NCBI GenBank assembly: GCA_002069605.1
Contig: MWBQ01000085.1
Span: 1 to 41,838 of the forward strand
Length of the DNA stretch: 41,838 bases
Direction of reading: 5' to 3'
Origin: Candidatus Atribacteria bacterium ADurb.Bin276
GTDB lineage: Bacteria > Atribacterota > Atribacteria > Atribacterales > Atribacteraceae
Numbering within the stretch: position 1 is the first letter of the stretch; each line of letters begins with the position of its first letter. A program made the position numbers and the translations under genes. This document shows, piece after piece, positions 1 through 41,838 of this stretch. A model generated the notes under the pieces. It was not told where the DNA came from, made no database searches, and saw only the letters and a list, made by a program, of their open reading frames with translations.

Positions 1-65
1 GGAAAACAATTCCGGATTCCTCAACAGCTTTCACTCTTTTCAGAATATATTGCGGGGTAAGCTCT

Positions 66-150
66 CGTGCCGCTTGTGTGGCATCAGATGGATGCGAAAA
101 ACAAGATTCGACATGCTATGGCAAGTCACTAAATTAATCGAGCACGATAA
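66..150 (+). repeat. Degenerate partial copy of the window's long palindromic intergenic repeat (family A)
   Basis: The stretch resembles the family A copies at 555-738 and 41462-41645. It has a 'tgccgc...gtggcatcagatg' segment followed by a decayed version of the cgacatgccatggcatgtcg palindrome. The second half of the repeat is missing. No coding sequence is seen here. Confidence 0.5.
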
Positions 151-197
151 AGGCTGAGGGGGTTAGGGGGATTTGAGTTTTTTCCTGCTCCCTCAAT

Positions 198-356
198 CAG
201 ACTGTGTCACAATTATTCTGTAAATTATTTGCCCCCACTTATGTTAATATTTCACAGTAATATTGGGAATAGATAACCAAAAACTGAAGATAAATGTACG
301 GTGTCTTCCACTTTCAAGCTATTCTTGGTGTATGAAAGGGATTGTGACACAGCCTG
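198..356 (+). mobile_element. MITE-like element with terminal inverted repeats, no coding capacity
   Basis: A 159-bp segment is bounded by 16-bp inverted repeats: CAGACTGTGTCACAAT at 198-213, and at 341-356 its reverse complement with one mismatch. No open frame of useful size lies inside. The right half (about 254-356) recurs, diverged, at 28397-28497. The right end recurs in opposite orientation at 41773-41838 with one mismatch in 50 internal bases. The ends resemble, by memory, those of some IS256-type elements, but no transposase is in the window, so any mobilisation in trans is inference. Confidence 0.6.
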
Positions 357-393
357 ATTGCGAGGAGCGTCCTATGCGACGTGGCAATCTCAT
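357..393 (+). repeat. Short interspersed palindromic repeat (family E)
   Basis: An 'attgcgagg...gcaatctcat' imperfect inverted repeat directly abuts the MITE-like element. Related copies are at 19524-19562, 19595-19634, 28256-28297 and 28307-28359. The pattern of ATTGCGAGGAGCG with ACGTGGCAATCTC is common between genes in environmental bacterial genomes. Its function is unknown. Confidence 0.6.
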
Positions 394-456
394 TTAGCAA
401 AATTTAGTTTATGTAACTTTCTCATAATCTCAGGGTAACCATTAAAAAATGAAAAG

Positions 457-498
457 CACCCTCCCCGCCGCGAAAGCGGCACCCCTCCAAGGAGGGGA
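457..498 (+). repeat. GC-rich double-hairpin intergenic repeat (family C)
   Basis: Two adjacent hairpins are seen: GCCGC-GAAA-GCGGC, then CCCCTCC-AA-GGAGGGG. The first hairpin with its flank recurs in reverse orientation at 28173-28203. Its GC content is much higher than the surrounding sequence. Confidence 0.55.
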
Positions 499-554
499 AT
501 TGTTAAATTCATTCTTCCTCATTTTGTTTTAATCACTTTTCACTTATTTCGGTA

Positions 555-738
555 TTTTCAGGATAGACCCTAATGCCATTTTTTATGGTACCAGATAGGA
601 ATGAAAACCCGAGTTTCGACATGCCATGGCATGTCGCTATATTAATTAAAGCATGGGCATAATACATTGCGCCACTACAAATTTTTAAAATCTTTGGTAG
701 GGGCTTGATTTATCATGCCCATGAGTTTTTAAGATAGA
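555..738 (+). repeat. Long composite palindromic repeat, family A copy 1
   Basis: It begins and ends with a 'ttttcaggatag'-like motif. Inside are the perfect 20-bp palindrome CGACATGCCATGGCATGTCG, a 'gggc...gcgcc' hairpin, and a 'taggggcttgatttat' segment. Other copies lie at 17108-17283 (+), 27824-27983 (-) and 41462-41645 (+). The rest of 1-779 holds no gene that I can support. Confidence 0.7.
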
Positions 739-779
739 TAGTCAAAATTACTTTTATAAATTTTGATGCTTTCAATTTT

Positions 780-1529
780 TTATTTACTTGGGCCTAAGTC
801 TTTCGGTTCCACTGGGAGGACTAAGGTTCCGGCAGCTTCTTTTTTATAAGCATCTTCCATTATACTTTTGGTTGCGGTCGCACCAAATCGAACTCCACCC
901 ACCGCTCGAACTGCTAATGCCCCCTCTAAGGTTCGTACTCCACCAGCGGCTTTGACTTGAATGCTGGGATTTACCGATTTTCGCATCAGTTTTAAATCTT
1001 CAATGGTTGCTCCACCTGGTGCAAACCCAGTGGAAGTTTTAACAAAGTCAGCACCAGCTTTTTCGCAAATTTTACAGGCTAATTCTTTTAACTCGTCGGT
1101 AAGATAATAATTTTCTAAAATTACCTTGACAATAACTCCCTTTTGGTGGGCAATATCTACTACCGCTTTAATGTCTTGCTCGACATAATCAAACTCTCGG
1201 GATAAAAGCCGTCCGATGTTTAACACCATATCCAGCTCTACCGCCCCATCTTCCATGGCTTTCACTGCCTCAAATGCTTTTACTTCAGTCCGGTGAGCAC
1301 CATGGGGAAATCCTATGACAGTTGTAACTAATACATCACTTCCTTTTAAAACTTCTGCGGCCACTTGAACATCACAGGGTTTTACACAGACCGAAACCAC
1401 ATCGTACTCTTTGGCTAATCGACATCCTTCAATAACTTCTTGTCGAGTAAGCTGAGGCCTAAGAAGTGAGTGATCTATCATTTTAGCAATATCTTTGGCT
1501 GTTACCTTTTCTGGTTGTCCAGTTTTCAT
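780..1529 (-). CDS. deoC: Deoxyribose-phosphate aldolase DeoC
   Basis: Cleaves 2-deoxy-D-ribose 5-phosphate to glyceraldehyde 3-phosphate and acetaldehyde in deoxynucleoside catabolism, in the cytoplasm. The 249-residue length is normal for the family. Class I aldolase features are visible. Asp100 lies in ELDMV and Lys135 in the VKVILEN strand. The Schiff-base Lys164 is in FVKTSTGF, and the second active-site Lys193 is in VKAAGGVRT. The ATG start follows an AAGGAGG site about 7 bases upstream. A promoter-like pair lies at 1628-1656. The gene stands alone on the minus strand, divergent from the TPR gene at 1770, with no deoA/deoB or nucleoside kinase next to it. DeoC enzymes also occur in aldehyde-handling microcompartment loci of some anaerobes, but no shell genes are seen here. 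Confidence 0.96.
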   Translation of the reverse strand: MKTGQPEKVTAKDIAKMIDHSLLRPQLTRQEVIEGCRLAKEYDVVSVCVKPCDVQVAAEVLKGSDVLVTTVIGFPHGAHRTEVKAFEAVKAMEDGAVELDMVLNIGRLLSREFDYVEQDIKAVVDIAHQKGVIVKVILENYYLTDELKELACKICEKAGADFVKTSTGFAPGGATIEDLKLMRKSVNPSIQVKAAGGVRTLEGALAVRAVGGVRFGATATKSIMEDAYKKEAAGTLVLPVEPKDLGPSK

Positions 1530-1627
1530 GAATGAGCCTCCTTCTCTTCGATTTATTATAAATGATTTTTATTAATTTTAATTTCTTTAAATTTTCAATA
1601 TTGTACTTATGTTTTTTATTCATCAAC

Positions 1628-1656
1628 ATTATAAGCTTTTAACTCCCTTACTACAA
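1628..1656 (-). promoter_or_regulatory. Predicted sigma70-type promoter for deoC
   Basis: On the minus strand TTGTAG (1651-1656) and TATAAT (1628-1633) are separated by 17 bases. The -10 is perfect and lies about 100 bases upstream of the deoC start. Confidence 0.5.
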
Positions 1657-1769
1657 AGTTTCTAAGATATAATGAAAACAACACAATAATTATAATTTTA
1701 TTCACGAAATCCAATGTTTACCAATAATCTTTTTTCGTTTAGAATGGTAATTCGGAGGTGTCACAATCA

Positions 1770-2729
1770 ATGGCTGAAAACCTTAATCCATCATTAGATG
1801 ATATTAGAAATCTGATCGAATTTTATGCAAAAAAAGTCGCCAATTTAAAAGATCAAAAAGGAAACGGTATCGAAATTCTTAATATTAGAACTGATATTGA
1901 GCGGGGGCTAATTTATTTTCGTTCTAAAAACGCTTACTTAGATCCTGAGGAAACCCGTTTAGGGAATTTTGATTCTTTACTTAAAAAGCAAAGCCGTCTC
2001 CTGGTGAAAGTAACCGGTAAAAAAGCTTTTATTGACCAACGGTCCAGACTCAATCCACCCACTGAATATTGGTGGTGGTGGTTGGATATTGAATATGAAA
2101 AAAATCAAAAGAAAACCATCCAAAAAAATTTACTTCATTTTGGGATTTTTTTTGTGGTCTTATTTTTAGTCTATTTTATTTTTTTGCGTCTTCCTCCTCA
2201 AGAAAGAAGGTATTTAGATTTAAATTCTTCCATTGAGAAGAAAATCGACCAATCACTGATTGAACCCGACCAAAATATAGTAAAAAATATTTACTACGAT
2301 ATTATTCAAGAATGCGAACAGGCACTCACACTTTTTCCAGAACGACCTGCACCCCTACTCATAAAAGGAGCCATTTCAGAAAAATTAAACCATTTATCCG
2401 ATGCTCAAGCAAACTTCAATCAAGCAATGACACTTTATCCTTCCCAAGAAGATTTTCTTCTGGATCAAGCAACCTGGTATTTTCGCATAGGGATGAAAGA
2501 CCAGGCAAAAGATTCTCTTTCTGCTGTCCTCAAAGAAAATCCTGATTCAATTGGAGCATTAAACTTATTAGGAACTATTTATGAGGAAGAGAATAACTAT
2601 GTGGAAGCTTTAAAAGCCTATACCCGAGTACTTGAATTAGCTGAAAACCAAAATCATACCACCATGATCCCTGTTACTAAAATGAAAATCGCCATGCTCC
2701 AATTAAGGCTCCCAATGAGCCTTCCATAA
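1770..2729 (+). CDS. Single-pass membrane protein with N-terminal cytoplasmic domain and C-terminal TPRs
   Basis: I do not recognise a named family. Residues 1-120 are hydrophilic and helical and contain a run of four tryptophans (101-104) just before one strong transmembrane segment at about 121-139. Residues 145-319 hold tetratricopeptide-like repeats, clearest around 240-292 (IGALNLLGTIYEEENNYVEA type). TPRs usually scaffold protein complexes, and here they would lie on the far side of the membrane from the N-terminus. The start was set at ATG 1770 (319 aa). A GTG at 1758 is in frame but overlaps the GGAGGT ribosome site at 1754-1759, which is properly spaced for the ATG. The next gene, also a membrane protein, follows 114 bases later on the same strand with its own promoter-like motif. 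Confidence 0.7.
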   Translation: MAENLNPSLDDIRNLIEFYAKKVANLKDQKGNGIEILNIRTDIERGLIYFRSKNAYLDPEETRLGNFDSLLKKQSRLLVKVTGKKAFIDQRSRLNPPTEYWWWWLDIEYEKNQKKTIQKNLLHFGIFFVVLFLVYFIFLRLPPQERRYLDLNSSIEKKIDQSLIEPDQNIVKNIYYDIIQECEQALTLFPERPAPLLIKGAISEKLNHLSDAQANFNQAMTLYPSQEDFLLDQATWYFRIGMKDQAKDSLSAVLKENPDSIGALNLLGTIYEEENNYVEALKAYTRVLELAENQNHTTMIPVTKMKIAMLQLRLPMSLP

Positions 2730-2765
2730 ATTCAAAGGTTTTTCGTTAAAAATTTAAAAGAAAAA

Positions 2766-2774
2766 TGTTATAAT
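2766..2774 (+). promoter_or_regulatory. Predicted extended -10 promoter element
   Basis: TGT followed by a perfect TATAAT (2769-2774) lies 69 bases before the ATG at 2844. No good -35 box is visible, as is usual for extended -10 promoters. It probably lets the second membrane gene be transcribed separately. Confidence 0.4.
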
Positions 2775-2843
2775 AATTCGGTTTTTTAATTTTTGGTAAC
2801 TTTCAATATAGGTTTAACACTTCATTAGGAGTAGGAAATTTTT

Positions 2844-3593
2844 ATGGTTTATTTCTTCTTGATCCTTACGATGGTTTCTTTAATCCTTTTTATTATAGGA
2901 TTGATTAATCCATCTCTGGTTATAGTTCGCCTAAAAAAAAGAAGATTCTTAGTCATTCTTATCTATGGTTCAATAGCCCTGGTATCTCTTCTGCTGTTGA
3001 TTATAACCTCTCCTCCCCCACGACCAACTTTACCTTCAAAAGATGAATTACCTACTGTTAACAATGATATATCTGGTCAAAATATAAGCGAGAATCTCAC
3101 TGATCAAAAAAACAATCAATCTTCAACTGTCGACTGGTTAAGAGAATCGGAAAAGTATTTTTTTATTAAAGAACCTGAGCCTGAACAGTATGTTTTACTT
3201 TCAATCTCCTTAGTCACACGTTTTGACCAAATAATAGAAATTATCGGAGAAACTGATCTTCCCGATGGATCGATTATTGAAATTCTTTTTCGACAACTGG
3301 GAACTCCAAAATACCCCAATCAATTTGATTTGCAAACCAGTGCTATTGTTCAAAATAATTCTTACCAGGCTACTTTCAGCGCCCCAGAAAATTATCTCTT
3401 TTCTCAGGGTCCCTTTCAGATTCGAGTTTCCTTTTCCCCTGAAAACCAAATTCCAGCCATTCAAAAATTATTTGGAAAAAGTGGAGAAAAATTAAAAGGT
3501 AAACAAAGCCGGGTTGAGAATCAAATCAAAATACTTGAAGATATCAAAGAAGTGAGCTTCGAATTTGAAATCGAGCCCTCACCTCCTAATTAG
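2844..3593 (+). CDS. Hypothetical membrane-anchored protein, two N-terminal TM segments and an extracytoplasmic domain
   Basis: Two hydrophobic segments (about residues 3-21 and 36-55) flank a short basic loop containing RLKKRR. A proline-rich linker follows (56-70), then a roughly 180-residue soluble part. The hairpin topology would place both the short N-terminus and the C-terminal domain outside the cytoplasm. The C-terminal part has alternating hydrophobic strands (YVLLSISLV, SYQATF, FQIRVSF), suggesting a beta-sandwich. I cannot name a family. The ATG is preceded by TTAGGAGTAGG. It is probably functionally linked to the TPR membrane protein upstream, which has the same orientation, but that rests on proximity alone. 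Confidence 0.6.
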   Translation: MVYFFLILTMVSLILFIIGLINPSLVIVRLKKRRFLVILIYGSIALVSLLLLIITSPPPRPTLPSKDELPTVNNDISGQNISENLTDQKNNQSSTVDWLRESEKYFFIKEPEPEQYVLLSISLVTRFDQIIEIIGETDLPDGSIIEILFRQLGTPKYPNQFDLQTSAIVQNNSYQATFSAPENYLFSQGPFQIRVSFSPENQIPAIQKLFGKSGEKLKGKQSRVENQIKILEDIKEVSFEFEIEPSPPN

Positions 3594-3643
3594 AAGACAA
3601 AATATTCTTGAGGATTTTTCTATTAGTCTTCCTGGTTCTGAAA

Positions 3644-5917
3644 TTATAGAAAAGGAAACTGATAATCTTTTTCTTTGAAAAGGCTTAAGCAACAGTCAAC
3701 AACCATTGGTTCATAAAGAATTCCTCGGTTCCTTTTTATTTCCTCCAGAGCAGTTTCTATTCCTTTGGCCGGTCGATACGGCCGGTGGGAAGCAATTGCT
3801 TCAACGACATCTGCTACGGTTAAAATTCGTGATTCTATAAGTATTTCTTCTCCTTTGAAACCAGCAGGATATCCAGTACCGTTTATTCTTTCATGATGTT
3901 GTAAAATGATATCGGCTATTGGCCAAGGAAACTCAATATCTTTGAGTATTTCGTAGCCGGCTTGGGGATGGGTTTTTATTAGACCAAATTCTAAATCAGA
4001 CAATTTTGTTGGTTTAATGAGGATTTCTATTGGCACTGCTATTTTTCCTATGTCATGAATAGCGCTCGCCATAAAAAGGCCAGAAACCCGATCAATTCCT
4101 AAACCTAATTCAAATGCAATCGCTCGGGCGAGATGAGCTACTCTTCTCTGATGACCAGCAGTATAATAATCCCTAGTTTCTACAATTTCTGCTATAGTTT
4201 CAACCATTGATTCTAATGTGTTCCGTAATTTTTTATTGCTCATTTCCAAGGCTAATTCTGCTCGTTTACGTTCGGTTACATCCATAACGGTCGATATTAT
4301 GAGTTGTCTCCCTGGAATAGGAGTGTTTTTGGCATTTATAAATCTTATTTCTTGTCCCCGACGAACAATAGGAACGTCATTCCATTGCATGCGTTGCGGG
4401 TCATTACTGGCACAATCCTTTATTACTTTCTTTTTTATTTTTTCTCGAAATTCCGGATCTTCGTATACTGCTTCCCAGAAAGTATTCGGTTTTTCTATAG
4501 CTTCCCGTGTAGTTTGATAAAGTTTCGGAAAGTTATCATTCATATAATGAAATAAAACCTTCGAATCAAGAAGATTGACTGCCACCCCAATTGGAAGATT
4601 GTCTAAGATGGTTTTGATATAAGCTTCACTTTCCCTCAATGCCTGTTCAGCTTGCTTTCTTTTGGTTATATCACGAGTTGTCGCAATAATACCAATGGGT
4701 TTTTGATTATCATCTCTCAAAAAAGACATAGTATTCTCAACCCAAATAGTCGATCCATTTTTATGGTATTCTTCGGCTTCTAAACTTATGGTTCTTTTGG
4801 GATCGGCACTTCCACTAGCTTCTAAGGCCATTTGTACTTTAAAAATTTGCATTATTTTTTTGAATGATTCAGGAGTAAAAATTTGATCTAAAGTCTGATG
4901 AATGGCTTCTTCAGTAGAATAACCACGAATCTTCATTATTGAGGGACTGACATAGGTAAGATTTAAATTAAGATCCAAAACAGTGATGTTATCTCCAGTA
5001 TTTTCCGTAATTAGACGGAATTTTTCTTCGCTCTTTTTTAAGGCTTCCTCAAACTTTTTGCGTTCAGTTATATCCCGAACGATGACGATGGTTCTCTCTT
5101 GATGGTGGGAATTATAAAATAGAGCTGATGCCAATTCGGCTGGAAAGCAGCTTCCGTCTTTTCGGATAAACAACAATTCACCTTTAGCTTTTCCCTTTTC
5201 TTTCCTTTCTTTCAACAAGAGAGGAAGCCGTGGATCTTTATCATCGACCAAACCATTTCTTCCTAATTTAATAATTTCCTGCTCAGTCCAACCAAAAATT
5301 TTACAAGCTTCGGGATTGGCAGCGTAGATTGTCCCATCAGGTTGGGTCAATAACATTGCATCGAGGCTGTTTTCAAAAAAAGAATAATATTTAGCAATAT
5401 TTTCTTTCAACTCTTCTTCGGAATGTTTCTTTTTATTCAATTCATTTTCCAATTCATGGATACGTCTTTCATATTGAAACAAGGCATTATTTTTCTCGAT
5501 ATTTTGATTAAAGTGGGCGGATATTGTTTTCATCAGGGTTTTCACAAGCACAATCAACTCATATTTATGATAGGGATACCTAAGAAATCCAGCTATCTCA
5601 AATTCCAAAGCTTTTTGTGGGGTTTGGAAATTTAACTTTTCAGAAGGGAGTATTACAATCGGTATATTTTTAGTTAATTCATGGTTTTGGATTGATTGAC
5701 AAAAAAGCCGTTGCTTATTATCAAATTTAGTAATTCCTAAAAATATTATTTCGGGTTTTTCCTTTTGAGCAATATCAAGACCTATGGTTTCGTTTAAAGC
5801 GGTAAAAATTCGAGCTTTTGGATAGCAATTAAGTAACTTGATCGTTAACTGGTCTAAAAGAGATTGGTTATTCTGAACAATGAGGAATATAAATTCTCTA
5901 TTCAGCACTAAGCTCAT
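3644..5917 (-). CDS. REC-like / triple-PAS / HD-GYP signalling protein, probable c-di-GMP phosphodiesterase
   Basis: A 757-residue cytoplasmic sensor with no membrane segment. A receiver-like domain (about 8-130) is followed by a short coiled coil and three PAS/PAC modules (about 176-290, 297-422, 428-552). These end in the repeated VRDITERK, TRDITKRK and VMDVTERK junctions. An HD-GYP domain occupies about 577-750. The HD pair is at 621-622 (HDIGKIAVP), and the HHERINGTGYP motif at 674-684 is intact, so hydrolysis of cyclic di-GMP is expected. The receiver looks degenerate: where the phospho-acceptor Asp should follow the third strand, the sequence reads EIIFLGITKF, with Gly61. It may therefore act as a dimerisation or ligand module. 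The start has AGGAGG 6 bases before the ATG. It stands alone; no diguanylate cyclase is nearby. Confidence 0.88.
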   Translation of the reverse strand: MSLVLNREFIFLIVQNNQSLLDQLTIKLLNCYPKARIFTALNETIGLDIAQKEKPEIIFLGITKFDNKQRLFCQSIQNHELTKNIPIVILPSEKLNFQTPQKALEFEIAGFLRYPYHKYELIVLVKTLMKTISAHFNQNIEKNNALFQYERRIHELENELNKKKHSEEELKENIAKYYSFFENSLDAMLLTQPDGTIYAANPEACKIFGWTEQEIIKLGRNGLVDDKDPRLPLLLKERKEKGKAKGELLFIRKDGSCFPAELASALFYNSHHQERTIVIVRDITERKKFEEALKKSEEKFRLITENTGDNITVLDLNLNLTYVSPSIMKIRGYSTEEAIHQTLDQIFTPESFKKIMQIFKVQMALEASGSADPKRTISLEAEEYHKNGSTIWVENTMSFLRDDNQKPIGIIATTRDITKRKQAEQALRESEAYIKTILDNLPIGVAVNLLDSKVLFHYMNDNFPKLYQTTREAIEKPNTFWEAVYEDPEFREKIKKKVIKDCASNDPQRMQWNDVPIVRRGQEIRFINAKNTPIPGRQLIISTVMDVTERKRAELALEMSNKKLRNTLESMVETIAEIVETRDYYTAGHQRRVAHLARAIAFELGLGIDRVSGLFMASAIHDIGKIAVPIEILIKPTKLSDLEFGLIKTHPQAGYEILKDIEFPWPIADIILQHHERINGTGYPAGFKGEEILIESRILTVADVVEAIASHRPYRPAKGIETALEEIKRNRGILYEPMVVDCCLSLFKEKDYQFPFL

Positions 5918-6019
5918 CTATTTCCTCCTGCAAAAATACTAATATTATTGAGTTAATTACCATGAATATTTGCTTCTTATTTTACCAAGTAAATAATAGA
6001 TTTTTTATAATAAAAGCTT

Positions 6020-6595
6020 TTATTCTATCGTCCATAAATCCGGTGAGCTGGTTGATATGGCTGTTGCGCCGGATTGTAAAATTGCTTTAACTTCCTTATG
6101 ATTTCGAATAAATCCTCCACAAATAATAGGAGGAAGGTTTCTTATGGGAATTTGTTTTTGGATGAAGGGAAATATAATTCCGGGTAGTATCTCAATTGCA
6201 TCGGGAGACAATTGAGAAGCAACTTTCAATCCAGTATTTAAACTTTCGCTATCTAAAAGGAAAATTCGAAATATTGTCATAAAACCTTGTTTTTTTGCTA
6301 AAGATAAAGTACGAGAACGGGTCGATATAATTCCGTTGATTGCTTGGAAATAATTTTTCAAAAAGATTAAACCATCATGATCAGGAGAAAGACCGGAAAA
6401 TAAATCGAGGTGTAAAAAAAATGTAGAGAAATGTTTTTCGATTTTTTCCAGAATTGATTGAATAGTATTGATATTGCCATCGAGAAGAAAACAAGGTCCA
6501 CCAGGTCGAATGAAAGTTAAGTCTATCGTTTTTTTTCCTTCAAAACGTAGAGCAGGAATTACTGGGTATGAACGAAGTAGAGCAACAAAATCCAT
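6020..6595 (-). CDS. GlpP-family glycerol-3-phosphate-responsive antiterminator
   Basis: Family members bind mRNA leaders in response to glycerol 3-phosphate and prevent termination ahead of glp genes. Sequence matches to Bacillus GlpP recalled from memory are VIPALR near the start, HLDLFSGL, GIISTRSR, FLLDSESL, EILPGI, CGGFIRN and the C-terminal AISTSSPDLW. These give a TIM-barrel-like fold of about 190 residues, as expected. The start was set at ATG 6595 (191 aa). An in-frame TTG 15 bases upstream overlaps the GAGG ribosome site. It follows pyruvate kinase by about 95 bases on the same strand. No glpF, glpK or glpD is in the window, so its RNA target is unknown; the neighbourhood hints at a link to lower glycolysis. 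Confidence 0.82.
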   Translation of the reverse strand: MDFVALLRSYPVIPALRFEGKKTIDLTFIRPGGPCFLLDGNINTIQSILEKIEKHFSTFFLHLDLFSGLSPDHDGLIFLKNYFQAINGIISTRSRTLSLAKKQGFMTIFRIFLLDSESLNTGLKVASQLSPDAIEILPGIIFPFIQKQIPIRNLPPIICGGFIRNHKEVKAILQSGATAISTSSPDLWTIE

Positions 6596-6689
6596 GAACC
6601 TATTCCTCAATTATTTGTATTTCCAATAAGTCTATTTAAACCAATCATACTACAAAGTAATTGAATTTTCATAATTTTTGTCTTAAATT

Positions 6690-8132
6690 TTAAAGTTCTT
6701 CTACTTGAAGAAAATTGGTGAAACCTGATTTCTGTAATGGAACTCCAGCGGTAATAATAATTTTATCGCCTTTTTTTCCAAAACGAGAAGCAAGAGTAAG
6801 CCTTTTCATTTCTTCGATTAATTTTGATGGTTCAGTGCATAAATCCACTGAAAAAGGAAATACTCCATAGGAAAGCTTTAATAGGCGTAGTATGTGATAC
6901 TGAGGCGAAAAGGCCAGTATTGGAATATTCGGTCGAAAGCGGGATATTCTCCGGGCTGTACTTCCCGAATAGGTTGATGTCACAACCACAGTAAGTTTAA
7001 GATTACGGGCAATTTCCCAGGCTCCAAAAGAGATAGCGCTGGATAAATCAGTATTGTTGACCATAATTTTTTGGACATCAGGAACGAAATCAGCGTAATA
7101 TTCAGTAAATCGGGCAATTTTACTTGCCGTTTGTACCGATTCCATGGGAAAATCACCTATAGCTGTCTCACCCGACAACATGATCGCATCGGTTCCATCA
7201 TAAATTGCACCAGCAACATCACTCACTTCAGCTCTGGTTGGAATTGGATTTCTTATCATACTATCTAACATTTGTGTGGCTACGATAACTGGTTTGCATC
7301 TGCAGCGTGATTCAAATATTATCCTTTTCTGCCAAAATGGAACTGATTCAACAGGTACCTCAACCCCGAGGTCACCCCGGGCAATCATTATTCCATCAGA
7401 TGCTTCAATAATTTCATCGATTTCATTCAAAGCCTGTGGTTTCTCGATCTTGGCAATAATGGAAAAAGGTCTTGAAAAATTAGCAATTCTATTGCGTAAG
7501 GCGAGAATGTCCTTGATTCCTCGAACAAAGGAAAGGGCAAGAAAATCTAAATCCCAGTCCTTGATCGCTTCCAAAATCTGAAGGTCTCGAGTCGTCAACG
7601 AAGGAAAACTATCGGGAAGATAAGGGATGTTGATCCCTTTACGAGAAGAAATCACTCCCCCTTTTTCAACCTTACATAAAATTGTACAATTATCATTAGA
7701 AATAATTCTTAAACGAACCAAACCATCATTAATAAAAAAAATATCCCCCGGTTTAAGTAGAGTAAATAATTCAACATTATCTACGGTGATTACCGGCATG
7801 GAACCAGGAAGAGATGAATGTATTATATAAATAACTGCTCCATCAGGAAGTTCTGTCTCTCCTCCTTGTATTTCCCCTATTCTGAGTTTCGGACCGGGAA
7901 GATCACCAATTACGGCATGAAATTTCTTTTGTTGGGAATCATAATTTCGAATGGTTTGAAGGACAGAAAAATGTTCTTCAAGAGTTCCATGAGAAAAGTT
8001 TAAACGAAATACGTCTACTCCTTCTTGAATTAACTTCATAATATTTTCTGGATTTGAAACGCTAGGTCCTATGGTGGCAACTATTTTCGTTTTTCTTGGT
8101 AGGTCGATGTTAGAGGTCAAAAGGTCAATCAC
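6690..8132 (-). CDS. pyk: Pyruvate kinase
   Basis: Transfers phosphate from phosphoenolpyruvate to ADP, the last step of glycolysis. The 480 residues cover the barrel, the B domain and the allosteric C-domain. Visible motifs are KIVATIGPS at the N-terminus, the RLNFSHG substrate loop (43-49) and IAKIEKPQAL with the catalytic lysine. MIARGDLGVEVP and GTDAIMLSGETA are also present. The extra PEP-utiliser-like C-terminal domain of Bacillus enzymes is absent. Translation starts at GTG 8132 with AGGAGGG 7 bases upstream. That ribosome site lies inside the end of the small membrane-protein gene at 8125-8295, whose stop codon overlaps this start, so the two are probably translationally coupled. The gene pairs metabolically with pckA at 34743. 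Confidence 0.97.
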   Translation of the reverse strand: MIDLLTSNIDLPRKTKIVATIGPSVSNPENIMKLIQEGVDVFRLNFSHGTLEEHFSVLQTIRNYDSQQKKFHAVIGDLPGPKLRIGEIQGGETELPDGAVIYIIHSSLPGSMPVITVDNVELFTLLKPGDIFFINDGLVRLRIISNDNCTILCKVEKGGVISSRKGINIPYLPDSFPSLTTRDLQILEAIKDWDLDFLALSFVRGIKDILALRNRIANFSRPFSIIAKIEKPQALNEIDEIIEASDGIMIARGDLGVEVPVESVPFWQKRIIFESRCRCKPVIVATQMLDSMIRNPIPTRAEVSDVAGAIYDGTDAIMLSGETAIGDFPMESVQTASKIARFTEYYADFVPDVQKIMVNNTDLSSAISFGAWEIARNLKLTVVVTSTYSGSTARRISRFRPNIPILAFSPQYHILRLLKLSYGVFPFSVDLCTEPSKLIEEMKRLTLASRFGKKGDKIIITAGVPLQKSGFTNFLQVEEL

Positions 8133-8295
8133 TTTTTTTCCCTCCTATAGCAGATAAAAAAATGAAAATGAGTATGAGAATAACTATCCAAATAAAATTA
8201 CGAAAGAAACTCGATTGGGGATAATCTCGGGCAAGTTTTATAAAGAGGATGGGTACGATGATGACTATCGAAATCATGGTTATAATCATCCTCAT
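8125..8295 (-). CDS. Small membrane protein (56 aa) overlapping the pyk start
   Basis: The ATG at 8295 has a GGGAGAG site 7 bases upstream. The frame runs 56 codons to a TGA at 8125-8127, overlapping the pyk GTG by 8 bases. The peptide has two hydrophobic segments, about residues 4-19 (IITMISIVIIVPILFI) and 35-50. They are joined by a short polar loop (KLARDYPQSSFFRN), and the tail is GGKKSD. The length and composition are protein-like, and the pyk ribosome site is embedded in it. I know no family. Role unknown: a membrane anchor or partner, or a translational coupler for pyk. Confidence 0.6.
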   Translation of the reverse strand: MRMIITMISIVIIVPILFIKLARDYPQSSFFRNFIWIVILILIFIFLSAIGGKKSD

Positions 8296-8355
8296 TTTAA
8301 GCTCTCCCTAACTCATTTTGCTCTCATTTAATTGAATTCCTAAGATATTGTCTTT

Positions 8356-9168
8356 TTATTCCTTTCCTATGGGATAGTAGGTTTTTCTTTTTTTATTAAA
8401 TTGTGTCAAATGAGTATATCCCACTTTTTTGATTAGATCCAAAGCCGATTCAAATTCTTTCCCTACCTCATAAGGGCGATGCGCATCGGAACCAAGACAA
8501 AGAGGAACTTGAGCTTGAAAACATTTTCTCAATATTTTTTCTGACGGATAGGCTTCTCCAATTGGTTTTCTATATCCCGCAGTGTTCACTTCAACTACCA
8601 TATCAAATTTTTTACACAACTGAATAGCTTGATCTTCTTCAACAATAGTCTCAGTTGGTTGATAGCGAAATTTTTTCGGCAGATCGAAATGAGCAACAAT
8701 ATTATAACAACCAGTCTCAATACCTTGCATTAAAGTCTTATAGTAGGACCGATAGATTTCATTAATATCTCTGTTTTCATAATAATGAATATATTTGGGA
8801 TGATCAAAAGCCCAATCGTCTAAAAAATGAACCGATAAAAGCAGGTAATCCCAGTTATAGAAATCTACGACCGATAAAGCCTCTTTTTCTTTTCCCGGAA
8901 TGTAATCAACTTCTAATCCGGTTTTTATTATAATTGAATCTTTATATTTAGTCTTTAGGGATTCGACTTCTTCTACATAGATTTCTAACTCTTCATCGGG
9001 TATGGCACAATGGCGTGTTCTTTCTTCTTTGGGTAGAAAATACTGTGGGCAGTGGCCTGAAAATCCAATTTCAGTTAATCCTACTTTCAAAGCATTTTCA
9101 ATGTACTCTTCATAGTTACCTTGAGCGTCACCACAACGATGAGTATGAATATGATAATCACATAACAT
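8356..9168 (-). CDS. PHP-family histidinol-phosphatase-like phosphohydrolase
   Basis: A polymerase-and-histidinol-phosphatase (PHP) fold enzyme of 270 residues. The metal site is visible: HIHTHRCGDA at the N-terminus, FSGHCPQ, a mid-chain LEVDYIPG, LLSVHFLDDW, IVAHFDLPKKF and the C-terminal GSDAHRPYEVG. This is the HisJ/HisK layout, which dephosphorylates histidinol phosphate in histidine synthesis. No his genes are nearby and PHP enzymes vary in substrate, so the assignment is at family level. The start is ATG with AAGGAG 8 bases upstream. The HU terminator (9219-9250) separates it from the gene before it. Confidence 0.8.
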   Translation of the reverse strand: MLCDYHIHTHRCGDAQGNYEEYIENALKVGLTEIGFSGHCPQYFLPKEERTRHCAIPDEELEIYVEEVESLKTKYKDSIIIKTGLEVDYIPGKEKEALSVVDFYNWDYLLLSVHFLDDWAFDHPKYIHYYENRDINEIYRSYYKTLMQGIETGCYNIVAHFDLPKKFRYQPTETIVEEDQAIQLCKKFDMVVEVNTAGYRKPIGEAYPSEKILRKCFQAQVPLCLGSDAHRPYEVGKEFESALDLIKKVGYTHLTQFNKKRKTYYPIGKE

Positions 9169-9218
9169 ATCGAGGTCTCCTTGTTCAATTATTAAAAGGA
9201 TTTTTATACTTTACGAAT

Positions 9219-9250
9219 AAAAAAGAAGGGGCGATGCCCCTTCTTTTTTA
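9219..9250 (-). terminator. Rho-independent terminator after the HU gene
   Basis: The stem AGAAGGGGC / GCCCCTTCT has a 3-base loop and is flanked by A and T runs, so it can end transcription on both strands. It sits 32 bases after the HU stop codon. Confidence 0.85.
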
Positions 9251-9281
9251 TTGATCACAATATAATATAATTCTAAAAAAA

Positions 9282-9572
9282 TTACTTTACAACTTCTTTT
9301 AAGACTTTACCAGGACGGAAAAATGGTACCTTTGTGGAAGGGATTTGAATCTCTTTTCCAGTCTGTGGATTTCTACCCCTCCGCCCAGCTCTGGTTTTCA
9401 CTCCAAAGGTTCCAAAACCAACGAGTTGAATTTTCCCTCCTTTTTTTAACTCCTTCTGGATGGAATCAAATAAATTATCAACTATCATGGCCATATCTTT
9501 TTTGGATATTTTGTCTTTCCGGTTTTTGTTAATGTTTTCAGATAATACACTTACTAACTCTTGTTTATTCAT
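9282..9572 (-). CDS. hup: HU-family DNA-binding protein
   Basis: A histone-like nucleoid protein that bends DNA as a dimer. The 96 residues fit the family (about 90). It shows the N-terminal helix pair (MNKQELVSVLSEN), the GGKIQLVGFGTFGVKTRAGRRGRNPQTGKEI arm region read in pieces, and the terminal FRPGKVLKEVV. AGGAGGT lies 10 bases before the ATG, with a second GGAGGG directly abutting it. It lies 40 bases after spoVS and ends at a strong terminator. Confidence 0.97.
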   Translation of the reverse strand: MNKQELVSVLSENINKNRKDKISKKDMAMIVDNLFDSIQKELKKGGKIQLVGFGTFGVKTRAGRRGRNPQTGKEIQIPSTKVPFFRPGKVLKEVVK

Positions 9573-9612
9573 CCCTCCACTTACCTCCTTTTAATTTGAA
9601 TTCTGATTTCCC

Positions 9613-9873
9613 CTATCCAGGAAGAACTATGAATCTTATTGCAGTTTTCTCATTGTCATCAATTTTAACATCAACAAAGGCTGGAATACAAACCAGATCT
9701 ACACCGCTTGGTGCAAGATAACCCCTAGCAATAGCTATCGCTTTTACCGCCTGATTAACCGCTCCTGCTCCAACAGCCTGCATCTCTGCCTTCCCATGTT
9801 CCCTTATTACCCCTGCCAGAGCCCCCGCTAATGCTGCTGGTCTTGTTTTGGAAGAGATCTTGAGAAGCTCCAT
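9613..9873 (-). CDS. spoVS: Stage V sporulation protein S (SpoVS) homologue
   Basis: A small (86 aa) SpoVS-family protein with the near-invariant AGALAGVIREHG, AVGAGAVNQAVKAIAIARG and APSGVDLVCIPAF stretches. In Bacillus it affects septation and spore coat steps. The fold resembles Alba-type nucleic-acid-binding proteins, and homologues are common in non-sporulating thermophiles, so the name need not mean sporulation. The ATG has AAGGAGG 7 bases upstream. It precedes HU by 40 bases on the same strand and probably shares a transcript with it, pairing two small nucleic-acid-associated proteins. Confidence 0.95.
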   Translation of the reverse strand: MELLKISSKTRPAALAGALAGVIREHGKAEMQAVGAGAVNQAVKAIAIARGYLAPSGVDLVCIPAFVDVKIDDNEKTAIRFIVLPG

Positions 9874-10049
9874 TTGCCTACCTCCTTAGTCCGCATTGAA
9901 CTGCTATTTTTGGGGATCCGTTTCCCTGTGACCCCGGGGAAACCAACATTCCCCCTCCTTTTACAATATTTTACCGAAAATTTCAAGTACTGTATACATT
10001 TTTTTCAATACTTTCTCATTTTCCCCCTTTCTCAGTTATTATTTATATT

Positions 10050-10574
10050 TTAAATCTTTTCCTGGATTATATTTTGAATAAGATTTTTTTCATTTTGATA
10101 AAAAAGGAGACTTTGAGCTTCTCTAATTTCTGCCCAGTGAACTTCTTCGACTTCTCCAGTATCAAAAGCGTTTAGGTTATTTTTCGGTATCATGATAAAA
10201 TAATTAACTCTTTCACAGAAGTTCTGATCATTTTTTTGGTATTGGAATTGTATTTCACCGGCTTTTTTTTCAATTCTACAACAATAGCCGGTTTCTTCTT
10301 GTACTTCACGAATTGCAGTTTCTTGTTCCGACTCATCGTTTTCCTGATGGCCCTTGGGAAGCGTCCATAACGGGGAGTTCTTTTTTCTAATGAGGAGTAT
10401 ATATTGGTTTTGCCCTTCGATTTTCCTTACTATCCCGCCACAGGCTTGAACATATGTTATGGTCACCTTTTGACGATCTCCTTGACAGTATGGGATTGGG
10501 CATTTTTTAACCCAGTATGTTAATTCAAAAACTTCTTCACTATTTTTACATGAAAAGTTAATTTTTGCAAACAA
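10050..10574 (-). CDS. Nudix hydrolase
   Basis: Cleaves nucleoside diphosphates linked to another moiety; the substrate is not predictable here. The Nudix box is exact at residues 75-97: Gly75, Glu81, then REVQEETGY at 89-97. The core domain covers about 40-160. The start is uncertain. The longest reading opens with TTG at 10574 without a ribosome site. A GTG at 10466 follows AAGGAG at a spacing of about 11 and gives 138 residues starting just before the domain. The extra 36 residues contain CPIPYC, which looks protein-like, so I keep the long form with doubt. A weak promoter-like pair (TAGCAA at 10630, ATGATA at 10607 on the plus strand) lies upstream. Confidence 0.8.
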   Translation of the reverse strand: MFAKINFSCKNSEEVFELTYWVKKCPIPYCQGDRQKVTITYVQACGGIVRKIEGQNQYILLIRKKNSPLWTLPKGHQENDESEQETAIREVQEETGYCCRIEKKAGEIQFQYQKNDQNFCERVNYFIMIPKNNLNAFDTGEVEEVHWAEIREAQSLLFYQNEKNLIQNIIQEKI

Positions 10575-10717
10575 AAAGCCCGTTTTTCTATATAAATGCT
10601 ATATATATGATAATGACTAATAATTATTTTAGCAAGTGGTAAATAATTAATATTATTTACAATATAGGAAGATGGTAAAGAAAATAAAGATAGATAGTTG
10701 AAAACTCCGTTATGAAA

Positions 10718-11581
10718 TTATCTCTCTTCTAATTTCTTATTTTTCTTTAAAATTAGTGCTCCCTGTTCTACTCCCAGTTCTCGAGATACCGCCTCACACT
10801 TTGCCTTTAAAAGAAAATAGATACCCTCTGATCGATCGCTCAGAGTTTCGAAATTTCCTTGTCCTTTCGATAAAATACAATCAGCTTTACGCCATATCTC
10901 TTGTACGTTCTGAGGAGATCGTTCAATGTCAATCCCAATTTCACCCTGACCGGTGGTTAAAATTGTTGCGACTTTATCTATCCCAGCTTCTATAGCGTCT
11001 TCCCTTAGGGCATCATTGGAAATCGGCCTTTCTTTAACAATAAAATAAATTTTTCTCCCTTGATTTATTTCTTCTAAAAAAACTCGGTCAAACACGACTT
11101 CACCAGCATTATCACCAATATAGAGAAGAATTTTTGAAGATTCCAAATCAGCTTGAAAATCATCCCAGTCATAAATTCCCCAGGGAGTATGTTCTATTTG
11201 ATAGAGAATTTCATTAACTTTGACTTCTTTGTAAACACCCAAATCTATTATATTACCAGCAATTGCAATTCGTAATGCAGTTTCTAAGCGATTTTTACTT
11301 TGTTCCACATATTTTTTTAATTGAGGATAAAGCTCCAAGGCCATCTGATTATAATATCTTTTCTCCTCGTAAAAGATATCTTCAATGCCAACCATTTCTT
11401 GTGCAATACGATGAGCTATGGTTGTCATAAAAGCTGGCGTCCATTCTGGATCGGCTTGAGCATAATTTTTGGAAACTCTTTGTAATACTCGCCAAACAAA
11501 TTGTTGGTCTTTCCCTGCTTTTTCCACAGCTTCTTGGGTTTGTCGAATATTACAACAAAAACATTCAACTTGCGCTTTCAT
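10718..11581 (-). CDS. DUF89 / ARMT1-like damage-control phosphatase
   Basis: The DUF89 family comprises metal-dependent phosphatases thought to remove harmful phosphometabolites. This 287-residue protein shows the N-terminal cysteine cluster (VECFCCNIRQ), the LLYIGDNAGEVVFDR active-site motif with Asp and Asn metal ligands, and LSKGQGNFETL. The short length and the Cys cluster suggest the prokaryotic (archaeal-like) subfamily rather than the eukaryotic methyltransferase-named one. Its ATG overlaps the last base of the ktrA-like stop (TAATG), so the two are translationally coupled. It is the last gene of the tilS-hpt-ftsH transcript. No clear terminator is seen in 10575-10717, which is plain AT-rich sequence. 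Confidence 0.82.
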   Translation of the reverse strand: MKAQVECFCCNIRQTQEAVEKAGKDQQFVWRVLQRVSKNYAQADPEWTPAFMTTIAHRIAQEMVGIEDIFYEEKRYYNQMALELYPQLKKYVEQSKNRLETALRIAIAGNIIDLGVYKEVKVNEILYQIEHTPWGIYDWDDFQADLESSKILLYIGDNAGEVVFDRVFLEEINQGRKIYFIVKERPISNDALREDAIEAGIDKVATILTTGQGEIGIDIERSPQNVQEIWRKADCILSKGQGNFETLSDRSEGIYFLLKAKCEAVSRELGVEQGALILKKNKKLEER

Positions 11582-12261
11582 TAAGATCCCCCATTGTCAG
11601 ATCGTTCTGATGCTAATTCACGGAAAAACTTCTTTAGTTGTTGTTCATCCCCGAGGACATAGATGATATCATTTTTGTTCAATATTTCACTGGCGGCAGG
11701 AGAAACGATATATTCATCTGTCCTTCTGATTGCCAAAATAGTAACACCAAATCGGTTTCTTAATTGTGATTTACTCAAAGTCGTATTTGCCAAAACCGCA
11801 GGAAGTTTTGATTCAACAATATTGTAGCCTGGAAAAAGTTCTTCAGTTCGAATAGCATTTTGAAAGGTCAGAGTTTTGGCAACTTTAATCGCCATATCTT
11901 TTTCCGGGAAAATAACGCGGTCAGCACCAACTTTGCTAAGAATTTTTCCATGATTTTCATTAATAGCTCGAGCTACAATAAATGGTACTCCCATATCCTT
12001 CAAGGCTAAAGTGGTGAGGACACTGGATTGTATGTCATTTCCAATGCTGACTATAGCAACATCGAAATTTCTAATCCCGAGCGCCTCTAAAACCTTTTCA
12101 TCAGTAGTATCAGCTTGGACAACTTCGCTCACCTTACTTGCTAGGTCTCTTACCGGTGCCTCTTCAATATCGACAGCCAATACCATAAAACCTTGTTGAT
12201 AGAGTGCTAATGCTATATTTTTCCCAAATATACCTAAACCAAATACTGCAAATTGACGCAT
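11581..12261 (-). CDS. ktrA: KtrA/TrkA-type potassium channel regulatory subunit (RCK)
   Basis: A cytoplasmic gating subunit of Ktr-type potassium uptake that binds NAD(H) or adenine nucleotides. The N-terminal RCK domain (1 to about 120) starts with the Rossmann motif GLGIFG (8-13) and has the acidic strand end VDIEE. An RCK_C domain spans about 135-220. The 226-residue length matches single-RCK KtrA rather than double TrkA. The membrane partner KtrB/TrkH is not adjacent and must be elsewhere. It lies 50 bases after the thioesterase and overlaps the DUF89 gene by one base. Confidence 0.9.
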   Translation of the reverse strand: MRQFAVFGLGIFGKNIALALYQQGFMVLAVDIEEAPVRDLASKVSEVVQADTTDEKVLEALGIRNFDVAIVSIGNDIQSSVLTTLALKDMGVPFIVARAINENHGKILSKVGADRVIFPEKDMAIKVAKTLTFQNAIRTEELFPGYNIVESKLPAVLANTTLSKSQLRNRFGVTILAIRRTDEYIVSPAASEILNKNDIIYVLGDEQQLKKFFRELASERSDNGGS

Positions 12262-12311
12262 TTACACATCACCATTTCATTATATTGCTCTTTTAAGTAT
12301 TGAATCATAAT

Positions 12312-12725
12312 CTATGACTTTGATGTCATTCGAGTTTTTTGATCAAGTTTCTTTAAAAAACTGTCTCTTCTAACCACAAATCGCTCTAATTTTCCTTCAC
12401 CAATTTTTTCGATTTCATCAAAAGCTTCGGCTTCAAAAACTAATCGGTTTCTATAAATTTCAACCAAAGTTGCCCGAGCAGTTACTTTCATACCTGGTGG
12501 AGTCGCAGCAATATGAGAAATACTGATCCGGGTCCCAACACTTTCATAACCATCAGAAAGATGATTCTTGACTGCATAAAAAGCAGCGTTATCCATGAGC
12601 GATACCAACATAGGAGTTGCAAATGCCGGCACCATTTCTTTTTCGAACTTATCGGCGGTATTTTCTTTACCAACAATAGCTGAGGCAACCCCGGTTAACC
12701 CAACCCGAAGGGTATTACTCTTCAT
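12312..12725 (-). CDS. FlK-like hot-dog thioesterase
   Basis: A 137-residue hot-dog fold protein resembling fluoroacetyl-CoA thioesterase FlK and its housekeeping relatives. The FlK triad spacing is kept: Thr37 (in FATPML), Asp45 where FlK has Glu, and His71 (SHIAATPPG). The run GTRISISHIAATPPGMKV is typical of the group, and it ends with GEGKLERFVV. It likely hydrolyses a short acyl-CoA; the native substrate is unknown. Its ATG overlaps the ftsH stop (ATGA), indicating coupled translation and membership in the ftsH operon. Confidence 0.85.
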   Translation of the reverse strand: MKSNTLRVGLTGVASAIVGKENTADKFEKEMVPAFATPMLVSLMDNAAFYAVKNHLSDGYESVGTRISISHIAATPPGMKVTARATLVEIYRNRLVFEAEAFDEIEKIGEGKLERFVVRRDSFLKKLDQKTRMTSKS

Positions 12726-14644
12726 TTTGTATTAATCCTCCCTTCCTGGTTCGAAGGAAAATCTGATAATAATTGTTCAGCTGCAGCTTGTTTATTTTTA
12801 TCTTCTTCTGACGAGAATTCAGGAATTTCATTCCCGTTTATATCTAAAATTTTATCAATTTCTTCTCTCTCTAAGACTTCCTTTTCCAACAAAATTGCTG
12901 TGAGTTTATCTAGTTTATCACGATTATCAATGATTAGTTTCCGAGCTTGTTCATAAGCACTGTCAATAATGCTTCTGACCTCTTTATCGATGGTAAAGGC
13001 AACTTCTTCACTGTAATTTCGGTCTTCAGCAATATCCTTCCCTAAAAATACTTCCTTATGCCGACGTCCTAAGGTTAAAGGTCCCAGGGTGTCGCTCATA
13101 CCATATTCACAAACCATCTCTCGGGCTATCTCAGTTGCTTTTTGTAAATCATCATGAGCACCAGTGGTTATATCCTCAAAAACGATTTCTTCGGCTACTC
13201 GCCCACCCAAAAGAACTGCTAAACGAGTCATTAATTCCTGCTTGCTAATAAGATACCGATCTTCGGTGGGAAGTTGTAAAGTATAACCTAAGGCTGCACC
13301 ACCTCGCGGAATTATGGATATTTTATGTACTGGATCTGTATTGGGAAGAAATCTTGCGACTAAGGCATGACCAGACTCATGATAGGCTACAACTTTCTTT
13401 TCCTTATCGCTAATGATGACATTTTTCCTTTCTGGTCCAGCTATGACCTTATCAATGGATTCTTCCATATCCGACATTTCTATTACATCTTTCCCCTTGC
13501 GGGCTGCAAGAAGCGCTGCTTCGTTCATCATGTTGGCAAGGTCAGCTCCAACAAATCCTGGAGTTCTTCGAGCCAAAATCTTAAGATCAATATCCTTCCC
13601 TAAGGGTTTTCCTTTGGTATGCACTTTTAGGATAGCTTCTCTTCCTAATACATCAGGTCTTGGTACGGCGATCCTTCTATCGAAACGGCCGGGTCTGAGA
13701 AGAGCCGGATCGAGAATGTCAGGTCGGTTAGTGGCAGCAATCAGTATAACTCCTTGATTTGGGTCAAAGCCATCCATTTCAACCAAAAGCTGATTCAATG
13801 TTTGTTCCCTTTCATCGTGTCCTCCCCCTAAACCAGCACCCCGATGTCGTCCTACAGCATCCAGTTCATCAACAAAAATTATACAAGGAGCGTTCCGTTT
13901 GGCATTTCCAAACAAATCTCGAACCCGTGCTGCACCAACTCCAACAAACATTTCAACAAAATCAGAACCACTGATACTAAAAAAAGGAACTCCTGCTTCA
14001 CCAGCAACTGCCTTGGCCAAAAGAGTCTTTCCTGTACCTGGTGGTCCGTATAACAATACACCACGGGGGATTCGAGCTCCTAATTTCTGGAATTTACGCG
14101 GATTTTTTAGAAAATCAACCACTTCACTTAATTCTTCTTTTACCTCTTCAATACCCGCAACATCATCAAAGGTAACCTTCACTTTTTCTGAATCTACCAT
14201 TCGAGCATGGCTCTTTGAAAAAGAGGTTACTTTGCTTCCACCACCTTGAAATTGTTGAAGTAAAAATATCCACACAATGATCAGCAATGCCGTTGGCAAT
14301 AGGGATCCAAGAATCCTTGACCACCATGACGGTTCGGTAGGCGGTTTGGCATCAATATTAACATTTTGATTTCGTAGGATTTCAATCAATTGAGGATCTT
14401 CAGGAGCATAGGTTGTAAAATTCGTTCCATCTTTGAGATGGCCTAATATATTTTTATCCATAATAGTAACGCTCTCAACCTCATTTCCTTTAACCAAGTC
14501 AATAAACTCGGTATAAGTAAAAGCTTGAGGTGGTATTTCCTGTTGCATGAAGGAGGTTACTAATGAAACTACTATGATAAGAAACAAGAGATAAAATCCC
14601 ATGTTTCTGTAAAATTTCCCACCAGGGGTATTATTCAGTTTCAC
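12722..14644 (-). CDS. ftsH: ATP-dependent zinc metalloprotease FtsH
   Basis: A membrane-bound AAA+ protease for quality control of membrane and regulatory proteins. Two TM segments flank a periplasmic-side domain (about 15-33 and 108-130). Walker A is GPPGTGKT at 200-207, Walker B IIFVDELD at 256-263 and the [19 protein letters not shown] at about 306-321. The zinc site is HESGH at 422-426, with a later Asp near 499. The 640-residue length is normal. Translation starts at GTG 14644; the AGAGGAGG site is about 13 bases away. A 13-codon leader frame ends just before it (14645-14686). The order tilS-hpt-ftsH is conserved in Bacillus and many other bacteria. Confidence 0.97.
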
Positions 14645-14686
14645 TTATTTTTTCATCCTCCTCTGATTAATCCGACAAAGAAACAT
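14645..14686 (-). other. Possible 13-residue leader peptide frame ahead of ftsH
   Basis: An ATG preceded by AAAGGAG runs 13 codons (MFLCRINQRRMKK) to a TAA directly abutting the ftsH GTG. It contains the ftsH ribosome site. It could couple ftsH translation to upstream ribosomes. It is too short to judge by composition. Confidence 0.3.
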
Positions 14687-14781
14687 GATAAATATTCTCC
14701 TTTTGTCATTTTCTAAAATATATTTAGAAAGCTTTATATGGATGCATTCAAATAAACTGATTTTAAAATTATTGTAACACA

Positions 14782-15327
14782 TCAAACCGTTTGATAATAT
14801 TTTGGCTTCAACACAAAAATAAAAGGATAATTACGATATTTTTCAGCAAAATCTAAACCATACCCAACCACAAATTGGTCTGGAATAACAAAACCGGTAT
14901 ATTCAACTTCTAAATTCTTAACAATTCGTCTTTCTTGCTTATCTAAGAGTGCACATACTTTTAAGCTCGCCGGTTCTCTTATAGTGAGGACATCTTTCAG
15001 ATGTTGCAGAGTAAGACCGGTATCAACAATATCTTCAATAATAAGAACGTGTTTATTGTGAATTGGTTTATCCAGATCTTTTAATATCCGTATTACTCCA
15101 CCTGATTCACTGTCATCTCCATAACTTGATATTGACATAAAGTCAACACTTAAAGGGACAGAAATATTCCGTATTAAATCTGACATAAAAATAAAAGCAC
15201 CACGAAGTATCCCAATAGCACGAATTTCCTTATCAACATAATCTTGGCTTATTTGTTGAGCCAATTGTTTTACTCGACTCTGGATTTCTTCTTGAGAAAT
15301 TAAAATTTTATCGATAAAATCATTCAT
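14782..15327 (-). CDS. hpt: Hypoxanthine phosphoribosyltransferase
   Basis: Purine salvage: converts hypoxanthine (and often guanine) with PRPP to the nucleotide. The 181 residues fit the family. The PRPP-binding motif is VLIIEDIVDTGLTL (about 94-107). The flexible-loop region SISSYGDDSESGGVIR and the C-terminal VGYGLDFAEKYRNYPFI purine-binding strand are intact. The ATG follows AGAGGTG. It lies 4 bases after tilS and is co-transcribed with it. Confidence 0.96.
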   Translation of the reverse strand: MNDFIDKILISQEEIQSRVKQLAQQISQDYVDKEIRAIGILRGAFIFMSDLIRNISVPLSVDFMSISSYGDDSESGGVIRILKDLDKPIHNKHVLIIEDIVDTGLTLQHLKDVLTIREPASLKVCALLDKQERRIVKNLEVEYTGFVIPDQFVVGYGLDFAEKYRNYPFIFVLKPKYYQTV

Positions 15328-15331
15328 TTTT

Positions 15332-16711
15332 TCACCTCTTACCTGTCCTCATCGAGACAATAAAAATGCTTTTGCTATTTTCCTGAACTTGGGCTCTTTC
15401 GTCAAGTAAAATACCAGGTATCCAAAGAATCTTTTTTTGATCACATAATATGGGAACTTTTTTCCTCCAGTTTTCAGGAATACCTTGTCCATGAAAAATC
15501 GTTTTTAATTTTTTTTCTTTTCCATTTACTACTACTCGATCACCATTTAAAAAATTCCTAACTAATAAAGGTAAATCACATTTATCCAAGTCAATTTCAC
15601 ACCATAGAGCCTTCAGGTCAAACTGTCCCGGAATGTTTTTTTGAAAAGATTCGATGATTAAACCTATATCTTCAAATTTATTAATGCCCGGTATTTTTAG
15701 AATATAAGACCAGTTGGGAATATCTCCTAACAATAATTCCCCCCGGCGTCCATAGATATAACCATTGTCCACCCAAAAAGAAATCTTTTCCGGAAGCATA
15801 GTTTGTCCTTTGCCTTTTTTTATAATATATTCTAAGGCTTTAAAATGGGCTCGGGTTATATGGTAGGTATCCCCCTTGACCTGATTGATTAATTCAATAA
15901 GGCCCTGCCTTCTTTTAAAGTCAGAAGTTTTAACCAAACTGCTCACCGGCAAGCGAAAAAGACGACCTTTTTTTTCAATTGACCACTTCTCTTCAGGTAT
16001 AATTGATAGAGATTCTTGGATATTTAATCCCATACGAAAAATTATTTCTTCAATTTTGGCGTTGTAATCCTGTTTTAATAAGGGAATTAGTCCATTACGG
16101 ATCCGATTTCTCAAAAAAGATTGATCAAGATTAGTTGAGTCAATGACAAACGCAAGGTGTTGTTCTTCAAGATAGCGATGAATCTCATCAAGCGAAGTTC
16201 GTAAAAGTGGACGGATAAACTTTCCATTTCGAATTGGCATTCCTCTGAGGCCATTTATACCAGTTCCTCGGATGATATTCATCAGGATGGTCTCAACTTG
16301 GTCGTTACGATGATGACCAAGAGCAATTTTATCAGCTTTCCATAGCTCGGCAACTTCTTTTAGTTTTTGGTATCGAACCTTCCGAGCGGCTTCTTCTAAA
16401 GAAATAGATAGCTCCTTTTTGTAAGCTTTCACATCATATTGTTCTATAAAAATCTCAAAATTGCGTTTTTTTGCCCATTCAACACAGAAATTTTGATCCC
16501 GAAGAGCTTCTTGACCTCTTAAACCATGATTTAAATGAAAAAAAGCTAATTGAAATTTGAATTCTTCACATAGTTTCCCCAGAATATCGGATAATGCAGT
16601 AGAGTCGGGACCACCAGAAAAAGCGATTAAAACTCGGTCTCCCGTAACGATTAATTCCTGCTCTTGAATGAGTCGGGAAACGGTTTTTAACAAATAAGGA
16701 TATTTCTTCAT
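15332..16711 (-). CDS. tilS: tRNA(Ile)-lysidine synthase TilS
   Basis: Attaches lysine to the wobble cytidine of tRNA-Ile(CAU) so that it reads AUA and is charged with isoleucine. The PP-loop SGGPDS is at 32-37. HHRNDQVET and RPLL follow in the catalytic domain, and a C-terminal tRNA-binding region extends to 459 residues, a normal long form. The ATG has AGGAG about 12 bases upstream. A tRNA with a CAU anticodon sits 39 bases upstream on the same strand, with no terminator between, so both share a promoter. Confidence 0.95.
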   Translation of the reverse strand: MKKYPYLLKTVSRLIQEQELIVTGDRVLIAFSGGPDSTALSDILGKLCEEFKFQLAFFHLNHGLRGQEALRDQNFCVEWAKKRNFEIFIEQYDVKAYKKELSISLEEAARKVRYQKLKEVAELWKADKIALGHHRNDQVETILMNIIRGTGINGLRGMPIRNGKFIRPLLRTSLDEIHRYLEEQHLAFVIDSTNLDQSFLRNRIRNGLIPLLKQDYNAKIEEIIFRMGLNIQESLSIIPEEKWSIEKKGRLFRLPVSSLVKTSDFKRRQGLIELINQVKGDTYHITRAHFKALEYIIKKGKGQTMLPEKISFWVDNGYIYGRRGELLLGDIPNWSYILKIPGINKFEDIGLIIESFQKNIPGQFDLKALWCEIDLDKCDLPLLVRNFLNGDRVVVNGKEKKLKTIFHGQGIPENWRKKVPILCDQKKILWIPGILLDERAQVQENSKSIFIVSMRTGKR

Positions 16712-16750
16712 ACCAGCGAGGGCTCCTGATAGGAATAACGTTGAGGAAGC

Positions 16751-16827
16751 TGGTGGCGGTGAAGGGATTCGAACCCCTGACGCTCCGGGTATGAGCCGGA
16801 TGCTCTTGCCAACTGAGCTACACCGCC
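16751..16827 (-). tRNA. tRNA-Met (anticodon CAU), probably elongator
   Basis: A full cloverleaf is seen. The acceptor GGCGGTG pairs perfectly with CACCGCC, and TA occupies positions 8-9. The D arm is GCTC/GAGC, the anticodon stem TCCGG/CCGGA with loop CTCATAC, and the T arm has TTCGAAT. The CCA end is encoded, giving 77 bases. The acceptor matches the Bacillus elongator Met tRNA as I recall it and does not look like an initiator (no C1-A72 mismatch). The CAU tRNA-Ile cannot be fully excluded from sequence alone. Confidence 0.95.
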
Positions 16828-16837
16828 AGCAGTACCT

Positions 16838-16866
16838 ATTATATTCACCATCTACCCATTTTACAA
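16838..16866 (-). promoter_or_regulatory. Predicted sigma70-type promoter for tRNA-Met and the tilS-hpt-ftsH operon
   Basis: On the minus strand TTGTAA (16861-16866), a 17-base spacer, then a perfect TATAAT (16838-16843). Initiation would fall about 4 bases before the mature tRNA 5' end. Confidence 0.7.
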
Positions 16867-16965
16867 GTGTTTATAAAGAAAATAATTATTCTAAAGATAA
16901 AAAATGAAACCACCCCTACACCAATCCGAGGAAAAGAATTGCATGATGTTATCTCAAAATAATGA

Positions 16966-16987
16966 GGGCAGACACATAGGTCTGCCC
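16966..16987. repeat. Perfect 8-bp-stem hairpin repeat unit
   Basis: GGGCAGAC, a 6-base loop ACATAG, then GTCTGCCC, followed by CCTACG. This is a common intergenic hairpin type in environmental genomes. It lies in the gene-free stretch 16867-17336, which otherwise holds repeats only. Confidence 0.55.
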
Positions 16988-17022
16988 CTACGAAAATCTT
17001 CTTATTTCTTTGATTTAATTAC

Positions 17023-17060
17023 ACCTTCTCCCTTGAAGGGAGAGGGTGAGGATGAGGGTG
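17023..17060 (+). repeat. Hairpin repeat family D
   Basis: CCTTCTCCCTTGAAGGGAGAGG forms a near-perfect hairpin, read here in two halves, followed by a GAGGATGAGGGTG tail. Copies are at 28051-28089, 28116-28156, 28371-28393 and 41391-41424. In three places it lies directly beside a family A repeat. Confidence 0.6.
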
Positions 17061-17107
17061 ATAATTTTTATTATTCAGCACTCTCATATCAATGCTCACT
17101 ATTTTAA

Positions 17108-17283
17108 AAGGATAGTCGGTCATGCTGATTTGCTGAACCAAGTGAAGATGAAAAACCAAGATTCGACATGCCATGGCAGGTCGCTACATTATATGAAGAT
17201 CGGGCGCTATTTATTGCGCCCCTACATTCTATATTCTTTGGTAGGAGCTTGATTTATTATGCCCGTATGTTTTCAGGATAGAA
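17108..17283 (+). repeat. Long composite palindromic repeat, family A copy 2
   Basis: It contains CGACATGCCATGGCAGGTCG (one change from the palindrome), a GGGCGC...GCGCCC hairpin, a 'taggagcttgatttat' segment and a terminal 'ttttcaggatag'. It ends about 60 bases before ttuA and so may lie in its leader. Confidence 0.7.
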
Positions 17284-17345
17284 ATTTCAACCTGAATATG
17301 TTTTAATGCAAAATTAATAAGAAACGATTATCGGAGGTGAAGGGT

Positions 17346-18284
17346 TTGAAATGTACCGCCTGTAAAGATGAAGCTATTCTTCGAATTAAACGTCACCATG
17401 CTGCGTTTTGTCAAAGATGCTTTAAAATGTTTATTCAAAAACAAACCATACAAGCCATAAAAAAGTATCAAATGTTTTCAAAAAAAGAACCGGTAATATT
17501 GGCAGTTTCAGGTGGGAAAGATAGCATGGCTTTATGGTCGGTATTAACTGATATTGGTAACCAAATAACTGCTATCCACTTAGATCTTGGAATTCCCAAC
17601 TTTTCCAAACAATCTCTTCAAGCCGTTCAACAATTTGCTCAAGATAAGGGCCTCCCGTTAATTGTTATTCATTTAAAAGAACTTTTGGGTCATTCCTTAC
17701 CGGAATTGCAAAACAAGATACCTCGTCCTGCCTGCTCAGTTTGCGGACTCATTAAAAGATATCTACTAAACCATTATGCCTTTCATCATGACTTTTCGGT
17801 TTTAGCTACCGGTCATAACCTCGATGACGAAGCCGCCACCCTTTTGGGGAATCTCCTTCGATGGAGAGAAGGATATCTTCAGCGTCAAAGCCCCTGCTTA
17901 CCTAGTGATTATCCCGGTTTAGTAAAAAAAGTAAAACCCTTTTACACCCTAACCGACCAGGAAATTCTCTGGTATGCCCAACAGATGAAAATCCCTTTTT
18001 GTGATAGCATCTGCCCTCTCTCACAAAAAGCTTCCAGTCTTGATTTTAAAAAGGCCCTGAACGTGATCGAGGAGCAATCACCTGGAACCAAACATTATTT
18101 TTTATTTCATTACTTAGAAAAAAAGCAATTCCTCTTTCCAGAAAAGCAACCAAAGGTTGTTCTCAATAATTGTTCTTCTTGCGGCATGCCTACTACTCAA
18201 GAAAAATGTTCCTTTTGTTCAATACTTGAAACCGCCCAAAGCAAATCTCAACTTTTTATTGGAAAGAATGATATTGAGCTATGA
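17346..18284 (+). CDS. ttuA: TtuA-type tRNA 2-thiolation enzyme (PP-loop ATPase)
   Basis: TtuA forms 2-thiouridine at position 54 of tRNA in thermophiles, using a sulfur carrier. From the TTG at 17346 the protein has 312 residues. There is an N-terminal zinc finger (Cys3, Cys6, His17/18, Cys22, Cys25), and the PP-loop is SGGKDS at 55-60. Cys130, Cys133 and a later Cys (219 or 223) match the positions known to hold the 4Fe-4S cluster in Thermus TtuA. A C-terminal zinc finger reads CSSCGMP...CSFC. A GTG at 17337 is also in frame but overlaps the GGAGGTGA ribosome site, so TTG is preferred. The stop overlaps the ATG of the broken acetate kinase gene (ATGA). The carrier TtuB is not in the window. 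Thermophily is hinted at, not proven. Confidence 0.88.
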   Translation: MKCTACKDEAILRIKRHHAAFCQRCFKMFIQKQTIQAIKKYQMFSKKEPVILAVSGGKDSMALWSVLTDIGNQITAIHLDLGIPNFSKQSLQAVQQFAQDKGLPLIVIHLKELLGHSLPELQNKIPRPACSVCGLIKRYLLNHYAFHHDFSVLATGHNLDDEAATLLGNLLRWREGYLQRQSPCLPSDYPGLVKKVKPFYTLTDQEILWYAQQMKIPFCDSICPLSQKASSLDFKKALNVIEEQSPGTKHYFLFHYLEKKQFLFPEKQPKVVLNNCSSCGMPTTQEKCSFCSILETAQSKSQLFIGKNDIEL

Positions 18285-19463
18285 AAATTATGGCTTTAAA
18301 CAGCGGTGGATCTTCAATTAAATACGAACTCTATGAAATTGAGAAAGAATAAGAAATTTCCCTTAGTCGAGGGGTAGTAAAGCGTTTGTATCGCGATGAC
18401 TCTTTTTGGGAACAAAAGATTAACGGGAAAACCTTTCAAACATCCATATCCCAGTGTTCTCATAAACTAGGTTTAAAAGCCATAATAAACAATATAATTG
18501 AATATGAACCTCTCAATGATCTAACAGGACTAAAGGCAATAGGTATTAAATGCATCATCTGAGGGAATCGAGTCAATTCCACTTCTCTGATTGATTTTCA
18601 CGTAATCAGTACTCTTCGAGAATTAGAAAGCGTAACACCGGTTCACAATTCACCAACCTTACTCACCGTCGACATTTTCCAAAGGATTCTTCCCAGGTCC
18701 CCTGAGTAGGTGTTTTTGAAACTACCTTTCACCAAAGCATCCCCCCAGCACATTATACCTATGAGCTTCCTTTAGGCCTTTGTCAAAAATACAGAATTAT
18801 TAAATTTGATTTTCATGGAAATTCCCATCGATATTTCGGAAAAAATATCTCAATTGACTACCGCATCTAGCCGGGTTATTTCCTGCCATTTGGGCAGTGG
18901 CAGCAGCATCTTTGCAATTCAAGATGGAAAATCATTAGATATTTCCAGTGGTTTTACTCCGTAAAGTGGAATTATTATGTCATCTCGATCGGGAGATTTT
19001 GATCCTAGGTTATTACCTACCTCCAAGAAAAAGAGAAGATGAGCTATTCTGCGATCAATGAATTATTGGTAAAGAAGTCGGGCTTCCTTGGTATCTCCGG
19101 ACAAAGCACCTAAATTTGGGTATTGAAAAAAGCTGCCCGAGATGGAAACGAGCGGGCTTTGCTTGCAATTGATGTTTTTGTATACCAGGTAAAAAAGTAT
19201 ATTGGTTCATTTATCACTTTAATGAACGGGCTTGATTCGCTAATATTTACTGGAGGAATTGGTGAAAACGATTCTTTCATTCGTGAGAAAATTTGTAGTT
19301 ATTTGGATCAGCTCGGTATTTCAATTGACCATGAAAAAATTCTTCACCATCCCCAATCCCTAAACCGATCCATGATGAAAAATCAAACGTCGAGATCTGG
19401 GTTATTCCAATCAACGAGGAATTAATGATAGCTCGAGAAACTTATGCTTATCTTCAGACCTAA
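18281..19463 (+). pseudogene. ackA: Acetate kinase (ackA) pseudogene
   Basis: A full-length but decayed acetate kinase. It opens at an ATG overlapping the ttuA stop with MKIMALNSGGSSIKYEL. In-frame stops follow at 18350 (TAA), 18560 (TGA, where the HRVVHGG motif should be) and 18707 (TAG), then a frame change to VFETTFHQS. Further pieces read YELPLGLCQKY, FHGNSHRY, HLGSGSSIFAI, a TAA at 18962, SRSGDFDP and FTGGIGEN. A last frame change precedes VIPINEELMIARETY and the TAA at 19461-19463. The total span of 1183 bases equals an intact gene, so decay is by point changes and small indels, not deletion. Acetate kinase makes ATP from acetyl phosphate; its loss here implies another copy or a different acetate route. 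Confidence 0.92.
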
Positions 19464-19523
19464 GAATCTCGAATACAAAGATTTATTTTTATAATTTTAA
19501 TATTTATAATATTTTTTACTGAT

Positions 19524-19634
19524 CCGTCATTGCGAGGAACGGAGTGACGTGGCAATCTCATCCTGTAAAGTATTTATGAAGAAAGAAACTAAAAGATGAG
19601 ATCCTCACGCGGGAAAGCACCAATCCGGATGACG
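19524..19634. repeat. Two inverted family E repeats
   Basis: A copy at 19524-19562 (ccgtcattgcgagg...gtggcaatctcat) is followed by a degenerate copy in reverse orientation at 19595-19634 (gatgagatcctcacgc...gatgacg). A 'ttttcaggatag' family A end follows near 19660. The gap 19464-19689 holds nothing else. Confidence 0.55.
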
Positions 19635-19689
19635 AATTAAAGAATTCATTTGATGGTATTTTCAGGATAGAAAAAAATACTTTGACCGC

Positions 19690-20922
19690 TTATCTGCTTA
19701 AAAACTCCTTGGGATTATCATAAAGAATCATTTTCCCAATTTGTTCGGCTGACGACCGGCTCAGATACTTCTTTTCAACTTTTTCCGCCAATACTCGAGC
19801 AATGGTTTTGAGATTGTAAAGAAGAGATCCAACTGCCCCTTCGGCATTCCATGAATCTCCTCCCATCATGATTCGAGCCCCACCGGCAGTTTCAATCCAT
19901 TCCGACAAAGCCATAACAGCATAGGATGGCGACATCACCGGTAACCAAACCAGGTCTAAATACAGGTTCGGATAAAAGAGAGACATGGCTCCTGGCTCGC
20001 CAACCCAGGGGAAACTCCCATGGAAAAGCGATATTTTTAAGTCGTGGAATTCCTCAAAAATATTCCCTAAATGTGAGGCAGCTGTCTCGAAAGCCTTTCC
20101 CGGACCAGTGTGAATTTGGATTGGTAGATGATGATCAGCCGCTTTCTGGAGGCAATAATAGAAAACATAGTCCTGAAAATCTCTTACTTCAGAAGAGAGC
20201 TCGGTTCCATCCTTTTTATAAAAAGCTTTTTCAGCTTGCTCTTTTTTAACCTTTTCAAAGCGAAGTGTCCGATCGTAGGCAACCGCACATTTCATGGTAC
20301 CGATTCCCTCCGCAACTGCTTTTTTAAAAAGATGATCAATGTAAGCAAGATATTCATCAAATGTCTCAATGTGAATTCCCTGCTTGGCAGCTTCGATATG
20401 TGGGTTCATTCGGTCATGATTTAATTTTTCTTTTGAATAGCCACAGAACAACGGATCAATTCTAAAAACGGCAAAATAATGGCTTTGGTCAATATCGAAT
20501 TCACCTAATTTCCAATAGCGATCATGAACAACCTTTTCGACATTGAACTTATCAAAAATCCAATAGTCCAGCATATTTTTCTTTGAATAGCTTTCTCGAA
20601 TAAGTTGGGATAATTGTTCCCAATTATCTTGATTGATTTCATCATCGGAAAAACCATACATATATTGAAAAGCTTCAATGATATACCGTAAAAAGGCGCT
20701 GGCCGGTATTTTTTTCATACCTTGTAAAAGACCTTCTCGGGTTACGGTTATAGTATTGTGATCTCGTGCTCCATAAACAATCCAGGGAAGATAACTTTCC
20801 CGAAGAATGGCCAACAAAATATCGGGATGATCTTGATAAGTATTTTGTGGGAGAAAATGCTCATGGGTATCGATTTTTTTCCAGATCAGGAGCTGATTAA
20901 AAAGATCTTCATAAAAAGACAT
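19690..20922 (-). CDS. Amidohydrolase / uronate-isomerase-like TIM-barrel metal enzyme
   Basis: A 410-residue member of the amidohydrolase superfamily (Amidohydrolase_2 or uronate isomerase type). Metal ligands in order are DTHEHF (His20, His22), Lys211 in TMKCAVAYD, His271 in IQIHTGPG, His301 in LFHGSFPW and Asp356 in GGDSW. The reaction could be lactone hydrolysis or sugar-acid isomerisation; it cannot be fixed from sequence. The start was set at ATG 20922. A GTG at 20931 overlaps the AGAGGTG ribosome site. It is the last gene of a four-gene operon behind two zinc dehydrogenases and an epimerase, which points to carbohydrate or polyol catabolism. The C-terminus (YDNPKEFL) matches the 'Npkrll' ending of this group. 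Confidence 0.78.
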   Translation of the reverse strand: MSFYEDLFNQLLIWKKIDTHEHFLPQNTYQDHPDILLAILRESYLPWIVYGARDHNTITVTREGLLQGMKKIPASAFLRYIIEAFQYMYGFSDDEINQDNWEQLSQLIRESYSKKNMLDYWIFDKFNVEKVVHDRYWKLGEFDIDQSHYFAVFRIDPLFCGYSKEKLNHDRMNPHIEAAKQGIHIETFDEYLAYIDHLFKKAVAEGIGTMKCAVAYDRTLRFEKVKKEQAEKAFYKKDGTELSSEVRDFQDYVFYYCLQKAADHHLPIQIHTGPGKAFETAASHLGNIFEEFHDLKISLFHGSFPWVGEPGAMSLFYPNLYLDLVWLPVMSPSYAVMALSEWIETAGGARIMMGGDSWNAEGAVGSLLYNLKTIARVLAEKVEKKYLSRSSAEQIGKMILYDNPKEFLSR

Positions 20923-20934
20923 TTTTTTCACCTC

Positions 20935-21615
20935 TTAATAAGTTTTTTCACACAATTCTCTAAATTTTCGGGAAGCAGCTTCAATTTCTTCTTTTCCGGA
21001 AAAGATACTGGTAGTCCCGGCTATAAATACATTGGCACCGGCTTTCTTTAGAAGTGGAACTGTCGTCTCACCAATTCCTCCATCTACAGCAATATCAATA
21101 TTTAATTGATGGGACTCAATCAGGTTTTTGATGGTTTGAACTTTTTTTACCACTTCTGGTACAAATTTTTGCCCAACAAATCCTGGATCTACCGTCATAA
21201 CTAAAACCATATCGATATAAGGAAGAATATACTCTAAAATATCTGGTGGTGTTGAAGGATTTAGGGCTAATCCGACCTTTTTCCCTAAATTTTTTATAGA
21301 ACTGACCATCTGATGAAGACGAGATGTGGTTTCAACATGAAAAGTAATGATATCCGCACCCAAGTCGGCAAAAATGGGAATTGACACTTCAGGATTACTG
21401 GTCATGAAATGAACATCAAACAGAAGTTTGGTTTGGGGACGAAGTTTTCGGAGTAAATTGGTACCCAGAGCATAATTTGGTACAAAATGTCCATCCATGA
21501 TATCCAAGTGGAGCATGTTGACTCCACCTTTTTCTAACTTTCGAATATCCGATAACAAATCTAAATAATTAGCACAATCCAAGGATGCACTAATTTTTAT
21601 CATTTGCTCATTCAT
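20935..21615 (-). CDS. Ribulose-phosphate 3-epimerase family protein, AlsE-like
   Basis: A 226-residue TIM barrel. Metal and catalytic residues are present: His36 and Asp38 in HLDIMDGHFVPN, His69 in FDVHFM, DPGFVGQKF, and Asp in VDGGIG. The usual Rpe start (PSILSAD) is replaced by ASLDCAN. The segments LNPSTPPD, MTVDPGFVGQKFVPE and ANVFIAGTTSIF look closer to E. coli allulose-6-phosphate 3-epimerase AlsE, recalled from memory. In this operon it may act on a ketohexose phosphate rather than in the pentose phosphate pathway. The start has GGAGG about 10 bases upstream. It lies between a GatD-like dehydrogenase (61 bases upstream) and the amidohydrolase. Confidence 0.85.
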   Translation of the reverse strand: MNEQMIKISASLDCANYLDLLSDIRKLEKGGVNMLHLDIMDGHFVPNYALGTNLLRKLRPQTKLLFDVHFMTSNPEVSIPIFADLGADIITFHVETTSRLHQMVSSIKNLGKKVGLALNPSTPPDILEYILPYIDMVLVMTVDPGFVGQKFVPEVVKKVQTIKNLIESHQLNIDIAVDGGIGETTVPLLKKAGANVFIAGTTSIFSGKEEIEAASRKFRELCEKTY

Positions 21616-21676
21616 GACTGACTTTCCTCCTTCAGTATTTTTAGTTGAGTCATTAATATTTTTGTGAATTGGTTTA

Positions 21677-22726
21677 TCAGGGAATGATGAGAACTTTGTT
21701 GTAGAATACTTTTTTATCTCTCATCAGCTGGATAAACTCAGGAGCTTCTTCCAAGGTAAGACGATGAGAAATGAAAGGTTTAAAATTAGCTTGGCCAGAA
21801 TTCTCAAATTCCAGAACTGCCTTCCAATCTGATCCAATATGAGTAAATCGAGAATTCCAGGTCCCATGTAACGTCAGCTGTTTTCTCAAAATAAGGCTCA
21901 TCTCTTTAGGGGTTAAGGTAACATCCCGTTCCTGGTTTCCCAAGAGCAGGACCTCGCCAAACTTGTGAGTTATTTTTATGGATTGAACTAAGGCTCGGTT
22001 GCTTCCCGAAGCTTCACAAGTGAGATCGAAACCACCGGCTTCGGTATAATTTTCCACGGCTTTTTCTAATTTTTCTGGTTCGGGAATCATTGCCTCATTA
22101 AAACCATTTTCCCGGGCAAAATCAACTTTTTTTTGATCGATATCGAAACCGATCAAACGCCTGGCTCCTGAAATTTTTGCCCAGATTCCGAAAAGTACTC
22201 CAATGGGACCCAACCCAAAAACAGCAACAGTTTTTCCAAATGGTATCGATGACCTCCGTAGAGCATGCAGGGTTACTGCCGCCGGTTCGCTGAATGCCCC
22301 CGATTCATAAGAAACCTTTCCGGGGAGATCCATACAATTGGCTACCGGAACAGTAACATATTCAGCAAAAGCTCCGTCACGTCGCGATCCAATATACCCA
22401 TAATTTTCACACATTTCATATAACCCGATCTGGCATAAACGACAATTATAGCAGGGAATCAAAGGAAAAACCGTCACTCTTTTTCCAACCCAATTCTTAT
22501 CTAAACTGGGATCGCCAACTTCCTCAACTTCACCAGCAAACTCATGTCCGGGTATCGAGGGATAATAATAAGCAATACCTCCATAAATTCGAGGAATATC
22601 AGATCCACAGATACCACAGGCCTTTACTCGTATTAGGGCTTCTCCTCTCGCTGGTTTTGGTTTGGGAACGCTTAGGAATTGAATATCACCCTTTTTCAAC
22701 AGAACTAATGCTTTCATGGTATCCAT
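21677..22726 (-). CDS. Zinc-dependent medium-chain dehydrogenase, galactitol-1-phosphate dehydrogenase-like
   Basis: A 349-residue NAD-dependent MDR enzyme. The catalytic zinc site uses Cys in ACGICGSD and GHEFAGEVEEVG. The structural zinc has four Cys in CYNCRLCQIGLYEMC, and the cofactor site is GLGPIGVLFG. SDIPRIYGG with YYYPSIPGHEFAG, YIGSRRDGAFAEY and LTLHGTWNS closely follow E. coli GatD, which oxidises galactitol 1-phosphate to tagatose 6-phosphate. The actual polyol phosphate here is not determined. It begins 2 bases after the upstream dehydrogenase with no clear ribosome site of its own, so translational coupling is likely. Confidence 0.85.
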   Translation of the reverse strand: MDTMKALVLLKKGDIQFLSVPKPKPARGEALIRVKACGICGSDIPRIYGGIAYYYPSIPGHEFAGEVEEVGDPSLDKNWVGKRVTVFPLIPCYNCRLCQIGLYEMCENYGYIGSRRDGAFAEYVTVPVANCMDLPGKVSYESGAFSEPAAVTLHALRRSSIPFGKTVAVFGLGPIGVLFGIWAKISGARRLIGFDIDQKKVDFARENGFNEAMIPEPEKLEKAVENYTEAGGFDLTCEASGSNRALVQSIKITHKFGEVLLLGNQERDVTLTPKEMSLILRKQLTLHGTWNSRFTHIGSDWKAVLEFENSGQANFKPFISHRLTLEEAPEFIQLMRDKKVFYNKVLIIP

Positions 22727-22728
22727 CT

Positions 22729-23766
22729 TTAAGGGTTCACCACCACTTTCAATCCTTCTCTTGATTCAGCAGCATGGAAAGCTTCATGAATTTGATCCAA
22801 AGGGAACCGATGAGTAATGTATTGTTCGGTATGAACCATTCTTTTATCAATGATTTGGATAGCTTTTTTATGATGACGAGGTAGGCTACCATGACTTCCT
22901 AATACGTTAAGTTCTTTATAATGAATTAGATTACTGGATATGTTGAGTTTTCTGGCGGTTGAAGCCAAACCACCAAAAAAATTTATTCGTGCTCGATGTC
23001 GTGCTAAAAGGAGGGATTGTTCTTGGGCGTCAGGAGATGCACAGGTAATCATAATGACATCTGGTCCTTCACCCTTAGTAACTCCTTTTACCTTGGCTTC
23101 TATATCAGGGTCATTGCTGAGGAAGTAATGATCGGCGCCATATTTTTTAGCCATATCCAAACGCTTTTGCGACCTTTGGATAACAATGATATTGGTTGCT
23201 CCCATATGTCGTCCTAACTCGATCATCATGCAACCAATCGGACCAGCCCCTATTATACAAAGGGTATCTCCAACTCCCAACTGACTCATCTCCAAACCAT
23301 TTATAGCACAGGCTAATGGTTCTGCCAGACTGGCTTCATCAAAAGATAAAGTATCGGGTATTAGGTTGACGACTTGTTGGTTTACAGTGAGTTCGTTCAA
23401 AAGGATATATTCTGCAAACCCACCAGGAAATTGATAACCGACTGCATAATTGATAGCACAGTTGGTTCCCATGCCATTCTGGCACCAATAGCATTTCCCA
23501 CAAGGAACATCAGCACCGACGGCTACTCGATCTCCAACCCCTAACCGTTCAACACCAGCTCCCACTTCAACAACTTCTCCAGCGATTTCATGTCCGACTA
23601 TTTGAGGATACTTAACCCGAGGATTTCCCGAATGCATAATTCGTAGGTCAGATCCACAAACTGCACAGGTTTTGACTCGAACCAGAACTTCTCCTAGTCC
23701 AACTTTATAATCTGGCACCTCTTTAACCACCAATTGATCAATTCCTTCTAAGACAGCAGCTTTCAT
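22729..23766 (-). CDS. Zinc-dependent alcohol/polyol dehydrogenase (sorbitol or threonine dehydrogenase-like)
   Basis: A 345-residue MDR-family dehydrogenase and first gene of the operon. Catalytic zinc residues lie in CAVCGSDLR and GHEIAGEVVEVG. The structural zinc cluster is CGKCYWCQNGMGTNC, and the Rossmann motif is GAGPIGCMMIE. The AEPLACAINGLE and DVIMITCASPDAQEQ segments are typical of sorbitol or iditol dehydrogenases. It is a paralogue of the next gene, not a recent duplicate (many differences). GGAGG lies 7 bases before the ATG. The 450-base upstream gap has an extended -10 motif and a palindrome suited to a repressor. Confidence 0.85.
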   Translation of the reverse strand: MKAAVLEGIDQLVVKEVPDYKVGLGEVLVRVKTCAVCGSDLRIMHSGNPRVKYPQIVGHEIAGEVVEVGAGVERLGVGDRVAVGADVPCGKCYWCQNGMGTNCAINYAVGYQFPGGFAEYILLNELTVNQQVVNLIPDTLSFDEASLAEPLACAINGLEMSQLGVGDTLCIIGAGPIGCMMIELGRHMGATNIIVIQRSQKRLDMAKKYGADHYFLSNDPDIEAKVKGVTKGEGPDVIMITCASPDAQEQSLLLARHRARINFFGGLASTARKLNISSNLIHYKELNVLGSHGSLPRHHKKAIQIIDKRMVHTEQYITHRFPLDQIHEAFHAAESREGLKVVVNP

Positions 23767-23949
23767 GTGATTCCTCCATTATTTATTTTTAAATTCATTA
23801 ACGATAATAAAAAAGGGGGTGACAGATAGGAGCAAATGGAATCTCAAGTATTGGTCAACAAAAGGTAAATAAACTCCCTAAAAGCACAGGAAAAACTCTC
23901 CTGTAATCTCCATCACCGAATGTTACTTTTCATCCTTTTCAGATTTCAC

Positions 23950-23984
23950 AACCGGTTTTAAACTCTTATTAACCTAATATAACA
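23950..23984 (-). promoter_or_regulatory. Possible promoter and LacI-type operator of the polyol operon
   Basis: On the minus strand TGT plus TATATT (23976-23984) forms an extended -10. The palindrome AACCGGTT (23950-23957) lies about 20 bases downstream, where a LacI-family repressor would block transcription. The stretch between here and the first gene holds a small ACAGGA/TCCTGT hairpin but no gene. No regulator gene is nearby. Confidence 0.3.
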
Positions 23985-24066
23985 TATAAATCTGGCGAAC
24001 TTTTTTAGTTTCTACGTAATATCCCAAGATTAAAATTGTTTTAATCAATTTGGTTTGAAAATAAAA

Positions 24067-24093
24067 AGCCAGAGGGTACGATTCCCTCTGGCT
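24067..24093 (-). terminator. Strong rho-independent terminator downstream of the OsmC gene
   Basis: A perfect 10-bp stem AGCCAGAGGG/CCCTCTGGCT with a 7-base loop, followed on the minus strand by TTTTT. It ends the OsmC transcript after the tRNA-like remnant. Confidence 0.85.
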
Positions 24094-24100
24094 AAAAAAA

Positions 24101-24152
24101 CCAATTACAATTCGCACCTCCGGCTATGACATACCAATTGAACTACAATTTA
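24101..24152 (-). pseudogene. tRNA-Met-like remnant
   Basis: Read on the minus strand, GTAGTTCAATTGGTA is a typical tRNA D-arm sequence. It is followed, after a gap, by TCATAGCCGGAGGT (anticodon CAU loop plus 3' stem) and GCGAATTG (T-loop-like). The 5' half of the anticodon stem is missing and the acceptor ends do not pair well, so it cannot fold as a normal tRNA. It lies between the OsmC gene and its terminator. It may be a decayed tRNA or a tRNA-derived structure in the 3' UTR. Confidence 0.45.
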
Positions 24153-24218
24153 ATTTAAATCAGTTTTTAGAAAATTAAAGATTTTCAATATTTCAAACAC
24201 TGTTATTTCAAAGGCATA

Positions 24219-24656
24219 CTATACTTTTCCAATTCTTCCAGTCACACTTGTTCCATTTTTCAAAGTATCGGATACTGGACATCTTTTTTCAATTTCCTCT
24301 AAAAATTCTTTCAGCTGTGTATCGCTTAAATTTCCTTTGACTTTGATATTATATCGAATAGACTGCATTCCAGGTCTGACATTTTTATCTTGTCCCATAA
24401 ATCCTCTTGGGTCAAGATCGCCTTCAACACTAATATCAATCCCTTCAAAAGGTATCTTTTTCTCATTAGCCACTACACAAGCAACAATACCTAAACATCC
24501 AACTAAAGACGAGAGTATTGCTTCAACTGGATTGGGAGCGGTATCTTCGCCACCAAGAGAAGGCGGCTCATCATAGGCAAGTGAAAAATCACGCACTATT
24601 GATTTTATTCTCAAACATCCATCCCAATGTCCAGTCGCTTTAAAAGTCGTTACCAT
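24219..24656 (-). CDS. OsmC/Ohr-family protein
   Basis: A 145-residue OsmC-like protein; the family reduces organic hydroperoxides with paired cysteines. Cys60 in the central helix (LVGCLGIVACVV) and Cys126 in EKRCPVSDTL match the two redox positions. An extra Cys54 precedes the first. PNPVEAILSSLVGC is a family hallmark. AAGGAGG lies 9 bases before the ATG. It lies 67 bases downstream of the PK_C-like gene and may be read from the phoU promoter as well. Confidence 0.9.
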   Translation of the reverse strand: MVTTFKATGHWDGCLRIKSIVRDFSLAYDEPPSLGGEDTAPNPVEAILSSLVGCLGIVACVVANEKKIPFEGIDISVEGDLDPRGFMGQDKNVRPGMQSIRYNIKVKGNLSDTQLKEFLEEIEKRCPVSDTLKNGTSVTGRIGKV

Positions 24657-24723
24657 GTGTTATTCCTCCTTTTGCATAAGAATTCCCTAATTCCCCAACC
24701 TTATTCGTTAACCAATGAAGTTT

Positions 24724-25311
24724 TTAAGAAGGAAAACAGATAACTTCCTTTATTTTTAAATCTAGAAAAGAATTTTGATGTGCCGGTCTTAATACCAAAG
24801 CAGTATCTGCTCCCCGGCTTTGCCCACCAACTGCTACTACATCTTGTTTTGATGAAATCATACCAGCATCAGCAGCCATGATGGAGATTTCAACTGCGAC
24901 TTTGAAACCTTGGGATATTCTCCGGAAGCTTTCGGCAATAATTTCTGGAATGCTAATCCCACCGAATTTCTCTCGAAAAGACCGACTCACTCCACTCAGG
25001 GCGTGAGATGACATCACTATGGGAATATTTTTCTCGGCAAGCAGCTTCTGATTCTCTTTTGAAATCGATAAGGTCTCATTATCAAAAAATCCCTGATGAT
25101 AGGTCACGGCAATTATTCTTCCTGCAAAGCGGAAAGCCTGGGCTACCTCTGCCAAACGCAATGGCGTTTCACCGCTTTTTGTCGCAACCAGTATTGCTTC
25201 TAATTGAAGCAATAAAGCCCTTTCAACGGCTAATTCTAACGTTTTTTGAGTATTTTCTTTACCAGGCTGGGAAAAATAATATATAGTCTTTTCGTGTAAC
25301 CTGTTCATCAT
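24724..25311 (-). CDS. Stand-alone pyruvate-kinase C-terminal-like (PK_C) domain protein
   Basis: About 195 residues resembling the C-terminal allosteric domain of pyruvate kinase without the catalytic barrel. The pattern FSQPGKENTQKTLELAVERA, then ILVATKSGETPLRLAE and a nucleotide-fold strand IIAVTYH, is typical of this group of unknown function. The C-terminal part has VGGQSRGADTALVLRPAH. The start was set at ATG 25311. An in-frame TTG at 25335 lies within the end of phoU and has a GGAG upstream, so it is possible. The gene overlaps or abuts phoU in an operon, suggesting a link between phosphate status and PEP/pyruvate. That is inference. Confidence 0.78.
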   Translation of the reverse strand: MMNRLHEKTIYYFSQPGKENTQKTLELAVERALLLQLEAILVATKSGETPLRLAEVAQAFRFAGRIIAVTYHQGFFDNETLSISKENQKLLAEKNIPIVMSSHALSGVSRSFREKFGGISIPEIIAESFRRISQGFKVAVEISIMAADAGMISSKQDVVAVGGQSRGADTALVLRPAHQNSFLDLKIKEVICFPS

Positions 25312-25318
25312 CTCTTTT

Positions 25319-25981
25319 TTATTGATGAAGTTCAATCATCTCTCCGGTTTCCATATAATAAATCCGCTCTGTAATATTAGTGATATGATCCCCAATTCTT
25401 TCTAAATAACGGGCGATCATAAGAATCCAAATAGCCTGCCTGGTAACTGAAGGATCTTTTTCAATATAATTGACAACTTCCTCATGGACTGCTCGATACA
25501 GAGTATCAACTTTATCGTCATCCTCGACAACTTTTTGTACAACATTCAAATCTTTTTGAATAAAAGTTGCCGAGGTTTCTTCTAACATTTTTACTACGAT
25601 ATCAGCCATTTTTGGAACATCAATGAGTGGTTTAAAAAGTGGTTTATCGGCAAGACGAATGCTAAATTTGGCGATATCAATTGAATAATCACCTATTCTT
25701 TCTACGTCGGTAATGATCTTCATTACAGCGGCTATAACTCGTAAATCTTTGGCCACCGGCTGTTGGAGAGCAATCATTCTCAGACATTTGTCTTCTATCT
25801 TATAATTATATGAGTCGACGATGTCATCCAGCGAAATAACTTCTTTTGCCTTAGCTACATCTCTTTCTTGAAGCGATTCAATCGACATTTGTAACATCTT
25901 TTTAGCAGCCTGGGTCATATTTACCAGATCTTCCTGGACTTCTCTTAGTTGACGGGTAAAATGACCTCGAATTATCTCCAT
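25319..25981 (-). CDS. phoU: PhoU phosphate-signalling protein
   Basis: A 220-residue all-helical protein with two PhoU repeats. Each carries the conserved acidic metal-binding stretch: KIITDVERIGDYSIDIAK in the first and ARYLERIGDHITNITE in the second. It normally connects the Pst phosphate transporter with PhoR and also tempers phosphate uptake. No pst genes or PhoR/PhoB are in the window. AGGAGG lies 6 bases before the ATG, and a good promoter is about 140 bases upstream. Confidence 0.95.
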   Translation of the reverse strand: MEIIRGHFTRQLREVQEDLVNMTQAAKKMLQMSIESLQERDVAKAKEVISLDDIVDSYNYKIEDKCLRMIALQQPVAKDLRVIAAVMKIITDVERIGDYSIDIAKFSIRLADKPLFKPLIDVPKMADIVVKMLEETSATFIQKDLNVVQKVVEDDDKVDTLYRAVHEEVVNYIEKDPSVTRQAIWILMIARYLERIGDHITNITERIYYMETGEMIELHQ

Positions 25982-26116
25982 TAGTTCTCCTCCTGAAATA
26001 ATAATTTTCCACCATAGATCATCCCAGGTGCCTTATCTTATCAATCTCACCATCTCATCTCCTTCAGTTAAAAGCCAATTATAGATAGAGTAACTCATTT
26101 TAATAAGGTTATAAGC

Positions 26117-26145
26117 ATAATATACGTTTTAAGATATTTTTTCAA
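26117..26145 (-). promoter_or_regulatory. Predicted sigma70-type promoter for phoU
   Basis: On the minus strand TTGAAA (26140-26145), a 17-base spacer and TATTAT (26117-26122). It lies in the 241-base gap upstream of phoU, which has no other feature. No convincing Pho box repeat was seen. Confidence 0.5.
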
Positions 26146-26222
26146 TTCACCGCTTATCAATAGAAGGGAAAAAACCTAACAACACATTAAAACCAAAGAA
26201 TTCATCAATCATTCCAAGAAAT

Positions 26223-26702
26223 TTAAATTTCAATAAATTCGACTTCTTTATTCTTTAAATCACATACTGCAATCGAAGCTACCCCGGAGAGCAGACCACA
26301 ACTTTCCCCGGGATTTAGTAAAAATCGTCCTTTTTCTTCCTGTAACTTTTTTTCATGAGTATGACCAAATATTGAGAGGTCATATCTCCCTGATTGAAAA
26401 GCCAGTTCGGCAGGCTGATAATAATGAGAAACCCATATGCGATAGGCATTGAATTTTATCTCCTGATAATAGGAATGGATTAATCCCTTGGATTTCTGAA
26501 ATATTCCCACAACTTCTCCATCATTATTCCCCAATACTCCCCACCAAGGAATAGTGAGCTCAGATAATATAGCTACAGAAAAAGGAGCTACAAAATCACC
26601 TCCATGGATGATTCCATCAACTTTTTTTTCAGTGAAAATTTGAACTGCTTTTCGAATTTTCAACAAAGCATCGTGAGAATCAGAAAGTATACCTATTTTC
26701 AT
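26223..26702 (-). CDS. YfcE/MJ0936-family metallophosphoesterase
   Basis: A compact 159-residue calcineurin-fold phosphodiesterase. Metal ligands are visible as SDSHD (Asp8, His10), HGGDF (Asp36), GNND (59-61), SHYY and FGHTHE near the C-terminus. Such enzymes hydrolyse model phosphodiesters; the natural substrate is unknown. The ATG has AAGGGAG upstream. It is third in a group behind the adenosine-specific kinase and nitroreductase genes with an 18-base gap. Confidence 0.9.
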   Translation of the reverse strand: MKIGILSDSHDALLKIRKAVQIFTEKKVDGIIHGGDFVAPFSVAILSELTIPWWGVLGNNDGEVVGIFQKSKGLIHSYYQEIKFNAYRIWVSHYYQPAELAFQSGRYDLSIFGHTHEKKLQEEKGRFLLNPGESCGLLSGVASIAVCDLKNKEVEFIEI

Positions 26703-26720
26703 TGCCTTAGACTCCCTTGT

Positions 26721-27218
26721 TTAAAATGATTCCCAGTGTATAACTTCATTGAGCGGTCTTTTTGTCTGATTACTTGGAGATGTTTCCATAGGATAACCCA
26801 TGGAAATAAGACTCACCAACCGGCAATCTTTCGGTGCTCGTATTATTTCAAGAATCTTTTCGGCATAGGGTTTTTTATCTCCTGCGATCCAGCAGGTTCC
26901 CAAACCCAATGCATGAGCAGCATTTACAATGTTGGTGGTGGCTGCACAGCCATCCTCAAGATAATATTTTACATTTTTACATAGAACGATAATTGCCACC
27001 GGTGCATCTTTAATAAACTTTCCATAATCAGTTTCATCCGCAACCGCTTTTTTAATTTTAGGATCGGTTAAAACAATAAATTCCCAAGGCTGAATATTGA
27101 TCGCAGTTGGAGCTAAATGGGCACAATCTATGATGGTTTCAATTTTTTCTTTTTCAACTGGTCTGTTCAAGTAACGACGGATTGATCGTCTTGTTTTCAG
27201 TGCTTCTATAGTATCCAT
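26721..27218 (-). CDS. Nitroreductase-family flavoprotein
   Basis: A 165-residue FMN-dependent oxidoreductase fold. RRSIRRYLNRPV at the N-terminus holds the FMN phosphate-binding arginines. PTAINIQPWEFIVL and the GLGTCWIAG segment complete the site, and the C-terminal region has LISMGYPME. The electron acceptor is not predictable. AAAGGAG lies 8 bases before the ATG. It lies between the adenosine-specific kinase and phosphodiesterase genes in one transcription unit. Confidence 0.9.
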   Translation of the reverse strand: MDTIEALKTRRSIRRYLNRPVEKEKIETIIDCAHLAPTAINIQPWEFIVLTDPKIKKAVADETDYGKFIKDAPVAIIVLCKNVKYYLEDGCAATTNIVNAAHALGLGTCWIAGDKKPYAEKILEIIRAPKDCRLVSLISMGYPMETSPSNQTKRPLNEVIHWESF

Positions 27219-27247
27219 GCTTCCACTCCTTTCGTTTTTAGTATTTA

Positions 27248-27730
27248 TTATCGTTTATATCCAAATTTTCGAAGAAGTTCCTGACGTTCTATTTTATCTT
27301 TTTCACTTTCTACTCCTTTGGGTTGAAAACCATCAATTATCCCCATAATTCCACGACCCTGTTGAGATTGGGCTATGATCACCTCACAGGGATTCGCCGA
27401 GGCACAAAATATCCTACACACCTCAGGAACCATCTTCAAAGCATTTAAAATATTGATTGGATATCCGTCTTTTAAAAATAGAATGAAACTATGACCACAA
27501 CCCAATTTCAAAGCATTTTTTACTGCTAAATCGATAAGTTCAGCATCATTCCCCTCACAACGAATCAAACAGGGACCCGAAGCTTCACAAAAAGCCAAGC
27601 CGAATTTAATTGATGAAGAAGAACCAATAACTGCTTCATAGATATCTTCAACACTTTTAATAAAGTGAGTTTGACCTAATATAAAATTATGGAGTTTATC
27701 ATTTTCTATGGTTATCAATTCAATTTCCAA
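27248..27730 (-). CDS. Adenosine-specific kinase family protein
   Basis: A 160-residue protein of the family typified by Pyrobaculum PAE2307, which binds adenosine or AMP. Visible hallmarks are NFILGQTHFIKSVEDI, KFGLAFCEASG, GCGHSFILFLKDGYP, VCRIFCASANP and GRGIMGIIDGF. The family is mainly archaeal and found in thermophilic bacteria, and its physiological role is poorly defined. The start is TTG with GAAGGAGG 8 bases upstream. It is first in the group with the nitroreductase and phosphodiesterase genes. Confidence 0.88.
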   Translation of the reverse strand: MEIELITIENDKLHNFILGQTHFIKSVEDIYEAVIGSSSSIKFGLAFCEASGPCLIRCEGNDAELIDLAVKNALKLGCGHSFILFLKDGYPINILNALKMVPEVCRIFCASANPCEVIIAQSQQGRGIMGIIDGFQPKGVESEKDKIERQELLRKFGYKR

Positions 27731-27823
27731 CTTTTTTACCTCCTTCGTTTTCTTTTGGTTACTTGTTATGGAAATTTTATCTTTTGATTTTTTAATAGTT
27801 TTTAGCTTGTTTTATAAATTTTC

Positions 27824-27983
27824 AGATACGAGAAATCAAGCCCCTACAATAGATTTAAAAATGTAGGGGCCACAATGTATTGTACCCATTCTTTAATTAA
27901 TGTAGCGACATGCTGTGGCCTGTCGAATCTTGGTTTTTCATTCTCACCTGGTGTTGCTAAGTAGCATGAAGGTCTATCCCGAG
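27824..27983 (-). repeat. Long composite palindromic repeat, family A copy 3 (reverse)
   Basis: In reverse orientation it shows the 'caagcccctaca' hairpin arm, a cacaatgtattgt hairpin, a decayed CGACATG palindrome and a ggtctatcc end. It lies at the start of the 816-base gene-free stretch 27731-28546. Confidence 0.65.
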
Positions 27984-28050
27984 AACAACGGAATGATTTT
28001 TTATTGGTAAATCATGTTGAGCAACTAACCAGGATCTCATTCCAGGCCTT

Positions 28051-28497
28051 CACCCTCATCCTCACCTTCTCCCATCAAGGGAGAAGGAACCATTTAATCC
28101 TTTTATTTATTTTTTCCTCGCCCCTTTGTGGGAGAGGGTCAGAGTGAGGGGTTAACTCATTTTCATCTTCATCTGGTGCCGCTTTCGCGGCGGGGAGGGT
28201 GCCTTTTGGTTTTCCTCTATATCCTGAGAAAATTATACAGAAAATGAATAAAAAAATGAGATTCTCACGTCGCATAATACACTCCTCAGAATGACGGAGT
28301 GGGTGGATGAGATTGCCACGTCGCCCAACCAAAGATCGGTTGAGCTCCTCGCAATGATGGATTTAGATTCCTTCTCCCTTGATGGGAGAAGGTCAACAGT
28401 AATATTAGGAATAGATAGCCGAAAATTAAAGATAAATGTACTTTTTCCTCAACTTTCAAGCTATTCTTAGCGTAAGATGGGAATTATGATATAGTCT
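28051..28497. repeat. Mosaic of repeat families D, C, E and a truncated MITE copy
   Basis: In order: family D hairpins at 28051-28089 and 28116-28156, a reversed family C hairpin at 28173-28203, reversed family E copies at 28256-28297 and 28307-28359, and another D hairpin at 28371-28393. A diverged right half of the MITE-like element follows at 28397-28497. Open frames here are by-products of the repeats. No gene is supported. Confidence 0.6.
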
Positions 28498-28546
28498 AAA
28501 TGACGTTTTAAAAAGTTAATCCCTAAGGTTCATTCCGATCTTCTTT

Positions 28547-31180
28547 TTATTGATGACGATTTCTATCCCAGAGCTTCCAAATTTCGTAAGCAAAAAATGA
28601 AATAAAAGAAAAGACTATAGTATACATCCATTCTAATCCATTCAGTGGAACATTAGAGAAAACTTGAGCAGCAGAAGGAACTATTACTGTAATCAACACA
28701 ATTGCTGCCGATAATAATGCAGCTTCAATAAGATAAAGATTTGATCGGAGATTAATTTGCCAAAAATTTCTTTTTTCTGATCGAAAACTATAAGCTCGAA
28801 GCAGCTCTGAAAACGCCAGAGTAACAAAAGCCATGGTTCGGCCGGTTTCAATCCCACCGATCCTTGTACCAGCAACAAAAGCAATGATAACTGAGATAGC
28901 TATAAACACCGAATTAAAGAGGATTATTTTCATGGATTGGGGATTGAGAATTCCTTCTTTGGGATTACGAGGCCTTCTCATCATAATATCTGGTTCAGGG
29001 CTATCAACTCCTAAAGCCATAGCTGGCAATCCATCGGTTACTAAATTAATAAGTAATATTTGAACTGGGACCAGAGGACGGTGAAGACCGATTAATATCG
29101 GTATAAAAATTGCAAAGATTTCACCGATATTACAAGCCAAGAGATACATGACGAATTTCCTGATATTATCAAAAATGACTCGCCCTTCTTCAATCGCTTT
29201 AACGATAGTAGCAAAATTATCATCCATTAAAACGACATCGGCTACTTCCTTGGCAACATCGGTTCCGGTGATTCCCATGGCTACACCAATATCAGCTTTT
29301 TTCAAAGCCGGTGCATCATTTACTCCATCACCGGTCATTGCCACTACTTCCTGGTTTTTTTGAAGAGCCTCAACGATGTTTAATTTTTGTTCTGGCCAAA
29401 CCCGAGCAAATACTCGAAGATGTTTGATCTTTTCCATTAAGGTCTCTTGAGAAAGCTTTTCCATTTCTTGTCCGGTGATGGCTTCGTCCCCAGATTGCAC
29501 CAGTCCCAAATCTTGAGCAATGGTTCTTGCTGTAAGTAGATTATCGCCGGTGATCATAATAGTTTCAATTCCCGCACTATTGGCTTCTTCTAAAGCTTGT
29601 TTTACTTCTGGTCGAGGAGGATCTATCATACCAACTAATCCATGGAAATTCAGATCATTTTCATCTTCCTGGCTAATTTTCTTTTGATCCGGTATCTCTT
29701 TATCAGCAAAAGCCAATACGCGTAAGGCCTTCCCGGCCATTTCTTCAATGGTGTTAAGTATGAATAGTCGATCCTTTTCGCCAAGGGGAAGTATTTGACC
29801 TCCTGATTGATAAGAGTTGCAACGGGTAATTAAAATGTCAGGGGCGCCCTTCACTAAAATTTTCCTTTTCCCATTGAGTTCATGCAAAGTTGACATCATT
29901 TTCCGTTTCGAATCAAAAGGGACTTCATCTAAACGGGGAAAATCTTGTCGAATCTTCTTCACTGAATAACCATTTTTTTCTGCTAATTCGATTAATGCCA
30001 ATTCAGTGGGATCACCAAAGCGTTGCACTTTGCCATTATTATTAGCTATTGAACTATCATTACAAAGAACTCCAATTTGGATGAGAGCCTCACTGGGCAT
30101 AAAGATCCGTGATTGGACCTCTTCCCCTTCTTCATTCATTTGAAAAACTTCCTGAACAGTCATCTGGTTCTGTGTCAAAGTTCCGGTTTTATCAGTACAA
30201 ATCACCGTAGCACTTCCCAGGGTTTCAACAGCAGGTAGTTTGCGAACGATAGCATTGTGTTGGCTCATTCGGGTGACTCCTAAGGCAAGAACAATGGTTA
30301 CTATGGCTGGAAGTCCTTCTGGGATAGCGGCCACTGCTAAACTAACTGCTGTCATAAACATGTCAAAAATTTGCTCGCCTCGGATGATTCCAACCACAAA
30401 AACTACTCCACAAACAATTAAAGTTAAATATCCTAACAGCTTGCCCAAACCGGCCAATCGCTTCTGGAGGGGGGTGACAACTTCTTCTTCTTTCTCCAAT
30501 AATTGGGCAATTTTTCCTATTTCCCGATTTATACCGGTTTCAGTAACTACCCCCTTGGCTCGACCATAAGCAACAATAGTTCCTGAATAGGCCATATTAA
30601 GGCGATCGGAGATGGGTAAGTTTTCAGCCATTGAATCAGTTATTTTTTCGACTGGCACTGACTCGCCAGTTAGGCTCGCTTCATCGATACGCAGATTATA
30701 GACTTCAATGAGACGTAAATCTGCCGGCACGTAATCTCCTTCGTGGAGGAGAATAACATCACCAGGAACCAATTCTTCTGAAGAAATTTTCTGTAATAAT
30801 CCATCGCGAATAACTTCACACTCGGGTACCGACATCTTTTTTAAGGCATCCAGCGCCTTGCTAGCTTTTCTTTCTTGGCTAACTCCTAAAACTGCATTAA
30901 TGATTAAAATAGCGATGATAACTGTGGCATCGGTGGTTTCTCCCAACAAACCTGAAATGGCAGCGGCAGCAACTAAGATGAGAATCAAGAAATCTTTAAA
31001 TTGGTCGATAAACATACCTAAAATGGTTTTTCTTTTTCCGGTAGGAAGAACATTCCGTCCTTTATCAGCAAGTCTTTGTTTTGCTTCTTCTCCTTTTATG
31101 CCTTTTTCTAAGTCGGTTTCCAGTTGCTGTATGACTTCTTGAGATGAAAGGGCATGCCAGATCATTCCTTTTTGATCCAC
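28547..31180 (-). CDS. Calcium-transporting P-type ATPase (type II)
   Basis: An 877-residue P-type ATPase that exports Ca2+ by ATP hydrolysis. TGES is at 171-174, the phosphorylated Asp330 is in CTDKTGTLT, the nucleotide-binding KGAPDIL is near 444, and the hinge is TGDGVNDAPA at about 616-625. Calcium ligands known from SERCA are kept: AAIPEGLP in M4 (Glu288), CNIGEI in M5 and NLVTDGLPA in M6. This supports Ca2+ over H+ or Na+. Translation starts at GTG 31180 with GGAGGAGG 7 bases upstream, inside the end of the ParB-like gene (19-base overlap). It is the last gene of the ccdA group. Confidence 0.93.
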   Translation of the reverse strand: MDQKGMIWHALSSQEVIQQLETDLEKGIKGEEAKQRLADKGRNVLPTGKRKTILGMFIDQFKDFLILILVAAAAISGLLGETTDATVIIAILIINAVLGVSQERKASKALDALKKMSVPECEVIRDGLLQKISSEELVPGDVILLHEGDYVPADLRLIEVYNLRIDEASLTGESVPVEKITDSMAENLPISDRLNMAYSGTIVAYGRAKGVVTETGINREIGKIAQLLEKEEEVVTPLQKRLAGLGKLLGYLTLIVCGVVFVVGIIRGEQIFDMFMTAVSLAVAAIPEGLPAIVTIVLALGVTRMSQHNAIVRKLPAVETLGSATVICTDKTGTLTQNQMTVQEVFQMNEEGEEVQSRIFMPSEALIQIGVLCNDSSIANNNGKVQRFGDPTELALIELAEKNGYSVKKIRQDFPRLDEVPFDSKRKMMSTLHELNGKRKILVKGAPDILITRCNSYQSGGQILPLGEKDRLFILNTIEEMAGKALRVLAFADKEIPDQKKISQEDENDLNFHGLVGMIDPPRPEVKQALEEANSAGIETIMITGDNLLTARTIAQDLGLVQSGDEAITGQEMEKLSQETLMEKIKHLRVFARVWPEQKLNIVEALQKNQEVVAMTGDGVNDAPALKKADIGVAMGITGTDVAKEVADVVLMDDNFATIVKAIEEGRVIFDNIRKFVMYLLACNIGEIFAIFIPILIGLHRPLVPVQILLINLVTDGLPAMALGVDSPEPDIMMRRPRNPKEGILNPQSMKIILFNSVFIAISVIIAFVAGTRIGGIETGRTMAFVTLAFSELLRAYSFRSEKRNFWQINLRSNLYLIEAALLSAAIVLITVIVPSAAQVFSNVPLNGLEWMYTIVFSFISFFAYEIWKLWDRNRHQ

Positions 31181-31968
31181 GGTAAAACCTCCTCCAATAA
31201 ACCCTCGAACTTTTCTATCAAGGTTTTCTTCTCCTCAGGTTCCTCTTTTCCAAGAATTTCTTCAATAAATCCTTGCATAGCATTGTCAAAGCCGATATCA
31301 TAACCCTCTTTTTGACTTTTGTACCATTTATAATCAAGAATAAAGCAAAAAATATCTCCTAAAGTTTTCCCTTGATATACATCCTCTAAACCCTTTTCTA
31401 CAATACATTGAACCGCGGGAGTATAGACTGAAAGAAACCAGTTTAAAGCAGCTTCCTTTATATCAACTTTTCTTTTAAGAAATAATTCCATTTGGTGAGC
31501 ATAGTCATTGATATAATTGAAAAAAGTATCATAATGACGGTGTTCAGTTAAATCGATTCCCTTTAATCCGGTTAAGTTTTCAAATTCAATTCTCTTTTTT
31601 CGAAGGGTCCGACTTTCTTTTCTTTCGCTGGGAAAAAACTCGATTACCTCAGCATCGATGAATTCTATTCCCAGTTCTTTAGCAATTGCCACTCGATGGT
31701 TTCCATCTAAAACATAATACTCGTTGCCAACTTTATAAACAATAATTGGAGGAACAACATCACCTTTTTCCATAATTTTCCTTAACCGATAGTAGCGAAC
31801 ATCAGGATTTTTTAGTCTAAAACCACTCAAAAGGTCTTGCACTCGACCTACACTTCCTACAATATTCTTTACCTTAATAGCGTGAATTCCTCGATAGGCT
31901 CGGTTAGATAAATTTAATTTTTTTGAGACAACTCCAAACCCTTTAACTGGTTGAGACTTTCTTGCCAT
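31162..31968 (-). CDS. ParB/sulfiredoxin-fold domain protein with helical C-terminal region
   Basis: A 268-residue protein. Residues 30-115 resemble the ParB N-terminal nuclease-like fold: VPPIIVYKVGNEYYVLDGN followed by HRVAIAKELG (88-100), the usual nucleotide/phosphate site. There is no obvious helix-turn-helix, so it is not a chromosome partition ParB. Residues 120-268 are helical and charged, unrecognised. Some proteins of this fold act as CTPases or serine kinases. The start was set at ATG 31968. An in-frame TTG 12 bases upstream overlaps the GAGGGAG site. It lies between ccdA and the calcium ATPase gene, overlapping the latter. Confidence 0.72.
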   Translation of the reverse strand: MARKSQPVKGFGVVSKKLNLSNRAYRGIHAIKVKNIVGSVGRVQDLLSGFRLKNPDVRYYRLRKIMEKGDVVPPIIVYKVGNEYYVLDGNHRVAIAKELGIEFIDAEVIEFFPSERKESRTLRKKRIEFENLTGLKGIDLTEHRHYDTFFNYINDYAHQMELFLKRKVDIKEAALNWFLSVYTPAVQCIVEKGLEDVYQGKTLGDIFCFILDYKWYKSQKEGYDIGFDNAMQGFIEEILGKEEPEEKKTLIEKFEGLLEEVLPWIKKE

Positions 31969-31989
31969 AAACTCCCTCAATTCTTTCTG

Positions 31990-32712
31990 TTATTGATTCA
32001 AAAACCAGCTTTCACCGGGAACTATATTCTCCAATCCCAGGAAAGCGATGAAAGCATTCATTTGATCAAACATTAATATAATTCCCAAAAAAATCAGTAA
32101 AATTCCGCTAATTATTTCAATGATATGGCCTCTTTTTTGAAGCGTCCGAAGAACACTCATCATATATCCCCAACCTAAACCCAATAAAATAAAAGGTATG
32201 GCTAATCCAAGGGCATAAAAAGATAAATAAATACCTCCCTGTAATACGTTCCCTAAAGTTGATACATAGAGAAGAATCGAGCCTAAGATGGGACCAACAC
32301 AAGGTGTCCATCCTAATCCGAAAGTAACCCCCAATATCAAGCTTCTCATCTTTGCCCAGGTTTTTTTAGGTTGGATTCTCTTTTCGGCGTAAAACATCTT
32401 AATTTTTAAAATTCCCAAAATTTGTAAACCAAAAATTATAATGATAAACCCAGCTATCCGGTTAAACCATACTTTATATTTCATCAAAAATGTTCCTAAA
32501 AAAGAAGCTCCGACGCCCATGAATATAAAAACCATAGAAAATCCAACCACAAAAAGAATGGTGTGGAGAAAAACTTTCTTTCGTTCTTTTTCCAGTGATT
32601 CAACCCCACTGATATAACTCACATAAGCTGGAGCTATACCTAAAACACAAGGAGACAAAAAGGATAGTAAACCAGCCAAAAAACTTACTAATCCATTTAT
32701 TTGAATATCCAT
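31990..32712 (-). CDS. ccdA: CcdA/DsbD-family thiol-disulfide transmembrane transporter
   Basis: Moves reducing equivalents across the membrane for cytochrome c maturation or other extracytoplasmic thiol proteins. The 240-residue protein has six TM segments. The two redox cysteines sit in symmetric positions: Cys22 in SPCVLGIAP and Cys138 in GWTPCVGPIL. No thioredoxin-like partner or cytochrome gene is adjacent. AAGGTG lies about 9 bases before the ATG. It is the first gene of the group with the ParB-like and Ca2+ ATPase genes. Confidence 0.92.
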   Translation of the reverse strand: MDIQINGLVSFLAGLLSFLSPCVLGIAPAYVSYISGVESLEKERKKVFLHTILFVVGFSMVFIFMGVGASFLGTFLMKYKVWFNRIAGFIIIIFGLQILGILKIKMFYAEKRIQPKKTWAKMRSLILGVTFGLGWTPCVGPILGSILLYVSTLGNVLQGGIYLSFYALGLAIPFILLGLGWGYMMSVLRTLQKRGHIIEIISGILLIFLGIILMFDQMNAFIAFLGLENIVPGESWFLNQ

Positions 32713-32767
32713 ATATGCACCTTCACTTCCAATAGCTTTCCGAATAAGGTTGATGATGTTTATTACT

Positions 32768-32776
32768 ATTATAACA
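32768..32776 (-). promoter_or_regulatory. Predicted extended -10 promoter for ccdA
   Basis: On the minus strand TGT is followed by a perfect TATAAT, about 55 bases upstream of ccdA. No clear -35 box. It lies in the divergent gap to paaK. Confidence 0.42.
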
Positions 32777-32940
32777 AAGCTTTTTCGTAAAAATATGAAT
32801 GTTCCATGGTAAATTTAAACCTGAGTGTGATATAAATACTATGAGTTTTAATTTTTTAGTTTTTTAGTTATTGTAGGAAATGATTTCTTCCAATTGATCA
32901 TTATGAGCATTTGAAGAAAGAAAAAAGAAGGTGATATCAA

Positions 32941-34239
32941 TTGTATTGGGAAAAGGAGATCGAAACATTGGATCGAGATCAATTGGTCCAACTGCAATCA
33001 AAACGGTTGCAAGAAACCATGCAGCGGGCAGCAAAAACATCCTATTATAAGAAATTGTTCACACAAAATCATATTCAACCGGAAAAAATATTAACCACCA
33101 AGGATCTGCAAAACATCCCTCCTACGTCCAAAGAAGACTTGCGGAGTGGGTTTCCTTATGGTTTTTTAGCCAAACCACTGGAAGAAGTGGTTCGTCTTCA
33201 CTCGTCATCTGGAACGACCGGTGTTCCAACTGTTATTTATCATACTGCTGCTGATATTGACTCTTGGTCAAATTTGGTGGCACGTTCACTCTATGGGGTG
33301 GGGGTCCGGAAGAATGATATATTTCAAAATATGATGAGCTATGGCCTTTTTACTGGAGGTCTTGGCATGCATTATGGAGCTGAAAAAATCGGTACCTTGG
33401 TGATACCGATTGCAGCAGGAAACAGTAAACGTCAAATCTGGTTTCTTAAAAACTTTCAAACGACAGTGACACATATTATTCCGAGCTATGCCCTCCTGCT
33501 TTCCAACCTGATTAAAAGTGAAGGCTTAGATTCGTCTCGAGATTTAAACTTGAAGATCATGCTGATTGGAGCTGAGCCCCACAGCGAAGAAACCCGTCAC
33601 CGAATCGAGGAGCTTTATCAAGCAAAAGCATTCAATTCCTATGGTTTATCCGAAATGAATGGTCCTGGAGTCGCCTTTGAATGCGCCTATCAGACTGGAT
33701 TACACGTTTGGGAAGACGCTTATTTTTTAGAAATTGTTAATCCAAAAACACTCGAGCCATGCCCAGCTGGCGAACTGGGTGAAATGGTTCTCACTACTCT
33801 TTGCCGACAAGCAACTCCTATACTCCGTTACCGTACTAAAGATTTGGCTTATTGGATCGATGAACCATGTCCTTGTGGGAGAACCCATTACCGGATATCT
33901 CGAATTCAAGGACGGACTGATGACATGTTTATTTACCACGGAGTAAACATTTTCCCGATACAAATCGATAAAGTATTGATGAACAATCCTGAAGTTGGTT
34001 CAAACTATCTCATCACCTTAGAGAGAAAAGACCTTCGCGATACGATGAAAATCGAAATAGAAATTAAACCCGAACTCTTTATTGGTGACCTTCCCAAGCT
34101 GGAAAGGTTGAGAGAACGCATTCAGGCAGAAATTCGTTCAGAAACATTAGTCACTCCAGAAATCGTCTTAGTTGAACCAGGGACCCTTCCCACAACTGAG
34201 GGAAAAGCCGTGCGGGTGATTGATAAACGACAATTATAA
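32941..34239 (+). CDS. paaK: Phenylacetate-CoA ligase-family protein
   Basis: An adenylate-forming acyl-CoA ligase of 432 residues, normal for PaaK. The AMP-binding loop is SSSGTTGVPT (88-97). SYGLSEMNGPGVAFEC and the hinge-region YRTKDLAYW are typical of the family, as are CPCGRTHYRISRIQGRTDDMF (read in parts) and GVNIFPIQI. It likely activates an aryl acid such as phenylacetate or indoleacetate made from aromatic amino acids; anaerobes often carry it with 2-oxoacid ferredoxin oxidoreductases. The start is TTG, preceded by GAAGGTGAT. The ACT-domain gene follows 28 bases later. Confidence 0.92.
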   Translation: MYWEKEIETLDRDQLVQLQSKRLQETMQRAAKTSYYKKLFTQNHIQPEKILTTKDLQNIPPTSKEDLRSGFPYGFLAKPLEEVVRLHSSSGTTGVPTVIYHTAADIDSWSNLVARSLYGVGVRKNDIFQNMMSYGLFTGGLGMHYGAEKIGTLVIPIAAGNSKRQIWFLKNFQTTVTHIIPSYALLLSNLIKSEGLDSSRDLNLKIMLIGAEPHSEETRHRIEELYQAKAFNSYGLSEMNGPGVAFECAYQTGLHVWEDAYFLEIVNPKTLEPCPAGELGEMVLTTLCRQATPILRYRTKDLAYWIDEPCPCGRTHYRISRIQGRTDDMFIYHGVNIFPIQIDKVLMNNPEVGSNYLITLERKDLRDTMKIEIEIKPELFIGDLPKLERLRERIQAEIRSETLVTPEIVLVEPGTLPTTEGKAVRVIDKRQL

Positions 34240-34267
34240 CTTATCTTGAAAGGAGTGCGCACACAAT

Positions 34268-34696
34268 ATGGCTCATCAGGTTTCAATTTTTGCTGAAAAT
34301 AAACCGGGGAGAATAGAAAAGTTAACTCGTTTGTTCACAGAAGCTTCGATTAATATTCGGGCGATAACCATATCCAGCGCGAATGGATTTGGGGTTATTA
34401 AAGTTTTAGTTGATCAACCCCATAAAGCTTTTGAAATTCTTCGCAGCCAAGGAATCCCTTCTTATCTGCAAGAGGTTATTGCAGTCATTATGGAAGATAT
34501 TCCAGGTGGTCTCCACCGGGTTGCCCAAGTCCTATCGGAAAACAGCATCAACATCGAGGATGCCTACGGATTTGTTGTGGCCAGTGGCAAGAAGGCAATA
34601 CTCATTATTCAGGTTGAAAGCCAGCCAAGAGCTCAAAGTGTTTTAGAGCGAAACAACTTTCAGCTCCTCACTGACGAAGAGATTTACAGATATTAA
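34268..34696 (+). CDS. Tandem ACT-domain protein
   Basis: 142 residues made of two ACT domains (about 4-70 and 71-142). Each starts with the typical ligand-loop pattern: ENKPGRIEKLTRLF and EDIPGGLHRVAQVL. ACT domains bind amino acids or related small molecules. This gene is often found behind paaK in anaerobes, suggesting it senses an aromatic amino acid or product in that pathway. That function is inferred. AAGGAG lies about 13 bases before the ATG. The gene ends directly at a bidirectional terminator. Confidence 0.9.
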   Translation: MAHQVSIFAENKPGRIEKLTRLFTEASINIRAITISSANGFGVIKVLVDQPHKAFEILRSQGIPSYLQEVIAVIMEDIPGGLHRVAQVLSENSINIEDAYGFVVASGKKAILIIQVESQPRAQSVLERNNFQLLTDEEIYRY

Positions 34697-34727
34697 AAAA
34701 GTGGCCGTTTAAGGCGGCCGCTTTTTA
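34695..34727. terminator. Bidirectional rho-independent terminator
   Basis: The stem AAAAAGTGGCCG / CGGCCGCTTTTT contains one G-T pair and has a 7-base loop. It lies between the convergent ACT-domain gene and pckA, only 16 bases from the pckA stop, and has T runs for both strands. Confidence 0.88.
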
Positions 34728-34742
34728 TTTCTTCACCATTTC

Positions 34743-36290
34743 TTATAGAGGCAAGTATTTCTTCATGACCTCATCAAAACGATTTCTCAATTTTTGAGCC
34801 TCGTTGGTATAATTAGAGTGATTGTTCCAAAGATTTCCCGGATTCAAGATATCATTGGGAATATCAGGTAATTCCTTCGGTATTAAAAGCCGGAAAACTG
34901 GGTCTTCACGGTAGCCATTCTGATCAATCGTTCCATCAATCGCTGCCCTGACCATCTTCCGAGTATAATCAATATCGATTCTCTTCCCTATCCCGTAAGG
35001 ACCTCCAATCCAACCGGTATTAATCAAATAAACTCTGGAACCATGCTGGGATATCTTCTTTCCCAACATCTGGGCGTAAGTTTTTGGATTGAGAGGCATA
35101 AAGGGCGCTCCAAAGCAGACCGAAAAGGTAGTTTGTGGCTCTACTATCCCTCTCTCAGTTCCAGCCAATTTACTGGTATACCCTAAAATGAAGTTATAAA
35201 CTGCTTTTTCAGTCGTTAATTTCGCTACTGGCGGCATAACTCCGAAGGCATCGGCAGTTAAAAATATGACCACTTGTGGGTGTTTTGCAATTCCCGGTAT
35301 CAAAGCATTTGGAATAAATTCAATTGGATAGCTCACCCGAGTATTCTCGGTATATCGGTCGTCAGTATAGTCTGGTTGACGTGAATCTGGTTCAAGATAA
35401 ATATTTTCCATTATTGCTCCGTAGCGGATAGCATCCCAGATTTGTGGTTCTTTATCTTTGGAAAGATTGATACACTTTGCATAGCAGCCTCCTTCAAAGT
35501 TAAAGATTCCCTGATCTGACCAACCATGTTCATCATCGCCAATCAAACGTCTTTCGATATCGGCTGAAAGCGAAGTTTTACCAGTTCCTGATAAGCCAAA
35601 AAATATAGCCACATCTCCTTCTTTTCCGATATTAGCCGAGCAATGCATAGGAAGAATTCCTTTTTGTGGAAGAAGATAGTTCATCACAGTAAAAATAGCT
35701 TTTTTTATCTCGCCACCATAGGAGGTGCCACCGATGATCACTTTTTTCTCTTTGAAATTGATAATAACAAAGGCTTCCGATCGCACTTCATCGATTTCAG
35801 GAATTGCTTTAAAACGTGGAAAACACAATACGGTAAAATCCGGAATAAAAGATTGTAATTCTTGGGCAGTGGGTTCTAAAAACATATTATTAACAAAGAT
35901 TGAAGAATATGCATATTCGTTTATAAAACGAACTGCCAAGCGATTTTCTGGGTCAGTTCCTACATAGGCGTCATCGATGTATACATCTTTTTGTTGGAGA
36001 TAACTGACCAGTTTGGCATTTAAATGCTCATAGATTTCCTGGGATATCGGTTTATTTGCCTTTCCCCAGTCAATCAAATCATGAGTGGTTTCATCATCGA
36101 CAAAAAAACGATCTTCTGGTGATCGACCGGTATAAGCTCCGGTGAGAACACTGAATGCACCTGTAGATGATAATATGCCCTCTTTTTTTTGCAAAGCATG
36201 TTCAAACAACTCAGGTATGCTTAAATGATAAAATATTTGCTTGGGATTAAATACACCTGATCTCTCGAATGAATAGTGGGCCTTCTGCAT
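34743..36290 (-). CDS. pckA: ATP-dependent phosphoenolpyruvate carboxykinase
   Basis: Interconverts oxaloacetate and PEP with ATP/ADP, for gluconeogenesis or, in fermenters, in the carboxylating direction. The 515 residues fit the ATP type. GLSGTGKTSLS is the P-loop (kinase-1a), and GDDEHGW with NFEGGCYAK forms the metal-binding kinase-2 region. TGRSPEDRF and the C-terminal NTGWIGGPYG are conserved. The start was set at ATG 36290, with the ribosome site AAGGTG 8 bases upstream. A TTG immediately before it is in frame. It follows the sugar ABC permease but has its own promoter. Confidence 0.97.
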   Translation of the reverse strand: MQKAHYSFERSGVFNPKQIFYHLSIPELFEHALQKKEGILSSTGAFSVLTGAYTGRSPEDRFFVDDETTHDLIDWGKANKPISQEIYEHLNAKLVSYLQQKDVYIDDAYVGTDPENRLAVRFINEYAYSSIFVNNMFLEPTAQELQSFIPDFTVLCFPRFKAIPEIDEVRSEAFVIINFKEKKVIIGGTSYGGEIKKAIFTVMNYLLPQKGILPMHCSANIGKEGDVAIFFGLSGTGKTSLSADIERRLIGDDEHGWSDQGIFNFEGGCYAKCINLSKDKEPQIWDAIRYGAIMENIYLEPDSRQPDYTDDRYTENTRVSYPIEFIPNALIPGIAKHPQVVIFLTADAFGVMPPVAKLTTEKAVYNFILGYTSKLAGTERGIVEPQTTFSVCFGAPFMPLNPKTYAQMLGKKISQHGSRVYLINTGWIGGPYGIGKRIDIDYTRKMVRAAIDGTIDQNGYREDPVFRLLIPKELPDIPNDILNPGNLWNNHSNYTNEAQKLRNRFDEVMKKYLPL

Positions 36291-36324
36291 CAAGTTCTCA
36301 CCTTCCCAAAAAAGAATTTTTTCA

Positions 36325-36352
36325 ATTCTACCATATATTTCCTATACATCAA
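36325..36352 (-). promoter_or_regulatory. Predicted promoter for pckA
   Basis: On the minus strand TTGATG (36347-36352), a 16-base spacer and TAGAAT (36325-36330). It starts within the end of the preceding permease gene, so pckA can be expressed independently of sugar transport. Confidence 0.4.
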
Positions 36353-37368
36353 GTATGATTGCTGCTGCGTCCCATTCGTTGGAGAAGGCAAAAAAGGATG
36401 AGAAGAACTGCTACTGCGGCATCAATCCAGTATCCAGTTGCTCCAATTAATATCAAACCACTTTTAAAAGAAGAAAAAGCAAATGCTGCAATTGAAACTG
36501 CAATAATACTTCCTTTCCCTCCAGTGAAAGCCGTTCCTCCCATAATGGATGCTGCAATCGCCTCTATTTCTAAACCATAACCCATACTACTCATACCAAT
36601 CCGAGTTAAAAACCAATCGATCCGTCCAATATAAACCCCACCCGCAAAAGCTGCTAAAGCAGAACAAATAACGAAAGAAGCAATTTTACTCCGGGTGGTG
36701 TTCACACCCAACGCTCGAGCCGTTTCACGATTTCCACCGGTAGCAAATATCCAATTCCCCAATCGAGTATGATATAAAATATAATTAAGCAGCAAAGCAA
36801 TTCCAACAAACCAGAAAAAAAGGCGAGGGAAATAGCCAATTCGGCCACCAAGTGATTGCAATAGGATTGATTCTTTCCCTTTATAAGAAATAAAACTCCC
36901 ACCGAAGAGTCCAATTAGATTTCCCCTTAGAATCCACATCATACCCAAGGTAGCAATTAGAGCAGGTATCTTAAATTTTTGAGTTATTAACCCGTTAAAA
37001 TAACCGATCATGCATCCAAAAGCAATCGCAATAATTAAACCGACCGGATAAGGAAAACCATAATTAGATAAAAGAGTGGAAATAACTGCCGCCCAACCAT
37101 AAACCGATGCTATAGAGAGATCAATTTCTCCTGAAATAATAACGAAAGTTTGACCCAAGGCTAATATTCCCAATTCTGCACCGATCAGGAGTATTCCAGG
37201 AAGGATAAGCGGCCCAAGAAAATTTGGAGATAATATTGAAAAAAATACAAAAATAATCGCTAAGGCAAGGATAACGGTTATTTCGTAACGTAAGGTGAAT
37301 TTTCTCTTAAATGGTATATCCTGAATAGCTACTTGATTGTCCTGATAATGATTAGGTATGTTTTTCAC
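36349..37368 (-). CDS. Sugar ABC transporter permease (RbsC/BPD_transp_2 family), second of a pair
   Basis: A 339-residue polytopic membrane protein of the ribose/xylose permease family, with about eight to ten TM segments after a 25-residue hydrophilic N-terminus. The family's GQTFVIISGEIDLS and ATGGNRETARALGVN loop are present, as is GGTAFTGGKGSI near the end. It is paralogous to the permease at 37413. The start is GTG with TAGGAGGAG upstream. It is the last transporter gene; together the two would form a heterodimeric channel with the ATPase at 38389. Confidence 0.9.
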   Translation of the reverse strand: MKNIPNHYQDNQVAIQDIPFKRKFTLRYEITVILALAIIFVFFSILSPNFLGPLILPGILLIGAELGILALGQTFVIISGEIDLSIASVYGWAAVISTLLSNYGFPYPVGLIIAIAFGCMIGYFNGLITQKFKIPALIATLGMMWILRGNLIGLFGGSFISYKGKESILLQSLGGRIGYFPRLFFWFVGIALLLNYILYHTRLGNWIFATGGNRETARALGVNTTRSKIASFVICSALAAFAGGVYIGRIDWFLTRIGMSSMGYGLEIEAIAASIMGGTAFTGGKGSIIAVSIAAFAFSSFKSGLILIGATGYWIDAAVAVLLILFCLLQRMGRSSNHT

Positions 37369-37412
37369 GCTCTCCTCCTACGTTCTCTCCTTGTCCTTTT
37401 AACCCTCAAGTC

Positions 37413-38396
37413 TTAAGTTTTTAGGAGTTTTTTTATCAAGGCGCTATTGATTACTGCAGCAATCATGAGCAAGATTCCAACCAGAACATTATAATATTCG
37501 ACTCGAATTCCATAGGTTGCAATTCCTACTTGTACTACCTTAAGAAGGAAGGCACATATCGATGTTCCAATGATACTCCCAATTCCGCCGGTAAGAACAG
37601 TCCCTCCAATAACAGCAGCTGCTACTGCCTCTAATTCCATTCCTGTAGCTACAATAGGATCAAGGTAACTAGAACGAACCAAAAACGATGCTCCAGCAAA
37701 TGCGGCTAAAGATGATGAAATCATAAAACAGATCATTTTGGTGCGAAATATATTAACCCCTAAAGCCCGAGCGGTTTGAATACTTCCTCCGGTTGCCATA
37801 ATCCAGTTGCCAAACTTGGTTCGATTGAGGACAATGCTGAATACAACTGCTAAAATACAGAACCAGATAAATTGATTCGGTATGAATCCGATTTGTCCAC
37901 CTAATACCTTAAATAATCGAGTAGGAACTCCCTCATAATAAGTAGGTTCTCCATTGGTTAATCCAGCTAAAACTGCCCTCCAAAAAATCATAAATCCCAG
38001 GGTAACAACAAATGACGGAATTTTAAATTTCATAGTGAAAAATCCATTTAAGAATCCAGCACCAATTCCAAATATTATTCCAAGAATAAAACTGACCAGA
38101 ATCGGCAAACCAAATTGATTACTAATTAAAACTATGTAATTACTGAAAACAAAAACCGATGCAACTGAAAGATCCATTTCACCGGAGATAATTAATAAGG
38201 TTACACCTAAGGCAATAATTCCTAATTCGGAACCGGTTAAAAAAATGACATTTAGCATGCTTGAGGAAAAAAAACCTGCTGATATCCGAGAAAAAAGAAT
38301 AAAAAAAGTCATGAGGAGAATAACAACTATTGTTTCCGATCGCATTAGAATGGATTTTGCTGATTTTGGAGGTTTCAGATGAGTTTGCTCAGGCAT
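37413..38396 (-). CDS. Sugar ABC transporter permease (RbsC/BPD_transp_2 family), first of a pair
   Basis: A 327-residue membrane permease of the same family as its neighbour. GVTLLIISGEMDLSVAS, ATGGSIQTARALGVN and GGTVLTGGIGSI match family landmarks, so the coupling loop to the ATPase is intact. Its ATG overlaps the last 8 bases of the ATPase gene, with GGGGGAG just upstream. The next permease begins 44 bases later. Confidence 0.9.
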   Translation of the reverse strand: MPEQTHLKPPKSAKSILMRSETIVVILLMTFFILFSRISAGFFSSSMLNVIFLTGSELGIIALGVTLLIISGEMDLSVASVFVFSNYIVLISNQFGLPILVSFILGIIFGIGAGFLNGFFTMKFKIPSFVVTLGFMIFWRAVLAGLTNGEPTYYEGVPTRLFKVLGGQIGFIPNQFIWFCILAVVFSIVLNRTKFGNWIMATGGSIQTARALGVNIFRTKMICFMISSSLAAFAGASFLVRSSYLDPIVATGMELEAVAAAVIGGTVLTGGIGSIIGTSICAFLLKVVQVGIATYGIRVEYYNVLVGILLMIAAVINSALIKKLLKT

Positions 38397-39183
38397 CTTT
38401 TCTCCCCCTTCTGATAATTTCCATTATAATTTCTGGAGAGCAGGTTCCAGCGTCAGCTTCATGACGAGAAAGAGAACCAATTTTGATACCGTGGTCTAAA
38501 ATTTCAAAGCGATCAGCAACATCAAATACATGATAAATATTATGGGTAATAAATATAACCGAAACGCCTTCCTTTTTGAGAGATTTGATAAAATCAAGCA
38601 CTTTTTCAGTTTCTCGTACTGATAAAGCAGTTGTTGGTTCATCGAGAATGAGTAACTTAGCACCAAAGTAAAGGGCTCGACCTATAGCAATTGATTGTTT
38701 CTGACCTCCCGACAGGATATTGACGTATTCATCAGGAGATCTCATGCTTACCCGTACTTTTTCTAAATTTTCACTGGTTCGTTGTTTCATGGTCTTAACG
38801 TCAAGAAATTTAAAAAAACTATCCTTTTTCACTTCTTCTTTACCAACAAAAAAATTTCTCCAGATGTTCATAGTTTCAATAAGGTTCATTCCTTGATAGA
38901 CAATCTCAATACCAGCTGCTCTTGCTTCTTCTGGTGAACGGAAAGAAATTTTTTTCCCCATGAAAAACATTTCACCTTGATCGGGTGGAAAAACTCCCAT
39001 TATAGTTTTTACCATAGTAGATTTTCCTGCTCCATTATCACCGAGTAGACCAACAACTTCATTGTAATTTACATCAAAATCTACTTTATTGAGGGCAATG
39101 ACTCCTCCAAAACGTTTGGTTAATCCTTTAATTTTGAGAAGTGGGGAGGTTTCATTTTCAATCGATGCAGTCTCAGTGTTCAT
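38389..39183 (-). CDS. Sugar ABC transporter ATPase, single-domain (FrcA-like)
   Basis: A 264-residue ABC ATPase. Walker A is GDNGAGKST (48-56), the signature LSGGQKQSIA and Walker B LLILDEPTTAL with the catalytic Glu; the switch His lies in VIFITHNIYHV. Most RbsA/XylG-type ATPases are about 500 residues with two fused domains. This one has a single domain, like Sinorhizobium FrcA for fructose. The start was set at ATG 39183. The in-frame TTG at 39201 overlaps the GAGGAG ribosome site. It is separated from the binding-protein gene by a hairpin and overlaps the first permease. Confidence 0.92.
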   Translation of the reverse strand: MNTETASIENETSPLLKIKGLTKRFGGVIALNKVDFDVNYNEVVGLLGDNGAGKSTMVKTIMGVFPPDQGEMFFMGKKISFRSPEEARAAGIEIVYQGMNLIETMNIWRNFFVGKEEVKKDSFFKFLDVKTMKQRTSENLEKVRVSMRSPDEYVNILSGGQKQSIAIGRALYFGAKLLILDEPTTALSVRETEKVLDFIKSLKKEGVSVIFITHNIYHVFDVADRFEILDHGIKIGSLSRHEADAGTCSPEIIMEIIRRGRKDA

Positions 39184-39218
39184 AATCCTATCTCCTCTCA
39201 AAGAATGGGAATTGACCC

Positions 39219-39248
39219 ATCCTGCCCGTTAAAAAAAACGGGCAGGAT
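39219..39248 (-). promoter_or_regulatory. Stable intergenic hairpin between binding protein and ATPase genes
   Basis: A perfect 12-bp stem ATCCTGCCCGTT/AACGGGCAGGAT with a 6-base loop. On the minus strand it is not followed by a T run. It looks like an mRNA-stabilising or partial attenuation hairpin that would give more binding protein than membrane components. In the plus direction it would be a terminator. Confidence 0.65.
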
Positions 39249-39262
39249 TTTTATCAACAAAT

Positions 39263-40276
39263 TTACCGATATCCGGCTTTTGCTCCCTCAATTACTGTAT
39301 CTACGTTATATCGATCAATAATAATTGGTCCAGTTGATACAATTCCGTAAGGATGAACATTATATTTTGCTTTATAGAGATAGAGATCGATCAGTGGTAG
39401 AAAGCCTTGTAAATATTGTTGCTGGTCATGAGTACAAACCACTTTTCCATCTTTAATATCCTGAAGCGTTTCCGGCATCATATCGAAACAACAGAGATAA
39501 ATATCTTTACCGGCTTCTCTACCTAATTCTTTTACCAAACTTACATTAGCATGAGTAAAGTGAGTTGGGGCACAAATAACATCAACTTCAGGATTCTTTA
39601 CCAAAAAGGCTCGAATAATTTCCATAGCTTTAGTTGGATCTTCACCAACTACAACTTTATCTTGCTTGGTTCCATATTCTTTTTCCAAGGTTTCTCCTAA
39701 CATTTGGAGCCGCGCTTCCCAAACGTAATGGCCTGCCATGGGATTACACAGCAGTATATGCTTGGGTTGGAAACCGTTGGTTTCTTTGATGAATTTAATT
39801 AAAGCTGCTCCTAACTCAACGCCAGATTTCCAAGTGTCTTCTCCATAATAGGCTAAATAGGGAATCCTTTCCTCGGGAGGACGAGGATCCTCAACATTAG
39901 CTGCCATTAACGCCATTCCTGCTTCAACAGCTGGTCGAAGAATGGGATCGAAAGTTTTTGGATCAATTATTGAAGTAACCAATCCATCGGGTTTTGCCGC
40001 CACAGCCATTTTTAACATATCAATCTGTTTTTTTACATCGGCTTCGGCAGAAAGATGCTTCACTTCTACACCAAACTGGGCTAACCACTGGGTAGCATCT
40101 TCAATTCCCTTATAATAAACCGCCCAAAAAGGATTGCCAGGTGTTCCGTGGTCTACATAGTAAAATGTGAGTTTTTTATCTTGCGCATTAGAGATGCCTG
40201 TTGAGAGGAAAAGACTGAGGACAAGAATTGTAACAATACTAATATACAAGACCAACCTTGATCTATTTCTTTTCAT
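39263..40276 (-). CDS. Sugar-binding periplasmic/lipid-free extracytoplasmic protein of the ABC transporter
   Basis: A 337-residue substrate-binding protein of the ribose/fructose-binding (periplasmic-binding protein type 1) family. It has a signal peptide with basic MKRNRSR, a hydrophobic core and probable cleavage after SNA (about residue 31). There is no lipobox Cys. The mature part begins KLTFYYVDHG and has PDGLVTSIIDP and DVICAPTHFTHA, as expected for the hinge and ligand lobes. The sugar cannot be named. AAGGAGGG lies 6 bases before the ATG. It is the first gene of the transporter operon, behind a near-consensus promoter. Confidence 0.9.
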   Translation of the reverse strand: MKRNRSRLVLYISIVTILVLSLFLSTGISNAQDKKLTFYYVDHGTPGNPFWAVYYKGIEDATQWLAQFGVEVKHLSAEADVKKQIDMLKMAVAAKPDGLVTSIIDPKTFDPILRPAVEAGMALMAANVEDPRPPEERIPYLAYYGEDTWKSGVELGAALIKFIKETNGFQPKHILLCNPMAGHYVWEARLQMLGETLEKEYGTKQDKVVVGEDPTKAMEIIRAFLVKNPEVDVICAPTHFTHANVSLVKELGREAGKDIYLCCFDMMPETLQDIKDGKVVCTHDQQQYLQGFLPLIDLYLYKAKYNVHPYGIVSTGPIIIDRYNVDTVIEGAKAGYR

Positions 40277-40404
40277 AAATAACCCTCCTTTTAATATTTT
40301 TTAACGAATAATTATCTTCTTATAATATTAATTGATTTTTCACCTCCTTGTTATATTAGATTGCCATAAAACAAAAAAACAATAAGACTTCCGATCTTTT
40401 TTAG

Positions 40405-40433
40405 AGTATAATTGAGCTGGTTTGTGCTGTCAA
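40405..40433 (-). promoter_or_regulatory. Near-consensus sigma70-type promoter for the sugar ABC operon
   Basis: On the minus strand TTGACA (40428-40433, perfect -35), a 17-base spacer and TATACT (40405-40410). It lies about 130 bases upstream of the binding-protein start, leaving a long leader that could carry regulation. Confidence 0.75.
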
Positions 40434-40483
40434 TTTATATTTTTATATGAAAAACAACAATAACAGCTTATTGGTGAAAATAA

Positions 40484-41299
40484 ATGAATGTAGACCATAA
40501 TTCCCATCAAATAATCCGTCAAAGTAAAAATTATCTCTTAACCAAGCTCCATATTAACCCACAGATACCTGCATTGATGATTAAACCAACCACACCCCCT
40601 CCCTACCCGGCAATTTTTTTTCTTCATTATTATCGTGGTAGTAAAGAAAACATACAATTTCTTGCCAACGAGCTTGGAAAGTCAGGTTTTATGGCATTAG
40701 CCATAGACATGGAATATCATGGTGATCGAACTCAAGCTGGGAAAGATATTCTTTCTCCTGATATAGAAAATGATAAAAAAGCCTTTTATAGAACCATTAA
40801 CGATTCTTTAATCGCCCTTCGATTTATTGAAAATCATCCTGACTTTGATCATCATTCTCTTTTTTTCTGGGGGGTAAGCTTGGGTGCGATAATTGGTAGT
40901 ATTGTTTGTGGCCAATATAAAAATTTTAAAGGAATTGCCCTGGTGGTAGGAGGCGGAAATATAGAAATTCTTGCCCGTGAAAGCCTACTTGATTCCATGG
41001 TCAATATCCGCTATAGCCTTCTTAAGAAAAAAATTTCACCGTTTGACCTTGCACAGCAATGGAAGGATATCGATCCATTGCATTGGATATCTTATTTAGA
41101 TCAGGTTCCGGTCTTTTTTTTCAATGCTAGCCAGGATGTCATTGTTCCTCTTGAATGTACCTGGGCGCTCTTTGATGTTACTACTTCACCAAAAAAAATA
41201 TTTTGGTTTCCAACTGGTCATGGCCTGTTGTTTGAACGTTATTTTGGAGTTCCCAGAAAAATTATTGGTCTTTTCTCTCAAATTGCTAATCAAAAATAA
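40484..41299 (+). CDS. Alpha/beta hydrolase (dienelactone-hydrolase/prolyl-oligopeptidase-like)
   Basis: A 271-residue cytoplasmic alpha/beta hydrolase. The nucleophile Ser132 lies in the elbow GVSLGA. The acid Asp218 is in NASQDVIVP and His246 in PTGHGLLFE, so the triad is complete. The oxyanion strand reads AIFFLHYYRG. Substrate unknown: an ester, lactone or peptide. The ribosome site is weak (TTGGTGA). It is divergent from the sugar transporter operon across a 207-base gap; a role with the imported sugar is possible but unproven. Confidence 0.82.
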   Translation: MNVDHNSHQIIRQSKNYLLTKLHINPQIPALMIKPTTPPPYPAIFFLHYYRGSKENIQFLANELGKSGFMALAIDMEYHGDRTQAGKDILSPDIENDKKAFYRTINDSLIALRFIENHPDFDHHSLFFWGVSLGAIIGSIVCGQYKNFKGIALVVGGGNIEILARESLLDSMVNIRYSLLKKKISPFDLAQQWKDIDPLHWISYLDQVPVFFFNASQDVIVPLECTWALFDVTTSPKKIFWFPTGHGLLFERYFGVPRKIIGLFSQIANQK

Positions 41300-41390
41300 A
41301 GACTACTTTTTTCTGAGTAGTTATACGTGTTGGCATTAAGTTTAAATTTCGCCACCGTCAAAAAAACCGAATTATTGATTTTTTAACTCA

Positions 41391-41424
41391 TTCTTCCTTC
41401 AGGAAAGAAGGCGAGGATGAGGGT
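41391..41424 (+). repeat. Hairpin repeat family D, degenerate copy
   Basis: CTTCCTTCAGGAAAGAAG-like hairpin with the GAGGATGAGGGTG tail, directly upstream of a family A repeat as at 17023. The stretch 41300-41838 holds only repeats. Confidence 0.5.
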
Positions 41425-41461
41425 GATTATTTTTAAAATTCACCACTCACTTCTCACTGCT

Positions 41462-41645
41462 TTTTCAGGATAGACCCTCATGCCACTTCGTGGCACCAGA
41501 TGAGGATGAAAACCCAGGATTCATTCGACATGCCATGGCATGTCGCTACATTAATTAAATAATGGGCACAATACATTGTGCCCCTACATTTTTAAATTAT
41601 TTTTTAGGGGCTTGATTTATCATGCCCGTTGGTTTTCAGGATAGA
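41462..41645 (+). repeat. Long composite palindromic repeat, family A copy 4
   Basis: The best-preserved copy. It has ttttcaggataga at both ends, a TGCCAC-TTC-GTGGCA hairpin, the perfect CGACATGCCATGGCATGTCG palindrome and a GGGCACAATACATTGTGCCC hairpin. A CCCCTACA/TAGGGG arm pair follows. It closely parallels 555-738. Confidence 0.75.
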
Positions 41646-41772
41646 CTATTTTGCTGCATAACAGCACCAAATAATAATGAAAAAATAATAATGAAAATAT
41701 GTATATGCCAATCAATTTCCCCCTTTAGAAAAGAGGGTTAGAGGGATTTGAGTTTTTTACTGTTCCGTCATT

Positions 41773-41838
41773 CAGACTGTGTCACAATCCCTTTCATACA
41801 CCAAGAATAGCTTGAAAGTGGAAGACACAGTACATTTA
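41773..41838 (-). mobile_element. MITE-like element, truncated by the window end, opposite internal orientation
   Basis: It starts with the same CAGACTGTGTCACAAT end as at 198. The next 50 bases equal the reverse complement of 291-340 with one mismatch. Upstream, 41734-41772 matches the left flank of the first copy (160-197), so flank and interior have opposite relative orientations in the two copies. Confidence 0.6.

Follow-up and report, generated by a model that had tools for sequence, protein, structure and literature searches.

A conserved Atribacterota unit of two zinc dehydrogenases and a 3-epimerase with a probable role in the interconversion of rare sugars and sugar alcohols

Two zinc-dependent dehydrogenases (DH1 and DH2) and a protein of the ribulose-phosphate 3-epimerase family (EPI) form a conserved gene unit in Atribacterota. 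From their sequences, we propose that they are probably an enzyme set interconverting rare sugars and sugar alcohols, with electron carriers predicted to be split between the two dehydrogenases. The genes lie in a window of 41,838 nucleotides, the whole stretch of DNA that was analysed, which is the entire contig C85 of a 2.52 Mb Atribacterota MAG. The enzyme families of this module are all known already. Full-text searches of a library of open papers gave no description of the gene set. In the window the trio is followed by a gene for an amidohydrolase (AH).

An earlier sequence-only reading had proposed a four-gene set at 19690–23766, and it had the gene set right: all four ORFs are present on the minus strand, transcribed in the order DH1-DH2-EPI-AH (Table 1), and all exceed the cut-offs of the Pfam domains listed there. 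The intergenic gaps measure 2 nt (DH1/DH2), 61 nt (DH2/EPI) and about 3–12 nt (EPI/AH), and GGAGG-type ribosome-binding sites precede DH1 and EPI. For AH, the listed GTG start is probably wrong and the ATG at 20922 the true one, because this ATG is preceded by AGAGGTG and agrees with the starts of orthologues. An intrinsic terminator (24093–24067), kept in five aligned genus members, parts the operon from the OsmC gene upstream. A search for a riboswitch upstream of the operon returned a tRNA as the sole Rfam match in the window, and promoter-like sites near the operon were no more frequent than in shuffled sequence. The operon holds no kinase, PTS, transporter or regulator gene.

Table 1. Features of the operon and its upstream boundary in the window.
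Feature	Coordinates	Strand	Length	Domain or detail
DH1, zinc-dependent dehydrogenase, first gene	22729..23766	(-)	345 aa	ADH_N/ADH_zinc_N
DH2, zinc-dependent dehydrogenase, GatD side of family	21677..22726	(-)	349 aa	ADH_N/ADH_zinc_N
EPI, ribulose-phosphate 3-epimerase family	20935..21615	(-)	226 aa	Ribul_P_3_epim
AH, Amidohydro_2 protein	19690..20922 (listed as 19690-20931)	(-)		PF04909; probable revised start
Intrinsic terminator, between OsmC gene and operon	24067..24093	(-)		10-pair stem + T tail

We searched 50 genomes of the phylum, many of them draft MAGs, with DH1, EPI and DH2; 25 belong to the window's class and 25 to its sister class. Under strict E-value limits, which miss more distant trios, DH1-DH2-EPI were contiguous on a single strand in 21 of the 25 genomes of the window's class. 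Among the exceptions, the genes run to contig ends in G009 and G016, G018 (75% complete) has EPI only, and in G021 (60% complete) part of DH1 is present where a contig breaks off. No close orthologue of DH1 or EPI was found in the 25 genomes of the sister class, where the best identities are 33–38% and 34–43%, respectively. Within the window's own family (f1), all four genes are adjacent with their order kept in 9 of 10 genomes, window included, a count that takes in G001, G005 and G007, where the contig stops within one of the four genes; in G009 the cluster is divided between two contigs. Such four-gene adjacency is far beyond chance. DH1 had no match on plasmids at 1e-60.

The flanks of the Atribacterota loci listed are also recurrent: PhoU and a stand-alone pyruvate-kinase C-terminal domain, frequently joined by OsmC. 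A scan of 27 sequences at 1e-6 detected no barrel, ribokinase or RpiR gene near the triad; the TIM-barrel gene is present in 7 of the 25 class genomes, and the window's genome is without it at E 1e-30. The whole class retains the triad, close to an unchanging group of general genes (PhoU, OsmC and others), and the Atribacterota loci read show no linked transporter, regulator or kinase. This would fit a housekeeping or metabolite-repair unit, always expressed and recycling polyol phosphates or rare ketose phosphates that arise in side reactions. We think such a role quite unlikely, given that in other phyla the trio has regulators (RpiR or DeoR), kinases or transporters beside it, an arrangement that resembles regulated catabolism.

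Those relatives come from two phyla, which we call Bacillota-type (398 genomes) and Armatimonadota-type (201 genomes); each label derives from one contig title, that of a genome labelled Oscillospiraceae and that of a genome labelled Armatimonadetes, respectively. In the Bacillota-type phylum, six of 398 genomes passed the DH1 threshold, five at 54–57% identity and one as only a 43% homologue. The trio occurs together in two of the 398, and both loci contain EPI, DH2, a DeoR-type regulator, DH1 and a xylose-isomerase-like barrel; one has sugar ABC transporter genes directly after, the other a different transporter cluster farther on. In three genomes DH1 is found without DH2 or EPI in an L-rhamnose locus, together with rhamnose isomerase, a rhamnulokinase-like kinase, an aldolase and an SDR.

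The Armatimonadota-type phylum has DH1 at 49–59% identity in 25 of 201 genomes. By tblastn, the adjacent genes on the same strand at these 25 loci include DH2 at 19, EPI at 18 and both at 17; neither stands beside DH1 at five, with L178 and L193 near a contig end. The gene orders are EPI-DH2-DH1, DH2-DH1-EPI, EPI-DH1-DH2 and DH1-kinase-EPI. EPI forms the C-terminal half of a TIM-barrel fusion at 11 of the 25 loci, and the barrel is a separate gene at seven more. When three of the fusions were scanned with Pfam, the N-terminal half was xylose-isomerase-like in two and had no match in the third. A PfkB-family (ribokinase-like) kinase lies between DH1 and EPI at two of the 25 loci; against the ribokinase cut-off of 299.65 bits, one of the two is over (337.0) and the other just under (298.6). 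An RpiR-type regulator precedes the barrel-EPI fusion at five loci.

Our main evidence that the trio enzymes share a pathway is that their linkage is retained despite reordering, together with the fusion. Neighbourhoods across the class and its relatives bear out one conserved unit, made up of a 3-epimerase of the ketose-phosphate type and two zinc dehydrogenases, both complete. On whether the operon's genes might prove independent of one another, the answer is mixed: DH1-DH2-EPI hold together, and AH is partly independent. The statement that no kinase is included is true of the window; in relatives, however, the trio has linked genes for ribokinase-like proteins, isomerases and transporters.

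DH1 and DH2 both keep every zinc ligand of the medium-chain dehydrogenases, CHEE at the catalytic positions and CCCC at the four-Cys structural site. DH1 had been called sorbitol-dehydrogenase-like, a label that is too specific: among solved structures it comes closest to threonine dehydrogenases and RspB, and it reaches no NCBIfam equivalog cut-off. DH2 had been called GatD-like, and it does group with GatD in the tree. Its best solved relative is the GatD structure 4a2c, and its best NCBIfam model is galactitol-1-phosphate 5-dehydrogenase (GatD, NF007642), where its 203.8 bits fall short of the cut-off of 550. In trees that took in 9 of the 25 Armatimonadota-type loci, the DH1 sequences of all three groups (Atribacterota, Armatimonadota-type and Bacillota-type) cluster in one clade (100/99) with paralogues outside. 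DH2 from the same loci forms a clade with moderate values (82/59) within a GatD-containing group (88/91). The placement of the E. coli references in these trees is unsure because their branches are long.

The two dehydrogenases differ at the end of strand beta-2. NAD-dependent zinc dehydrogenases have Asp or Glu at this position; NADP-dependent polyol dehydrogenases have no acidic residue there, followed by Arg-Ser. DH1 of the window (Q197-R198-S199) and its class orthologues fit the NADP-type rule. The QRS motif is invariant in eight class orthologues and present in all eight DH1-clade rows aligned, as well as in 22 of 25 Armatimonadota-type DH1 sequences (the rest have QRP, QRG and ELS). DH2 has Asp or Glu in 8/8 class rows (Asp in the window) and Asp in 18/18 Armatimonadota-type DH2 partners, so that the pairing of a QRS-type DH1 with an acidic-type DH2 is conserved across phyla. 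Paralogous dehydrogenases of the same genomes carry Asp or Glu at this site, and one Bacillota-type paralogue carries NRS. The QRS motif presumably resembles that of NADP-dependent ketose reductase and of engineered xylitol dehydrogenase. An insect NADP-dependent ketose reductase and a xylitol dehydrogenase engineering study are both on record (PMC9895041). DH1 is thus predicted to be NADP(H)-dependent and DH2 NAD(H)-dependent, a prediction based on one motif.

A plainer reading would do without redox coupling: DH1 and DH2 would work in parallel, each oxidising its own pentitol or hexitol phosphate (arabitol 1- and 5-phosphates, for example), and EPI would join the ketose-phosphate products. 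The GatD-like character of DH2 (NCBIfam, 4a2c and the tree) agrees with it. So does Bacillus methanolicus, in which atlD, encoding arabitol phosphate dehydrogenase, belongs to one co-induced cluster with another gene whose annotation is galactitol-1-phosphate 5-dehydrogenase (PMC6685057). The likeness extends to the clustering of two zinc-type polyol-phosphate dehydrogenase genes and to pentulose phosphate products joined by Rpe; there, however, the cluster includes the PTS genes but not the epimerase (PMC6685057), whereas the window's operon has no PTS gene, a dedicated epimerase and predicted split cofactors. Parallel catabolism is possible but in our view doubtful, since the operon has no PTS or kinase gene to make the phosphates and a split cofactor motif kept across phyla would be unneeded for it.

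EPI exceeds the cut-offs of PF00834 (225.9 versus 21.1 bits) and TIGR01163 (rpe; 226.9 versus 212.6 bits) and falls below that of AlsE (NF007266, D-allulose-6-phosphate 3-epimerase; 194.6 versus 271 bits). What had been described as an AlsE-like 3-epimerase is therefore a member of the 3-epimerase family that sides with rpe rather than AlsE on model cut-offs. The motifs HxDxMDGxFVPN, DVHxM, MTVDPGF and DGG are kept; HxDxMDGxFVPN, DVHxM and DGG, which we take to be active-site motifs of ribulose-phosphate 3-epimerases, are present in all triad EPI rows of the alignment. EPI is the second Rpe copy of the genome, the other being encoded on contig C47 and 39% identical. Separately, EPI and AlsE have one extra residue in common. 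The E. coli als operon (AlsR, AlsBAC, AlsE, AlsK, RpiB) resembles some trio relatives in that its RPE-family 3-epimerase is accompanied by both a kinase and a regulator of the RpiR type (we assume AlsR to be RpiR-type, and a model match was also obtained); unlike the operon of the window, it contains no dehydrogenases. A role for the triad as a stand-in for the oxidative pentose phosphate branch was rejected, as 6PGD occurs in 19 of the 25 class genomes, the window's included.

AH matches PF04909 (Amidohydro_2) at 46.7 bits, against a cut-off of 26.4, and was found in 15 of the 25 class genomes. All ten genomes of family f1 have it, beside EPI in every case, window included. Outside f1 it occurs in five genomes (G016, G019, G020, G022 and G024), away from the triad, with two of these contigs under 5 kb. 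Among 39 AH loci from other phyla, several of them on short contigs, none has DH1, DH2 or EPI nearby, and the 17 of the 39 loci listed show no constant partner. AH thus looks like a family-specific addition to a conserved triad, and its proposed membership of the set holds in f1, where it is the fourth operon gene, but not outside f1.

An alignment of 32 AH sequences has H23, H25, K214, H274, H304 and D359 invariant. With the AlphaFold2 model (mean pLDDT 93.9), Foldseek returned the uncharacterised 4i6v first and uronate isomerases next. VIA-align, over most of the chain, gave Z 36.1 for 4i6v, 33.0 for 2qpx and 26.0–30.6 for uronate isomerases, and 20.1 or below for all else listed. Lactone processing had been suggested as a step, but this is not supported, and AH does not appear to be lactonase-like: against the lactonase 4dlf (COG3618 type) the TM score is 0.38 and Z is 18.1 over 242 residues, a barrel-level likeness well below the uronate-isomerase branch. 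A FluG-like amidase, considered because of a sequence resemblance, was set aside after the fold result. Profile comparison with E. coli UxaC covered residues 13–412 at E 6.8e-5, with a probability of only 63.6%; in that alignment the HxH, strand-5 His and strand-8 Asp match, and the DSR of UxaC is DSW in AH. The Arg of this Asp-Ser-Arg motif on strand 8 has a functional role in UxaC. The UxaC model PF02614 has no match in the window's genome, and AH matches Amidohydro_2 alone. AH therefore has a full-length fold in common with UxaC and with the uncharacterised 4i6v and 2qpx, and it is unlike UxaC in its DSW and in the K214 and H304 that are invariant in its own family. As modelled, AH falls within the superfamily's uronate-isomerase branch, yet it is not a UxaC.

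This fold could suit a uronate or aldonate route, with AH replacing uronate isomerase and DH1 or DH2 acting as aldonate dehydrogenase. The distribution of the two proteins is in keeping with such a replacement. UxaC occurs in 10 of the 25 class genomes and in none of the ten of family f1, and the two are nearly complementary (AH only in 13, UxaC only in 8, both in 2, neither in 2; Fisher p 0.002, ignoring kinship of the genomes). This complementarity is only suggestive, because families and genera are clades and there are few independent events. Together with the DSW of AH, the activity of the EPI family on phosphorylated ketoses and the presence of the triad without AH in other families make a uronate route very unlikely.

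We favour a redox-coupled module for ketose/polyol (phosphate) interconversion, and consider the chances of this reading about evenly balanced. In the scheme that we infer, including its substrates and the order and direction of its steps, DH1 with NADP(H) and DH2 with NAD(H) would act successively on one polyol, converting ketose A to ketose B and shifting reducing power between NADPH and NADH; this transfer would give the route a direction. EPI would invert C3 of a ketose phosphate, so that xylulose-5-phosphate or fructose-6-phosphate would be the form that enters central metabolism. A TIM-barrel isomerase and a regulator of RpiR or DeoR type would complete the set in other phyla, at times with a ribokinase-like kinase as well; entry through an isomerase and phosphorylation by a ribokinase would draw on genes seen in relatives only. 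We speculate that AH may take the place of the isomerase in family f1. Speaking against the module are the five Armatimonadota-type loci where DH1 has neither partner beside it, the three L-rhamnose loci, the moderate support of the DH2 clade and the lack of kinase, transporter and regulator genes in the window's operon.

Yeast xylose reductase belongs to a protein family different from that of the zinc dehydrogenases. The yeast pathway of xylose reductase (NADPH) and xylitol dehydrogenase (NAD) likewise runs from sugar to polyol to ketose with cofactors that differ by step (PMC9895041), but it has no linked epimerase, and both enzymes of the window are zinc dehydrogenases. Our broadest proposal, which we advance tentatively and regard as unlikely in its entirety, is an undescribed redox-coupled sugar-epimerisation pathway in at least three phyla, in which an NADP- and an NAD-dependent zinc dehydrogenase would work in succession via a polyol; the pathway would have its own 3-epimerase, in some cases fused to its isomerase partner, and Atribacterota would have recruited a new isomerase of the uronate-isomerase branch as the fourth step.

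Most of what is said about sugar metabolism in Atribacterota, which are widespread underground but difficult to grow, comes from inference. A triad that one class retains and the sister class lacks is a concrete candidate for what distinguishes the two. Recurring across phyla with reordered and fused genes, the trio is an enzyme set open to assay, and its characterisation could provide several unassigned families with a function together, the 4i6v/2qpx group included.

In 11 of the 25 Armatimonadota-type loci of the dehydrogenase DH1, the epimerase-family protein EPI lies behind a TIM barrel within a single long protein of roughly 550–740 aa. Paralogues of both operon dehydrogenases, DH1 and DH2, are also found in microcompartment-type loci (L128, L129 and L133), together with a PduL-like phosphotransacylase, a DeoC-like aldolase and FGGY kinases. 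A different dehydrogenase and epimerase pair occurs in L124 and L125, accompanied by a SorC-type regulator and a fucose-isomerase-like protein whose top NCBIfam model is sulfoquinovose isomerase, at a score far under the model cut-off.

The acetate kinase gene neighbouring the operon is broken in the window, and its pieces align to an intact relative in three frames; the copies near AH, the fourth operon gene, are intact or open in the genomes G004 and G008. The stand-alone pyruvate-kinase C-terminal domain gene beside PhoU is conserved in relatives.

Across the 25 genomes of the class, AH and true uronate isomerase (UxaC) show nearly complementary occurrence. A transporter cluster in G007 includes a distant AH homologue (31–33%), which adjoins a second Amidohydro_2 protein.

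Location of features in the window and in loci from other genomes
Feature	Location	Strand	Remark
Acetate kinase gene	window 18281-19457	+	
Pyruvate-kinase C-terminal domain (PF02887)	window 24724-25335	-	adjoins PhoU
Distant AH homologue in transporter cluster	L034 11416-16051		G007
TIM barrel–EPI fusion	L175, L180, L182, L184-L189, L191, L197
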